Origin: Sugiyamaella lignohabitans
Lineage: Eukaryota > Ascomycota > Dipodascomycetes > Dipodascales > Trichomonascaceae
Length of the DNA: 64,000 bases
Reading direction: 5' to 3'
Assembly: GCF_001640025.1 (NCBI RefSeq)
Contig: NC_031672.1
Coordinates: 1,364,001-1,428,000, forward strand
The first letter of the stretch is position 1; every line of letters begins with the position of its first letter. Positions 1-64,000 of this stretch are shown in pieces. Below the pieces are notes generated by a model. The model was given only the letters and a program-made list of their open reading frames with translations, made no database searches and was not told the origin of the DNA. Both the position numbers and the translations under genes were made by a program.

Positions 1-309
1 GCAAAAACAAAAACTAAACTCAAAAACAATAAAAGAAAACACAAGCACGAACTCAGACACAAACGAAGAAAAAAACAAAAGTCAAATTTCAACACAAACT
101 GTACCGCAAGTCCTTCCTTCTTCCGTCGAGCAAAATATATATATAAACCTCTCCCAGCAAACGCTTATTATTACGTCTGCATTGAAACTTTCAGCCCACC
201 TCAACAACCGCCAGCTGGCGCACCCGGGTTAGGGCTCGTATCGGACCACGTCGTACGTCCGTTATCTCCAGCCAGGGGGGGGGAGTAACCTCCGGGGTGG
301 GGGTCGGAT

Positions 310-372
310 GCCTCCGGCGGCTGGGGCTCCGCCCCAGACCCTGGTTGTGGTCCGCTTCGCGGACCGGCTGGA
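310..372 (+). repeat. GC-rich hairpin repeat, copy 1 (stem class E)
   Basis: Reference description of the family. A conserved 5' block GCCTCCGGCGG is followed by hairpin 1 (CTGGGGC, 3-nt loop, GCCCCAG), a spacer ACCC(C/T)GG/CTG, then hairpin 2 around a TTC loop. Stem classes of hairpin 2: A = CTCTCGC/GCTCGAG (partly paired), B = CTCCTGC/GCAGGAG, C = GCTCGC/GCGAGC, D = CTCGAGC/GCTCGAG, E = GGTCCGC/GCGGACC. Strand + means the GCCTCC end lies at the left. This copy has the class E stem, fully paired. Confidence 0.9.
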
Positions 373-383
373 ACCGTGGAGCT

Positions 384-444
384 CCGACTCGAGCGTAGCG
401 AGAGGAGCAGCGGGGTCTGGGGCGGAGCCCCAGCCGCCGGAGGC
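384..444 (-). repeat. GC-rich hairpin repeat, copy 2 (class A)
   Basis: Faces copy 1 head to head. Class A with one base change in the loop region (GCGTAGC). Hairpin 1 is intact. Confidence 0.9.
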
Positions 445-1056
445 ATCAGACCCCCACCCAGCCGACCCCCCAAATCGCGTCGACCGGCCGGATAATTAAG
501 CAGGCGGAGAGAGAAACGTGTTATGTGCGATCGGCTGGGATTGTTTCAGGTGGTTGGTTCCGGGTGGGTGGTATGGGAGGATCGTAGCAGGCGGGATGCG
601 CAGAAAGTGGTACTTCTTGGCATGGTTTATGTATAACAAGTGTGATTCAAACTCTAATATTTCTGACAGGTTGAGACCAGGTTTTATCAGCGTGTGATGC
701 GGATGTAATGGATGCCTATCTAGGAGGTTCAGGGCTGGGGGTCTTGGTTGGGAGAATGGCACGATGCATGGAATACGCCGCACTGGGCAAAAAGCTTCGA
801 TGTGCGATGCACTCGGCAACGGTCCGTCCTCTGAAAACTGTATTTAATTTTGATTATCGATTTCTCTGCTTCGAGCGTTATTTTGCATTTTGCATTTGCA
901 CAGCATCTGCGTTTTTGCGAGCTGGTTCTTGGTAATAGCTCTGTCTATTATATCAAGCACTGTTTCTCGCTACGAGATCCATATTTTTTTATTTCGAGAG
1001 ATATTGGAAGAAGACTGACAAGAAAGTCAGTGAGTGTCTGAGACAGGTTTGGGAGT

Positions 1057-2328
1057 ATGCTACCGGATAAAGTGGCAGCAGCAGCGGCAGATCAATATCT
1101 GTCAGTTCGTAAGACTGAATATGGAGGAAGAGGATATTTTGCTGCGAAAAATATTCCTGCTAATACACGAGTGTTGACGTGTCGTCAACCCTTGACATAT
1201 GTTGTTTTCAAGTCGTTCAAGAAAGAAGTGTGTGCTTACTGCTTCTCCTACGACAACGGGAAGCACCGAAAATTTAGGTTGGTGTCAAACCTAAAACGTG
1301 CTTATGCTGGAGTGTATTTTTGCAGCGAAGAGTGTAGAGACTGTTGGGTCGAGAACTATGATTATGACGGACTTCTCAGTGCCACACTCGAAGAGATCGA
1401 ACTGGCGTATATTCAGTTAATAGCGTCTACTGTCAAGGCACCAAGCTATGAGGGTTATGATAGTTCGAATATAGACGAACTATGGGATAAAGTCGAGAAG
1501 GAGTTTGCTGACCCTGACGTCGTTTCACGACCTTCTTCGGTACTTTCAGTATCAACGACAACCTCAACGTCAACATCACTAGCATCGTCGGTATGTTCAT
1601 CGCCAGTATCAGAATCATCAGCATTAGAATCAGTATCTTCACCAGTATCAGACTCAGCATCATTATCATCGTCAGTTTCTGCATTATCATCAACATCTAG
1701 CTCAAGATTTAGGAAGAACAAGAAAAAGAAGGTCAAGCTGCCGCCTCTCGATGGTGTTGAATATGACACTGCACGGGTGGTAGCCTTAGTTCTGGTTCAG
1801 AACCACCGAGTTCAGAACGGAACTGCGACCTCTGAAATAAGCCACGAGTGGACAAAGTTCAACCTCCTTCAATCGAACGAGCTATCACATATCGGACAGT
1901 ACCGCGAGTTCATAACTGTTCATGTCAATGTATACAAATTCTTACGGACGGTACTACAGGACGACCTGCGACTGCTGTGTACCCCCAGACTTCTTCGTGA
2001 TACAGTAGGAAGAGAAGCTGGTAATGCTTTTGGCATATGGGAGCTGCCCATGATGATGGAGAGTGAGTGTTTTGGAACTGCGGTTTATCCAGCAGCATCG
2101 TTTTTCAACCATGAGTGCGAGCCATCGGTCAGAAAACAGCGTGTTGACAACTCACTCGTCTTCACGACTATCCGTGACATCGCCCAAGACGAGCAGTTGT
2201 TCATCAGTTATGGCATGATGGAGGAACTACCATATCCAGAGCGTCAGCGCATCCTGACCGATCAGTGGCACTTTGACTGTCAATGTCCAGCATGTACCAG
2301 AGATAAACTGGAAAGCCTGTCGCTCTGA
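1057..2328 (+). CDS. SET-domain protein with MYND-like zinc cluster (SMYD/Set6-like)
   Basis: A 423-aa single-exon protein. The N-terminal half of the SET domain begins near residue 17 (EYGGRGYFAAKNI). It is interrupted by a MYND-like zinc cluster with C59-x2-C62 and C89, C93, C96. A serine-rich low-complexity insert spans about 158-217 and is followed by a lysine cluster. The SET core resumes with FFNHECEPS (349-357, the NHxC motif) and ISYG (383-386), and ends with the post-SET cluster CQCPAC (408-413). This split-SET layout is that of SMYD/Set5/Set6 lysine methyltransferases, so a protein methyltransferase using S-adenosylmethionine is likely. Its substrate cannot be read from sequence. 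Set6 fits best by size; Set5 is the alternative. The start is the first in-frame ATG before the conserved region. Confidence 0.82.
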   Translation: MLPDKVAAAAADQYLSVRKTEYGGRGYFAAKNIPANTRVLTCRQPLTYVVFKSFKKEVCAYCFSYDNGKHRKFRLVSNLKRAYAGVYFCSEECRDCWVENYDYDGLLSATLEEIELAYIQLIASTVKAPSYEGYDSSNIDELWDKVEKEFADPDVVSRPSSVLSVSTTTSTSTSLASSVCSSPVSESSALESVSSPVSDSASLSSSVSALSSTSSSRFRKNKKKKVKLPPLDGVEYDTARVVALVLVQNHRVQNGTATSEISHEWTKFNLLQSNELSHIGQYREFITVHVNVYKFLRTVLQDDLRLLCTPRLLRDTVGREAGNAFGIWELPMMMESECFGTAVYPAASFFNHECEPSVRKQRVDNSLVFTTIRDIAQDEQLFISYGMMEELPYPERQRILTDQWHFDCQCPACTRDKLESLSL

Positions 2329-2412
2329 TCGCATCTATAAACAGGTCAATATTTATTATACTATTTGCATACCTCTAAAATACGATTGTTGTACCATTTG
2401 TGCCAACCCGAC

Positions 2413-2466
2413 GCCTCGAGCGAAGCGAGCCACGGGGTCTGGGGCAGAGCCCCAGCCGCCGGAGGC
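2413..2466 (-). repeat. GC-rich hairpin repeat, copy 3
   Basis: Lies between two convergent genes, 12 bp past the stop of the membrane-protein gene at 2479. The stem 2 sequence is GGCTCGC-TTC-GCTCGAGG, close to class D. Confidence 0.9.
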
Positions 2467-2478
2467 AGCACCCGTCCC

Positions 2479-3438
2479 CTAACCGTACGCCGGTTTCTGC
2501 CACTGCTCCTGAGGAGGGTAGATGAGCGGGTCCATGACGTATCTGTCGGGTCCGTTTTTGTCGCTGATTTCGGCCTGGAACCCGCTGACACAGTAGATGA
2601 TGGTGATGGCAAATTCCATGAGAATCATCATCACAAGACGGACTTTCCAGTTGCCGTTGAAAGAGCTGAATGTGTGGTATTGCATGATATCGTCACTCAT
2701 CGTGAAGGCCGATGCCAGTGAGTAGACAATTCTGACCAGGAAGAATGGACTGGCGATCATGTTGCCGTAGACATAGGGGAGATACTCGGGGCTGAATCTG
2801 ATGCCCGACTGCTGATAGCATACGATGGTAAGAAAAACAATAAGAATAAAGCCAAAGGCAAATGCCAAAGATGATATTTTCACGAGTAAAACACCCGTTG
2901 ATTTGTTTCCATTGCCAGTGAGCTGGATATATCCCACGATAGACATCACAGTTGCTACAAGAACGAGAATTTTGATGAGTCGATTCCATCTTGCAGTGAG
3001 CGAGCTGGTTGAAATGGATGAGATCTTGTTCCAGTGGTCGGCACTAATTTAGATTGTTAGACTGTACTAAGGGTATTTTGCCCGTTTTTAAACTACTTAC
3101 CCCTGATTTAAAAAAGCCAAACCGGCATTTTCTAGTGGTCCTAGAGCGATGGAAGATAATATCAGGCCCACAGTAAGCTCAGTGCTTGAGGGTGTCGTGC
3201 CTTGGTCTTCCTGGTGTGCGACATAAAGCAGGATTCCTGAACCTACAGTTTTGAAAACCGAGAACATGGTTATGGATACCCATCCCTGGACATTCTGTTT
3301 TCCCCGTCGGAATAGAACGAATATAGAAAATAGACCCAGAATAACATAGTAAATAATCTCGACGAGATAGATAATGTTACTAGGATCACTGAAGATCGAC
3401 TTAGACGAAGAGTCGGGAATAGAGTCCGAGGATTCCAT
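2479..3438 (-). CDS. Fungal multi-pass membrane protein, tandem paralogue 1 (DUF7702-like)
   Basis: Two exons, complement(join(2479..3043,3101..3438)), 300 aa. The intron (3044-3100, 57 nt) has donor GTAAGT, a CTAAC branch site and acceptor TTAG, and it splits a glycine codon. The protein has about seven hydrophobic segments. Shared signatures with its two neighbours are YLVEIIYY near the N terminus, LSSIALGPLENAGLAF before the intron, and HTFSSFNGNWKVRLVMMILMEF in the last third. The layout resembles the fungal DUF7702 family, whose function is unknown to me; the family name is from memory and should be checked. It is the first of three same-strand paralogues, which points to local tandem duplication. 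Confidence 0.85.
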
Positions 3439-3901
3439 TACAAAATCCTCGAGTCGTTTGATATTTCGACTGGAGACATGCTAGGAATATCTGTTTATTT
3501 ATATAATAAAGCATCATTATCTTATTTGGACCGACCAGATCAAACAGCGCTAGACATTCCGAAAAAAAACGCATTTCAGGAGCGTATGCAGTACCATGTA
3601 AACAGATGGCGCAGCTTCTCGCAATAGTTAGAATGCGATGACTAAACAGTTACGTAAGCGCAAAACCTCAGTAGCTCCCCGACAACTCTGTAATCTAGAT
3701 GACCTGACCTGATCTCGATTACCTGTCTCGATTACCTGACATGTGACCAGCGCGACCCACGCAAACCTCGCGTTCGTATTCGTGGATATTACCCCGGATT
3801 TGACCCAGTATCAAATTTATCTGCAACCAGCTTTTGATTATCTATAAATTAAGAGTACAACGGAAAATTATATGTGAGATTTTAATACAACCAACAAGAA
3901 A
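3439..3901. other. Intergenic between tandem paralogues
   Basis: Promoter of the first paralogue and terminator of the second. TATA-like sequence (TTTATATAATAAAG on the plus strand, near 3496) lies about 60 bp upstream of the start at 3438. No hairpin repeat and no gene seen. Confidence 0.5.
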
Positions 3902-4889
3902 CTAGGCAGCTTGAGAGCCCTTAATCAACCATCCTTGAGGCTCCTCTTGAGTGTTCACAGGAAACTCGGGCACGACATTTTTAGTACGTAGTTCAGCCTG
4001 GAACCCACCTAGTCCGTAGATAATACTAATAATGAACTCCATTAAGATCATCATTACAAGTCGAACTTTCCAGTTACCGTTGAAACTGCTAAAGGTGTGG
4101 TAAGTCAAAATGCTTCCAGTGGTGCTGAATCCACTAGCAAGAGTAAACACTACTCTTACCAAGAAAAATGGACTAGCTGCAAGGATACTGAACAAATAAG
4201 GTTTGTAACTGGGACTGTATCTGATTCCGACTTGTGTTAAGCAATATACAGCAAGAGCAGTAATGAGAACAAAACCAAGAGCAAAGAGAACAGCAGCAAC
4301 CTTCACGAGAGTGATGCCAGTACTATTATCATTATTATCACCATTTGACAGTTGAATATTGCCTACAATAGACAAAACAGTAGCCAAGACAATAACAAGT
4401 CGGATTATTCGACTTGGGCGACCAGTAAGAGATCCAGGTGAAAGCGAGAAATTTTCGTGCCAGTCATTAGAACTGTATATAGTTAGTATCAGTTCAGTAA
4501 AAAAAACAGCAACAACAACACAAAAAGCTTTTACAATTTACTTACCCCTGAGAGATAAAAGCCAAACCAGCATTTTCAAGTGGTCCCAATGCAATACTAG
4601 ATAAAATCAAACCTGCAGTGATAAGACCAGTTGATGGAACATCTCCTTTATGTTCAGTGGCAGCCACTGACAATAGCATTGCCGAACCAGCTATTTTCAT
4701 TACAGAAAAAATGGTTAAAGAAACCCATCCGTGAGCATTCTTTCTACCCTTTCGAAACAGAAGAAACGTAGTATATGACAAGAATATCGCATAAAAAATG
4801 ATTTCAACAAGGTAAATGCAATTATTTGGGATCGAGTAGATAGAGCCAGTGGTAGTCGAGGCGACCGGCGAAGAGCTAAGACTGGACAT
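3902..4889 (-). CDS. Fungal multi-pass membrane protein, tandem paralogue 2 (DUF7702-like)
   Basis: Two exons, complement(join(3902..4472,4546..4889)), 304 aa. The intron (4473-4545, 73 nt) has donor GTAAGT, a perfect TACTAAC branch site and acceptor CAG. It sits at exactly the same place as in paralogue 1, splitting the glycine codon after AFISQ. The protein shares LSSIALGPLENAGLAF and the HTFSSFNGNWKVRL block with paralogue 1 almost word for word, so these two are the closest pair of the three. About seven membrane segments. Function unknown. Confidence 0.86.
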
Positions 4890-5456
4890 TGTAAATAAAA
4901 ATTAGATCAGTTGAAAATTATATTTGATGATGATTTGAAAAAAAAAAAAAACCAGTCATGGTTTCGACTTTAAATATCAAATAATTAGAGAGGGCTGTGT
5001 AAAGATTTAGTTTAAGTTGGCCACCGTGAATTGCATCTCCTATATCGATCTACATTGTGTCTTGCGATCTTCTACAGTGAAGATCATAGCTTACTTTAGA
5101 AGTGCCAAAACCCGATGACTAAGAAAGGGGCCAAAATTACCTAAGCGAAAACATTACATCACTTTACATTGGTCACAAAAAGCAAATCCGGAAATGGGAA
5201 TGCAGATTTAAGTTGCATGTCATGTATCTTCCTGCTGATAAGTTTCCTAATCAAAATTAATTCTGCTGTGAAAAAACTTTTAAAACCTCTTTGGCATCGT
5301 ATTTTGGAGCCACGCTACGATTTTCCACCAAGATCGTACAGGCACAGGGCACATAAAGTGGGCAGTGTTTTCGACCTCGAGACCCGGTAGGGTACAGACC
5401 GTTTTGAACCAACAGTCCCGGTCCCTACCCCAGAAAGCACCAGGTGGTGCCACACG

Positions 5457-5515
5457 GCCTCCGGCGGCTGGGGCTCCGCTCCAGACCCCCGCTGCTCCTC
5501 TTGCTGTGCTCGAAC
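5457..5515 (+). repeat. GC-rich hairpin repeat, copy 4 (degenerate)
   Basis: The 5' block is intact, but hairpin 1 carries GCTCCAG and hairpin 2 reads CTTGCTGTGCTCGAAC. It looks like a decayed class A copy. Confidence 0.8.
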
Positions 5516-5539
5516 CGTTCGTCCCTCTTCCCCTGTAAT

Positions 5540-5593
5540 CTCCTGCGAAGCAGGAGCTACGGGGTCTGGGGCAGAGCCCCAGCCGCCGGAGGC
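5540..5593 (-). repeat. GC-rich hairpin repeat, copy 5 (class B)
   Basis: Faces copy 4. The second stem CTCCTGC/GCAGGAG is perfectly paired. Confidence 0.9.
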
Positions 5594-5853
5594 ACATCCA
5601 CCAGCGGAGCTCTCAGGCTACTAAGGAATCGGCATGTTCTCCGAATGTGACCCTGTCGCCATTCAAGCTTTGCCGATAGAGATGTGTACCTGAAGATCCT
5701 GACTTGGCTTGCTTGGCTCGGATAGACTGCAGTTAGCTTAACGGCATTATAAGCGAAACGTTGGTTGAATACCAGATTCGGCGGGTGCTGCTGAGCTCTG
5801 GAAACCTTAATGGGATACAATAAATATACTGCTTCATTAAATCTATATCATAC

Positions 5854-6866
5854 CTAATTATTCCACTTAGTGCCCGAGCTGAGCTCTTCGTCGAAAACTT
5901 CGTGATGACTAGCGAACGACGATGACGCCTTCGTTCCGTAATGAAGATACTCAACTAATGTGCTGGCTACACTGTAAATGATCACAATAATGAACTCCAT
6001 AAGTACCAACATGACAAGATGCAGTTTCCAGTTTCCATTATAGATACTGAATTTGTGATACGCCTGGAAATCCGATGTCACACTGAACGCACTTGCAATA
6101 GAATAGCTGATTCGGACAATATAGAACGGTGCGGCCAAGAATACTGTCCAGAGATAAATGTTGAAATCACTGTCATAAGCAATTCCAGCCAGGCCAGTTA
6201 CACAGCATAAGGCAAAGAGTAGAATGCCGATGTAAGAAACAAGGTAGAGGAGAGGAGCTGCTTTAATAAGTGAATAGGCGGCATTGGAATCTCCGCTGGA
6301 AAGGTAGGCAAACCCCACTGACGACAGCACAGACGCTACAATAATAATTATTCGCACCAGTCGGCTGAATTTACGGCCAACCGATACACTGTAATCGGGT
6401 GTAGCTGAGCGGTATCTGGATCGGTGGTTAGTTCTGGTTCGGGGGTGGTGCCTCCGGCGGCTGGGGCTCCGCCCCCAGACCCCGTAGCTCCTGCTTCGCA
6501 GGAGATTCTAAACTTTATGGCACCTGTGATAGGGAAATCGCAGATGGAAAATGGGTGACAGTGTACTTACCCTCGTTTGAGCAGACCGAAACACGCAATC
6601 TGCAAGGGAGCTAGTGCTACTGTAGACAGAACATTGCCCGCAATTGTGACTCCGAGATTTGGTGCATGACCGTTACTGACATTGACAGCAACTGACAATA
6701 AAAGACATGTTCCAACTAACTTCATGAGTGAGAAGGTCAACATGGGAATCCATGAAGCAAACACTTTCTTTCCTCTGGCAAAGAGGATCACCGCTGAGAA
6801 AATGAAAGAGAAGAAGTAGAAGACAATTTCTGCCACGTAGATCTCGCTGGTATTAGTCCAATGCAT
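5854..6866 (-). CDS. Fungal multi-pass membrane protein, tandem paralogue 3 (DUF7702-like), repeat in intron
   Basis: Two exons, complement(join(5854..6415,6571..6866)), 285 aa. It has the same architecture and the same intron site as paralogues 1 and 2 (glycine codon split after CFGLLKR). Signature blocks are more diverged: YVAEIVFYF, LSTVALAPLQIACFGLL, and YHKFSIYNGNWKLHLVMLVLMEF. The intron (6416-6570, 155 nt) is about twice as long as in its paralogues because it has taken up a hairpin repeat (6450-6504) between the donor and the AACTAAC branch site. About seven membrane segments. Function unknown. Confidence 0.84.
6450..6504 (+). repeat. GC-rich hairpin repeat, copy 6 (class B), intronic
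   Basis: Lies in the intron of paralogue 3. The host gene is antisense to the repeat's reading direction. One extra C lies in hairpin 1; stem B is perfect. Confidence 0.9.
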
Positions 6867-7994
6867 GATGAATGTGTTAATGCTGTGATGTTTTGGTTAT
6901 GTCTCTTATATTTTTATCCTGACTCGTTGTCAATTGATCTGAAATTATTGGCTTCATCTGGAGGAACTCATCTGTATTTATAAGAAGTATAGATTATGCT
7001 TGACCACAGAGAAAGGAGTCCTGCTCTTAGCTCAAAGAGCTTTTTGAACGCTAGTCTTTCTATGTCTCTTAGCTTCAACCACCAAATATTTTCCTGGAGA
7101 CGCATTCCGCTACTTCGTCACTAAAAGTATAGTGGTTGCCCCCTAAATGACCGAAATAGAGGTACATGTCGTAGATCCGTAAACTAGAACCCATGGGCCA
7201 ATCCCATATGTAGCGCATACTGGTCGATTAACTAATCTGTTAGTCAATTCCGACATTAACAAAACCCAGTAATTAATATTTGCAGTTAGTGTGATCCAGA
7301 TGCTTGCTTCTCCATTTTACGTTTTTGTCTATTCTGATCTCAATGAATAAGAGAAGTGTAAGATACCAATTTTTCAAGTCTTGGCTGACGGTTGAATAAT
7401 ATGCACCGAAGGTTTTCTGCTGAAGAACAAATATAAACTCACATATGTGCACAGATCAGCCCACCCAATGAATGATGTCATGTACATATCTGCCAATGTT
7501 CATGCCGTATGCCGCATGCTGCAAACCCTTGTGGAACAGGAAACAGGAGTTAGGTCATGCCAAACATGGCTTATGTCCGAAATAAGTCTAGTATACAGCG
7601 GGTAAAATGGAGATACAAGTTTCAGACAAAGGTCGGAATCCGTGGGATATTGGCACGCCTGCCTTAGTTCGGAATATTCACATGTCCTAGTCTGGCCAAC
7701 AGCAGCTAAATGCCAGCTTAGCACCTGCTCACTGGATTGTTACTATTTTTTAACAAAGCTTAACAAGCTTCAACGGTGGTGCTTAACAGCTGCTTAACAG
7801 GTTCTAAACGGGTACTAGACTGTCGTCATTACCATATTTATTGCATGAGAAGAATAATATTAACAAAAATAAATAATATGCTTAGTAGATAAACATAACC
7901 AGTCTGTCGTACATACCCCTATATTCGAATTAGAATGGGTAATCATAGGAGCAATAGAAGTAGTACTGACAGAGATGAAGTATGGGTCCCAGTA
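6867..7994. other. Intergenic, no gene seen
   Basis: About 1.1 kb of AT-rich DNA without a hairpin repeat and without a reading frame that looks coding. It probably holds the promoter of paralogue 3 at its left end and the 3' region of ATG29 at its right end. Confidence 0.5.
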
Positions 7995-9659
7995 TCAATG
8001 CTGTAATCGACTGTGAGTAGAGTCTTCAGAGAAATCATTCAATGCGTCTTCTAGCGCCGATTTGCTGATACTAGCTTCAGATAGATCTGTGAAACTGGAT
8101 GAACTAGCATTTCCTGGCCAATCTACTGCTGGTGAGTATTTTGTAGGTAAATTAACCGGTAGAAATGCTTCTCCGTCGTCTTCTTCTTCGCTATCTTGTT
8201 TAGCATCAAAACCGTAAAGATCGTCTTCATCGGAAAAATCATCGTGGGTCTTCCGATAAAAATGCGAGCTAGTCATTTGTGGTGGAGGTGCTTGCGAATT
8301 AGAAGGGATATTGCGCGACATTGATAAGAGTCTGCGTTCACTACTCAAGAAAGAATCGGAGGGAGAAACTTCTGGTGAGCTTAATCTACTAAACAAATCG
8401 GTTCCTGCAGACGGCAGACGGATATTATTTTTTGGTTTTTGTGAAACCCCTGTCCTGCTTGTCATATCCCCTCCACCGGGTCTATAAGCCATAGCTCCGA
8501 GTCCAGTTGAGTTTATATTCGAACTAATTTCAGGGTGATGGCCATGAGTCTGAGTCTGAGTATTTGTATGGCTACGACTGTCTCCGCTTCCACTGCCACT
8601 ACCACTTCCACCACTTGTAATGCCCAGATCAACTCCACTGCCTGTTCCACTCCCCGCACCGCTACCACTGCCGCTTCCAATCAGGGGTGACTTCTTCTGA
8701 TACCCGCTGGATCTCCCAAGTTTAATTGTCCCGTTAGCACTATTCCGGCGCTGCTCAGATCCTCGACGACCCGTTATCGTCACTGTTGAACCTCCTGTCG
8801 GCTTTCGATGTGCCTGATCTGGTCCTACGGTAGTTAATATCTCCACCCTGCTCTTATCTCCCCGTATATCCAGATTTCTCCATTTGTACTAGCCTAAAAA
8901 CAACCTCCTAGAACATTCCTCTCCCCAATTGTCCGCTTTTTTAACGTACCTGACTTTCCTTTAACCGTTACCCGATGCATTTGGGCCTTGACCTGCTCCA
9001 ATTCAAGCTCATACAGCCATGCAGCCTGCTGTAAAATAAACGCTACTTTCACATCAAACATCCTCGCTCTAAGCTTGTTAGACAATTCTTCTGCCAGAAT
9101 GCCTCCGGCGGCTGGGGCTGCGCCCCAGACCCCACTGCTCCTCTCGCTTCGCTCGAGTCGGTGCTCCGGGCTGCTAGGGCATGATTTCGTCGTCACACAT
9201 ACAATCCATCCCCTACAATTGTTAGTTCAAATGTCTCAGAATTATTTTATCCAGTCCCCTTCGTAATTAGCCACAGAAGGGGCACTTTTCACTTACAATC
9301 AATCTCCGACCGGTTTGGGGCACTATACAGCTGTTCCCACAGAGCCTGCTGTTTGGCTGCATTCCATTCCGCCTGCCATTGACGTTAGATTCGAGTTAAG
9401 CTGGCCATATTTCAAGCTCGTGAGGCTCACAGATAAATCAGCCCAACCGTAGACGTAACGACTCGAGCGAAGCGAGAGGAGCAACGGGGTCTGGGGCAGA
9501 GCCCCAGCCGCCGGAGGCACATTAATAATCACTTACCGGGCCCGGATCCTCGAACCCGTCTCTTGGGAAGGGGAATCTGAGGTAGACAACCACTCGCCGG
9601 CTGTCGTCGAGCCCTTTTGAAGCGGGGGAAGGGTATTTGGTGCCCCTTTCTCCACTCAT
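7995..9659 (-). CDS. ATG29: Autophagy protein Atg29 (Atg17-Atg31-Atg29 scaffold)
   Basis: Five exons, complement(join(7995..8824,8950..9068,9203..9212,9297..9372,9537..9659)), 385 aa. The N-terminal ~105 residues form the Atg29 domain: a beta strand RRVVVYLRFPFP, then AEWNAAKQQALWEQLYS, IDWDGLARMFDV and FILQQAAWLYELELEQVKAQM. Exon 3 is only 10 nt; it completes W67, encodes D68 and G69 and starts L70. Skipping it, or reading through, loses the conserved IDWxxLAxxFDV line. Introns 1 and 3 each contain a hairpin repeat. The C-terminal region is low complexity, with a Gly-Ser run, serine clusters and an acidic stretch, as in other Atg29 proteins where it is a regulated disordered tail. Known role: scaffold of the phagophore assembly site. 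Confidence 0.9.
9101..9160 (+). repeat. GC-rich hairpin repeat, copy 7 (class A), intronic
   Basis: Inside ATG29 intron 3 (9069-9202), between the microexon and exon 4. Hairpin 1 loop is TGC. Confidence 0.9.
9459..9518 (-). repeat. GC-rich hairpin repeat, copy 8 (class A), intronic
   Basis: Inside ATG29 intron 1 (9373-9536), 18 nt from the donor. Confidence 0.9.
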
Positions 9660-9722
9660 GTCGTGATTTGTAGTGGGATTAAGTCTCAGGAAGCTGCATT
9701 CTCATGATTCTAATAGATAAGG

Positions 9723-9730
9723 TCACGTGA
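9723..9730. promoter_or_regulatory. TCACGTGA palindrome (Cbf1-type E-box)
   Basis: An exact TCACGTGA lies in the shared 414-bp promoter between ATG29 (start 9659) and REV3 (start 10074). The motif is that bound by Cbf1-type bHLH factors; binding here is inference. Confidence 0.45.
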
Positions 9731-10073
9731 TGGATCGCGAATAGTTAGAGATTTAGTCCTGGTAAGATAATTGTGGTGTTTTTTTCAGAAGTAATTATCA
9801 GTTGTTCAATTGTCATGGAATTGGATTTCTGGTCAAGGCTAGAGCTCGTTGTTTTCAAGTGAAGTAAAGTGCACGAAATAAGCGGTGGTTTTATCATGGA
9901 CTTGCATGTTCAAGATTGCTGCTGAATTCCTGTTAGTAACCAATCGTGATTTTGATCCAGCTTCAGTGGCAATTGCTGATTATTAAAAGTGGTATTATCG
10001 GATTGGACTTCTAACCATGTGTGATTATATTGAATGATGAAGAGGAACTGTATAAACGTAAAAGTGGCGAGCA

Positions 10074-13000
10074 ATGGTGACTGGGTCGGAACAAGAGTCG
10101 AAAGAGTCTTCTGGACCGATTGGCGACAGTGAGAATGGCAGCTATAGAAACTCGTCTTCCAGAGGAACGAGCTCGCTGAGCACGTCGTATATGGCGATTC
10201 AAGTTAACAACATTGACTGCTATCAGAAAGCACCCAGTTCGCTTGATATGGATAAATACACGGACATGCGATCTGATATAACGCTACCGCAGGTTCCTGT
10301 GATACGGATATTTGGAACCACTTCAACCGGTTATAACACACTTGTTCATGTCCATGGAGTTTTCCCGTACTTTTATATTCGCTACAAGGGTGGAACGAAC
10401 CCAGAACAAGGTGAGTACAGATAAGGACTAGTTGATAGAATCAGACTCAGTTCCACGGGGAAGAGTGGCGATTACTAACGTATGGTCTAGTGGAAGAACA
10501 TATTGCCTGGTTATATGTGGCAATTAACTCTGCCATGTGTAGTGCCTACCGAAGAGATCCTAACAACCCTAATAATGTGTTTGTGGCGAATATTGTTCTT
10601 TGCAAAGGCGTACCGTTCTACGGTTACCATGTAGGATGGTCACCATACTTGAAAATATATTTGTTGAATCCGTCTCATGTTACAAAATGTGCTGATTTGC
10701 TACGTACTGGTGCGATTCAGGGCATCCCCATGCAACCTTATGAATCACATATCCCACACACATTGCAGTTTTTGGCAGATTTCAATTTGTATGGGTGTGG
10801 ATGGATGAGAATATCGGATGCGTGGTTTCGAGGACCATTACCAGATGAGTTCTCTATTCAGAGTCCAGAAGGTAGAGGACTCGACATTAATAGCAGGATG
10901 CTCAGTAGAAATCATTTTTCAAGATTCTCATTTTCGGAGCTCGAGATTGATATTACTGCTGATTTTATTGAAAATCGCCATGATTTAATGCAGCACAATA
11001 TTCATGCAGATTTTGAAAGCGAACGAAAAATGTCTTTACCCAAAGATTATAAACATCTTATTAGTATGAGAGAGCTATGGAGAGAGGACTACGCAAAACG
11101 TCATGCTGCAGGCAATCTCTCCTATAAGCCGCCGCCTGATATTACACGTACTGGAGAAGAGCTAGCTTGGTCAAGACTTGAGGAGTTGGAACGTGACCTG
11201 GATGAACGGATAATTAGCGCAACGAAAGGAAAACCAGTACCGAAGTTGGAAACATTTGTAGACAAAGTTGAGTTTGATTCTTATATTCCTACTGCATTTG
11301 AAATTGTGGATTACATGTTCAGGAGAAAGCCTAAGCAGGTGAATATTGAGCCTGTAATAAGAGATGAAGGAAATGCTAATCATATCGATGAAGCTGACGG
11401 TCAGACTCTTGATGATAAGGGATCAGATACAGATGAAGCCGAAGATGAGGATATTGAGGATCCAAATGCTTTAGCAAATGAGGAAAAAATTGAGAGGGTG
11501 CCACAACTATCATTGAAAAGGTTATCTCAAGATAATAGCTTCTCGCTTTCTCAGAAGAAATCTAAGCTCTCGAGACGAGATACTACCGATTCATCGTTCT
11601 CCTACTTTTCAGAAGATTTCAATGCTGCTGTTAGAAAATCATCATTAGTGCTCTTGTCGCAAGGCGACTACCCTAGTGTCAGCTCTCATGGAGCTTCAAG
11701 ATTGGAGTCCATTTTGGAGAAATTTCATATAAAGAGTGCTCTTGGTCTTTGCGTATCTGCACCCAATAGATCAGAAGTTGCTTCAACTATGGAAGAGCTG
11801 GGTGAACCTTCAGTTATATATAAAGAACCATATTTCAGTAAACTGGAAGATGTACCTGAGGGCCCATTCGTGCATGCTGGTGTTGAATTTCGTCTGAAAT
11901 CTGACCACGTGAGTGATTTGCCAGAATTCGATTTCTCTGACCAGACATCCTTTAGTCCGATTGAATATCACCTGAGTAGTTACCAGCAGTTCCACTACCG
12001 TCCCAAAAGAACGGTTCAATATTTACCTCTACCTCCATCAAGACAGCAAGTTGAAGACTGGACAAAAGCATCACCAACTTCCACGGCCAAAAGGGAAAAG
12101 GCTAGAAAACCAGGTGCAGATAAACCCCAATTTCTTTCTCAGATCAACGGGCCAACTCAATGGAACCCTTACGGATACAAGTTTGCGTCCCAGAAGAAGA
12201 CAAGCCAGATTAGAAAACACATTAGTGACCGTGAAATGTCAGTTCTCGTGGTTGAAGTACATGTTAATACCAGGCCAGGAAAGCTGCCGAATCCTCAGCA
12301 TGATCCTGTTAGTATGATATTTTGGGGCTTTAAAAACAGTTTTGCTGATGAATTAGATCCTAAAAAGTCTGCATCTGGCGTGCTTGCTTATGGGGATGAC
12401 AGTTTGTATGACCAATTGGAATCTATTGGCAGCTCTAAACATGCTCTAGTACAAGTTGTTGATACTGAGTTAGAGCTGATCAATACGTTCGTTAGATTGG
12501 TTAGGTATTATGACCCGGATATTTTAAGTGGTTATGAGATCCACAACTCATCTTTAGGATACATAATCGAACGGGGACGTGAAAATTTCTCTGGTTACGA
12601 TTTGTGTGTGGAGCTATCAAGAGTACAATCAAACACAAACACTAAATTCAACGACCGATGGGGTTATACGCAAGCTTCGGCAATTAGGGTTACTGGCCGT
12701 CATATGTTGAATATATGGCGAGTAATTCGTCACGAGCTGAATCTACTCCAGTATACAATTGAAAATGTTGTATTTCACACTCTACATGATAGGATCCCTC
12801 ATTACAACCATGATGACTTGACTAAATGGACTCAATCGGGGCTAATTGCTTACTTGGAAATTGTCGTCAACTATTATCTCTCCAGGGTAGAGTATGATAT
12901 CAAGATTATAGATGACCAACATCTAATAACGAGGAATAGTGAACAGGCTAGACTCTTGGGAATCGATTTTTACTCTGTGCTGTCAAGAGGCTCACAGTAC

Positions 13001-14698
13001 AAGGTTGAGTCATCTATGACTAGATTGGCCAAAAAGGAGAACTTTATTATGATATCACCTAGCAAGAAACAGGTTGGCCAACAGAATGCTTTGGAGCATA
13101 TTCCTCTTGTCATGGAACCTTTGTCTGGTTACTATACAAGCCCGGTTCTTGTGCTTGATTTCCAGTCCTTGTATCCATCTATTGTGATTGCCTATAACTA
13201 TTGTTATTCTACCTGTCTTGGTAGGGTAAAATTTTGGAGAGGTCGTAACAAACTGGGTGTGATCGATCTGGATGTCGATTCTAAGCTTCTAGATGTATTG
13301 AAAGATGATTTGACTATTGCTCCGAACGGATTAATATTTGTCAAGGAAATACGTCGAAAGTCATTATTGGCCAAAATGCTGTCGGAAATTTTGGACACAC
13401 GAGTCATGGTCAAAGCCGGAATGAAACTCGATCAAGAACCAGGTTTTCAGAATATGATGAATAACCGGCAGTTGGCTCTGAAGTTGATTGCAAATGTAAC
13501 ATATGGTTATACATCGGCAACATATTCTGGACGGATGCCCTGTGCGGAGATTGCTGATAGTATAGTTCTCAGTGCGAGAGAAATACTGGAGAATACTATT
13601 CGGATCATAGGTGAGACTACCAAATGGGGAGCTGAAGTTGTATATGGAGACACGGATAGTATCTTCGTTCATCTTCCTGGAAAATCTAAGGACCAAGCAT
13701 TTGAGATTGGAAACGACATTGCGAATTATATTACAAGTATCAATCCGTCTCCCATCAAACTCAAGTTTGAAAAGGTGTATATGGGGAGTGTTCTATTGAC
13801 GAAGAAACGATACGTGGGGTATATGTATGAAACACCTGATCAGAAAGTACCTGTGTTTGATGCTAAAGGTATAGAGACGGTCCGAAGAGACGGTACACCA
13901 GCAGAACAGAAGATCGAAGAAAAGGCACTTCGACTGCTATTTGAGACATCTGATTTATCAAAAGTAAAAGAATTCCTGCATCAGCAATGGCGAAAGATTA
14001 TGACTGGTAACATTTCGGTTCAAGATTTTTGTTTTGCGAAAGAAGTACGAATGGGTACTTACAAGGAGGGCGGGACTCTGCCACCAGGAGCAGCAGTTAG
14101 TGCCAAAAAGATGGAGAAAGATGAAAGAGCAGAACCTCAATATCGTGAGAGAGTCCCTTATGTCGTCATTAGCGGACCACCTGGGTCTCGACTAGTCGAC
14201 CGATGTGTGTCACCAGATGAACTGGTGAACAATGCGAACTACTATCTTGATTCTGATTATTATATCAAGAAAAACCTGATCCCTCCGTTAGAGCGTATTT
14301 TTAATATCTTGGGAGCCAATGTTCAATCGTGGTATGACCAAATGCCTAAAGTTATAAGATTCCAGCCTATTAAAGGGAAAGGAGAGAATTTGCGAAACTA
14401 TATCAAATCTGCCTCGTGTATTATCTGCAAGGACAAGCAAACTAATGATGGTATATGCAGTGAGTGTCGAGAAGATCCTGCTGGTTCGATGCTGATACTT
14501 CAAAAAAGAATAAAATACAGTGAGGAAAAAGTTTTGGAGCTAGAAGCAATATGTAGAAATTGCTCTGGTATTAGTCCTGTCATGGAAGTCCGATGTGATT
14601 CTGGGGACTGCCCTATTTATTACTCGAGAAAAAGAGCTATAGCTAAGTTCGATGCTGTGGTCTCAGAAGATATGAGCTTGTTAGATTTAAATTGGTAA
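10074..14698 (+). CDS. REV3: DNA polymerase zeta catalytic subunit Rev3
   Basis: Two exons, join(10074..10410,10491..14698), 1514 aa, close to the 1504 aa of S. cerevisiae Rev3. The intron (80 nt) has donor GTGAGT and branch TACTAAC. B-family polymerase motifs are all present: motif A DFQSLYPSIV with D1002, motif B KLIANVTYGYTSA, and motif C YGDTDS with D1166 and D1168. The C-terminal domain has CysA (C-x2-C-x10-C-x2-C, 1422-1438, zinc) and CysB (CRNC...CDSGDC), which in this family binds a [4Fe-4S] cluster and recruits accessory subunits. The N-terminal Rev3-type domain includes VFPYFYIRY. Role: translesion synthesis with Rev7. The 3' end converges on MLH3, 117 bp apart. Confidence 0.97.
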
Positions 14699-14815
14699 TG
14701 ATTAATGACGTTAAATGAATTTATGAAACTATAATAAATAATAAATAAATATTCCATTACTGAATTAATAGACAAGAGTAATAAATAAATAAATCCTCTC
14801 TGATTAGCGTGTTCG

Positions 14816-17072
14816 TTAGATGGACATCAGAGGAACGGTAGTCGGCCTACCATGTGCACATTGGAAAGGAAAGTAGCATAGGGAAAGGTCGCGAATCAAG
14901 AGTTTGCATTCAGAAAGTGAAAGTTTGTCGCCAAACTTCACAGCAGAACGACAGGCAGTCATGTTTAACAAATCAAAAATAACCACCGGACAGCATCTAG
15001 ACAGTATTGGCCATGCGACAGATTCACTATTCATATCACTAACTTTGTGAGTACTATAGCTTTGCGGTATCCATATAGCCTTGGATACTTTCCCATAGAA
15101 CAAATCTCGTGCATGACTAACTACAAGTTTGTAAACAAAGCTGGCGTCTTCAAATTTGCTCTCCACAAGCAATGGCAAGTGTGACACTGCAACACTACGA
15201 CTAGCAGACGATATCTCGTATTTGACACCCCATTGCTCAAATATTAGTCTGTAATCTGCGAGAAGGGTCAAGTCGTCGTTTGATAGACCCTCTATTCTGA
15301 TAGGAGCCTTCACAGCCACTGCTTCATGCTGACTCTTAAAAGTACTAGTCATTAGTTTTTCCAGTATAACACGTTCGTCCGCGGCATGTTGGTCAACTAA
15401 AGCGAGGACTGGATACTCACTCGTGGCTCTCATTTTCACCATGATGAATTTGTCGTCAACTTGTGCAATAACTTCACAATTCTCTATATCTTCTTTAACA
15501 AGCTTTTGAGACGATGATTCTTGTGAAAAAGAAGAGAAGTATTTTGAGGTTTCTGATGAAAGTGATGGAATCTCTGGTTCACTGACTTTTGTGGCTTCAA
15601 TCCCAGCGGACTCTTGTAAATGCTCGTTGAAATCAAAGCTGCCGCTTCCAGAATTCTCTTTATCATGCGCCTGTGACTCTCCGGATTCTCCTTTCTGTTT
15701 ACCTTTCTGTTTCTTCGATACTCTCATATCAATCTTTCGGTTATTTTCAGACGCCCTTTTCGTCAGTAACCTCTCGCCTTTCAGTTTATATCCTCTTGCA
15801 ATCAAACACTCAGAGACAGCCGTCACCAATACTTTTTTCAGAATATTTCTAGCATCAGCATTGAAATCTTCAATTTCTGGGTTATAATGTAATGCTTTAA
15901 TTGACAGGATAAACGGACTTTTTGAATTCTGCTTCCCCCTCCTGGACCGCTCTCCACAACAATAATCGCTTGCCTGAAGAAGAGTATCTACTTCTTGACA
16001 CAGTTTCGAGCTGCTTTCTAGTCTTTTTCCATTTATAAGAATATGTTGGAAAGTTGTTGGTGCTGCTGGGACAAGTTGTCTACTAATAATCCCATATACA
16101 GCCAAATCACCAGAGTCGTCAACATAGTCAATGCGATCCCATTGAGCAACAGCACTGTTGTGCATGGCTCGCAAAACAGCTACTTCTCTAGGTATATAGC
16201 CACTAGTACCTTCTACCACACTGGTAATTGATAAAATCGACGTTAAATTGGCAGGATTCGCGATGTTGAAAACCTCGGTCAAACTGGTCTTGTTGTGTTG
16301 ATATACGGTGAAACTGACGTCGGGGAATTGGACCAGCAGTGGCACAAGCTGAAATTTAAGTTCTTGCACATGAGTATTCCAGTTATTACTCAACATTACC
16401 TTTCTCCTTACGGGCATAGAATCAAACAGATCTGACACTGACACAAACGTGCCATGGCGGGCCAGTCTCATAATCTTGTTACCCATTACAGCTTTGAAAT
16501 TGCGCTTTTTGTTTTTGTGTACCATGATCTGATAAGCACTTGCACCTGCACACTTTGATTCTATCTCGAGCAACGACGACTCGGCTATGGCTGCCAGTGC
16601 CAAGCCCCTGTATCCAAATACAGCTCTCGTGCTTCCATACTTTGAGGTATCTAATCCGTATCTGTTAGTATACTTTCAATAAGGCTTTATCCTCAGAATT
16701 GAGTCTCAGAAGCAGAAAAACTTGTATACAACCTCACCGCCACAACCAGAGTGTAGTAGTAACCTAAAGTCAGCGGCCGATTTGCACTGCCGAGTCAAAA
16801 CTAATTCACTTACGATTCTGTTTGGCCACATTGATCATATCGTGTACAGGTATACCATGTCCATTATCACTAACACTGAAATTCAGCAGCTTTGGATCCA
16901 GAGTGACAGCAACTTTTGTGGCCCTTGCATCGAGGCTGTTCTTCACCAATTCAACGACACATTTTGTGAAGCTCGGAGCCTCGATTTGTAAAGAAAACTT
17001 GACTGCCACATCGCGAGCCAGTTTCTGGATCCTCGGCGTCGCCAGCTCTTTGTTATTGACAACCAGGTCCAT
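14816..17072 (-). CDS. MLH3: MutL homologue Mlh3 (mismatch repair / meiotic endonuclease)
   Basis: Two exons, complement(join(14816..16650,16814..17072)), 697 aa, near the 715 aa of S. cerevisiae Mlh3. The GHKL ATPase N terminus shows VVELVKNSLDA, VSDNGHGI and, after the 163-nt intron, TSKYGS...FGYRG. The C-terminal endonuclease motifs are intact: DQHAADE(RVIL)E at 506-517, ACRSAVKFGDKLS and CAHGRPT. Mlh3 is chosen over Pms1 by length and by the shape of the N terminus and DQHA motif. An upstream in-frame GTG adds seven residues, but the ATG at 17072 fits better. Role: partner of Mlh1 in crossover resolution and mismatch repair. Confidence 0.92.
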
Positions 17073-17285
17073 CTTCCCTCCGGCAAACCACACTCACTTC
17101 ACTACTATCAACCAGCCATCTGTGACCTACAATGTCACAGCCTGATCTGTACCGATTAATAAATTGAAATGTCCACCCTTACCCTAATCAATCTGCATGC
17201 TCTATCTTATCTTATCAGCCATGCAAACCAAGACCCTGAACCCTTCCTCCAAATCCCCAAAATCCTGCTCATCCTCCCCACAAAA

Positions 17286-17345
17286 CGACTCCAGCGAAGC
17301 GAGAGGAGTAGCGGGGTCTGGGGCGGAGCCCCAGCCGCCGGAGGC
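17286..17345 (-). repeat. GC-rich hairpin repeat, copy 9 (class A variant)
   Basis: Has ACTCCAGCGAAGCGAG in place of ACTCGAGCGAAGCGAG. Lies back to back with copy 10. Confidence 0.9.
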
Positions 17346-17366
17346 GACGCGCACCGGGCCAGACCT

Positions 17367-17426
17367 GCTTCCGGCGGCTGGGGCTCCGCCCCAGACCCCG
17401 CTGCTCCTCTCGCTTCGCTCGAGTCG
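17367..17426 (+). repeat. GC-rich hairpin repeat, copy 10 (class A)
   Basis: Near-consensus copy; the first bases are CTTCCGG rather than CCTCCGG. Confidence 0.9.
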
Positions 17427-17496
17427 TTACGCAGGGACACGGTCAGGCTTATTATTTACGGAGAGTGTGAAAAGGAGAGCCTGGTAGTATGGTTTG

Positions 17497-17504
17497 TCAC
17501 GTGA
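17497..17504. promoter_or_regulatory. TCACGTGA palindrome in the RPS9 promoter
   Basis: Exact Cbf1-type E-box, 210 bp upstream of the RPS9 start and 30 bp upstream of the CArG box. Cbf1 with Tbf1 controls ribosomal protein genes in Candida, so a role here is plausible inference. Confidence 0.5.
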
Positions 17505-17533
17505 GCGTTTGGTTGTTAGGTGTGAAATAATTA

Positions 17534-17543
17534 CCTATTTAGG
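17534..17543. promoter_or_regulatory. CArG (Mcm1-type) box upstream of RPS9
   Basis: CCTATTTAGG matches CC(A/T)6GG. It lies 164 bp upstream of the ATG, within ATTACCTATTTAGGAAA. The RPL21 promoter has the near-identical ATTACCTAAATAGGAAA at a similar distance. Confidence 0.6.
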
Positions 17544-17706
17544 AAATATGTACGGGCTTTTCACAGTCACTGTGCTGCACACGCAACATGCGCCGACTCA
17601 CATTGTCAAATTGTTCACGCTTCACCAAAAGCACGATACACAATATCAAGTTCTCCTGTAGGAATTCGAAGCTTCTCTCGACAAAACACAGTTTCGCCAG
17701 TCCAAC

Positions 17707-18799
17707 ATGGTTTGTACGTATTAATTTGAGAGAGTGAGAGTTTGTAGAACGTGGATACAACGGGAATCAAGACAGCATTGCAAGAATGGTTTTATCATTT
17801 ATCAACGAATAGCGAGGACGAGCTCCGAAATATGGATATTGAACGACAGGCTACGACACGATAATAGTGGGTCGAGCTTTAAATACGACGAGAGTTTGAG
17901 ACTCTGATGGGAGTCTTGATGTTTATTTCTTGTTTATTGGAAACTGAAAACTGATTTGAATCTCGATTTGAACGTTAAGTTTGTATGAGGGATCAGATAT
18001 CGACCAAAAGCGTACTATCGACAGATTGGAATTTTAAAGATAACATGAATAGACAACTACAATGGTCAGTAGTTGGTTTACATTGTCTCAGCAAATTTAT
18101 GAAATCTAGACGACTATGACGATAAAACTATTTTTGATAATGCTAATGCTCGCGATGATTCGAAAAGTATCCACTAACCTAGTTACCCACTCATGAAAGT
18201 GAAAAAAAACATAAACTAACAAATATGCAGCCGCCCCAAGAAGATACTCCAAGACTTACTCAGTCCCTAAGCGAGCTTACGACTCCGCCCGTTTGGACGC
18301 CGAGCTCAAGCTCGACGGTGAATACGGTCTTAAGAACAAGAGAGAAATCTACAGAATTGCTCTTCAACTTTCTAAGATTCGTCGTGCCGCCCGTGACCTT
18401 TTGACCCGTGATGAGAAGGACCCCAAGCGTCTTTTCGAGGGTAACGCCCTTATCAGACGTCTTGTGCGTGTCGGTGTCCTCAGTGAAGACAAGATGAAGC
18501 TCGATTACGTCTTGGCTCTCCGTATCGAAGATTTCTTGGAGAGACGTCTCCAAACCCAAGTTTTCAAGCTTGGTCTTGCCAAGTCTATCCACCACGCTCG
18601 TGTCCTCATTTCTCAAAGACACATCCGTGTTGGTAAGCAAATCGTCAACGTTCCTTCATTCCTTGTCCGTCTTGACTCTCAAAAGCATATCGATTTCGCC
18701 CTTAACTCTCCTTACGGTGGTGGCCGTCCTGGTCGTGTTAAGAGAAGAAACCAAGGCAAGGCTTCTGAGGAGGCTGCTGCCGAGGAGGACGAAGAGTAA
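17707..18799 (+). CDS. RPS9: 40S ribosomal protein uS4 (Rps9)
   Basis: Two exons, join(17707..17713,18231..18799), 191 aa. Exon 1 is seven bases (ATG GTT T) before donor GTACGT. The 517-nt intron ends with ACTAAC...GCAG. Mature N terminus reads [24 protein letters not shown], matching the family. The body is highly conserved: [26 protein letters not shown] and the S4 RNA-binding domain [14 protein letters not shown]...[17 protein letters not shown]. The C-terminal tail is basic, then acidic. The tiny first exon is inferred from frame, donor and family start; another upstream ATG with a GT donor is possible but none fits better. Codon use is strongly biased, as in highly expressed genes. Confidence 0.93.
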
Positions 18800-19559
18800 A
18801 CATTTTACTTAACACAAAAATAATTTAGTAGAAATGTCTTTTCTGTAAAAAATATATATGAGATCACCCTGATTTGCAAGGAAGTTCAAGCTCCGCTTAG
18901 CATTCGTTTATGACTGTTAGATTGAAGTGGGATTTAAAAGATATAGATTTCAAAGTTCTATAGTTTGATAAATTTAGGAGCTTGGATTGAATAGTAGTGG
19001 AGGCTCTGAAGTGAGTTGAATGCCGGGTAACAATTAAATGGAATGCAATGTTGGTAAAATGCAATGTTAGAATTCCAATGCTGGTAGATGAAATGCAATG
19101 TTAAAATAGGAAGTTCAAGTCCAGAAAATCAAGATAAAATCAACTGTTGGACCATGAGCTGTTAGAATTGAATGTCAATCAATAGAATTAGCCAATTGCA
19201 TTTATATCGAAACGAAGTCCAGTATTTCTAGTTTATTCACAGGTTTTGGCACAATCGCGAGGATAACTTCAGCGATGGTGATCCCCGTTTTAGTCATGTC
19301 GATCGTTTCATTTACCCCAGTCAAAACAACCTTCCCGGACAGCTATAATCCTAGAAATAACTTTTAATGACTCCAATCACCATATAGTTTTAATAAATCT
19401 TTCGATATTTTCAATTAGTTAGAAATATATGAAGTTATGTCCTTGTGAAAACTGTCCGACCCCGTTTAACAGATATTATTTTTCAGTTGCCAAAATCTAT
19501 TCTAGCAGACCCTAAACTGGCTCAACCACCCAACCCAATCATCCCGGGTCCTCGACGCC

Positions 19560-19619
19560 CGACTCGAGCGAAGCGAGAGGAGCCACGGGGTCTGGGGCGA
19601 AGCCCCAGCCGCCGGAGGC
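19560..19619 (-). repeat. GC-rich hairpin repeat, copy 11 (class A)
   Basis: Hairpin 1 loop reads GAA on this strand. Flank CTCGACGCCC next to the tail recurs at other copies, so the family may extend beyond the core. Confidence 0.9.
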
Positions 19620-19685
19620 ACCGTGGACCCTGATGGACACTCAGGGTCTATAGGGTTCGGGTATTTGCGTGCCCTAGATTAATTA

Positions 19686-19695
19686 CCTAAATAGG
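19686..19695. promoter_or_regulatory. CArG (Mcm1-type) box upstream of RPL21
   Basis: CCTAAATAGG matches CC(A/T)6GG and lies 168 bp upstream of the ATG, almost the same spacing as in RPS9. Flanks ATTA and AAA are shared too. Confidence 0.6.
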
Positions 19696-19862
19696 AAAGT
19701 GGTACAAAGAGTGGACTCATATTTACACTGAAAAATTCAAACCGACTCTTTTCTTGCATCGTCACCCGCCGTGCTACAGCCTGCAACTGAGCCATAGTAC
19801 TGTTGACCTTCGATTTGGATTTTCTACTTCACATCACCTAACGAAATAATCAAGCATCAAAA

Positions 19863-20823
19863 ATGGGTAAAAGGTAAGCCCATACGCGATGACTGGACAC
19901 GAGTTGAGTAATGAACGAGGCAATGAAGAATATATCAGAGAATTTTGGGTTCGATAGCGTCTGTCAACGAAGTATACTCGACGTCAAAGGCCTCACGAAC
20001 TAGTACAAAGTTTGGTCGACAAAATAGTCTTAATCACTATTCAGTAATTTCGATAAAGAAAATGGGTTTCTGTTTATTCGAGCGTCGTTTCTCACATTAA
20101 AGCTCTTTTTCAACAATGTTCGAGGTTCATTCAACGTCAGTGAGAAATGTATTTGAAAATCTGAAGAATTTGTGTCCAATATAGGCACTTAGAATACGAC
20201 ATCCGACAAGTCAATAGTGACTTCACCACACTCTACCACTTTGTATCCCTCGTTTTATTTCCCATTTTTCTCAACTTTTTTTCTTGTTCGTTCATTATTC
20301 AGTTTACTCGCCAGTCTAAACCACCTACACACCAACACCATACTAACAAAATAACAGTCGCGGTTACAGATCTGGCACTCGTTACGCCTTCTCTCGTGAC
20401 TTCAAGAAGCACGGAACTATCCCTCTTTCCATCTACTTGAAGACCTACAAGGTCGGTGATATCGTTGACATCAAGGCCAATGGTGCCATCCAAAAGGGTA
20501 TGCCCCACAAGTTCTACCACGGTAAGACCGGTATTGTCTACAACATCACCAAGTCTTCTGTCGGTGTCATTGTCCAAAAGGTCGTTGGTAACAGATACAT
20601 TGAGAAGCGTGTCAACCTCCGTGTTGAGCACGTCAAGCACTCCAAGTGCAGACAAGAGTTCCTCAACAGAGTCAAGGAGAACGCTGCCAAGAAGATCGAG
20701 GCCAGAGAGAAGGGTGAGCGTGTTGAGCTCAAGAGACAACCCGCCAAGCCAAGAGATGCCCGCACCATCAGCTTGACTGCTCCCGAGACCATCGCTCCTG
20801 TTGCTTACGAGACTTTCATTTAA
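19863..20823 (+). CDS. RPL21: 60S ribosomal protein eL21 (Rpl21)
   Basis: Two exons, join(19863..19873,20358..20823), 158 aa. Exon 1 is ATGGGTAAAAG, then donor GTAAGC. The 484-nt intron ends TACTAACAAAATAACAG. The protein reads MGKSRGYRSGTRYAFSRDFKKHG and continues with YKVGDIVDIKANGAIQKGMPHKFYHGKTG and NLRVEHVKHSKCRQEFL, ending APVAYETFI, all diagnostic of eL21. A long intron right behind a tiny first exon is typical of yeast ribosomal protein genes and is shared with RPS9 next door. Confidence 0.97.
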
Positions 20824-20900
20824 ACGATTCCATGTTTATAATCAAAATAAAATATCCCTAAAATGTGTACTGATAACCTCTGATTTCTGTTTTGTGGTCT

Positions 20901-20960
20901 GCCTCCGGCGGCTGGGGCTCTGCCCCAGACCCCGCTGCTCCTCTCGCTTCGCCCGAGTCG
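20901..20960 (+). repeat. GC-rich hairpin repeat, copy 12 (class A)
   Basis: Hairpin 1 loop TCT; tail has CGCCCGAG. Pairs head to head with copy 13. Confidence 0.9.
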
Positions 20961-21024
20961 GGCGTCTGGGTCTCTACGTTTTACGGTTTAACTCCTGGCG
21001 AGCTAGCACTGGATCCTCTACGCC

Positions 21025-21084
21025 CGACTCGAGCGAAGCGAGAGGAGCAGCGGGGTCTGGGGCGGAGCCCCAGCCGCCGGAGGC
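21025..21084 (-). repeat. GC-rich hairpin repeat, copy 13 (class A)
   Basis: Near-consensus copy facing copy 12 across 64 bp. Confidence 0.9.
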
Positions 21085-21725
21085 AGGAAGGGTCCGATGG
21101 ACAGGGTCCTGGCGCAGGGGCTCTGCATGGTGCAACGGTGGTGCGTGAGGCTGGAAAGTTTCAAAAAAAATTGTGGCTTGCATATCAGGAAGTGAGGCAA
21201 ACTGGTATATTTCAGGCTATTATTTATTTCAACTGTGAGTGGATCAGAATTTATTTTTTCCTGTCTTTGAACAGTTTTGAATCGAAAAAGGCAGGCTGTT
21301 GGTTCGCGGAGTTGGTTTTAGAAACTCTGTGATTTAAAGTTAGATTTTCTCAGCTGCTGGAAGATACAGGTGTGGAGCGATTAAGTCTGCAGTTGAGAGC
21401 ACTTGGTACTGGGACTTGTCTGTTGAAGGCGCAAAAGTTTATTCAAAAGTTTTGGGTTTGATATCGGAAACGGAAAGTCAGTGGTAGATAAGGGACTGTT
21501 CGTTTTGTTGTTTTTCGAGCTGTGTGGTTTTTGGTTTTATTCTTTCGTTTTGTAATTAGGATCACCTCATCTGAATCTTTGATAAAGAGAGTGGTAGTGG
21601 TAGTGGTGTTTATGAGCTGATCTGTGCGATTTAGTATCATAAGAGATCCATAGATTCAATCGGATTGGTAGCTGTATTACCACTAGGACGAAAAAAGTTT
21701 GAAAAAAGGTTTAAAAAGAGCGAAT

Positions 21726-22871
21726 ATGAGCATGAAAGACTCGCACTCGGCACATCCTGCCGCCAGTGCGATAAATGCGGTTCACCGTCTGAATACCCCA
21801 CCAGTAGTAGAGGATATGACGAGCGATGAGAACAGTTCGTCTATTCCGGTTGTGCCAACACTTCCCCGACAAAAACACAGGAAGGTAGAAACCGCTAAAG
21901 TGAGTCCATGGCTGCATTTCTTCGCCGGTGGTGCTGGTGGTATGGCTGGTGCATTATTTACAAGTCCTCTGGATGTCGTAAAAACCCGTCTTCAGAGTGA
22001 TTTATACGGATCTCAGTATGGATCCGGTGGGTTAAAAGCTTCAGGACGGTCACTGGGTCCTATAGGAAGAGCATCTCGTCATGTGTACGAGACATTTCAT
22101 ATCATCAAATCTGTATATCAAGTCGAGGGAGCTCGGTCTCTATTCAAAGGTCTAGGACCTAATTTAGTGGGTGTGATTCCTGCTAGATCCATTAATTTCT
22201 TCACCTATGGACTTGGAAAGGACTTTATTTCGACCACTTTTAACAATGGAAAAGAGGAGACCTGGGTGCATCTGGGAGCAGCTGCCACTGCTGGTATTGT
22301 CACCTCGACCTGTACAAATCCCATCTGGCTTGTCAAGACAAGACTCCAGCTTGACAAGGCCACAAAAGCATCTGGAGAACGCCAATACAAAAATAGTTGG
22401 GACTGTATAGTCAAAGTCGTCAAGCACGAGGGTATCGCTGGCTTATATAGAGGTCTATCTGCCTCATATCTAGGTGTAGTAGAATCCTCGCTACAATGGG
22501 TTTTGTATGAGCAAATGAAGGGATTTATCCGTCGAAGAGAACAGCATAGAATCGACCAAGGTGTACCATCGACCCGTTGGGACTCGTTTCTGGAATGGAG
22601 TGCCACGTCTGGTGCTGCCGGTGCTGCCAAGTTCATGGCCTCACTAATGACTTATCCACACGAGGTCGTTCGAACAAGACTCCGACAGGCTCCAATGCAA
22701 GACGGCAAGCCCAAATATAAGGGACTCATCAATTGTTTCCGCATCATCATCAAAGAAGAGGGCTTCCTGTCCATGTACGGAGGTCTGACACCCCATCTGC
22801 TCCGTACCGTGCCCAACAGCATCATCATGTTCGGCACCTGGGAGCTCATTGTCCGCTTCTTTTCAAAATAA
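21726..22871 (+). CDS. RIM2: Mitochondrial pyrimidine nucleotide carrier (Rim2-like)
   Basis: 381 aa, single exon. It is a mitochondrial carrier family protein with three repeats marked by SPLDVVKTRL, NPIWLVKTRL and YPHEVVRTRL. Rim2-specific blocks are SLFKGLGPNLVGVIPARSINFFTYG, QYKNSWDC, GLYRGLSASYLGVVE and GGLTPHLLRTVPNSIIMFGTWE. Rim2 exchanges pyrimidine (deoxy)nucleotides across the inner mitochondrial membrane and is needed for mtDNA upkeep. The start is the ATG at 21726; an upstream in-frame TTG is not a likely start. A conserved leucine in GGLTPHLLRT is encoded by CTG, which shows the standard code. Confidence 0.93.
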   Translation: MSMKDSHSAHPAASAINAVHRLNTPPVVEDMTSDENSSSIPVVPTLPRQKHRKVETAKVSPWLHFFAGGAGGMAGALFTSPLDVVKTRLQSDLYGSQYGSGGLKASGRSLGPIGRASRHVYETFHIIKSVYQVEGARSLFKGLGPNLVGVIPARSINFFTYGLGKDFISTTFNNGKEETWVHLGAAATAGIVTSTCTNPIWLVKTRLQLDKATKASGERQYKNSWDCIVKVVKHEGIAGLYRGLSASYLGVVESSLQWVLYEQMKGFIRRREQHRIDQGVPSTRWDSFLEWSATSGAAGAAKFMASLMTYPHEVVRTRLRQAPMQDGKPKYKGLINCFRIIIKEEGFLSMYGGLTPHLLRTVPNSIIMFGTWELIVRFFSK

Positions 22872-23015
22872 CAAGGTTCCTCCGGGACCTTGATACTCTA
22901 ATTATTATTTTATAGCCCGTTCTTCCGCTCGAGCTACTGTACATAGTATATATATATATACCAGCGTTGGAGGTTTAATTTATTGTTTCATGACTGATAC
23001 TCCCTGTGGCCTGGT

Positions 23016-23075
23016 GCCTCCGGCAGCTGGGGCTGCGCCCCAGACCCCGCTGCTCCTCTCGCTTCGCTCGAGTCG
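23016..23075 (+). repeat. GC-rich hairpin repeat, copy 14 (class A)
   Basis: 24 bp past the APC5 stop codon, between convergent RIM2 and APC5. The 5' block has GGCAGC for GGCGGC. Confidence 0.9.
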
Positions 23076-23098
23076 TTGCTTCGGGTCCCAGGTGGTTA

Positions 23099-25964
23099 TT
23101 AATGGATGTTGTCGGTTTGGATTCTGCTGGTGTTGGTGTGGAGCTGGTCCTCGAGGGTGGCTGCGATGCTTTCTATCTTTTCTAATCGGACTCTGTCTTC
23201 CAGGAGTTGAGCCAGAGTCTTCTGCTTGCCGCAGATTTCCAGCAGCCGGACGAGGTTGTTCTCGCGCTCCAAGTCTGTCTTTCGTTAGCCAAGTCCAGCG
23301 TCTCTCATACCGAAAGTACTTACATTTGGCAGCCTCGACGGTGTATCTGAAGGCTCTCTCGTAGAGCACTTTGGCCACGTCTTCAGGCTCGCCTGATGCC
23401 ACCCCGACAGTCGCACCAGCCATATTCTCATAAACTTCACTCACAAGTGACACATATCCACACTCCAGCACCTGTATTCTTGTTAGTTTTCCAGAAGGGA
23501 ACCCCCCACGCAACGACTCGAGCGAAGCGAGAGGAGCAGCGGGGTCTGGGGTGCAGCCCCAGCCGCCGGAGGCAGCGTCGCAAGCACTTACTTTTGGCAC
23601 CAGCGTGTCGAGAATGGACAGAGCGTCTCGGTGGTCTTGACGGCTGATGAGGATGGTGGTGAGGAGTATGAGAGATTCGAGGACAGCGGGTACGAGAGCA
23701 CTTCTCTGGGCCATTTGGAAGCAGCGGAGTGTGATGGAGAAGGCTCGAGTGGGTCGTCCTGATTTGCAGAGGGCTCGAATGTGCCGGATCATGTACTGGA
23801 GTTGGAAGAGGATGTCGGTGTTGGGGTCGTTGGACGTTTCGACATACTTGACGGTTTTGTCGATGGCTCGGGATGTGTTTCCGCTGAGAAGGTCGAGCTC
23901 GATCTCAGCAAGTTGGGCCGAGTGGGTGATGTAGGGACTGGCGATGAACAGTCCGGTCAGTCTTTGGATGTATATATCGACTTGAGCCAGTCGGTTTTCT
24001 TTGAGAGCGTGCCAGATGTGGAGAATAAGGGCGTTCGGGAGCCAGATCTGTTGATAGGCGATTGATCGGTCTGCCAGGGGTTTTAAAGAGTTGAGCAGGT
24101 CGAATGATTTTGTTACGTGACCCTGTAAAAGTAGTTTGTGTGCTTTGATACAGGCTGCTTGGAGGTATGCCGACGAATTACCCAAGTGAAGAGACGAGCT
24201 GGGGTTAGCTGGTGTGGTTAGAGTGAGACAGTTGTCGAGGTACATATCAGATACAACGTCTACACCCAATCTGTTCCAGAGGGTTGACTGAACGAGGTTT
24301 AGACTGGCCATGGTTAATGGAGAATTGGTTGTAATGTTTATGAAAGATGCTTTTATAAGGGACTCGAAAATGTTGGTGAGATTAGTAGGTGGTCCAGACC
24401 GGCCATTGCCTAACACCTGGATAACGTCATTCTGAAATGAAAGAGATGCCAGTAGGGGTGAGACGTCCCAGGATTTGGCGAGCAGGAACTGGCCGATTTG
24501 TTCTTTTGATGCTAGTGATACAGGTAGACTGCAGTGAGGGTTATTTTGTAGGTAGCTGTAGAGCCAGGACAAGATCTGAGTTAAACAGGCGATATCCATG
24601 TTCTCATGGGCCACAGCAATGGCTTCTTGAGCAGCCCGGATGGCCTCTGAAGAGTTGTTGAACTCGGCATGTAGCGTTGCCAGTGTGAAAAGGGCGTATT
24701 GATAATGGCTCTTGCCTCGACTGTCCATAGAATAATCGTAAAATCTATGTAAATTCTCAAAAGCCTTTTCGTGGTCTCGGTTTCTACAGGCTTCAAGGTA
24801 CTGTAGGAAGTATGCTGATGGCGGTAATGACCCTTTTAATGACTGAATACGGACGAGTTCTTCCATAACAGATACTACATGCTTGGGTAGAATCGAACCG
24901 TGTTTCTGAAACTGGTCGACTTGATTTTCGAAAATAGCTTCCATAGTTTCATCAGACAGTTTAATATTGATCAGGCTTGAGTGACTACCGCTACCATTGC
25001 TATTGTCCTTGCCATCCTTGTTATTGGCAAGTGGACTGCTGCGAAATCTGTCATTGTCGCCGCTAATTAAGTGTGCCAGTGCAGGGATACACTTTTCAGA
25101 TGGGTCTTCTTCACCCGGACTCTGAGGAATCAGGAAAGACGGATTTGAAGCGAGTTCATCGTTATCACTCAATGGAGTGCTTTCCTTTCTGACTCTTATT
25201 GAGCCTCGTTTGTATATATTAAGATGGATTTCTTCCCAAATAGTTCTAGTTTCCTCTCGGAACTGTTCAAAATCGCGCCATAAACCCAACATTTTATCGA
25301 ACTCGAGCCTTTCAAACGCTAGGAAGCACTTGCGGAAAAAGTTCCCTAGCACTGAATTAGACACCAATTTCAGTCGTGGTGCTCGGGCCTGTTTGGCGTT
25401 ATCTCTGGCCCTGTTAACACCAGATCTATTGTTACTATCGTATTCATTATCATTGTCGTCGTCGTTCTCGTTGCCATTATAATTATCTTCATCGTCATCG
25501 TCATCACCATCACCATTGTCTTCGTCGCCGTCATTCTGCGAGCTTTCCGGTTTAAAAGGACTAACCAGGTACTTGTCAAGACCAAGGAAAAAGTCAAATA
25601 GCCCGTCATATGAGTCCCATGTCCATATATTCGTAATGAACGTTTTATAGACATCAGACCCTAGAGAGCCGCCAGATCCAACTAGTATCTTCTTGAGATC
25701 CGAGATTCTCAGATCGCCCCATGACAACCTGGTTACACCTTCTCGCTCATTCGAACTCTCTAAACCATCTGAACTATTCTTCAAAACTTCATCTGGATCC
25801 ATTCTAAACCCTCCATCTATCCACTCCACTATCACCTTCATGATCCGAGCCCTGTCACTGCCAACTATCATTTGGTCACAATACATGGTACAAATACACA
25901 GGATCGCGACCTTACTAGCAGTCAGGTAGCTCACCTGAGTGCCCTCCCATGATTGCAGCACCAT
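23099..25964 (-). CDS. APC5: Anaphase-promoting complex subunit 5
   Basis: Three exons, complement(join(23099..23274,23324..23471,23592..25964)), 898 aa. The N terminus YLTASKVAILCICTMYC and the TPR block TLHAEFNNSSEAIRAAQEAI...CLTQILSWLYSYL are Apc5 hallmarks. An Asp/Asn-rich low-complexity stretch lies around residues 140-175. Intron 1 (23472-23591) contains repeat copy 15 and stays open in frame, so a naive reading frame runs through it and through intron 2 and ends wrongly near 22980. Splicing gives the helical C terminus YLERENNLVRLLEICG...LEDQLHTN. Branch sites are ACTAACAAG and GCTAACG. Apc5 is a scaffold of the cell-cycle ubiquitin ligase APC/C. The exact subunit call rests on pattern recognition. 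Confidence 0.82.
23514..23573 (-). repeat. GC-rich hairpin repeat, copy 15 (class A), intronic
   Basis: Inside APC5 intron 1, in the same direction as transcription would read the reverse copy. It has no stop in the host frame. Confidence 0.9.
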
Positions 25965-26614
25965 TGATCCCGTTCACAACCAATCCACGCAACAGTCTCG
26001 AGATCAACTTCGCGATATCCACTTCACGAACTCCACTCCACAAATCACTGTCGTAGCTCGAGTATACCACACTTCACAATTCTCGAACGCTGTCAAACAA
26101 ACCTAATCAATTGCTCTTGCTATCGATTGAGCACACAAAATATAATTTGAATGTGTGTTTACAGAACCTGATTACCTGCATATCCCCCTGACAGAATCTC
26201 CAAGTCACCTGACACGACTCATGTTCCTGCTGCCGGTGATCGACAGGCTTCTTATATTTAAACCTCATCAGACGCTCTCTGACCGTTTCTCCACTTATCA
26301 TCAACTCAACCTCCACTTAATAATCAGTGACTAACTCTGTGATTTTGCGCTATTTGACCTACAAACTCCATTTTTTGAACTTCACACGACCTCATCAGCC
26401 ATCTGCTGAATAGACCCCAAACGATTATTTCCGTACCACGGCCGTTCTGTCGCAGTTCACTCCGCCGATAATAATCTCCCGTTTCATAATTAACATCGCA
26501 ATTTCGGTTCAATCAGTGTCTCTACAGCTGTAAAATCCACAATACAACCATTGAAACAAGTCATTCCAGTGTTGCTACAACTGACAAACAAACCACTCCA
26601 CACACAACCGCACC
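25965..26614. other. Divergent promoter APC5/SNX3
   Basis: 650 bp between two divergent starts. No repeat, no gene seen. Short frames here have no coding character. Confidence 0.5.
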
Positions 26615-27501
26615 ATGCAAACGCCTCCGCCAGCCCGAAAGTTCACAGCCATGCCGCCCGGCAACACATCCAAATCCAACGACCCCAAACGATTCGAGGT
26701 GCGACCACAATTCAAACAACAGACCTTTGACGAGATCTACGGCGCACCGGAAAACTTCCTGGAAATCGAAGTACGTCGTGGTCCCCCCCATGCCTCCGGC
26801 GGCTGGGGCTGCGCCCCAGACCCCCCGGCTCCTCTCACTTCGCTCGAGTCGTTTACGTCTCCGGTCCCCGCACAAAAACTCCTGCGAAGCAGGAGCAACC
26901 AGGGTCTGGGGCGGAGCCCCAGCCGCCGGAGGCACACCCCCTCCCCAGATCACTAACCCCCGTTCTAGGTGCGAAACCCGCAGACCCACGGAGTGGCCCG
27001 TAAGATGTATACTGACTACGAGATCGTCTGTCGAGTAAGTTGTAGTCCCGTGTTTTCGTGTGTGGTTCGTAGCATGCTAACTGAGTACAGACAAATATCC
27101 CCGCATTCAAACTCAAGCATTCGGTGGTGCGACGCCGATACAGCGATTTCGAGTACTTCCGGGAGATTCTCGAGCGCGAGTCCACCCGTGTGACCATTCC
27201 TCCTCTACCCGGCAAAGTGTTTACCAACCGGTTCTCGGACGATGTCATTGAACAGCGTCGCCAGGGTCTCGAGAGATTCCTCCAAATGTAAGTGACCCCT
27301 TTTCCTCCCTGAAAAAAAAACTGCAAAAAAACGGCCCTTTACTAACTCTACCAAGCGTCGCAGGCCATCCTCTTCTCCAAACAGGCTCGAAAGTGCTCTG
27401 CAATTTCATTCAGGACCCCCAGTTCGAAAAGGTAAGTCCCCCTCCCTCCTCCCTCATCCCTTACGAAACCACTAACATCCCCACAGAACCAGTGGTTGTA
27501 G
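26615..27501 (+). CDS. SNX3: PX-domain sorting nexin Snx3 (Grd19)
   Basis: Five exons, join(26615..26770,26969..27034,27091..27287,27356..27431,27487..27501), 169 aa (S. cerevisiae Snx3 is 162). The PX domain fills most of the protein: [38 protein letters not shown], the phosphoinositide-binding [13 protein letters not shown], and [30 protein letters not shown]. The last exon is five codons including the stop (NQWL). Intron 1 (198 nt) carries two facing hairpin repeats; introns 2-4 are 55-68 nt with CTAAC branch sites. Snx3 binds PI3P on endosomes and recycles cargo to the Golgi with retromer. Confidence 0.95.
26792..26851 (+). repeat. GC-rich hairpin repeat, copy 16 (class A), intronic
   Basis: In SNX3 intron 1; tail reads CTCACTTCGCTCGAG. 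Confidence 0.9.
26879..26933 (-). repeat. GC-rich hairpin repeat, copy 17 (class B), intronic
   Basis: In SNX3 intron 1, facing copy 16 across 27 bp. The 5' block and hairpin 1 are inverted relative to copy 16, so the pair could form one long stem in the pre-mRNA. Confidence 0.9.
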
Positions 27502-27586
27502 ACCGACCGTCGCTCCTTCTAATGACTTCTACGAACACTCTCTTTATCCAATGCATTTAATTCGTTCTTTCTTCGACGGGGGGTCT

Positions 27587-27648
27587 GCCTCCGGCGGCTG
27601 GGGCTCCGCCCCAGACCCTGGTGGCTCCTCTCGCTCCGCTCGAGTCGG
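27587..27648 (+). repeat. GC-rich hairpin repeat, copy 18 (class A)
   Basis: Spacer variant CCCTGGTGG; TCC for TTC in the second hairpin. Confidence 0.9.
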
Positions 27649-27686
27649 GCGTCGAGGATCACCAGCTGCTACAGGACTCCCACTTC

Positions 27687-27747
27687 CGACTCGAGCGCAG
27701 CGAGAGGAGCAACCAGGGTCTGGGGCGGAGCCCCAGCCGCCGGAGGC
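27687..27747 (-). repeat. GC-rich hairpin repeat, copy 19 (class A)
   Basis: Faces copy 18 across 38 bp; GCGCAGC variant of the second hairpin. Confidence 0.9.
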
Positions 27748-27972
27748 AGACCCGTACCCCCTGGCTGACCCCCTCCCCCCTGGACCCTGATGCGGCTGAA
27801 TGTCACGAAGTGATCGCGTATGCAAGCGCGTCGCAAATGATCAGATCTCGACAGTCACTGTTTGTGAGGAGACTGATTTGGTAGGTTCGTAAGCAGAGCA
27901 AAGTGGTTTTTTTGGTGCTTGTGCTAACAGATTAGTCTGAAGTAGTGGCGGTCCGTAGATATTTTTACGGTT

Positions 27973-30900
27973 ATGCCTCCTCAGTTTTCGTTTGGATCGC
28001 TTCCTGCGGGCGTGAAAAATGTCCAGCGTGAGGTTCATGACGAAGGAGCTGCTAGCTCGGGCCAGATTGTTACACCACGGAATAAACTGGTTGGGCTAGT
28101 CAACTCGACTTCGTCGGCAGGGTCTTCTTTGTTGTCTTCGTCGTCTTCTTCAAAACGGCAGAAACTGTCTTCGTGGAGCTCCACTTATAACAGGCTGTTA
28201 GGAGGGGTCGAGTCGGCTGATTCAGGTCCTGATTTATTGTCATCAGCATCAGCAAGAAAGGACAGAGGCGTTTCGTCGCTTCGAACAATGCCAGTTATAT
28301 CGTCAGATGATGACGAAAGAATGGAGGATGATTCATTTGTGGCGTGGGAAGATCTTTCGTCTTCTCCGTTAAGAAGTGGATCCGGTGCTACGAGTAATAG
28401 CCATTCTGAGCTTCGAAGACAAATGGACCGATCTGTGTCGTCACCTCATTTTATTAGATCTTCGAGACTGAAGCAGGATGCTGTTACTACTCCTATAGCT
28501 AGAAAAGAAAAGACGAGGGATAATAAGCAAGTTGATTCGCGTAGAAAGGACGAGTCTAGTGGCAATTCGTTACGGCCGGTTGTTCCTACTTCAACACCTG
28601 TGAATATGGATCCTGCTAAGGAGTTAATGGAGAGATACCGAACTAATTCGCCAACCTCGCCAATTGCAACTTATCCGTTTCAAACAGATGTTGGTAGTGC
28701 TCAAAAGCGAAGCCGTCTGCTACGAAGGATAGACTCGGATGTGTTGCCATTGGGGTCAGCAAGACTCAATTCGATGACTGGCGACGCTTTGATTACGAAT
28801 GATAATAACGAGTCGATGAACAAGGGTCTTAGAGCTGATCTGATGAGAGCTAAAAATCCTCAGCATATCCAGCAGTTGTACTCACCTGGGTATTTGAAGA
28901 GAAGTTTGTCAGTAAAGGGGCCGGGCTCTCTGAAGAAAGACCCTTCTCCTCAATTAGCGGAATCCGAGTCCAATAAAAGTGACGATTTACGAGCAAACTT
29001 GTTTCCTGTTACAACAGAACAGAAAAACGTTGTTCAACTAATCTCGTTGGCTGACGACTTGTCTAGAGAGAGCTCTCCATTTGTGTCTGAGCCGGTTGCA
29101 AATGTCAACTCAAGACAGCAATTGGAATCGGCTATTGAAATTGAGACTATTGGGCCAATGTTGTTTTCTGACGACTCTGATGACATTGATTTAGCCGAGA
29201 TAGAGACGTTGAAACACCAGCGTATTCCACAACACAAGTCGGCAGGATCCGAGAAGCAAAGTTTGGATACAACACTACAATCGGATGACGATGATGATAT
29301 CGATTTTGCCGAGTTAGAGCGTTTAGAGGCTGTGACACGTACTAAACAACCACTGCCGCTAGTGGAATCACGAGAAGAAACCCGACCTGTACAGATAAAC
29401 CTACCCCATAATCATAATTTGCTGTATCCAGTTGCGTCGAAACCTCGTGAACCACCGACTATATTTAAAGACATACTGCTAGATAGCAGTGATACAGAAG
29501 ACACAGCAGAGATCGAAACTTTGATAAAGCATAAGCCCGCTGTCAAAAAAGAAACCACAGGCTATGATTTCAAAAACGAAAAGCTCGTTCGTAGCAGGCA
29601 ATCAGATGAATCCCAGCCACAGTCACTGAAAATAACTATTTTGAAGCCTACTCTACATCGATATTTAATTACACATGTTTCTCGGGCTGGTCTAGAGGCA
29701 GCAAAGTATTCTGATCGACATACTATTCTCACAGCAACCACTGACGACGGCACATTTGTGTCTATTGTGCTTAAAGGGTGTTGGTGTGATTCGCCAGTGG
29801 AGCCGAATGATATTGTTCATATCGTCGGCGAGTACAACAAGTCATGTTCCAAAATTGTAGTAGATGATGATCGAAATCTTCTCATTTTACGACCAGACAT
29901 CCTGGTTTCTTGTACAAACGTAGCAGACTCGTTGTCGTGCAAACGTAAGGTTGTTCTACGAGATAGAATAAGAACACCAGCCGATTCGTCTCGATATTTT
30001 ATTATGGGCAACATTACTCATGAACTGTTTCAAATATGTCTAGCGGCAAACGACTTTTCGACTTCGTTTATTACAGAGCAGATGAATTTATTAGTATTTG
30101 ACAAGTATTTGGAGGAACTGACTCTGGTTAATATGAAAGCAGAGGAAGCACTGTCAGAACTTAACGAGGTAGTCCCTAAGTTGAAGGAGTGGGCTAGAGT
30201 TTATCTACGACCCACTCCTTCTGACAGCTCTACAGTAGAAACCCACCGTGGAGGCACAGGGGCAAAGTCGACGCGATTATCTGTCAGCAAAGTGATCGAA
30301 ATCGAAGAAGAAATCTGGTCGCCAATGTTTGGATTGAAAGGAAAAATCGACGCCACTGTTGAGGCTACTGTCAAGCAAGAGCTTAGTATTGGCAAATTCC
30401 TTGTACCATTAGAACTCAAGACATCGAAATCGTCTAAATCTGTATCGCATCGTGCTCAGACTACTCTTTACATGCTGTTACTGTCTGATCGATACAATAT
30501 CGAAGTATCTTGTGGGGTATTGTACTATTCCAGTATGAGTGAAATGATACGGATTCCGTCTATTTGGGATGAAGTAAAGAACCTGATATTTGCAAGAAAC
30601 GAGCTCGTTCGATATATGGACAAGAGTGCCGAGCTGCCTCCGGTCATTAGAGACGAAATTCAATGTCGCAACTGTGCAAAGAACGACGTTTGTATGGTGT
30701 ATCACAAGGCAAGCGAGTCAGGTACCCAAGAATCTAGTGGTGTTAATTTTTTCGACTCCTATACCGAACACCTGACACCTCACCAAATGGACTTTTTCAA
30801 TAAATGGGATGGCTTGCTGTATAAAGAGCATTCGGATATGAACCATTATTTGAAAGAGATTTGGACAATGACCAGCAGCGGACGAGAGAAGGTCGGTAGA

Positions 30901-33009
30901 TGTTATGGAAAGATGGTGATCAGTGAACTTGCTGAAGAGAGGAAAAATCGACGCAACGGCGGTCTCGAATATACTTATATTTTGGAACGGTATAACAAGG
31001 GCGAAGACGGACCAATACCTTTGAATGATTTGGCAAACGGTGAAATGATAGTTGTGTCTGACGAGTCAGGACATGTATGTCTTGCTAGAGGTACTTTGAG
31101 ATATGCTAATTCAAAACATGTCAAGATCGCAGTTGACAGGCGTCTCACATCATCCATGAAAACAATGCCGGGTTTCGATGCAGTGAAGAATCAGGTATTC
31201 TACAGTATGCTTGCTGGAACTGAGTATGGAGAGAAATCTACTTCGGCACAGCGACAGCAACCAATTTTCCGCATAGACCGAGATGAGTTTGGACTGGGAA
31301 TGTCAATGCTTCGCAACAATATTCTTCAGCTGTTTGTGGAAAAGGGAGATCACAGAAGACGGAGTCTAGTAGTTGACTTAGAACCACCTCAATTTGAGGC
31401 TACTGTTCCCGCTGGCTGTAATCTCGAGAGCATGAATCTTAATCCCGACCAGAAGAATGCAGTGGAAAAAGTCATCAAAGCCAAGGATTATGCTCTGATT
31501 CTGGGTATGCCGGGAACAGGGAAAACCACGACTATTGCTGCGATTGTGAAGATGTTGGTTGACCAAGGCAAAACTGTTCTCATTGCATCACATACACACA
31601 GTGCAGTTGACAACATTCTCCTGAAGCTGCGAAATAAAGGGTTTGACATGCTTCGACTTGGTGGAGTAACAAAAGTACACCCTGATATTGTTCCATATGT
31701 TGTGGGGCAGGGAAAAAGGGCAACAAGTGAGCAGGAAATTGAGGAGTATTATCTCAAGCCGCCCGTTGTTGGAATCACATGTCTGGGAATCAACAACTGG
31801 CTGTGCTCCAAGCGACGCTTCGACTATTGCATCGTGGACGAAGCTTCACAAATAACACTTCCATCGTGTTTAGGACCGATTCGACTGGCCGACAAGTTTG
31901 TGCTTGTTGGCGACCACTACCAATTATCGCCACTAGTTCGCAATGTGGAAGCCCAAGAAGGCGGGCTTGACATAAGTCTGTTCAAGTATCTCTGTGAAAA
32001 TCATCCGCATGCGATGGTCAATCTCGAGCACCAGTACCGAATGTGCTCTGATATCATGGTTCTTTCCAACAAGCTCATCTACGACGGGCGACTCAAATGC
32101 GGATCCGATGAAGTGAAAAACCAGAAACTGACTATCCCAAACAAGCATGGCATTGATTCCTGGAGAAAGTCCAGTGAAGTTCAAAACAACTGGCTTGACC
32201 GAGTGCTAGACGAAAAGTAAGTAAATTCCACTGGCACCCCCGAAACCCTCCTGCGAAGCAGGAGCCACGGGGTCTGGGGCGGAGCCCCAGCCGCCGGAGG
32301 CAAACCGGCCCAACCACGAAACTAACCAAGCAGCTCGAACGTCTTATTTCTAAACACCGATAACGTCCCCGCTCAGGAAGTCGTTGTAGGAGACAGGGTT
32401 CAGAACCCGACGGAGGCCGAGATTGTGCGACAGACGGTCGAAGCTCTACGGCACTGTGGAGTGGCTGATTCGTCGATAGGGGTCATTTCTGTGTACAGAT
32501 CGCAGCTCAAAGTGTTGAGTGATACAATTGCTTACAGTAAAGACCTTGAAATTTTGACAGCCGACCGTGCTCAAGGGCGAGACAAGGAGTGTATAGTGAT
32601 TTCGCTAGTGCGGTCGAACGACCGTGCACATGTGGGTGATCTTTTAAAGGACTGGCGACGGTTGAATGTGTCGTTCACACGGGCCAAGAGCAAGCTTGTC
32701 ATTGTCGGGTCGAGAAAAACCCTCGAAACTGCTACCGTACTTCGCGAGTTTATTACCATGATCCAGACCAACGGATGGATGTATAATCTGCAGTCGAACT
32801 GTCTCTCGGCCTACCGAGTGCCTCCTCCTCCGTCGACGAACTACCCAGTTTCTCAGATACTCAGTCCGGCAAAGGAAACCCGCCAACCTCTGGTGGAAAG
32901 AGTCAATAGCTCAGGTCCGCCAAAACCACGGGTTAACACAATTGGCAAAAAGGCTCTGGTAAACAAACGGCCTCTGGTAGACGATGTCCTGAAAGACCTC
33001 CTCGCATAA
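27973..33009 (+). CDS. DNA2: DNA replication nuclease-helicase Dna2
   Basis: Two exons, join(27973..32216,32334..33009), 1639 aa (S. cerevisiae 1522). The first ~500 residues are disordered. The RecB-type nuclease shows GLKGKID (D793), LELKTS (E814, K816) and the iron-sulfur cysteines C898-x2-C901-x5-C907. The SF1 helicase follows: GMPGTGKTT (1178-1186), VDEAS (D1289), GDHYQLSPLV, EHQYRM, TADRAQGRDKE and RRLNVSFTRAKSKL. The 117-nt intron falls inside the helicase and contains repeat copy 20; splicing restores LDENSNVLFLNTDNVPAQE. Dna2 trims long flaps in Okazaki fragments and resects double-strand breaks. Confidence 0.97.
32248..32301 (-). repeat. GC-rich hairpin repeat, copy 20 (class B), intronic
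   Basis: In the DNA2 intron, between donor and ACTAACC branch site. Confidence 0.9.
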
Positions 33010-33381
33010 ACCTTCTTTTTATTTATTATTTATATAGCATTATTATATTACATTGGAATTAACGTATGACAATGGGGAGTCTGCCTCCGGCGGCTGGGGC
33101 TCCGCCCCAGACCCCGCTGCTCCTCTCGCTTCGCTCGAGTCGGGGGTCTACGGCCCCAGTCGTGTTTATTTGCTCGTCAGAGACGACTGCCATTAAGGAG
33201 AAAGTGCAACGATAGTACCCTTTATTGAATATATAATAACACGAATAGTGAGAATGGAAAAATAATCTGAATAATGAGATGACAAGAATAATATATAAGT
33301 AAGAAAAAGTAGTGCCTAATTCACAACTACTTTTAAAAGACCGTCACAATAGGTGGGATTTACTGCTAGTTAGCTGCCCGT
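33010..33381. other. Convergent 3' region with repeat copy 21
   Basis: Between the DNA2 stop and the stop of the convergent membrane-protein gene. Apart from one repeat it is AT-rich; no gene seen. Confidence 0.5.
33083..33142 (+). repeat. GC-rich hairpin repeat, copy 21 (class A)
   Basis: Consensus copy, unpaired. Confidence 0.9.
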
Positions 33382-34020
33382 TTACATCTTTTGAGGAGGC
33401 TCGTAAGCAGGAGCTGGCTCGATGTTGATGTCAAACTCAACGTCGTCGGTAGGCAGTTGCTCGTAATCACGTCTTCTGCGGATGAATTTGAACATCTCGA
33501 AACCAAATCCTACAAGAATAAGTACACTCAAGACGGTCTGGATAATCATGAATACTTGGCTGTTTTGGAGATCTTCAAGAGAGATCTGGTCCTTCAGTTG
33601 GTTACAAGTCTCAGCAAGTTGTCTGAGAGCCTCATTTTGAGGAGTTCCATCCTGAGGAATCATTGAAACGTCTTTAGGAGAGTCTCGACAAAATTTGACT
33701 GTCACAATCAGACTGAACAGAATCACGGCATTCACAATCACAAATGGAACCCAAATGAACAGAGCCAGCACTCTGAAGAAAATGTGCCAGCCGAGTTTCC
33801 AGTTCTTGGCTTCAATCAGCTTGAAAAACGAGATTGAAGTGAACAAGAACAGAGGTTGTCTGAGAATGAGAATAGCACTGGCAACCCATAGCGATTCAAT
33901 ATTCATGGCAAGAACGCCTAAAGCAAAACTGGCTCCCAAAGAAGACAGGAAATGGATTCTGGCAACCTTCAATTTATGAGCAGGGTCTGCCGATAGTTCG
34001 GAGTATTTACAGCGAAACAT
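33382..34020 (-). CDS. Four-TM membrane protein, paralogue of the gene at 34655
   Basis: 212 aa, single exon, not recognised by name. Four hydrophobic segments (about 25-48, 50-70, 85-112, 155-175) are followed by a charged tail ending in an acidic and proline-rich stretch. The motif EAKNWKLGWHIFFRVLALFIW is matched in the neighbour by EVKKWKYGWQIFWRVLVLFIW, so the two are paralogues. Both lie on the same strand 634 bp apart. No enzyme motif seen. It could be a fungal-restricted family of organelle or plasma membrane proteins. Confidence 0.72.
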   Translation of the reverse strand: MFRCKYSELSADPAHKLKVARIHFLSSLGASFALGVLAMNIESLWVASAILILRQPLFLFTSISFFKLIEAKNWKLGWHIFFRVLALFIWVPFVIVNAVILFSLIVTVKFCRDSPKDVSMIPQDGTPQNEALRQLAETCNQLKDQISLEDLQNSQVFMIIQTVLSVLILVGFGFEMFKFIRRRRDYEQLPTDDVEFDINIEPAPAYEPPQKM

Positions 34021-34654
34021 TTTTCACTAATTAAAAATAAACCACCAACAACTAAAAAATGAGTGTTCAGTTGACTGATTGCTTGTTTCTGTTGATAAAG
34101 GCAGTGAACGTGTGGCGATGAATGTCTTTTCCAGAACCTTAATGTTGCAAAAACCCTACCAGCCGCAGATTATGTTGCGATTTTCGAAAAAAGCACAGCC
34201 CGTTGGGAGTTCTCTGCAAGATAAGTCCAAAATCTCCTCTCAATCTTGCAGCGAATCTCGGCTGCATGGATCTCGATCCGAGAATGGGGTCTGCCTCCGG
34301 CGGCTGGGGCTCCGCCCCAGACCCTGGTTGCTCCTCTCGCTTCGCTCGAGTCGTTCCTCGGCGTTCCAGTTTTTTCTATTCCGGGTTTTATTTCCGATTT
34401 ATTCTTTTCTCGCTTCTCCAAAAGGACTGCGATTCCTGGTTAATTGAGTTGTTTCTTCCTGTTTCACATATAAGTTTCTACCGATAGGCAGATTTAAAAT
34501 GGTACAAAATGATATCCAATGATATAAGGTATAAAACGAGGTAAAAGGGTATAGTTTGATATTTAATGTAAATATAATTTAATATAAAAGAATATACTAT
34601 ATATATTAACATTAATATACAGATATGCTCTAGACATACAAGTTTCAAGCTACA
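34021..34654. other. Intergenic between the two four-TM paralogues
   Basis: Holds repeat copy 22. The stretch 34498-34625 is very AT-rich with near-repeats of GGTATAAAA/TGATAT-like words. No gene seen. Confidence 0.5.
34293..34353 (+). repeat. GC-rich hairpin repeat, copy 22 (class A)
   Basis: Spacer CCCTGGTTG subtype, unpaired. Confidence 0.9.
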
Positions 34655-35410
34655 CTATTTAATGTTAAGCTCTTCAGCATCCGCAAGTTCAAAATCCTCA
34701 GCCAGGTCCAAAACTTCCTCCTCGTCGAGATTGATGCCTTTGTACGAGTGACTTCTCTGAATGAACTTAACAAGCTCATAGATATTACCTGCAAATAGCA
34801 GACACACCCAGAGAACCGAAAATCCGAGAAACAACCAACTTTGTCGGAGAGCTTCAAAAGAAGCACAGGCAATCATCTTGGCAAAATCCTCGCCATTAAC
34901 AGGCGCCGTAGAGTTGCCAATGACGGAAAAACCGTAAAAATCGCTAAAGTCGTCTCTTGGGGGGATTTTCGCGCCATTTGGTCCGTCGTTTAGTCCATTA
35001 GTGGCATCCTTTGGATCTGTTTGGCCTGGTCCGGGAAGTTTACTGGGATCAAGATCTTTGCACATTTCAGCGGTGCTGGCTGCCATATAAATAGCAAAAA
35101 CTAGTAAACCCAGACTAACGAACCAGATAAACAAAACCAGCACCCGCCAAAATATCTGCCAGCCGTATTTCCACTTCTTGACTTCAATGTACTGATAAAA
35201 AGTGAAACACAGGTAGCAGAAAAAGGGTCCTGAAACAATACTGGAAATCTGACTAAGAACGACGCTTCCTGATGCCAGCCAACCGAGAAAACTGAATGCG
35301 ATGTATGCTACCAGCACGGCAAGAAACCTTCTCTGATAAGATTTGACATCGCCGTCTTTAATTGAAAAATAGTCCAAAGCCTGTGACACCACTGCTGCTG
35401 CTGCTCTCAT
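34655..35410 (-). CDS. Four-TM membrane protein, paralogue of the gene at 33382
   Basis: 251 aa, single exon. Four hydrophobic segments with the shared core KKWKYGWQIFWRVLVLFIW. A polar loop of about 60 residues (ASTAEMCKDLDPSKLPGPG onward) separates TM3 and TM4; it is longer than in the paralogue. The C-terminal tail is acidic. Not recognised; no catalytic motif. The cysteine-containing CKD/CRD after TM3 is conserved in both copies. Confidence 0.72.
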   Translation of the reverse strand: MRAAAAVVSQALDYFSIKDGDVKSYQRRFLAVLVAYIAFSFLGWLASGSVVLSQISSIVSGPFFCYLCFTFYQYIEVKKWKYGWQIFWRVLVLFIWFVSLGLLVFAIYMAASTAEMCKDLDPSKLPGPGQTDPKDATNGLNDGPNGAKIPPRDDFSDFYGFSVIGNSTAPVNGEDFAKMIACASFEALRQSWLFLGFSVLWVCLLFAGNIYELVKFIQRSHSYKGINLDEEEVLDLAEDFELADAEELNIK

Positions 35411-35558
35411 TTCTCTGTCACTCTCTCGTTTTCAACTAAATCTCTGATCAGACGCAGGATGATAAGACAAATGAATGAGGATTGTTTCTATGCAGCGAAA
35501 ATCCCGAAATAGCTGCATCCATGTCCATGCAGGCTGAAGAAGCGGGGGTGTCAGACCC

Positions 35559-35610
35559 GCATCCGGCGGCTGGGGCGCTGACCCAGGCCCCGTTGTGCTC
35601 GCTTCGCGAG
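35559..35610 (+). repeat. GC-rich hairpin repeat, copy 23 (class C, degenerate)
   Basis: The 5' block starts CATCCGG and hairpin 1 has an inserted A; stem C is perfect. Faces copy 24. Confidence 0.85.
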
Positions 35611-35703
35611 CTTGGAGTGAGGTTCTGAGCCCGGTTGGGTTGTTTTAGTGAGTTCAGAATTGCTCAGTTCATGTAAAAATCCCAGGTCGGGGACCGGTCG
35701 TGA

Positions 35704-35757
35704 GCTCGCGAAGCGAGCACAACGGGGTCTGGGGCAGCGCCCCAGCCGCCGGAGGCA
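35704..35757 (-). repeat. GC-rich hairpin repeat, copy 24 (class C)
   Basis: Faces copy 23 across 93 bp, and the pair lies wholly between two genes (35411-35791). Confidence 0.9.
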
Positions 35758-35791
35758 GTCTGATACCAGAAATTCAGCACAAAAAATATAA

Positions 35792-37611
35792 TTAAGTATG
35801 TCTTTCGAGGCTCCATACTTCCTTGAAGCGGAAATGAGCCAGCAAGTGCAGGGTATTCCTTGTGTTCTTGAGGTTCGTGGTCATGATATCCGTTAGAGAT
35901 TCTTCGAAGACGCCGTTGATTTCCTCGAGAGTCAGGTTTTTAGTTTCCGGCATGAATAGAAGCAGCAGAATTCCCACGACTATGGTGATTCCGCAGTAGA
36001 ATCCAGCGAAAACGCCTGTTGAGGTCATAGCTTCCGACATCTGATGGAACGGGTAGGTGGTAATGAATGTGCCCGTCCAGTCGCAGAGGGCTGCAATGCT
36101 GACCCCGTAACTTCGGAGATAGGTGGGATACACTTCTGCCGCGAATACCCATGGTCCAGGTCCCAGTCCTGACGACCAAAAGATTGTGAAGATAATCATG
36201 CCGAGAAGGTAGATTCCTAGTTTCACTCCAAGGTCAGAGGCTAGAAACGAGAATCCCGTGATGAACAGACCGATACAGACTCCAGGAATCAATGATAGAG
36301 TCAGGGTTCGTCGCCCGAGTCTGTCTATAAGAATCACAGCCGGAATGGTAGAGAGGAACATCACTCCACCGCCAATCAAACTTGTATACACAGCGTTCTG
36401 TGAAGATAGCCCAGTCTGAGAGAATAGTGTGGCCTGGAAATATTCTATTGAGTTTATACCTGACATCTGTGTGATAAGTTAGTTAGAATCTTCTACTGCT
36501 AATTCTACTGTTGTTATGGCAGTGGTGAGTTTCTTTGTTTTTTTTTTTTTACTTACCTGTTGGCCCCCTAGTTGGAAGATAACTGCAATTATAAGTGCAC
36601 GGAAGCACCGTGGTTTCTTGAAAAAGTCTAGGAAGACCCATCTATTTCTGGATTGCTCCTGTTCGTGGAGAACCACTCTTTCCATGATGAAAAATTCTCT
36701 ACGTTCCTCGAAAGAATCAAATCCTCTGGCGTGCTTCCATATCAAATAGGAATCCAGCCTGCGGCCCTTCCTCATGAGCCATCTCGTACTCTCTGGCAGT
36801 GAAAGCATTCCTAAAAACAACAGCGCTGAGAACACTACTGAACTGCCAAGAGTCCATCTCCAGTTTCCTTTAACATTATTAAAGATAGCTGCTACTACAT
36901 AACCACACATGACACCAAATGCTACCATACATTGGTACAGAGATACCAAACCACCTCGGAATTTCACCAAACTGTTCTCAGAAATATACGCTGGTACTGT
37001 AACTTGTTAGTTGTATTGCCCCTTATCTAAAAAGCTCGACTAAGTCCTGATCAGCTCACTGCGCTCTACTTACCAGTTCCCGAGAGCAGACCAAGTGCTG
37101 CACCGAGTATCATTCTACCAGCTAACAAAACCCCAAATGACTGTGCTGCCGCTTCCATTATAGCCCCGACTGTAAACAGAACTGAAGAAACAATTATAGC
37201 CCATTTTCGTCCCAGTACATCGTTAGTGGGCATAATTATCAACGCACCGAATATCGCACCTAAAGGCGTGAATCCGACTACCATTGACAGTTCCGAGGCT
37301 GATAGTCCGAGTGCTTGTGGGATATATAAAGACGCACCACTAATCAAACTCTGATCAAGACCAAATAGAAATCCACCCAGACTTGCCAGAGATGCCAAAA
37401 GCCATACAAAATATTTTGGTTTGGGAACAATCTTCGAGGCTAGATACGGTCGTTTTCCGCTTGTAATTAATTCATCTTCTAGAGCTATGAGCTCGTCATT
37501 AATTCTGGTCTCATTGACCTCAAAATATACACCAGCATCGATTTCCACCAAGTCCTGAGGAGGTGGTTTGATATCTGGGTTCTCATTAAATTCTTCGCTC
37601 ACTTTATCCAT
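35792..37611 (-). CDS. MFS sugar porter family transporter
   Basis: Three exons, complement(join(35792..36466,36557..36996,37074..37611)), 550 aa. Twelve membrane segments are expected. Sugar-porter signatures: GGFLFGLDQSLISGA in TM1, DVLGRKWAI after TM2, AGRMILGAALGLLSGTG|VPAYISE across intron 1, PESTRWLMRKGR at the end of TM6, LIDRLGRRTL after TM8 and the C-terminal PETKNLTLEEI. Introns are 77 and 90 nt with ACTAAC and CTAAC branch sites. The cytosolic N terminus is long and acidic. The substrate cannot be settled; hexose, polyol or inositol uptake are all possible. Confidence 0.9.
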
Positions 37612-38507
37612 CGTAGCTGCTTGACTTATTACATCTGAGAGTATCAGCCCCTCTTTATATAATAAAGATTGTTTATGGATTGTCAGATGAGAGTCATAAA
37701 TACCCCATTTTGGATAATCCGGGGAAGTGGGGTCAACTTAAATCGATAAAAATATGGCCACTGTTGGATCATCAGACTCATTGCTCTGTATTCAGAAGGG
37801 GGTGATTTATGTAGACAACTGGGCAAGTATGAGCTAACTATTGTTAAAAAGGTTTTAGGTTCAGCTTTCTCAGCAACCCCAATGTCTCGCTTGAGTAGAT
37901 TTGAACTCAATTCCACCGTTCAAGCTTATTCGGAATCCTAATTAGTTAATTCCGCGGTAGTTCGTGATCTTAAACTGAATTAATGAAGCAGATCAACAGG
38001 AGATTCACTTCCGGCTGCGATGATCATCTTATCGACATCTGCAGAAGCGTGGGGGCAACTCTCGATAATCCCAAAACAAACTATGAACTTTGTATCAATC
38101 AACGACCAAACCTGGATCTAGTAATTTGTTATAGTTGATTTTATTATTCTTTCTTTATGAGTCGGTTGTCGTTATATTTTCATTGATTTAATGGATTTTA
38201 AGTTGATTGCTACGTCTCTGCTATCTGCATTAATATGCAGGTCCCAGAATGATATGCGGGGTAAATGTTTGTGGCTGGGGCCAACTTCACACCTTGTCTT
38301 TAAACGATTTAGCGCCTTCCTAGCTATTTAAAGAAGTGAGCTATGAGGATTACATCATAGACGTGGGGGAGGGGCTCCACTATAGCCCTAGTTGTTACAG
38401 CTTCGTGAGAGATTGCTGGCTGTTAGAGACTCAACTGCTGTTTTAAATGGTTCCAAGTAAAATGATTGACTAAAAAATATAACGAGAAAGAGCAAAAAAA
38501 GAAGGTG
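37612..38507. other. Intergenic, no gene seen
   Basis: About 900 bp of AT-rich DNA upstream of the transporter and downstream of the tRNA cluster, with a TATA-like TTTATATAATAAAG near 37653. No hairpin repeat. Confidence 0.5.
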
Positions 38508-38579
38508 CTCCGCAACTGGGAATCGAACCCAGATCTCCCGCGTGACAGGCGGAGATTCTAGCCATTAAACTATTGCGGA
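38508..38579 (-). tRNA. tRNA-Asp (GUC), copy 1
   Basis: 72 nt with no intron. Acceptor TCCGCAA pairs with TTGCGGA, discriminator G, anticodon GTC in CCTGTCACG, B box GGTTCGATTCC. A T7 run just downstream (A-run 38494-38500 on the plus strand) is the Pol III terminator. This copy stands alone, without a tRNA-Gly partner. Confidence 0.96.
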
Positions 38580-38658
38580 ATCAGTTGGGTGAACACCAGG
38601 TCTCGGTTTGCCCTAAGTATTCTATCAATCAAATCAAATAAAAGCAAAAAAAGAGGTG

Positions 38659-38730
38659 CTCCGCAACTGGGAATCGAACCCAGATCTCCCGCGTGACAGG
38701 CGGAGATTCTAGCCATTAAACTATTGCGGA
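38659..38730 (-). tRNA. tRNA-Asp (GUC), copy 2
   Basis: Same sequence as copy 1. Lies 8 nt downstream of tRNA-Gly copy 1; the oligo-T terminator is only on the Asp side (A-run 38646-38652), so the two are probably transcribed together. Confidence 0.96.
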
Positions 38731-38738
38731 TAAGCGTA

Positions 38739-38809
38739 TGCGTTAACCCGGAATCGAACCGGGGGCTCATCGATGGCAACGATGAATTTTACCACTAAAC
38801 CATTAACGC
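38739..38809 (-). tRNA. tRNA-Gly (GCC), copy 1
   Basis: 71 nt with no intron. Acceptor GCGTTAA/TTAACGC, A box TGGTTTAGTGG, anticodon GCC in GTTGCCATC, B box GGTTCGATTCC, discriminator A. No T-run in the 8-nt spacer to the following tRNA-Asp. Confidence 0.96.
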
Positions 38810-39802
38810 ATTTGTTGGAAACCAATCCCAGCTAAGCTCTAAGGGCCCTCACTCCTAGTTTAACGCTCACCAAAACGTTCTCTATTTAATCTTGAGATTT
38901 AGTATATTGTATCTTTTCCTAAAGCTTGATAAGATTTTGACATTAAATTGTCAATCGTGAAGGAAAGGTAGAATATGGTAGCCATTCAGATTTTTCAGTT
39001 TAGTATAGGGTAAGGGTTTGTGTTTAAGGGCCTGCTATATAAGCTCTGGTGTTGAGTTATTTTGAGTTTATATAACAATCAAATCAGACATAGTGAGTAT
39101 AATAGCCTTCTTATTGCCGATGTTTTGAGTCAGCTACTAGTCTTTTATTCGTGTTGCCGTCTTATGATTGGGATACAGAGCGATAGTCCAAAATGTGGGC
39201 TTTCATTTGGGCCCGTAACCAGCGAAATAGATATTTACACTGCCATCTTTACAAGATATGAACAATGGCAAACGGCCGTTATGAGTTCGATTCTCATCCT
39301 ATTCATATAATTATATGGAGTTGTTTCATTGCATTGAATTGTTTCTATGGGCATAATAATACTGGTAATAGTAATAGCAATTATTCTGTTTATCACGCAG
39401 CATGCTGCCTCTTTGGCCCTTCTAAGCATGCAAGATATCTCAAGTTACAAACAAACCCCATCGTGGAAAAGCAAATTATTTCGACTCCAAAATTGTTCGT
39501 CGTACACACCTTGGCCTTGTGTAGCATAGGTAATTGTCTTTCTGTCTGCCGGTCGAACAGTTTCTGAAACGAAGCATCTAGCTCGAACCCTATGCCTTTA
39601 TAGCTGCTATTAATTATGAAACGGTTGACATCTGTAATAAGCATAGTCTCAGACAGGCATATATGAAATGGTCGTCAGCGCATCTCGTATGTAGTTTTGC
39701 TCAAACCTTCTGTACTTTTCCATTGCTTCTTCGTTCTTTGTAACTAACAATGAGGTGACGGGTCTGAAAAAATAGCAATATTCAGCAAGAAAAAAAGAAG
39801 TG
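38810..39802. other. Gene-free tRNA spacer
   Basis: AT-rich. A B-box-like GAGTTCGATTCTC near 39282-39294 sits in a weak tRNA-like context without an A box or acceptor stem; it may be a tRNA relic. No coding frame is convincing. Confidence 0.45.
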
Positions 39803-39874
39803 CTCCGCAACTGGGAATCGAACCCAGATCTCCCGCGTGACAGGCGGAGATTCTAGCCATTAAACTATTGCGGA
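39803..39874 (-). tRNA. tRNA-Asp (GUC), copy 3
   Basis: Same body as the other two copies, 8 nt downstream of tRNA-Gly copy 2, with a T-run terminator (A-run 39790-39796). Confidence 0.96.
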
Positions 39875-39882
39875 TAGGAGTA

Positions 39883-39953
39883 TGCGTTAACCCGGAATCG
39901 AACCGGGGGCTCATCGATGGCAACGATGAATTTTACCACTAAACCATTAACGC
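39883..39953 (-). tRNA. tRNA-Gly (GCC), copy 2
   Basis: Same body as tRNA-Gly copy 1. The Gly-Asp pair duplicates 38659-38809, with spacer TAGGAGTA against TAAGCGTA on the plus strand. Confidence 0.96.
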
Positions 39954-40375
39954 AACTTATTGAACAATTTTTTCTCCAATTGTACGTGACCAAACCTTTT
40001 CAACACCCTCCGAGGCGTCAAACCGGTTCAGCTCATGGCCCAATAATACCGTTGTTGACTTTGTTTTGCCATTAACATCTTTCCGGTTAGAACTGCAGTC
40101 TTTGGGCTTCTGGATAGCTGATTCCAGATGTTATTGGTCCTATATGCGCAGTAGATGCAGGCGTCATAGGGTAACTTGTCCTTAAGGCGAATCCGTCACT
40201 TTTAAGCTAAGATAGCACGTTCTCTGAGGAGAATTAGCTAGCAGCGGTTTCCCCTGACCACTGGAGTAAATACTAAGGTTACTCAAAGGTGTTCAGGTTT
40301 TCCACTGCTCGGAAAGGGAGGTTCTGGGGAATCCGGCCTATCTAGCGCACATGTTGAAACCAACACGAAGGTATA

Positions 40376-40505
40376 GCCCGTAGGGGGCCAATAGTAGAAT
40401 AGTCCTACTATCACATGAGAGTATAGTAATATTTAAATGTTGTTGTATAATTGTGTTAGGACTTTAATATTGATTATTATTATTATATTATTATTATTAT
40501 TATAG
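40376..40505 (+). repeat. AT-rich dispersed repeat, copy 1
   Basis: Begins GCCCGTAGGGGGCC and ends in an ATT tract plus ATAG. Contains the inverted repeat ATAGTAG/CTACTAT. Differs from copy 2 by a few bases and a longer ATT tract. Confidence 0.85.
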
Positions 40506-40704
40506 GGTAACTTGTTCCATTGGAAAACTAATTCCATCAACCGGATAAGAAAAAAGGCCATCCCAGTTAAATACAAACGACGAGACTCAACCGACCAAAG
40601 TATATTGCCCACGTATATTACAAGAGCCAATCACGATCATTATTGGTGCAGAACTATTCACCTTTACCGGAGTGTGATCCCCTGATATATAAGTAGTTGA
40701 TTGC

Positions 40705-40820
40705 GCCCGTAGGGGGCCAATAGTAGAATAGTCCTACTATCATATGAGAGTATAGTAATATTTTAATGTTGTTGTATAATTGTGTTAGGACTTTAATATT
40801 GATTATTATTATTATTATAG
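40705..40820 (+). repeat. AT-rich dispersed repeat, copy 2
   Basis: Almost the same as copy 1. Flanked by a 13-bp direct repeat AGTAGTTGATTGC (40692-40704 and 40819-40831), as expected for an insertion with target duplication or for slippage. Confidence 0.85.
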
Positions 40821-41117
40821 TAGTTGATTGCATCTTATTAATCATATATAATATTGAACTTAAACATAATTCATTGATTGATCGAGAGTAACCGAACCTA
40901 CAATAACAGAGAGGAGTAATATAGGTACTGGAAAGAAAAGACCGAACAACAGAACCCGTCCACCTCACGAACATATAACGGTCTGTCTCATAACCTCACC
41001 AGCAGATTTATTAACACCGATTAGCATCAATCAAAAACCGCCAGATGATAAGACATAGACAAAAAACTGAATCTCCTCTGTATCTGCACAGAATTCTCTT
41101 TCTCTTCCCCGACGAAA

Positions 41118-41179
41118 CGACTCGAGCGAAGCGAGAGGAGCAACCAGGGTCTGGGGCGGAGCCCCAGCCGCCGGAGGCA
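41118..41179 (-). repeat. GC-rich hairpin repeat, copy 25 (class A)
   Basis: CCCTGGTTG spacer subtype, unpaired, upstream of the 126-aa orphan. Confidence 0.9.
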
Positions 41180-41543
41180 GTCCAAAAAAACTCACCCACT
41201 TCCCACTCGAACCACAAAAACGAACCGATCATGATAAAGCCCCAGCTCCCCCCAAACACAGACATGACCGCCGACAGGTTGACACGACCCTGCATAAGAC
41301 CATGCAGACACCAGCGATCGGTACCCCTGAAAACGCCGCAAACGGACACGCTTATGTGCGACGAGTCGACCCGAATTCCACAGGGGTACTGCACTGCCGC
41401 AGAATGCGACGAGTATGCTGCACTATCTTCGCATATTCATTATCGTTGACGGCCACATAACCGTTAGTCACCCTCACCATCACAAACACTCTAAGAGCAG
41501 TTTATTTTCCAGTATCTTTTGACATTTTTTATTCACGTGAAAG

Positions 41544-41924
41544 ATGTCTAACTGTGATCAAATGCGTTTGATCCGGCCGCCAGGGCCACCACACCACCTG
41601 CGAGACCGTACCAAACTAACGGAAGAGATTGAAGACGACCCTATCCATTTTTTTGAATGCCACAGCGAGTTCATCCCACCGGGATACAAATTCGACCGGT
41701 GCTACGCCATCTACCTCTACATCATCTACGGTGAGTACGACCAGCACCCCATGGCATACGGAGCAGCCTATTACCGGGCCATCCACTGCGGGCTGCCCAA
41801 AGTCGATGCCGACGTTATCAACCAATGGTCGCTCCTCAAAGGCCACACCCACGACTCGGCCGTGGTGCTCCTGCGAACCAATATCAAACGCAGCGTAGAT
41901 TTCGAATATACAACCACTTACTAA
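41544..41924 (+). CDS. Hypothetical 126-aa protein
   Basis: Not recognised. The first ~50 residues are polar, with an acidic patch (EEIEDDP). The middle is rich in Tyr, Ala and His (CYAIYLYIIYGEYDQHPMAYGAAYYRAIHCG). No signal peptide, no zinc motif, no long hydrophobic segment. The codon pattern and the ATG context (AAAGATGTC) make it more credible than the frames around it, which are repeat translations. A TCACGTGA lies 3 bp upstream of the ATG. It may be a lineage-restricted gene or a misread frame. Confidence 0.45.
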   Translation: MSNCDQMRLIRPPGPPHHLRDRTKLTEEIEDDPIHFFECHSEFIPPGYKFDRCYAIYLYIIYGEYDQHPMAYGAAYYRAIHCGLPKVDADVINQWSLLKGHTHDSAVVLLRTNIKRSVDFEYTTTY

Positions 41925-41952
41925 TCTGCCACCAACCTCACACATCCCCTGC

Positions 41953-42015
41953 TGCCTCCGGCGGCTGGGGCTCCGCCCCAGACCCTGGTTGCTCCTCTCG
42001 CTTCGCTCGAGTCGG
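41953..42015 (+). repeat. GC-rich hairpin repeat, copy 26 (class A)
   Basis: CCCTGGTTG subtype; faces copy 27 across 71 bp and shares its subtype. Confidence 0.9.
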
Positions 42016-42086
42016 GCGTGGAGCCCGTGGGACAAGGGTCGTTAGTGGCTGCGGAATTGGCTACGAATTGCCCGGCTCGCTAAGCC

Positions 42087-42147
42087 CGACTCGAGCGAAG
42101 CGAGAGGAGCAACCAGGGTCTGGGGCGGAGCCCCAGCCGCCGGAGGC
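42087..42147 (-). repeat. GC-rich hairpin repeat, copy 27 (class A)
   Basis: Same subtype as copy 26, which suggests the pair arose together or was homogenised. Confidence 0.9.
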
Positions 42148-42161
42148 AGACCCAAAACCCG

Positions 42162-42192
42162 GGTCTGGGGAAGAGCCCCAGCCGCCGGAGGC
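42162..42192 (-). repeat. GC-rich hairpin repeat, copy 28 (fragment)
   Basis: Only the 5' block and hairpin 1 (loop GAA). The second hairpin is missing. Confidence 0.85.
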
Positions 42193-42246
42193 AGCAGGGG
42201 AAGGATGGGAGAAGTTGTTTTTTAGGAGACTATAGAGGCCACGGGG

Positions 42247-43311
42247 TTAGAGAGAGGAGGTCTGGGTGGTGTTGTCAGCGATTTCGGAGATGTAGTCTTG
42301 GGCAGTGGTGGTGGGAGGAACGTGGTGAGGGGTGGACGAGGCGTGGGGATCGAGGGAGACGTTGCCGAGAATAGTGGGGACCGAGTCGATGTTTTGAGTG
42401 GCTTCGTGCGATTTGAGGATGGCCGAGGCGTCTTCGGACAGGCGGGGAGCCTTCTTTTCGGGGATGGGAGTCGAGGGAGTGATGGCAGCTCCGCCGGGAA
42501 CGTCGACGGGCTCGGCGGGTTTGGTGGGGATGTCTTGCTTGCTGCCGGTCGAGCCTACAGGGAACCCTCCACGGTTAATACCAACAGCAGAGGCCACATT
42601 GTTGAAGTGCTTCTTGGCAACGTCGAGATGGGGTCCAGCAGCGTTCATGACTTGACCATGAGCGTTCTTGTAGTGCTCGTGGGCTTGTTTGTGGAAATGA
42701 GCAAGCAAATCATCGATCTCGGTCTGGAATTGCAGGTAAATAGGAGGAACGGCAAATAGAGCCACTGCAGAAATGATCAAAAGAGTCGAGATAGACAAGA
42801 AACCTGTCAAAACATACAGGACAAAGACAGTGATGAAAGATCCCAAAGACAAAGACAAGTCTTCGGCATCGAGAAGTCTCTTGGCATCATTGACAGAGTG
42901 GACAACAGCCTTGGTGGCACAGGAAGCATACTTTTCAATAGAAGCTTGGTTGAGATGGATGAAACGAGAAGGACGGTAAGAGGAAACAAATCCGGTCGAA
43001 CTGCCGTACAAGTGTCGGGTAGCAAACTCAGCAGCACCAGTGACACCAATGGCAATATAAGTAAAACGAAGAGCCAATCGCACGAGATTGGCGTATCGGA
43101 GAACGATAAGAACACCCAGGATCTCGGCGAGAACAGTGCCGGATCGAACAGGGTTCTCCCAGGTCAACACAGGAGGAAGTCTCGAACGAAGACTGTTCTT
43201 GGTGACAGGAGCACCAGTAGTAGAGCCAGCAACAGGAGTCGAGACAGGGACAGAACTGCTGGTGTGATCAAGAGTGGCAGCGCCAGGAGCAAGAGGACCA
43301 GTTCCAGACAT
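42247..43311 (-). CDS. Reticulon-like ER membrane-shaping protein
   Basis: 354 aa, single exon. A reticulon homology domain starts at LTWENPVRSGTVLAEILGVLIVLRYANLVRLALRF (residues 49-83). Two long hydrophobic hairpins follow at about 57-94 and 154-192, separated by a ~60-residue polar loop. After the second lies a probable amphipathic helix (residues ~196-240). N- and C-terminal tails are low complexity and disordered. Reticulons wedge into the outer leaflet and shape ER tubules. The closest named yeast protein would be Rtn1, but I do not assign the symbol because fungi vary in copy number. Confidence 0.85.
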   Translation of the reverse strand: MSGTGPLAPGAATLDHTSSSVPVSTPVAGSTTGAPVTKNSLRSRLPPVLTWENPVRSGTVLAEILGVLIVLRYANLVRLALRFTYIAIGVTGAAEFATRHLYGSSTGFVSSYRPSRFIHLNQASIEKYASCATKAVVHSVNDAKRLLDAEDLSLSLGSFITVFVLYVLTGFLSISTLLIISAVALFAVPPIYLQFQTEIDDLLAHFHKQAHEHYKNAHGQVMNAAGPHLDVAKKHFNNVASAVGINRGGFPVGSTGSKQDIPTKPAEPVDVPGGAAITPSTPIPEKKAPRLSEDASAILKSHEATQNIDSVPTILGNVSLDPHASSTPHHVPPTTTAQDYISEIADNTTQTSSL

Positions 43312-44236
43312 TGTAGAGAGATATCAGGACAATCAAGTATCACCTAGAAAAAAAAATTTGGAAATTCGATAAGAATCAAGAATCAAGAATCGAGAATCAG
43401 AAGAATCCAGAATCAGGAATCGGAAGAATCAACAGGAACCAGTAACGGTACTAATGTCGATTGTCGAATAATAACACTAACAGCAGCAACAGTAGCAGTG
43501 TCAGCAACAGAAATACCAGAACAAAGTACTAGTATGACTTAAAAGAGCCTGTAAATATAATATCAGCTAACAACAGTATCAATATCAAGTACCAGTAGCA
43601 CCAGAATCACTATCAATTAGCAGTAAGATCACTATCAGTAACAACCAACAGCAACAGAGATAAGACTTCAGAGAAAGTAGTGAAAGACAGTCGTCAAACA
43701 AATAACGTAGCAGACAATTTTCTCGATTAAATAACCAGAAAAAGTCAATCGAGATATGAAAGAATTGCCACCCACTAAAAAAAAAGTCAGATGTCAATTG
43801 AGCCGAACTAGTATTTTTAATCAGATGAAAAAAAATCGGCCACCGAAAAATAAGCGTCGATAGCACAGCACACACGGAGAGAATACAAAGTACAAAGTAC
43901 AAAGATCAAATCAGTTCAATTGAGTTGAGTTCAATTGATAAATAATCGTAGTAGAAATAGTAAGAGCAAGTCGTGTAAAAGTTGTTGAAAACCTTGACCC
44001 ACAAATAAATTCGCAATGTGCAACCGGAGTATGCTAATAATACGTATGAAATAGCAAGATACAGCAGAAAAGAGGCCACTGGCAGCAAAGCACTCTCCTG
44101 CAAAAACAAACAAAAGCCTCCTCCTCCTCCATCTCCCCCTGCCGCCGCCGCCGCTGCTGCCCCTGCTTGCTGCCGCGGCTGGATACCTCCCAACCGCCTC
44201 CGGCCGCAGCGGTGGCTCTGGGGGGCGGGGGGTGTT

Positions 44237-44298
44237 GCCTCCGGCGGCTGGGGCTCCGCCCCAGACCCTGGTTGCTCCTCTCGCTTCGCTCGAGTCGG
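44237..44298 (+). repeat. GC-rich hairpin repeat, copy 29 (class A)
   Basis: CCCTGGTTG subtype. Confidence 0.9.
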
Positions 44299-44535
44299 GC
44301 GTCAGGTTGCAGGCAGGGCTGGATCCAGGGGGGAGGGGGGATCCAGCGGCACCGGCCGGCAGGGAAACAGGTGAGTCCGACAGACGCGAAATGGGCTGGA
44401 ACGGTCCGGACAAACCCAATTGGCCCTCCTGAATTTCCACAACGGGCGCCACGGACCATACCCATCCACCGAACGCCAGTGCAAACCCTCGAAACAGACC
44501 GAACTCCAGTGCAAACCCCTCGAAAGAGACACCCA

Positions 44536-44675
44536 CTTCCCCCTCCCAATCCTCGCGAACCAGGGTCCAAACCACACCAAACCACCCCATTCCACCCATT
44601 CCCCCCAAAACCTCGAGCGAAGCTCGAGCCACGGGGTCTGGGGCGGAGCCCCAGCCGCCGGAGGCACACCCCCTA
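44536..44675 (+). repeat. Inverted duplication, left arm
   Basis: Reverse complement of 44893-45043 at high identity. Includes repeat copy 30 plus ~75 bp of unique flank with CCCTCCCAATCCTCGCGAAC. Confidence 0.8.
44611..44665 (-). repeat. GC-rich hairpin repeat, copy 30 (class D)
   Basis: Perfect CTCGAGC/GCTCGAG stem. Lies inside the left arm of the inverted duplication. Confidence 0.9.
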
Positions 44676-44892
44676 CATCAAAACCCCCCGACCGCCGGAG
44701 GTGGACCCTGACTGGTTGGCCGGGGTAGCCGCGCGCGGCCCGGGGCTTAGTTGGAGATGCATTGTCTACGTACGAGACGAGACAGATAAGCCTGGAAAGT
44801 GGACAGACACAAACAGAGCCATTGGTGACACGGATTCAGGCAATTGCAATTGGTCAATCGAGCGCTGGGTGAGTTCGACGAGGGGAAAATCG

Positions 44893-45043
44893 GTGGGAGG
44901 TGTGCCTCCGGCGGCTGGGGCTTCGCCCCAGACCCCGTGGCTCGAGCTTCGCTCGAGTTTTTTGGGGGGGATTGGGCAGTTTGGGGGTTTGGGGGGTTTG
45001 GGGGGTTTGGACTCTGGTTCGCGAGGATTGGGAGGGGAAAGAA
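44893..45043 (-). repeat. Inverted duplication, right arm, with G-run tract
   Basis: Mirror of 44536-44675. Between the repeat and the unique flank lies a tract of G-runs separated by TTT (44964-45010), absent as such from the left arm, which carries a diverged C-rich equivalent. Confidence 0.8.
44903..44957 (+). repeat. GC-rich hairpin repeat, copy 31 (class D)
   Basis: Perfect class D stem, hairpin 1 loop TTC. Duplicate of copy 30. Confidence 0.9.
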
Positions 45044-45266
45044 AGGGTTGAAAGAGGACTGGGGTTGGAGAGGGGGACTGGAAAATGGCGGTTTTTTTTG
45101 CTGCTGCTGTTGTTTTTGGATGGTGTCAGGTGAGGGGATGGAGGTGGAGGAGGTGCGAGTGCGATTACAGGGGGTCAGTCTGCCATTGTTCACTCCAGGA
45201 ACCCCAATTTCGCACGGTTTCGTCTCACAAAACCGAATCCCCTAATTAGCCCGACCGCCCGACGCC

Positions 45267-45327
45267 CGACTCGAGCGCAGCGAGAGGAGCCGGGGGGTCT
45301 GGGGCGCAACCCCAGCCGCCGGAGGCA
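45267..45327 (-). repeat. GC-rich hairpin repeat, copy 32 (class A)
   Basis: Hairpin 1 reads GGGGCGCAACCCC; about 50 bp upstream of the SLA2 start. Confidence 0.85.
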
Positions 45328-45378
45328 CACCCCGACCCGTGAAAACAAGAGAGAGACTAACAGGTACAGAAGTAGGAA

Positions 45379-48300
45379 ATGTCTGCAAATACGGGAGCGC
45401 TGTCGCGGGCAGAGGCCGATTTGGGGGCTCATGTGAAGAAGGCCACGAACCCCGATGAGACGGCTCCGAAGAGAAAGCATGTGAGAGCGTGTATTGTGTA
45501 TTCGTGGGACCACCGGTCGGGACGTGCGTTTTGGAACGCTTTGAAGGTCCAGCCGTTGCAGAATGACGAGGTCCAGGTGTTTAAAGCGCTTATTACCGTT
45601 CATAAGGTGCTTCAGGAGGGTCATCCATCGGTTTTGAAAGAGGCTCAAGCTCATGTCAACTGGATCAATTCACTGACTCATGGAATTAATAGCGGTCCAG
45701 GCGGCCATCATGGCTATTCTCGTCTGATTCAGGAATATGCTAGGTTGCTGCTCAAGAAATTATCGTTTCATCGGTCTCATCCGGTGTTTAACGGCACATT
45801 TGAGTATGAAGAGTATATTTCGCTGCGAAGTGTTAATGACCCTAATGAGGGGTATGAGATTATTATTGATTTGATGAATTTGCAAGATGCAATAGACGAT
45901 TTCCAGCGACTGGTTTTCTCGTCGTTGCACAGCGGTAGGTCGAATGAATGCAAAATCTCGTCTTTAACCCCCATGGTGGCTGAATCTTACGGTATTTATA
46001 GGTTTTCTACAAGTATGTTGCGAGCTATGCATTCTACAGCAGGTGATTTAGAAGCTCTAGAACCACTGCGTTCGAGATACCACTCGCAACACCGTCGCTT
46101 GCTTGATTTTTATTATGACTGCTCTAGTTTAAAGTACTTGACTAGTCTAATCACCATTCCGAACCTTCGACCCGAACCTCCTAATTTGTATGGTGAAGAG
46201 GACGAGGCTCCTGCTCTGCCCAAACGACCTGGTCAAGGTCTGGAAAGAGAAGCTTCGATTGGGTCGTCAAATGTAACACCAACTCCTACTCCTAGTGTGC
46301 TGCCAGAACAAGAGTCTGCTGGCGACTGGTGGGGAAGTAACAATGCCAATGCCAATGCTCAGTTATTGCAACAACAGCAGCTGGAGGAACAACAAAGACA
46401 GTTGCAAGCACAACGAGATGCTGAGCTGCTTCGTCAACAACAGCTGGCCGAACAACAACAACGTCAGTTTGAAGAGCAGCAACGGTTACAATTAGAACAG
46501 CAGCAACAGGCTCAACAAGCGCTGATTCGCGATCAAATGCAACGACAAGCTGAAGGACGAGCTGCCGAGCTGGAAAGAGATATTCTTCAGTTAAGAGGAC
46601 AATATGAACAGAACCAGCTTTTGTTAGAGCAGTATGACCGCCGTGTCAAGGCTCTTGAAACCGAACTGGGCCAACTGAACACTAACACAAGTTTGCAATT
46701 AGAATCGAAAAACGACTTGATCCAGTCATTGCAGGAACAGGTGTCTATGTGGAAAACGAAATACGAATCGCTGGCTAAGTTATACTCGCAACTGCGTCAA
46801 GAGCATTTGGATTTATTGAGTAAATTCAAGCAAGTACAAGCCAAGGCGGCTTCTGCTCAAGAAGCAATTGACAAACGAGAACGACTGGAACGGGATCTTA
46901 AAGCCAAGAATTTGGAGTTGGCCGATTTGATCAGAGAACGCGACCGCGCTCGATATGATTTGGACAAGTCTCGCGGCAGCTCGAAAGATCAATTGGAAAA
47001 GCTCGAGCGTGATTTGAGATTGATGCAAGATAAGCTCAACGACGCTGAGCGTGCTAAAGGAGCCGATTTGTCGCTGCTTATTTCTCGACACAACCGGGAA
47101 TTGGCCGAACTGGAAGACGCTCTTAAAGCCAAGCAACGGGCTTTGGATGATATTAGCAACGGCCGCTCTGTTAATGAGAGTGTGTTGCGAGAAAAGGAGG
47201 AAGAAGCGGATATTTTGCGTGAGACTATTGCTAGTATGGAGAATGCCATGAAAGAAATGAGTTTGGACCACCAAGCCAGTTCTGGCGGAATAAGAAAGTT
47301 GGCTGCTATTATTGATGCTATTTTGAACGCGGCAGCAGAACGAATCCAGGAATCGCTTTTCGAATTTGAGTCTCCCATGCAAGCAGGTAACCAAAACTCG
47401 ACTCCAAATTATCTATTATCGGTGATTGAGAAAACATCGACTAATGCTACCGATTTCTCGACTGCATTCAACAATCACTTGGCCGAAGGTGAGGAAGGAT
47501 CCGATCCATCGGAGATTATTAGGACTGCCACTGCATTTGCCAATGCTATTTCCGACGTGCTTATCAATGCCAAGGGTATTACCAGACTGGCCCGTAACGA
47601 CGATTTAGTTGATGAGATCTCTGCAGCATCTCGTGAATCAGCTGTTGCTGCAACTGCATTTTTCACCAGTCTCGTGTCGGATCTGATTACCGGACTCACC
47701 CCTGAAGATACTACAGATTTGGTTATCTCATGCAACGTTGAAGTACAACAACATTTACAAACCCTGTCTCATTTGGCCGAACAAATGGCACCTAAACTAT
47801 CTGTGACCACTAATGGATCAACTGATTTGGGTGATATTGTCGATAATGAGATGGCCCGTGTTGCTGAAGCTATTGCTACTGCTACTGCCAAACTCACCCA
47901 GCTTCTTGCCAGACCAAAAGATCCCAAATTCTCTACATTCGATGTGCAAGTTAACGAAGCAATTCTTGCTGCTGCTATTGCTGTAACTTCTGCCGTGGCT
48001 GCACTTATTAAAGCGTCTACAGAATGTCAACAAGAGATTGTTGCTCGAGGCAGAGGTTCATCTTCACGTACTGCTTATTATAAAAAGCATAACCGTTGGA
48101 CAGAAGGTCTTATTTCCGCTGCCAAGGTTGTTGCTGGTGCCACAAACATTCTTATCTCATCGGCCGATGGAGTATTGGCTGGTAAAAGCAGCCCCGAGCA
48201 ATTGATTGCTGCCTCGAATGAAGTAGCGGCATCCACTGCTCAATTGGTAGCTGCTTCACGAGTCAATGCATCGTTTATGTCCAAGACACAAGATAAGCTT

Positions 48301-48549
48301 GAATTGGCAAGTAAATCTGTAAGCAGTGCATGCCGTGCTTTGGTTAATAAAGTACAGGATATTCTTGCACAAAGATCCACTACCCAAGCAGAAGAAATCG
48401 ATTACTCCAAACTCACGCCTCATGAGTTTAGAACTGCAGCTATGGAACAACAAGTCGAGGTTCTCAAACTCGAACAACAGCTTACCGCTGCAAGAAACAG
48501 GCTGTTTGAAATTAGGAAGATTGATTACCAAAACGAGGAGGAAGATTAG
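45379..48549 (+). CDS. SLA2: Endocytic adaptor Sla2 (HIP1R family)
   Basis: 1056 aa, single exon. An ANTH domain (residues ~12-285) begins KKATNPDETAPKRKHVRACIVYSWDH and includes the lipid-facing helix with FKALITVHKVLQEGHPS. A Gln-rich coiled coil covers ~325-620. The C-terminal THATCH (I/LWEQ) actin-binding domain covers ~830-1045, with KHNRWTEGLISAAKVVAGATN and DKLELASKSVSSACRALV. Sla2 links clathrin coats at PI(4,5)P2 membrane to actin. In yeasts this gene is the classic flank of the mating-type locus, and here the MATa1 stop lies 76 bp downstream in convergent orientation. Confidence 0.97.
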   Translation: MSANTGALSRAEADLGAHVKKATNPDETAPKRKHVRACIVYSWDHRSGRAFWNALKVQPLQNDEVQVFKALITVHKVLQEGHPSVLKEAQAHVNWINSLTHGINSGPGGHHGYSRLIQEYARLLLKKLSFHRSHPVFNGTFEYEEYISLRSVNDPNEGYEIIIDLMNLQDAIDDFQRLVFSSLHSGRSNECKISSLTPMVAESYGIYRFSTSMLRAMHSTAGDLEALEPLRSRYHSQHRRLLDFYYDCSSLKYLTSLITIPNLRPEPPNLYGEEDEAPALPKRPGQGLEREASIGSSNVTPTPTPSVLPEQESAGDWWGSNNANANAQLLQQQQLEEQQRQLQAQRDAELLRQQQLAEQQQRQFEEQQRLQLEQQQQAQQALIRDQMQRQAEGRAAELERDILQLRGQYEQNQLLLEQYDRRVKALETELGQLNTNTSLQLESKNDLIQSLQEQVSMWKTKYESLAKLYSQLRQEHLDLLSKFKQVQAKAASAQEAIDKRERLERDLKAKNLELADLIRERDRARYDLDKSRGSSKDQLEKLERDLRLMQDKLNDAERAKGADLSLLISRHNRELAELEDALKAKQRALDDISNGRSVNESVLREKEEEADILRETIASMENAMKEMSLDHQASSGGIRKLAAIIDAILNAAAERIQESLFEFESPMQAGNQNSTPNYLLSVIEKTSTNATDFSTAFNNHLAEGEEGSDPSEIIRTATAFANAISDVLINAKGITRLARNDDLVDEISAASRESAVAATAFFTSLVSDLITGLTPEDTTDLVISCNVEVQQHLQTLSHLAEQMAPKLSVTTNGSTDLGDIVDNEMARVAEAIATATAKLTQLLARPKDPKFSTFDVQVNEAILAAAIAVTSAVAALIKASTECQQEIVARGRGSSSRTAYYKKHNRWTEGLISAAKVVAGATNILISSADGVLAGKSSPEQLIAASNEVAASTAQLVAASRVNASFMSKTQDKLELASKSVSSACRALVNKVQDILAQRSTTQAEEIDYSKLTPHEFRTAAMEQQVEVLKLEQQLTAARNRLFEIRKIDYQNEEED

Positions 48550-48625
48550 TAGTCTGTATTTTCAATCATATTATATAAATAAGAAGAGCTATTCAAAATT
48601 TTTTTTCGCTCGAGCCCTCTCATTG

Positions 48626-49216
48626 TTAAACTGAGTTGTTAGATTGCTGACTCTGACTCATTATTTTGTTTCTTACCCAAATTGTTACTTGTTGGAGTGA
48701 CAGGCCACACTTCGTGGCGAGAGCGGTTCGCTGCCTTAAGGATGGTTTAGGGCAAATCTTGAAGAAGTTTCTTAATACAGCGGTAGTTGAACGTGAAAAT
48801 CGAGATCCTCTTTTTGTCACTTTCCCATGAAGGGTGTGATGGCGGATAACTCTCTCGTTACGAAGAATTTCCGTTTTTTCATCATGAAGTACATGTTGAA
48901 GAACTCGCTCCATTTGGGTAGATTCTGGTTCTGATTGGAGCTGAGGGGCGACCTGGAACAAAGTTAGTAAATAGTTAGGATATCATCTAATCGATCATAC
49001 TCTGGCAGCTATATGAAAATGATATCTATAGTTTTGGTCTATGTTTTCCCATAACTGGCGGAGACTGGGGCTGCGCGGTGTATGAGTAAAGCGAGGACTC
49101 GTATACTTCATGTTTTGAATTAGGGACGGTTCCAAATCAATGGCAAATTCTAAAACCTCGGTGTATAAACATTTCAAATCTTTCATCTCCTGAAATTCAT
49201 CTTGAGATTTATCCAT
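48626..49216 (-). CDS. MATa1: Mating-type homeodomain protein MATa1
   Basis: Two exons, complement(join(48626..48952,49001..49216)), 180 aa. The intron is 48 nt: donor GTATGA, perfect TACTAAC branch site, acceptor TTCCAG. The homeodomain covers residues ~118-172. Helix 3 reads SLQQVTIWVRNKIMSQ with W164 and N167; the block ALATKCGLSLQQVTIW lines up with KKCGITPLQVRVW of S. cerevisiae a1. WV replaces the usual WF, and isoleucine replaces the usual Arg at the end of WFxNxR, which is lax even for a1 proteins. The start is the ATG at 49216; an in-frame TTG further up is not used. Known role: with alpha2 in a/alpha diploids, repression of haploid genes. Confidence 0.88.
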
Positions 49217-49461
49217 TTTCGTTTGTGTCGTCAAAATGCTGGCAGCAGTAGCTTATCTATATATTCCTGCAATGCGCATCTCCACACTATCTATTTTTGG
49301 GCAAAATAATGCACCTCAAAAACTTTGTATGTCTATTCTGCATATGGATGCCGATCCCAGCTTGACGGACTTGGCCTCAGGGGAAATGGAGATGCCTCAA
49401 AAAAAAATAGAATACTTAAGAAAGTCATACTGTTCTACGCTTTTCTATTCATGATATTATT
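49217..49461. promoter_or_regulatory. Divergent MATa1/MATa2 promoter
   Basis: 245 bp between two divergent ATGs. It has a TATA-like TATCTATATATTCC near 49253-49266 and a second AT-rich patch near the a2 start. No clear palindromic operator seen by eye. Confidence 0.6.
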
Positions 49462-50310
49462 ATGAGTTTGTCAACATTAAACATGAGGGTTTTGCCCCCA
49501 CTGCCCCCGGTATATCAGTCTGAAGTTTCTCTGCCCAAGAGGTCCTCAGGAATGCTCCCAGAGCCTAATTGTGCTACAAATGAGTTTCTTATTGCTGCAT
49601 ACAAGAAAAAAGCTCAGGATTGGCTCTTTATAAAACCTGAAGACTGTAAAGCGATGCTTGGAAAGAAGAAGCAGGAAAAAGACCCGAGACCTGTGAATAA
49701 GTTCCTTTTGGCTAGAATGCACCTGCTTTGTCTGCTAAAGCAAGGCAGACAGTATTTGGCGAGTATCGAATGCTCTGTTGTAATTAAGAATGTGAGTATA
49801 GGCTATTGTCCTATTATTCCTACATAATCTAACTTGATAAAGGTTTGGAAGGAGTATCCCGGGCTAAATCCATTGTTTGATAATTTTTTCACCTATCTGG
49901 GTTTGGTGGCTAAAACTTATCACTACCATAAATACCCGGGTTATCGATTCCGACCAAGAAGAAGACATACGGTTATTTGGAAAACACGGATTCTTGGGCC
50001 TTCAGTACAACAGGATTCGAATAACGAGCAAGGGTTGCCAAAGAGGAACTCGAAAATATCGCTTGAGCTACCCATGGAAAGTGACTCTTTTACGGACTCC
50101 CCATTCAGCTCTCCCGAATTTACTACCGACTCAACTTTCGAAGGTCATCTACCACCAGAGGAAGATCCAAATATAAAATCATTACGCTGGCTTGTGTCTT
50201 GTGATCCTGAGGACCCAATATATCTCCAGATGCAGAGGAACTTGGAGATGCAAAGGAATTTGGAGATTGAGATGAAGTACCTATCGAGTTGGCCGCTAAT
50301 GATCTCTTGA
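49462..50310 (+). CDS. MATa2: Mating-type HMG-box protein MATa2
   Basis: Two exons, join(49462..49791,49843..50310), 265 aa. The intron is 51 nt with donor GTGAGT, branch TCTAAC and acceptor AAAG; it falls inside the HMG box. The MATA_HMG box covers residues ~74-150: DPRPVNKFLLARMHLL...VVIKN|VWKEYPGLNPLFDNFFTYLGLVAKTYHYHKYPGYRFRPRRR. The NKF, VWKEYP, A..K..H and YPGYRFRPRR positions are those of mating-type HMG proteins. This is the Candida-type a2 (HMG), not the truncated alpha2-like a2 of S. cerevisiae. Known role: activator of a-specific genes. It converges on APN2 with 80 bp between stops. Confidence 0.9.
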
Positions 50311-50390
50311 AAGACCATCTCTAATTTATTATCGCTAGATCAATTGCTTACTATTTATTTATTGCTTATTATTTATTACCAAATAGAATT

Positions 50391-52609
50391 CTATTTAAGC
50401 CACTTGAAAAAGTCACAGCGATAGCTATCTAGAGTTCCGTTCGTGGGATCGGCACCCGTTGGCCTACAAATGTTAGCCATGCTGAACCTGCATTTCTTTT
50501 CTGCTCTCAGCAATTTAACAGGATGGAACATGCAGATCAAACGTCGTCTGCAGATCACAGATTTATAACTTACCTTGAACAGATCCAAAATGCACGACCC
50601 TTATTCGGGCCATTTTTCTTGGAAATCAGTAATTTACATGGTTCTTGGTGTACTTTGCAAAGAGGAGGTTCAGGTGCGGCAAAGAGTTTTTTCCATTCTC
50701 CAGATTTGGAATTTTTTGGGGTTGTTATTGAATAGGGTTCAGTATCAGCAATAGATTCAGTCGATTCAGAAACTGGTGTTGATATTTCTTCTTTGCTTGA
50801 TGTTGTTATCGGAGATAATGTACTATGGTTAGAATTAAGGGCGGAATTATTGGTGGCCGGTTCAGGTTTGTTCCAAAAGGATAAAATAGACGATTGTGCA
50901 CGTTTCTTGGTGCCGGTTTTCTGAAACTTTGATGCAGTGGCTTTTATCGGTTTGGATGGCGGCCTCTTTAATGCTGCATTAGGAGGAGTCACGAACTGCA
51001 AATGCAAGCGGTCAGTTTCATCTGCATCCAAAGTGGGGCGACGGGCATTGACAGGGGGTTGTGAGGTTTTTTTATGATTATCGGTGCTGGGACCACCATA
51101 AGATGAAAACAGGGCTCTAATATTGGCTTGCTTTGTGGTAAATTGTGGCATGAAGGATGCACACATGCGAGGTAAGTAGGGTTGTTGTGCAGGTGGTATA
51201 GGTTGGCCAGGATGTTGCAATTGTGTTTTGGATGAGTTTGTCGCCGAATTTGGAATTGCTGAGTCTGTCGTTACTGAATCTGGTATTGCCGTCGCTGAAT
51301 CTAGCGTTGCCTGTGATGATGCTTCTATAGATTCTTCCAGAGATGTTCCCTGTGAGGAGTCCTGTGAAGAAACTTCCCAAAGCAAATCGGCATACACAGG
51401 ACAGTGGTCGGATCCATACAATTGAGGAAGAATGTCTGCTTCTATGTACTCAATTCCCGGCGAAGTAAGCACATAATCTATTCTAGAACCAAAATTTCCC
51501 GGTCTGGCATCTATCAACTGATTCCAACATGTGTACATGCCCCATCTGTGGGGATGTAGATCTCGTGTAGTATCGCGAAGTCCAACATCTCCGTCCCTAT
51601 TTAGCCATTTATGAAATAATATCCGTACGTCAGAAGCAGATCTCCACAGTTGGGCTTCTTTTTCATTTGCTTTAAGAAACTCCTCGGGAGTTTGAATTCC
51701 CGTTTGAGGATTGGCCGACGTCAGTCGACCCTCTTTTGCCAATTCCACTCGACCTTTGGCTGAATCGACGATATCTCGTGTCACATTCAGATCTCCCAGT
51801 ACCACGACCCGTCTCCCTAGACTCAGCAGGTTTCGGATCCGGATATCAAGGGCCTCAAAAAACGCAATTCGAAACTCTGTTTTATCACCCATAGAATCAG
51901 CCGGACAGTATAGTCCTATCACCACACAATACCCCAGATCTAGCACTACACATCTGCCTTCCGAGTCAATTTCCAGTCCCACTTTCTCGTCAATATTACC
52001 CGGATACCCTCCTATACACTCATCTGGCGGCAGGTCTCTGTATGCCAATTTCTCGAAACCTCCACTGCCGTTATCACTGCCAGATGCTGCATTCAGACTC
52101 CGACCCAGACTCTGATCCAGACTCTGATCCAGACTCTGATCCTGACTCCGATTCTGGCTCTGATTCCAACTCGGGCTTTGGGTTGCACTCCAACTCTGAT
52201 TCCGACTCTGGTTCTGACTCTGGAACCTTGACTTATACTCGTGATCCTGGCTGGCCAGCCACCCAGTGATACCCTGTTCAGCTTTGTATACAACGATGTC
52301 GTTTTTCACGTAAATAACCACGCCACTGTACCCCTTTTTCGCGACTGGAAACGTGAAAAAAGCGTTATATCCACCTACCAGCGCCATCGACTCAGTGACA
52401 TCGCGAGCCTGGATCTTCGTCTCCTGAAAACAAACAACATCGCCGTCGAGTATCTCGAACATGTTCTCAAAACTGCGTTTCTCGTTCCACGGCCGGAAAT
52501 TCAGAACATTCTTGATCCCGCAAACATTAAACGACACAAACCGCTTGGCATCCGCCCTCCTTTTCCTCGGCACCCCACCATCCGCTGCTACACTCGCACT
52601 CTCACTCAT
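50391..52609 (-). CDS. APN2: AP endonuclease 2 (Apn2)
   Basis: Two exons, complement(join(50391..50463,50574..52609)), 702 aa. Exonuclease-endonuclease-phosphatase fold: VSFNVCGIKN, VVCFQETKI (metal-binding Glu), GDLNVTRD, SRIDYVLTS and GSDHCPVYADL (catalytic Asp-His). After a disordered linker with a possible PCNA-contact region, a GRF zinc finger ends the protein: CKVHQEPCKLLISKKNGPNKGRAFWICSR|PTGADP...YRCDFFKWLK. The 110-nt intron splits this finger, so without it the finger would be broken. An unusual Gln/Ser/Asn-rich insert (YKSRFQSQNQSRNQSW onward) sits within the nuclease domain. Known role: abasic-site and 3'-end repair. It is the right-hand flank of the MAT locus. Confidence 0.95.
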
Positions 52610-52681
52610 CCTCGAGCATCTCCTTCCTCTTTCTCACCTCACAAATCACTTGCATCTCCGCGACCCGGATATCAACACCGC

Positions 52682-52693
52682 GGTTAGGGTTAG
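52682..52693 (+). promoter_or_regulatory. TTAGGG-type (Tbf1-like) motif upstream of APN2
   Basis: GGTTAGGGTTAG, two TTAGG units, 73 bp upstream of the APN2 ATG. Tbf1 binds such motifs in many yeasts. It could also be an interstitial telomere-like scar. Confidence 0.35.
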
Positions 52694-52708
52694 TAATGCA
52701 GGGTCCTC

Positions 52709-52743
52709 ATCCGGCTGGGGCTCCTCTCGCTCCGCTCGAGTCG
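52709..52743 (+). repeat. GC-rich hairpin repeat, copy 33 (internally deleted)
   Basis: The 5' block is fused directly to the class A tail; hairpin 1 and the spacer are gone. Confidence 0.8.
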
Positions 52744-52766
52744 TTACTGTCGGCGGTCTCAGCCAA

Positions 52767-52800
52767 CTCCTGAGAAGCAGGAGCCCCAGTCGCCGGAGGC
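52767..52800 (-). repeat. GC-rich hairpin repeat, copy 34 (internally deleted, class B)
   Basis: Faces copy 33 and has the same deletion: CTCCTG/CAGGAG joined directly to CCCCAG and the 5' block. Shared loss in both pair members suggests a single event or homogenisation. Confidence 0.8.
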
Positions 52801-52893
52801 AGGGGCCAGGAAAGAAGAAGTTTCAGACAAAAGTTAAATGTATTTATTAAAAAATTTAAATGGTTAAGAAAGTAATACAATGGGGAGTGGTGG

Positions 52894-55800
52894 CTAGTCG
52901 TCGGAGAATTCCAGCTCCTCGTCGGACGAGCCACTGCTGAACCAGGATGTGGGTGCACGCTTGACTCCTTGGCCACGACAGAAGGGACAAGTGTTTCGTG
53001 AACCTAGGAGCCAGCTGTCAATGCAGGTCTTGTGGAAGACGTGTTTGCATCTGCGGAGCCTACGACACTCTTGGCCAGCGGTGTAGCCATCCAAACAAAT
53101 GTGGCAAACTTCCTTAGTGTCAGGAGTCTCTCCGAGAACAAAAGTGTTGTATGCAAGACCAAGATCGCGCTGGCTAACAATGCAATTGTCGACGTGATCG
53201 AGGTAGCCGTCCAAATCCACTAGCTCTGCGAAGGAAGGAACGTCAACGACTCGCTCGCGTCGACTGATAATGGGGTGGTCCAAATCAAACATGCCAGCAA
53301 TGATGTGAACAGCCCATCTTCTGCCTCCCTCTTCAGAATCGGATGTGGATGAGGATGGTTGGCAACTCGGGCCGGCCTCTTCGTCGTCAGTTTCCTGGTT
53401 GTAATCCGGGTCGTCGTCTTCCACGCGCTGATAATCACGAACACTGGCAATGACGTAAATTCTGGAATCTTTGCGAGATTCGGCAGCTCGCACCTCAGGG
53501 TCGTCACAAAGCTCTTTTGCGGTCGTTTCACGAAGCTCATCCAACAAAGTTTTGAAAATTGCATTCTCAGAAGTGAACTCCAAGAGGAAGTCATCGGCGT
53601 CAGCATCAGAACCGGCATCAGAACCAGAACCAGGAGCGGAAGCAGATCCAATAGGAGAAGTAGCAGGAGAGCCAGAAAGAGCAGTAGAAGCAGCAGCAGC
53701 AGCAGCATCAGCATCAGATGATAGGTGGCTTTCACGGACCCAGGAAGAATAAGCAGAAACGCGGACAGGCATATCCATAGTGCTATCCGGGCTTCTCCGA
53801 CCATCAGCCAATGCCTCGAGATGCTCCAAACCAACAGTACCACCCATACCATCTAGACCAGTCTCAGGAAATCCTGAATCGCCTTCTTCGTCATTAATGG
53901 GCTTGATACCAACAGCCAAAATAGGAACCCTGCCATCAGCGGCGGCTCTGCGGAACCTGAACATTCTGAAGAAGTTGTGAGGTCTATTGAACAAACGACA
54001 ATCGACGTGAGGGCCATATTTTCGAAAATACTCAGCTTCATCCTCAAGATAACCTCCATCATGATCGGGAGTTCCAAATTCGTGATCCATGGCATTCGCA
54101 ACTTCTCCCATAAGATATCCACTGGTGATATTTTCCACAAAAACGTCCACAGTCTCAGGGTCGAATAAACGACCATCAAATGGACCCCTAGACCTCTCAT
54201 AGACAATACCCTCACCAGCCCAATCTTGACCAACTAGAGCAATAGCAGTGAAATGAGTGAGACGTCCCACCAAAACTCCTATCTTATTGGCGTGTCGAGT
54301 GAGGAATCGATATCTGTACTTCTCTGCCATAATGGAAACCATTAGATCCTCGTCTTCAGACCCTTCAAAAATTCTTTGGTAACACAGCTCGCGTTGCTCT
54401 CTTGTCATACGTCTGATAGGGTGATTACTATCACTGGTTGGTGGGTTATAGTAATCAAAACCAGCGGCATTGAACTCTTCAATGGCGTCGGAATCCAATT
54501 CAGACGACGAGTCTTCGTAATATATCATCTGACGAAGACCTTCTCCTGGTTCTTCCCCGTATTCTTCTTCACCCTCCTCCTCCTCCTCCTCCTCCTCCTC
54601 GTCATCCTCATTGATGCTGCTTTCGGTGTCATCGGATCCATACTCGTCACTCTCAAGAAGTTGACAACCCATCTGATGAATTTCCAGTCCATCCTCGGTT
54701 TTGTAAACAATAGTTACGAATTTCTCTTTAGCAGTTTGAGTCGCAGGCCTGTAAGTACTGGTAGGGGCAGAAATACGGGTAGGAGCAGAAAGAATGCTGT
54801 TGAATTCACTGCCATAGTTCTTGGGAAGCCTTCCAATAAATTCATTCAATGTAGGAGGAAATCTGCTGAGTCTCTTGCGACGGGAATTATCGTCAGGCTC
54901 CGAGTCCTCGTCGCTACTGTCTGCTCTTTGTCGACGTTGAGAAGATCCAGATGAAGAATCAGAAGCTGATTCAGAAGACAGAGATTCAGAACTAGAGGCA
55001 GAAGAAGGCTCTTCAGGTTCAACAGACGATTCAGACTCGGTACGGGCTCCATTTCTGTTGATGATGATAGATGCAAAAACAGACTTCCCTTTAGATAGTA
55101 CAGGGCGGGGAGGCTGGCTGTCAGATGGGGGAGGAGATGTCTGAACAGATGAAGGGGATTGTTGTTGAGTGTGGACAGGGGCTAGCTGAATAGTGACTGG
55201 AGCAGGGCCATGAGGAGCTGACTGAATAGTGACGGGAGCTGGGCCATAAGAAGCTGGCTGAATGGTGACGAGAGCAGGGCCATGAGGAACTGACTGAATA
55301 GTGACAGGAGCTGGGCCATGGGAAGCGTAATATGGCATGATATAAGTCATGGCAGGGGCAGTTGTATGACCAGAGGCAAAAGGAGATACAGGTTGTTGGT
55401 GTTGAGTGGCATAGACCATGGAATGTTGAGCTGAAATAGGAGTGGCAGGGGCAGGCTGCACAATACGGGGATCAGAATGAACTTGAGGCACTTGTGGAAC
55501 CTGTGGAACCTGATAAAAGGTTTGAGGATTGGCATAAACAGCAGGCTCTAAAACTTGAGGCTGGTAACCTTGTCCATTTTGAATGTGAATTTGAGAGGCA
55601 GGCTGAACGCTCTGGGCTGTTTGAGGAGAAACAGCAGGCTGTTGATAATTGTCCATCTCACTTACAGACCCGCTTGTAGAGTGAAAAGGAATGGAATAAT
55701 AGTAACTGCCTTTGAAAATAATTTGATTGGTATTTGCAGGAGGAGCAACTTGAGAAGGAGGAGGTGCTGATGGATGAATAGGAACTTGAATCCCAGGACT

Positions 55801-55995
55801 AGCAACCACATATACAGACTGAGTAGGAATATTGGCATCACCAGAAACAGCATCTGGGATATGAGTCTCGGTCTGGTTATTGTGGGCATTACATCTACAA
55901 ATATGTCTTGGAAGACCATTCTCTGTAAAATAGATACTGTCTTCCTCGTCATCAGTGTAGTCGTAAGGAGGGGAGTCCCCTGATTCGTTTGACAT
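52894..55995 (-). CDS. Large RING-H2 protein, putative E3 ubiquitin ligase
   Basis: 1033 aa from the ATG at 55995. An in-frame ATG at 56064 would add 23 hydrophobic residues encoded by a TATA/poly-A leader and is less likely. The N-terminal half is disordered and Pro/Gln-rich, with four tandem copies of a ~16-residue unit (GPAPVTIQSxPH-like, nucleotides ~55170-55325) and a poly-Glu run. A folded middle region (TREQRELCYQRIFEG to ~IKPINDEEG) is not recognised. The C-terminal RING-H2 is complete: CHIC-x15-CKHVFHKTC-x11-CPFC, followed by a Ser/acidic tail. Ligase activity is inferred from the RING; substrate unknown. Confidence 0.8.
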   Translation of the reverse strand: MSNESGDSPPYDYTDDEEDSIYFTENGLPRHICRCNAHNNQTETHIPDAVSGDANIPTQSVYVVASPGIQVPIHPSAPPPSQVAPPANTNQIIFKGSYYYSIPFHSTSGSVSEMDNYQQPAVSPQTAQSVQPASQIHIQNGQGYQPQVLEPAVYANPQTFYQVPQVPQVPQVHSDPRIVQPAPATPISAQHSMVYATQHQQPVSPFASGHTTAPAMTYIMPYYASHGPAPVTIQSVPHGPALVTIQPASYGPAPVTIQSAPHGPAPVTIQLAPVHTQQQSPSSVQTSPPPSDSQPPRPVLSKGKSVFASIIINRNGARTESESSVEPEEPSSASSSESLSSESASDSSSGSSQRRQRADSSDEDSEPDDNSRRKRLSRFPPTLNEFIGRLPKNYGSEFNSILSAPTRISAPTSTYRPATQTAKEKFVTIVYKTEDGLEIHQMGCQLLESDEYGSDDTESSINEDDEEEEEEEEEGEEEYGEEPGEGLRQMIYYEDSSSELDSDAIEEFNAAGFDYYNPPTSDSNHPIRRMTREQRELCYQRIFEGSEDEDLMVSIMAEKYRYRFLTRHANKIGVLVGRLTHFTAIALVGQDWAGEGIVYERSRGPFDGRLFDPETVDVFVENITSGYLMGEVANAMDHEFGTPDHDGGYLEDEAEYFRKYGPHVDCRLFNRPHNFFRMFRFRRAAADGRVPILAVGIKPINDEEGDSGFPETGLDGMGGTVGLEHLEALADGRRSPDSTMDMPVRVSAYSSWVRESHLSSDADAAAAAASTALSGSPATSPIGSASAPGSGSDAGSDADADDFLLEFTSENAIFKTLLDELRETTAKELCDDPEVRAAESRKDSRIYVIASVRDYQRVEDDDPDYNQETDDEEAGPSCQPSSSTSDSEEGGRRWAVHIIAGMFDLDHPIISRRERVVDVPSFAELVDLDGYLDHVDNCIVSQRDLGLAYNTFVLGETPDTKEVCHICLDGYTAGQECRRLRRCKHVFHKTCIDSWLLGSRNTCPFCRGQGVKRAPTSWFSSGSSDEELEFSDD

Positions 55996-57040
55996 TTTTA
56001 ACGACAGAACAAAAAAAAAAAAGCAGCAACAAAATGAGTGTAGATAGATATATATATAACACATTTTAAAAAAGAAAACACAAATAGGGGTAAGACATAA
56101 CTAAGAGGGAGACCAATATTTGACGTGACCCGTGAAAAAGCAAATGCAAGCGGGGCATATCCAACGGTATGCAGCAAAGCTAAACAGGTATAGTGGAGCA
56201 GTAGCTAATATGTAATAAGCTGTAAAGACTGCAGTATAATATCAGGAATGGTAATAGATTGGCACCGTTGACAAGCATTGACCGACAGTGGTGCAGTACA
56301 ACCATAGATAAGCAGCAGTTGAAAAATATTGTGAGTCTGTTGGGTTTTTTAAAAAGAATATCTATTTCCGCACCATATTTTCTATTGATATTGACGGTTA
56401 ATAACTTTTGTAATCCATATGCGTATACGTATGGCATACGGGTATCAGGATCTGAAAAACAAATTCCCAGTCTTTTGAAAATAATTGTTGTGGAGAGCAC
56501 AATCGGCTGCAGAAGTGGGTTTTCTCACAACCGGAAGTAAGGTGATATTTTTGACCCGGTCCGGTGCTGGTCAAATAATACCCCTCAATGATTTTTGGCC
56601 TTTTTTCGCCTTTTTTGCCCTTTTTTTATTTTATTTTTTAATTTTTCTTTTAATTGTTTTGTCATTTCTTTAGCCAAAAATATCCATGAATTTGAAAATA
56701 CCATTAATGCCAATGACATTTTACACAAACGGTAATTTCTCCAGAATCAAGACTCCGCAGGATCTGAACCCCTGTTTGAATTTGAACCCCTATTTTCCAC
56801 AATTCCTAGGTCTGCGTTGCATTTGCCGTTAAATTAGCCAAGACTATATAGCTAATGCATGGTCAGTGAGTAAAATTTACGACGTTAACGTTAGCTGCAT
56901 ATGCATCCAACGGTCGTCCAGTCGATTGGTAAACATTTTACGACAACCAGGATAGCAACAGGAAATGACTGGCCATTACCGACGCAAAAGGACTCCAAAA
57001 AGACGCAACGCAACTCCAAAAGATGCCTCAAACGCAAAAT

Positions 57041-57080
57041 AACACCACAGGACACCACAGGACACCACAGGACACCACAG
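57041..57080 (+). repeat. 10-bp tandem repeat, four copies
   Basis: Unit GACACCACAG; first unit differs by one base. Degenerate units continue to about 57103. Confidence 0.85.
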
Positions 57081-58000
57081 GACGCACCAGAATACCACAG
57101 GATGCAACATTGTAGCAGAATATGCCAACTTACAGGTGAGACTGCACTAATGCACAAAAATTGAGACAGTTTCTCTACTTGAAACACCAGTAGTGGCTTT
57201 TTTACGAACACACTCGATCCGACCGTCTTAATATGAAAATACATGCTATGGATCACGGCCTTCCGGGATGTAGCATACCATATCTGCGGTCCACGGCACC
57301 ATCTCCAGCCATTACCCATCGTCTTCTTACGGCCAGATAAAAGATGCCTCAAATTCCAAAAGTTTTTGAAATTTCATACCTGTTTGACATCCCCCGTTGA
57401 AAAAAAAAGATGTCGGTAAACTCGCAAAACCGCCCTCCCCCTGACAGATCCAGGCCGATCCGCTGTCAAACGTCAATCCGCATTAGCCAGATCCAATTGT
57501 CACGCCAGAAGCAACACAAACACCAAAAACTACACAAAAAACCACCAAATAATGACCCTACCGTTCAAAAAACAACCCAGAAAGACCACTTTAACACCTG
57601 ACGCCTCTTCGTCGTCGTCGTCGACGAACATCCAAACACAGATTGTCCAGAATCTACCCGTCTAAATTTAACGGGCGATCGCGCACTAAAACAGTTAGCT
57701 CCACAGCTGTCGCTGACATGCATACACCCCTCCCCCTCGTCACCCCTCGTGCTGCGACCATCCAAACTGAAACATGCACTGCGAGCGAGCATCTGCGGAG
57801 TGGGTAATAAATCTACAGCCGCTAGCAAGTACATTATCGCCGGCGCTATCAGACCTGCAAAGCGGATAAAACCACAAGCCACGATAAGAACCAGCTCCCG
57901 AAATAATAATCGCTTTCTCCGATAAGCACGCACCCCGAAATCGCCGGATTCGACCCCGTGCTGCCGGCGAGCTGCCCGGACCCTACTGTTCCGGGTCCCT

Positions 58001-58060
58001 GCCTCCAGCGGCTGGGGCTCTGCCCCAGACCCCGTGGCTCCTCTCTCTGCGCTCGAGTCG
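58001..58060 (+). repeat. GC-rich hairpin repeat, copy 35 (class A, diverged)
   Basis: Starts GCCTCCAGCGG; the second hairpin reads CTCTCTGCGCTCGAG. Faces copy 36. Confidence 0.85.
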
Positions 58061-58104
58061 GGACATCCCCGGTCCCCCTCCCCCTTCCCCGCGGCCCTCG
58101 CAGT

Positions 58105-58156
58105 CTCCTGCGAAGCAGGAGCAACCAGGGTCTGGGGCGGAGCAACAGCCGCCCAA
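58105..58156 (-). repeat. GC-rich hairpin repeat, copy 36 (class B, diverged)
   Basis: Stem B intact, but hairpin 1 is decayed (GGGGCGGAGCAACAG). Confidence 0.85.
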
Positions 58157-58273
58157 GACATGCCCTCCCGCCGCACGCCTCGCGGCACGGGTTAGGAAAT
58201 TGGAGAACCTGAAAAAATAGAGAGGTGGGCAGATGTTGATTCGAGAGTGGAAAGACGACGAGAGAACGAGAAC

Positions 58274-59596
58274 ATGATTCCAGGTTCGTCGACAAGAGCA
58301 TTCCTTGCGAGTGCCCGGCGGGTGGGCGCGGTGAATGCCTGTGTCTGTGGTGCCAGAGTGGCAGTTGGTGGTGCTGGTGTCAGGGGATACTCGGTCGGTG
58401 GGAAGGTGTTTGGGTTTATCCGAGATACACTTGGGTTTGATCCTCCTCCTCCCGAGGGGTTTCCGACGCCGGAAAACAGATTTCATCCGTGGGATTCGTC
58501 GCCGTCTCAGGACATTCGAACTAGAGCCGCGTTTATTAAAGCTCGTGGTAAGTGTCCAGTGACTGGCAAGAACATCAACTTCACATGCCCTAAATCAGGC
58601 ATTCCTACTCATCACGACGAAGAGGCGTGGAAAATGGATACTGATTATCATAAGAACGAGGTGTGGAAAATCCTTCGTAAAGTCAATACTTATGAACATG
58701 ATTTGAGAAGTGGTCGGGAGTTCCCAGAATTCGACTTCCCGGGAACTCAGCAGAGTGAAGCAGTAGTCAACTTCTTAAATTGGGACACTTTTCTCTATAC
58801 ACGAGATTTCTATTCCATGGACTCAGAGTTCCATATGGCTGCTGTCACTAAAATGTTGAGTTATCCTATCACAATGGCCAGTATTCTCAGCCTATACTCG
58901 CCCTATTCATTGAAACCCAAGGGTCCCTTGACTCTCGAGGGTCTGAAATCCCTGGCTGCTTTACGATACACGCTGTTTCCTCAAGACAGAACCCGGTCCT
59001 GGCAAGACCGGCCCATGAGATTTTTCATTCTAGGAGCTCGTGCTGAGTCGCAATTGCCTGCTCATGCCTGGAAACAATTATCATTTCTTTTGCCAGATAC
59101 AAAATTCGAGATTGTATTCATTGGTCCTGAAGCTGTATTTGACCGACAAAAACGTCTTTACGTGACAAGTCACAAGAAAATAACCAAGAGAATCGACCGG
59201 GAAATGTCGCTGTCCTTTTGTACCGACTATTTCCATGTTCTGAACGACATGCAAGATTTCATGCCCTATGACCCGTATCTCGACTGTTTCTTCCTTTTCC
59301 ACCCTGGACTCGGAGCTCCTGAAGCCATGAACCAGTGGGAAAAGTCGGTGCCCGGATTGCTGGAAACCAAGTGTGCTATTTTCGTAACTGGGTTCCACAA
59401 AGCTGATTCCCAGCGCGACTGGGACTGGTTACACAATAAATTCGGCGACAAACTCGACGTGCTCCTCGAGCCCTCGACCAATATTTTCGGGTCTACCAAA
59501 TGGGAGCTCAACGACCTGGCCCCCACGGAGACCTACCAGTTCAACCAACAGCTGTTCGGGTTCCGAGGCAAGCGATACCATGCCATCCGCCAATAG
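58274..59596 (+). CDS. MSS51: Mitochondrial COX1 translational activator Mss51
   Basis: 440 aa, single exon (S. cerevisiae Mss51 is 436). An Arg/Ala-rich N terminus (STRAFLASARRVGAVNA) fits a mitochondrial presequence. A zinc-finger-like block CPVTGKNINFTCPKSGIPTHHDEEAW carries two Cys-Pro motifs of the kind reported to bind haem. The conserved C-terminal Mss51 domain follows: YPITMASILSLYSPYSL, PMRFFILGARAESQLP, KFEIVFIGPEAVF, and LDCFFLFHPGLGAPEA. Start: ATG at 58274; an earlier in-frame GTG is unlikely. Known role: activates translation of COX1 mRNA and couples it to cytochrome oxidase assembly. Confidence 0.94.
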   Translation: MIPGSSTRAFLASARRVGAVNACVCGARVAVGGAGVRGYSVGGKVFGFIRDTLGFDPPPPEGFPTPENRFHPWDSSPSQDIRTRAAFIKARGKCPVTGKNINFTCPKSGIPTHHDEEAWKMDTDYHKNEVWKILRKVNTYEHDLRSGREFPEFDFPGTQQSEAVVNFLNWDTFLYTRDFYSMDSEFHMAAVTKMLSYPITMASILSLYSPYSLKPKGPLTLEGLKSLAALRYTLFPQDRTRSWQDRPMRFFILGARAESQLPAHAWKQLSFLLPDTKFEIVFIGPEAVFDRQKRLYVTSHKKITKRIDREMSLSFCTDYFHVLNDMQDFMPYDPYLDCFFLFHPGLGAPEAMNQWEKSVPGLLETKCAIFVTGFHKADSQRDWDWLHNKFGDKLDVLLEPSTNIFGSTKWELNDLAPTETYQFNQQLFGFRGKRYHAIRQ

Positions 59597-59691
59597 ACAC
59601 GTCTCCCTGCTCTATTTCCGGCTGTATATATTTTTCGTGTACATAGTATCAAAAACAGTAGCATTTTCCATGATTCCGGGAGGTGGGTTGT

Positions 59692-59744
59692 GCCTCCGGC
59701 GGCTGGGGCGCTGCCCCAGACCCCGTTGTGCTCGCTCCGCGAGC
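59692..59744 (+). repeat. GC-rich hairpin repeat, copy 37 (class C)
   Basis: GCTCGC-TCC-GCGAGC: loop changed, stem kept. About 95 bp past the MSS51 stop. Confidence 0.9.
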
Positions 59745-59794
59745 GCTAGGACCGTGGGGATTATGTGAAAAAATGCTTACTAATGAGTACTATA

Positions 59795-60150
59795 AGCACA
59801 GTCTCTTGCCACTCTCCAATTCCGCTGGCCAATTCCATTGCTGCTCTGAATAGTTCACTACTCACTCGTCTGCTTAAAAACTATCATGGAAAGAAACCAG
59901 CCGAAACGAGCGGGTTGGACCGTGAGGATTAAGTGGTACAGTGAGCACAATCTCTTACTGCTGTCTATTCCGACCCACTGCTGATTCCGCTGCTCTCAAT
60001 ATTTCACCACTCGCTCGTCTGTCTGAAAATTACCTGCGAAACGAAACCCCCAAAGAGAGCGGCTTGGTCCACGAGGGTTAAGTGGTACAGTCTCTTTCCG
60101 CTGTTTCATTTCGACCCCTGATGCCGCTGCTGTTAATACTACTGCTGCTA
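59795..60150 (+). repeat. Diverged tandem repeat, ~145-bp unit, 2.4 copies
   Basis: Units start near 59795, 59944 and 60085 with AGCACAGTCTCTT-like words, and share CACTCGTCTG, a GAAACnAAnCC block and GGATTAAGTGGTACAG-like ends. Confidence 0.75.
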
Positions 60151-60979
60151 CTGACACAAACTCTGCTATTTTCTACTGGAATAGTTGCTTGAAAACAACA
60201 TCGAAAAGAAATACCCCATCCCCTGCATTTCGATCCGGACCCTGCCGCTGAAATTTCATGTCACTCCCCCTGAAATTTCCCTCTTGATCATCATTTCTTT
60301 ATCGGGGTATTGTGATTTTCAAACCATCATCACCGTGCCAATTTACACCTTTACAAAACTGTCAATCCTTCAATGAATTCACACACCTTAAAACGTTTAT
60401 AAAAGCTTTTTAATTTTTCAGACCATTAAGAGGAAGGCCAAAACACAGGGGGTAAATGAGATGATCTACATGCTACTAACGGGATACACCCTTGGCTACA
60501 TCTCGTAATCTCGACCCGTGTCTGAACTTTTACTTTCATTTTTTTCTCCTATCTTTATCATATTTTCTATGCTATATATGCTGACGATATAGAATCACGA
60601 CAACCCGGTTTACCAGTTCAGCTCGTAAATCCACTGACTCAATTATTATGCGCCTTGAATATACTTCATACAAACGCCTATAGTACCTGCCTTCCAACTG
60701 TTTTGGGTTTGTTCATGTGGTTTGCTGTTTGCTGTTTTGTGAGGGTAAACGCGATTGACTTTGGTAGATGGTGAGGTGAGTGATACCCCGCACCGTCCCA
60801 GCAAACTCTTCTCCATTCTCTCCACAATAACCCGCCGTCCTAACAGGGCCAGATGCCCGATCGACGCAGAGATGCACCCACAAACCCGGGTGAAAACGGA
60901 ACTTCCCACACCCACCGGCCACGGTTCTGACCGAGGACATTAACCGCCGAGGAAACACACACTCACGGGCGGCAGTTGT

Positions 60980-61034
60980 GCCTCCGGCGGCTGGGGCGCT
61001 GCCCCAGACCCCGTTGTGCTCCGCTTCACGGAGC
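60980..61034 (+). repeat. GC-rich hairpin repeat, copy 38 (sixth stem variant)
   Basis: The second hairpin is GCTCCG-CTTCA-CGGAGC, another fully paired stem unlike classes A-E. Faces copy 39. Confidence 0.9.
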
Positions 61035-61058
61035 TTTCGAGGGGATTCCCCCCACCAC

Positions 61059-61118
61059 CGACTCGAGCGAAGCGAGAGGAGCCACGGGGTCTGGGGCGGA
61101 GCCCCAGCCGCCGGAGGC
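61059..61118 (-). repeat. GC-rich hairpin repeat, copy 39 (class A)
   Basis: Faces copy 38 across 24 bp. Confidence 0.9.
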
Positions 61119-61465
61119 ACAAACCCCCGACACCGAGCGGACTGCGAAACTGTGGCTGAAGAAGCAGCAGCGGTGGTGCAAGAAAAGGTGGCAGTTGTTA
61201 ATCATGCATAAAGTTGGCGCTATCGGCCAATAGGAGGGGGAGGGGCGGTCTGATAAGACAGCGGGTGGAAAAATTTGCACATGAAGAGACCTAAAGCAGC
61301 AACAAGTGGGATGACCGCCGATGCAGCCCGCTTAATCCCCGCTCGCTCACCCCTCAGTTCCCTCCGTCCCCACTACAAAGCCTCACACACAATACAAACA
61401 GAAAACGCAAACGCACACACATACCCCCCCTCCGCAAATGCTGACTGACCACCGACCCCCAAACC

Positions 61466-61525
61466 CGACTTGAGCGCAGCGAGAGGAGCCACGGGGTCTG
61501 GGGCAAAGCCCCAGCCGCCGGAGGC
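61466..61525 (-). repeat. GC-rich hairpin repeat, copy 40 (class A)
   Basis: ACTTGAGCGCAGCGAG tail; hairpin 1 loop AAA on this strand. Confidence 0.9.
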
Positions 61526-62134
61526 AGACCCCTACCCCAGCGATTGCGGGGACTGACGCGGTGATTTCGGAGATTAGACTAGCGGCCGATTAGCCATGCG
61601 CATGCCAAATAGGGGTAGCACGAGGAGGGGCAGAAGAGAGGATTTGTAAACAAAAATTGCCGGTGAAAATGGCGACATTGGCAGCGGCAGGAGGCAGAAA
61701 AATAAACTTGGTTTGGGCTAAGTCAAAAAAAATAAACTTGTGGCCTGAGTTTTTAGAGGGGCAAGAGAGAGAGAGAGGGAGGGATAAGCGAGGATGACGA
61801 GCGGGCAGACAGAGAATGAGAAAATAAAATATCTGTAAAAACAAACTTGGATTAGTCAGGGTTGGGTGGCCAAGGACGTAGTCAGAGAAAGTGAGTGAAG
61901 AGTGAGTCGGTGAGAGGTGCGGTGCTAGTCGAATTGGGTAGTCAAATTAGGTAGTGAAGCAGGGGACCAAAATATATATTTAATGGGAAGGTTCCCCGGG
62001 GTTGAGAGTTTATCATATTGAATTTTCAGATTTTAATTTTAAGATATCAATTTTTGCAATTCAATTTTCTAGCAGGCTATAAAATTAGATTTAAAGCTAC
62101 AGAGTAAGTAAGTGAATAAGCAGAGAAAGTGAGA

Positions 62135-62217
62135 ACATGACCACAGGGCATATGAGAGCGTGAGAATGTGAGAGCATAAGAACAGGGCATATGAGGACAT
62201 GAGAACAGAGCATATGA
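62135..62217 (+). repeat. CATATG-containing minisatellite, three units
   Basis: Units of ~21 bp near 62135, 62175 and 62197 built on ACAGGGCATATGA. Confidence 0.7.
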
Positions 62218-62439
62218 CGTTAGGAGACGCAATTGAGCGGGCCGTAGTACAGTGGTGTGATGTGCACGCGATAATTATAATTAATTAATTAGTTAATTAT
62301 TTATTTATGGCAGGCACAATATACACATTGACCATTGACTACTGGCAATGGACACTGCACCAGTTACCGTAGCATTTACAGCAGCACTTAGCATTGTGAA
62401 TGTGAGTCTGGATTGTCTCAGAAAATAATGTGCCCGGGT

Positions 62440-62531
62440 AAAATGCGATGCGTACCAGTAGATAGGATGGTGCCTGGTAGTCCAGAAAATGCGATGCGTA
62501 CCAGTAGGATTGGATGGTACCGGTAGTCCAA
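62440..62531 (+). repeat. 46-bp tandem duplication
   Basis: Two units starting AAAATGCGATGCGTACCAGT at 62440 and 62486, about 87% alike by eye. Confidence 0.85.
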
Positions 62532-63137
62532 AAAAAAAATCAGGTCAGCCCGGTTCGGCAACAGACCACATTACAACCATCCGTTCTGAGAGACTCACGT
62601 CAAATTCACATTTCCTCGTGCATGCTTTTTTTTTATACGCACGGTCCAATTACCGCTGTGACCAACCGACCCGTGTTGCCGGTGCTGTACATTTTGTGTG
62701 CTTTTTGGTGCAGTTAAAGCGCCTGGTTCAGTTGGAGGGGCAGTTGATTTATGCGCTTATCAGAACAGGCGTTTGGATTTTGACGCTGGCGGCACAGAGG
62801 AAACATGTACTAACAATATTCACAGCTTATTCGTCCAAGCTATTATCACCGACAGACATAAATTAGATCCTCCTTACCCACAACATTTTCAGCACCAGCA
62901 GGCTTGTGAACTCTGTGAACTTTGTGCTTTTTCCTTGACCAACCCGTTCAACAATCAATCCAGTCAATTGTCATATAAAACGGACTTGTTTTCCAATTAG
63001 TTTTTGCTGGCAAAATAATAATTTATTATCATCACCCTTGATATTCTTGTATTAACTGGCTCTCTATCCTCACAATACAAGTACCATCCACTCGAAGAGA
63101 CAGAACATTTCCATTTTCTGGTATTTCCATCTCAACT

Positions 63138-63200
63138 CTCTTACATCGTATCTCGAATCTCTTACATCCTACCTCAAATCTCCTACATCCTATCTCACAG
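63138..63200 (+). repeat. 21-bp tandem repeat, three units
   Basis: CTCTTACATCCTATCTCAAAT-like units at 63138, 63159 and 63180. Confidence 0.8.
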
Positions 63201-63322
63201 TTCATAGCTAACTCATAGCACATTCTGTGGAATCCAGGTTTGAGATATCATATTTTTAAAGAACAGTTTCAGGACATTCCTCAGTCGCTTGACTTCACCT
63301 CACACAACTCAGTTACATAAAA

Positions 63323-63634
63323 ATGCGTCCTACCAGCAACCTCCTACGAACTCCCCTGATCCGTTTCCTCGGAAAGAGATCGCACACTCCTGCTGCCGAC
63401 CGAACTCCTCACGTCCACTCTCAATCACCAGTCAATACACTTCCCTCTTCCTTTGTCGAGTACCGTAAGAACGCCACGACCCACGGTCCCCTTGGCGGCA
63501 AAGGCACCACCATCGCAGCAGCTCCCGGCGAATACTTCTCGCGATCCGACCTCCCCAAACGCTTCCACTACCAGCCCGTCTCCGAGGCCGAGATCGAACT
63601 CATCAACACCGGCGGCGCTGAAATCGTCTTCTAA
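63323..63634 (+). CDS. KGD4: Kgd4/MRPS36-type subunit of 2-oxoglutarate dehydrogenase
   Basis: 103 aa, single exon. The N terminus (MRPTSNLLRTPLIRFLGKRSH) looks like a mitochondrial targeting segment and carries the conserved IRFLGKR-type block. The C terminus LPKRFHYQPVSEAEIELINTGGAE matches the Kgd4 (formerly Ymr31) signature (RFxYxPxxxxEhExInxGGA). Kgd4 is an adaptor that fixes the E3 subunit to the E2 core of the 2-oxoglutarate dehydrogenase complex in the matrix. It was earlier mislabelled a ribosomal protein. Length is slightly below that of the S. cerevisiae protein. Confidence 0.83.
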   Translation: MRPTSNLLRTPLIRFLGKRSHTPAADRTPHVHSQSPVNTLPSSFVEYRKNATTHGPLGGKGTTIAAAPGEYFSRSDLPKRFHYQPVSEAEIELINTGGAEIVF

Positions 63635-63700
63635 CTCTTTTCTAATCTCTTACTTAACTATACAAATGCATCTGTCACGGGTTTATACGGGTGGGGGTGT

Positions 63701-63754
63701 GCCTCCGGCGGCTGGGGCGCTGCCCCAGACCCCGTTGTGCTCGCTTCGCGAGCG
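63701..63754 (+). repeat. GC-rich hairpin repeat, copy 41 (class C)
   Basis: Perfect GCTCGC/GCGAGC stem, hairpin 1 loop GCT. Faces copy 42. Confidence 0.9.
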
Positions 63755-63812
63755 TCAGGGGGGTCCCAGGTCAACCCTCGAGGACCCCAGAACGTCTGGG
63801 CACCTCCTCGCC

Positions 63813-63866
63813 GCTCGCGAAGCGAGCACAACGGGGTCTGGGGCAGCGCCCCAGCCGCCGGAGGCA
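63813..63866 (-). repeat. GC-rich hairpin repeat, copy 42 (class C)
   Basis: Same class and same hairpin 1 loop as copy 41, 58 bp away. Confidence 0.9.
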
Positions 63867-63926
63867 GGGTCCGATAGGCCCAGAATTTCCCTGGACCGAT
63901 CCAAGAGCACTGGAACCCCCCTCGCC

Positions 63927-63979
63927 GCTCGCGGACCGAGCACAACGGGGTCTGGGGCAGCGCCCCAGCCGCCGGAGGC
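63927..63979 (-). repeat. GC-rich hairpin repeat, copy 43 (class C variant)
   Basis: GCTCG-GTCCG-CGAGC: loop altered, five outer pairs kept. Confidence 0.9.
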
Positions 63980-64000
63980 ACCGACCCCCGACCCCTGGAT

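Follow-up and report, generated by a model that had tools for sequence, protein, structure and literature searches.

The MATA idiomorph of Yarrowia lipolytica carries the gene pair MATA1/MATA2, and MATa1 of Saccharomyces cerevisiae is a gene with two introns. The a1 protein of S. cerevisiae (1AKH/1YRN) has a non-TALE homeodomain, like the a1 described here for Sugiyamaella lignohabitans. Within the same family as S. lignohabitans, Blastobotrys adeninivorans LS3 has a single MAT locus that is syntenic with the SLA2-APN2 locus of Blastobotrys proliferans (PMC6692504), and its region is conserved with that of Y. lipolytica (PMC4022394). B. adeninivorans carries alpha1 and, in the available account of PMC4022394, no alpha2, whereas S. 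lignohabitans is of the a type and has both a1 and a2. The available text of PMC6692504 describes the genus Blastobotrys as lacking alpha2, and Trichomonascus vanleenenianus, another member of the family, is likewise reported with alpha1 and without alpha2 (PMC13130702). Opposite-type strains are described as not known for B. adeninivorans (PMC4022394) and T. vanleenenianus (PMC13130702).

In B. proliferans, a subtelomeric MATa2 lies, as in S. lignohabitans, between SLA2 and APN2 sequences. There, however, the flanks are pseudogenes near a presumed telomere, whereas those of S. lignohabitans are open genes; B. proliferans also has a second, alpha1 locus, and the available account mentions no a1, which is present here (PMC6692504). 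In S. cerevisiae, silent cassettes exist and MATa2 has been lost, as in post-WGD species (PMC5499181), whereas S. lignohabitans keeps a2. The likeness to Y. lipolytica MATA is one of gene content, and the S. lignohabitans a2 differs in being too divergent for the Pfam HMG models. Krassowski et al. (2019) count Sugiyamaella within a 37-species group and discuss three of these species individually (PMC6692504); the name lignohabitans is absent from the main text, and the supplementary data may list the locus. No prior description of the S. lignohabitans MAT locus appears in the available text of PMC6692504, PMC13130702, PMC4022394, PMC5499181, or PMC7815693.

The window analyzed here is a stretch of 64 kb (C1:1364001-1428000) of the S. 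lignohabitans assembly, which comprises 15,932,016 bases in 4 contigs. Gene models and domain searches in the window placed SLA2 (plus strand), a homeodomain gene (minus), an HMG-type gene (plus), and APN2 (minus) in this order. The first-pass annotation had proposed the same order and strands and had called the interval a MATa locus; both proposals held with the refined gene models and domain matches, since a non-TALE homeodomain gene of the a1 type and an HMG-type gene of the a2 type lie divergently between SLA2 and APN2. The features, in window positions, are as follows.

45379-48549, plus strand: SLA2, a single exon of 1056 aa, the left flank of MAT.
48589-49216, minus strand: putative MATa1, exons 49216-49001, 48952-48677, and 48630-48589; 177 aa.
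48953-49000, minus strand: a1 intron 1, 48 nt, GTATGA...TACTAAC...CAG.
48631-48676, minus strand: a1 intron 2, 46 nt, GTAAGA...CTAAC...CAG, directly 3' of the recognition-helix Trp codon.
49217-49461, no strand: spacer of 245 bp between the a1 and a2 start codons, a presumed shared promoter.
49462-50310, plus strand: putative MATa2, exons 49462-49791 and 49843-50310; 265 aa, with a divergent HMG box at residues 75-151.
49792-49842, plus strand: a2 intron, 51 nt, GTGAGT...CTAAC...AAG, within the HMG box.
50391-52609, minus strand: APN2, exons 52609-50574 and 50463-50391; 702 aa.
50464-50573, minus strand: APN2 intron, 110 nt, GTAAGT...CTAAC...TAG.

A CTAAC branch site lies near the acceptor in all four introns of a1, a2, and APN2. 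Only 5% of the protein-coding genes of S. lignohabitans are reported to be split (PMC5499181), so the presence of introns in three adjacent genes would fit old, conserved introns at MAT. The two MAT genes occupy the ancestral site beside SLA2, here the SLA2-APN2 interval. Judged by its gene content, the locus is an ordinary MATa idiomorph of a known kind, with both expected regulators predicted at the usual site.

Both flanking genes have domain support. SLA2 contains an ANTH domain (E 3e-79) and an I/LWEQ domain (E 7e-57) in a Pfam profile search and is 68% identical to ARAD1D19316p of B. adeninivorans; other SLA2 relatives showed 70-73% identity. Exon 1 of APN2 matched the Exo_endo_phos family of Pfam, and the second exon lengthens the GRF zinc finger, whose match rose from 32.2 bits over profile positions 1-29 of 45 in the unspliced frame to 43.2 bits over positions 1-41 of 45 after splicing. 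The gene, strand, and start of APN2 given earlier are retained, while its 3' end, which fitted the unspliced frame with a stop at 50570, moves to 50391. No second SLA2 was found in the 15.93-Mb, 4-contig assembly, where the remaining matches had E values of only 0.4 and 0.57, and no second APN2 was found in the whole assembly with exon 1 as the query; the weak extra matches of SLA2 and APN2 exon 1 genome-wide ranged from E 0.22 to 0.57. After APN2, an ORF at 52894-56064 on the minus strand encodes an acidic protein of 1056 aa with a C-terminal RING-type finger recognized by eye, and a 36-nt tandem repeat lies inside this ORF at 55181-55324.

The homeodomain gene had been recognized on the minus strand; its presence and strand stand, and two plain ORFs (48626-48913 and 48995-49216) give way to three exons with two introns. 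When intron 2 is read through, the helix ends aberrantly in IWVRNKIMSQ. When it is spliced out, the canonical WFNNERAR helix is restored, IWFNNERARAKKNFE, with a stop at 48589. Splicing of intron 2 raised the PF00046 score from 37.5 to 54.7 bits (spliced E 8.8e-15) and extended the coverage from profile positions 5-51 to 5-57 of 57. A decaying homeodomain, as the two-exon tail WVRNKIMSQ might imply, was therefore rejected, because the 46-nt intron 2 explains the tail.

Alpha2 is a TALE homeodomain protein. In the gene analyzed here, residues 122-174 correspond to profile positions 5-57, that is, 53 residues on 53 positions without the TALE insertion, and TALE chains such as that of PBX1 have a homeodomain longer by three residues (residues 121-176 aligned to 5-63). 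This non-TALE form fits a1 and argues against alpha2, so the assignment as alpha2 was rejected. After splicing, the protein matched S. cerevisiae a1 (1AKH/1YRN) at a phmmer E value of 8e-4, with several animal and plant homeodomain chains scoring above it, and a protein search for homologues yielded 34 candidates, none at E ≤ 1. On these features, the predicted product is MATa1, of the non-TALE a1 type.

The plus-strand gene is more divergent. It had been called an HMG-box gene; the HMG assignment is upheld, whereas a textbook box is not, as the protein has no Pfam match and scores 30.7 bits with a custom HMM. Even the spliced protein gave no Pfam match at E ≤ 10, an NCBIfam search gave no useful result, and none of 279 candidate homologues from a protein search reached E ≤ 0.001. 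We built an HMM from three HMG boxes, one from the same genome and two from the PDB. The spliced model was the best of 19 candidate splices with this HMM, and none of 5000 shuffles scored as high as its 30.7 bits. Among the 417 frames of at least 60 aa in the window, the frame of the second exon (49828-50307) ranked first with 20.1 bits, the next reaching 5.0 bits, and 11 of the 12 weak PDB matches of a2 were SRY/SOX chains. An identity as alpha1 was rejected, as the gene has no PF04769 match. Its profile scores and its place in the locus thus mark the gene as a predicted HMG-type a2, as a MATa idiomorph carries.

Genes of the opposite type were looked for in the whole assembly. With PF04769, no alpha1 candidate was found genome-wide; the 14 control genomes were silent too, with no fungal positive control among them. 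The S. cerevisiae alpha1 protein as query also found no match genome-wide, an empty result of little weight. PF04769 does recognize S. cerevisiae alpha1 with 51.5 bits, and the alpha1 of T. vanleenenianus is reported with pfam04769 (PMC13130702). The alpha1 box that would mark a MATalpha locus was thus absent from the a2 protein and not found in the genome. The seven HMG matches genome-wide included no clear alpha1, with two of the seven boxes covered by a Pfam rescan. One HMG protein (L012, C4:1658108-1658326, minus strand, 591-aa frame) matches PF00505 with 48.5 bits and PF04769 with a sub-threshold 17.7 bits (cut-off, 28.1); PF00505 fits far better, and the protein is possibly a Ste11-like regulator.

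Alpha2 was looked for through homeodomain families only. The seven homeodomain matches genome-wide, one of which is a1 itself, included no clear alpha2, with the rescan covering one strong KN homeodomain. This sole strong KN (TALE-type) homeodomain in the genome (L021, C2:391158-391277, plus strand, E 1.2e-21) was set aside as alpha2, though not with proof, in view of its 483-aa frame and its helix NWFINARRR, which we take to be as in the Cup9/Tos8 types. STE2 and STE3 each occur once genome-wide, with open frames. A degenerate YGEP(G/N)W-like clade pattern for the alpha-pheromone gave no match and is perhaps too strict. The whole-assembly check that the first-pass annotation had proposed thus returned no alpha1, no clear alpha2, a single copy of the MAT DNA, and no second SLA2 or APN2.

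Nine inverted pairs of at least 40 nt were found within 44-60 kb of the window, and five of them span MAT. The longest MAT-spanning pair is 63 nt with 89% complementarity, and all five bear a GC-rich motif with 6,400 genome-wide matches. Flip/flop inversion through the pair 45265-45327/58000-58062 was rejected, because the repeat carries this 6,400-match motif. For flip/flop or cassette switching, the assembly offers no second MAT copy, and no alpha gene lies near the repeats of the 44-60 kb interval. The MAT-spanning repeats could in principle recombine, though with no known alpha genes to bring in.

The 33-nt GC-rich motif itself, GGGTCTGGGGCGGAGCCCCAGCCGCCGGAGGCA, occurs at 38 places in the window (309-63980) with at most 3 mismatches, for example at 41953-42148, 44236-45327, and 58000-58032. 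Genome-wide, 3225 + 3175 copies were counted in 15.9 Mb, while the reversed control gave 0. Eleven reverse copies in the window have a forward copy after them at a distance of no more than 400 nt, 8 of these pairs at a spacing of 104-163 nt; the motif pair at 41952-42149 has 66-nt arms with 100% complementarity. The motif resembles a fold-back element that has undergone massive amplification. Its longest gap in the window, 12.7 kb (45295-58000), contains SLA2-MAT-APN2.

Krassowski et al. (2019) class a genome as heterothallic (HET) when its MAT genes are all of the a type or all of the alpha type (PMC6692504). In the one strain represented here, genes of a single allele were found, with the MAT DNA present once and no alpha1 detected in a search that had no fungal control. 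Heterothallism is likely because no alpha1 was found genome-wide, the MAT DNA, SLA2, and APN2 were each found once, and within 44-60 kb of the window no inverted repeats of at least 40 nt span MAT other than the five motif-bearing pairs. The first-pass annotation had reached the same conclusion from the absence of alpha genes in the window; the conclusion survives as likely on the genome-wide searches, whereas the argument does not, as 64 kb shows little. S. smithiae, the type species of the genus, shares a clade with S. lignohabitans, and Stephanoascus smithiae, presumed to be the same species, is called heterothallic in the title of a work cited there (PMC7815693). Overall, the locus is very probably a lone MATa idiomorph, carried by a dipodascalean yeast that is haploid, heterothallic, and non-switching.

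An asexual species retaining a1 and a2 as a relic is an unlikely alternative, although 25 of the then 29 known species of Sugiyamaella were asexual morphs and S. lignohabitans is not among the four with known ascosporic states (PMC7815693). Against it stand the open frames over three exons in a1 and two in a2, with introns of normal form, and the open frames of STE2 and STE3.

Primary homothallism with non-contiguous loci, in which an alpha-type locus would sit in a subtelomere outside the assembly, has a precedent with the types reversed: in B. proliferans, a member of the family, the SLA2-APN2 site holds MATalpha1, and MATa2 is subtelomeric (PMC6692504). We consider it very unlikely for S. 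lignohabitans, as neither an SLA2/APN2 pseudogene nor alpha1 was found in the 4 contigs (15.93 Mb), which compare with a published 16.0 Mb in 4 chromosomes (PMC5499181). Still less probable is an a/alpha diploid of which the assembler kept the a allele only. A single assembly is compatible with this, and diploid heterothallics occur among the species that Krassowski et al. (2019) surveyed (PMC6692504), but no alpha1 was found in any contig, and an alpha idiomorph of other content would often be expected to give an extra contig, whereas there are only 4. Finally, it is hardly credible that the plus-strand gene is an unrelated MAT-resident ORF and not an HMG protein, a reading in line with its lack of a Pfam match at E ≤ 10 and of any homologue at E ≤ 0.001 among the 279 candidates.

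If the locus is the MATa idiomorph of a heterothallic yeast, MATa1 and MATa2 would set a cell type. The genes for the predicted HMG activator a2 and homeodomain protein a1 are divergent, their start codons separated by 245 bp. By analogy with established yeast biology, the role of a2 in haploid a cells would be to activate a-specific genes, STE2 for example. Once such a cell has mated with one of the alpha type, a1 and alpha2, if the latter is present in the alpha idiomorph, would act as a pair to repress haploid functions. The alpha idiomorph would be carried by other isolates.

The present analysis adds corrected gene models and a genome-wide check in which opposite-type genes were not found. 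Primers placed on the MATa locus can be used to look for mates, and the a2 sequence can be used to search for divergent a2 genes missed by Pfam. The only point beyond routine interest is the intact a1 set against the missing alpha2 in relatives. Alpha2 is the best-known partner of a1. With alpha2 missing in relatives and a1 intact here, there are two readings: alpha2 persists in Sugiyamaella, in an alpha idiomorph not yet seen, or a1 functions independently of alpha2, which we think unlikely. The presence of a1 where no alpha2 is known from related genera poses a testable question on diploid repression.
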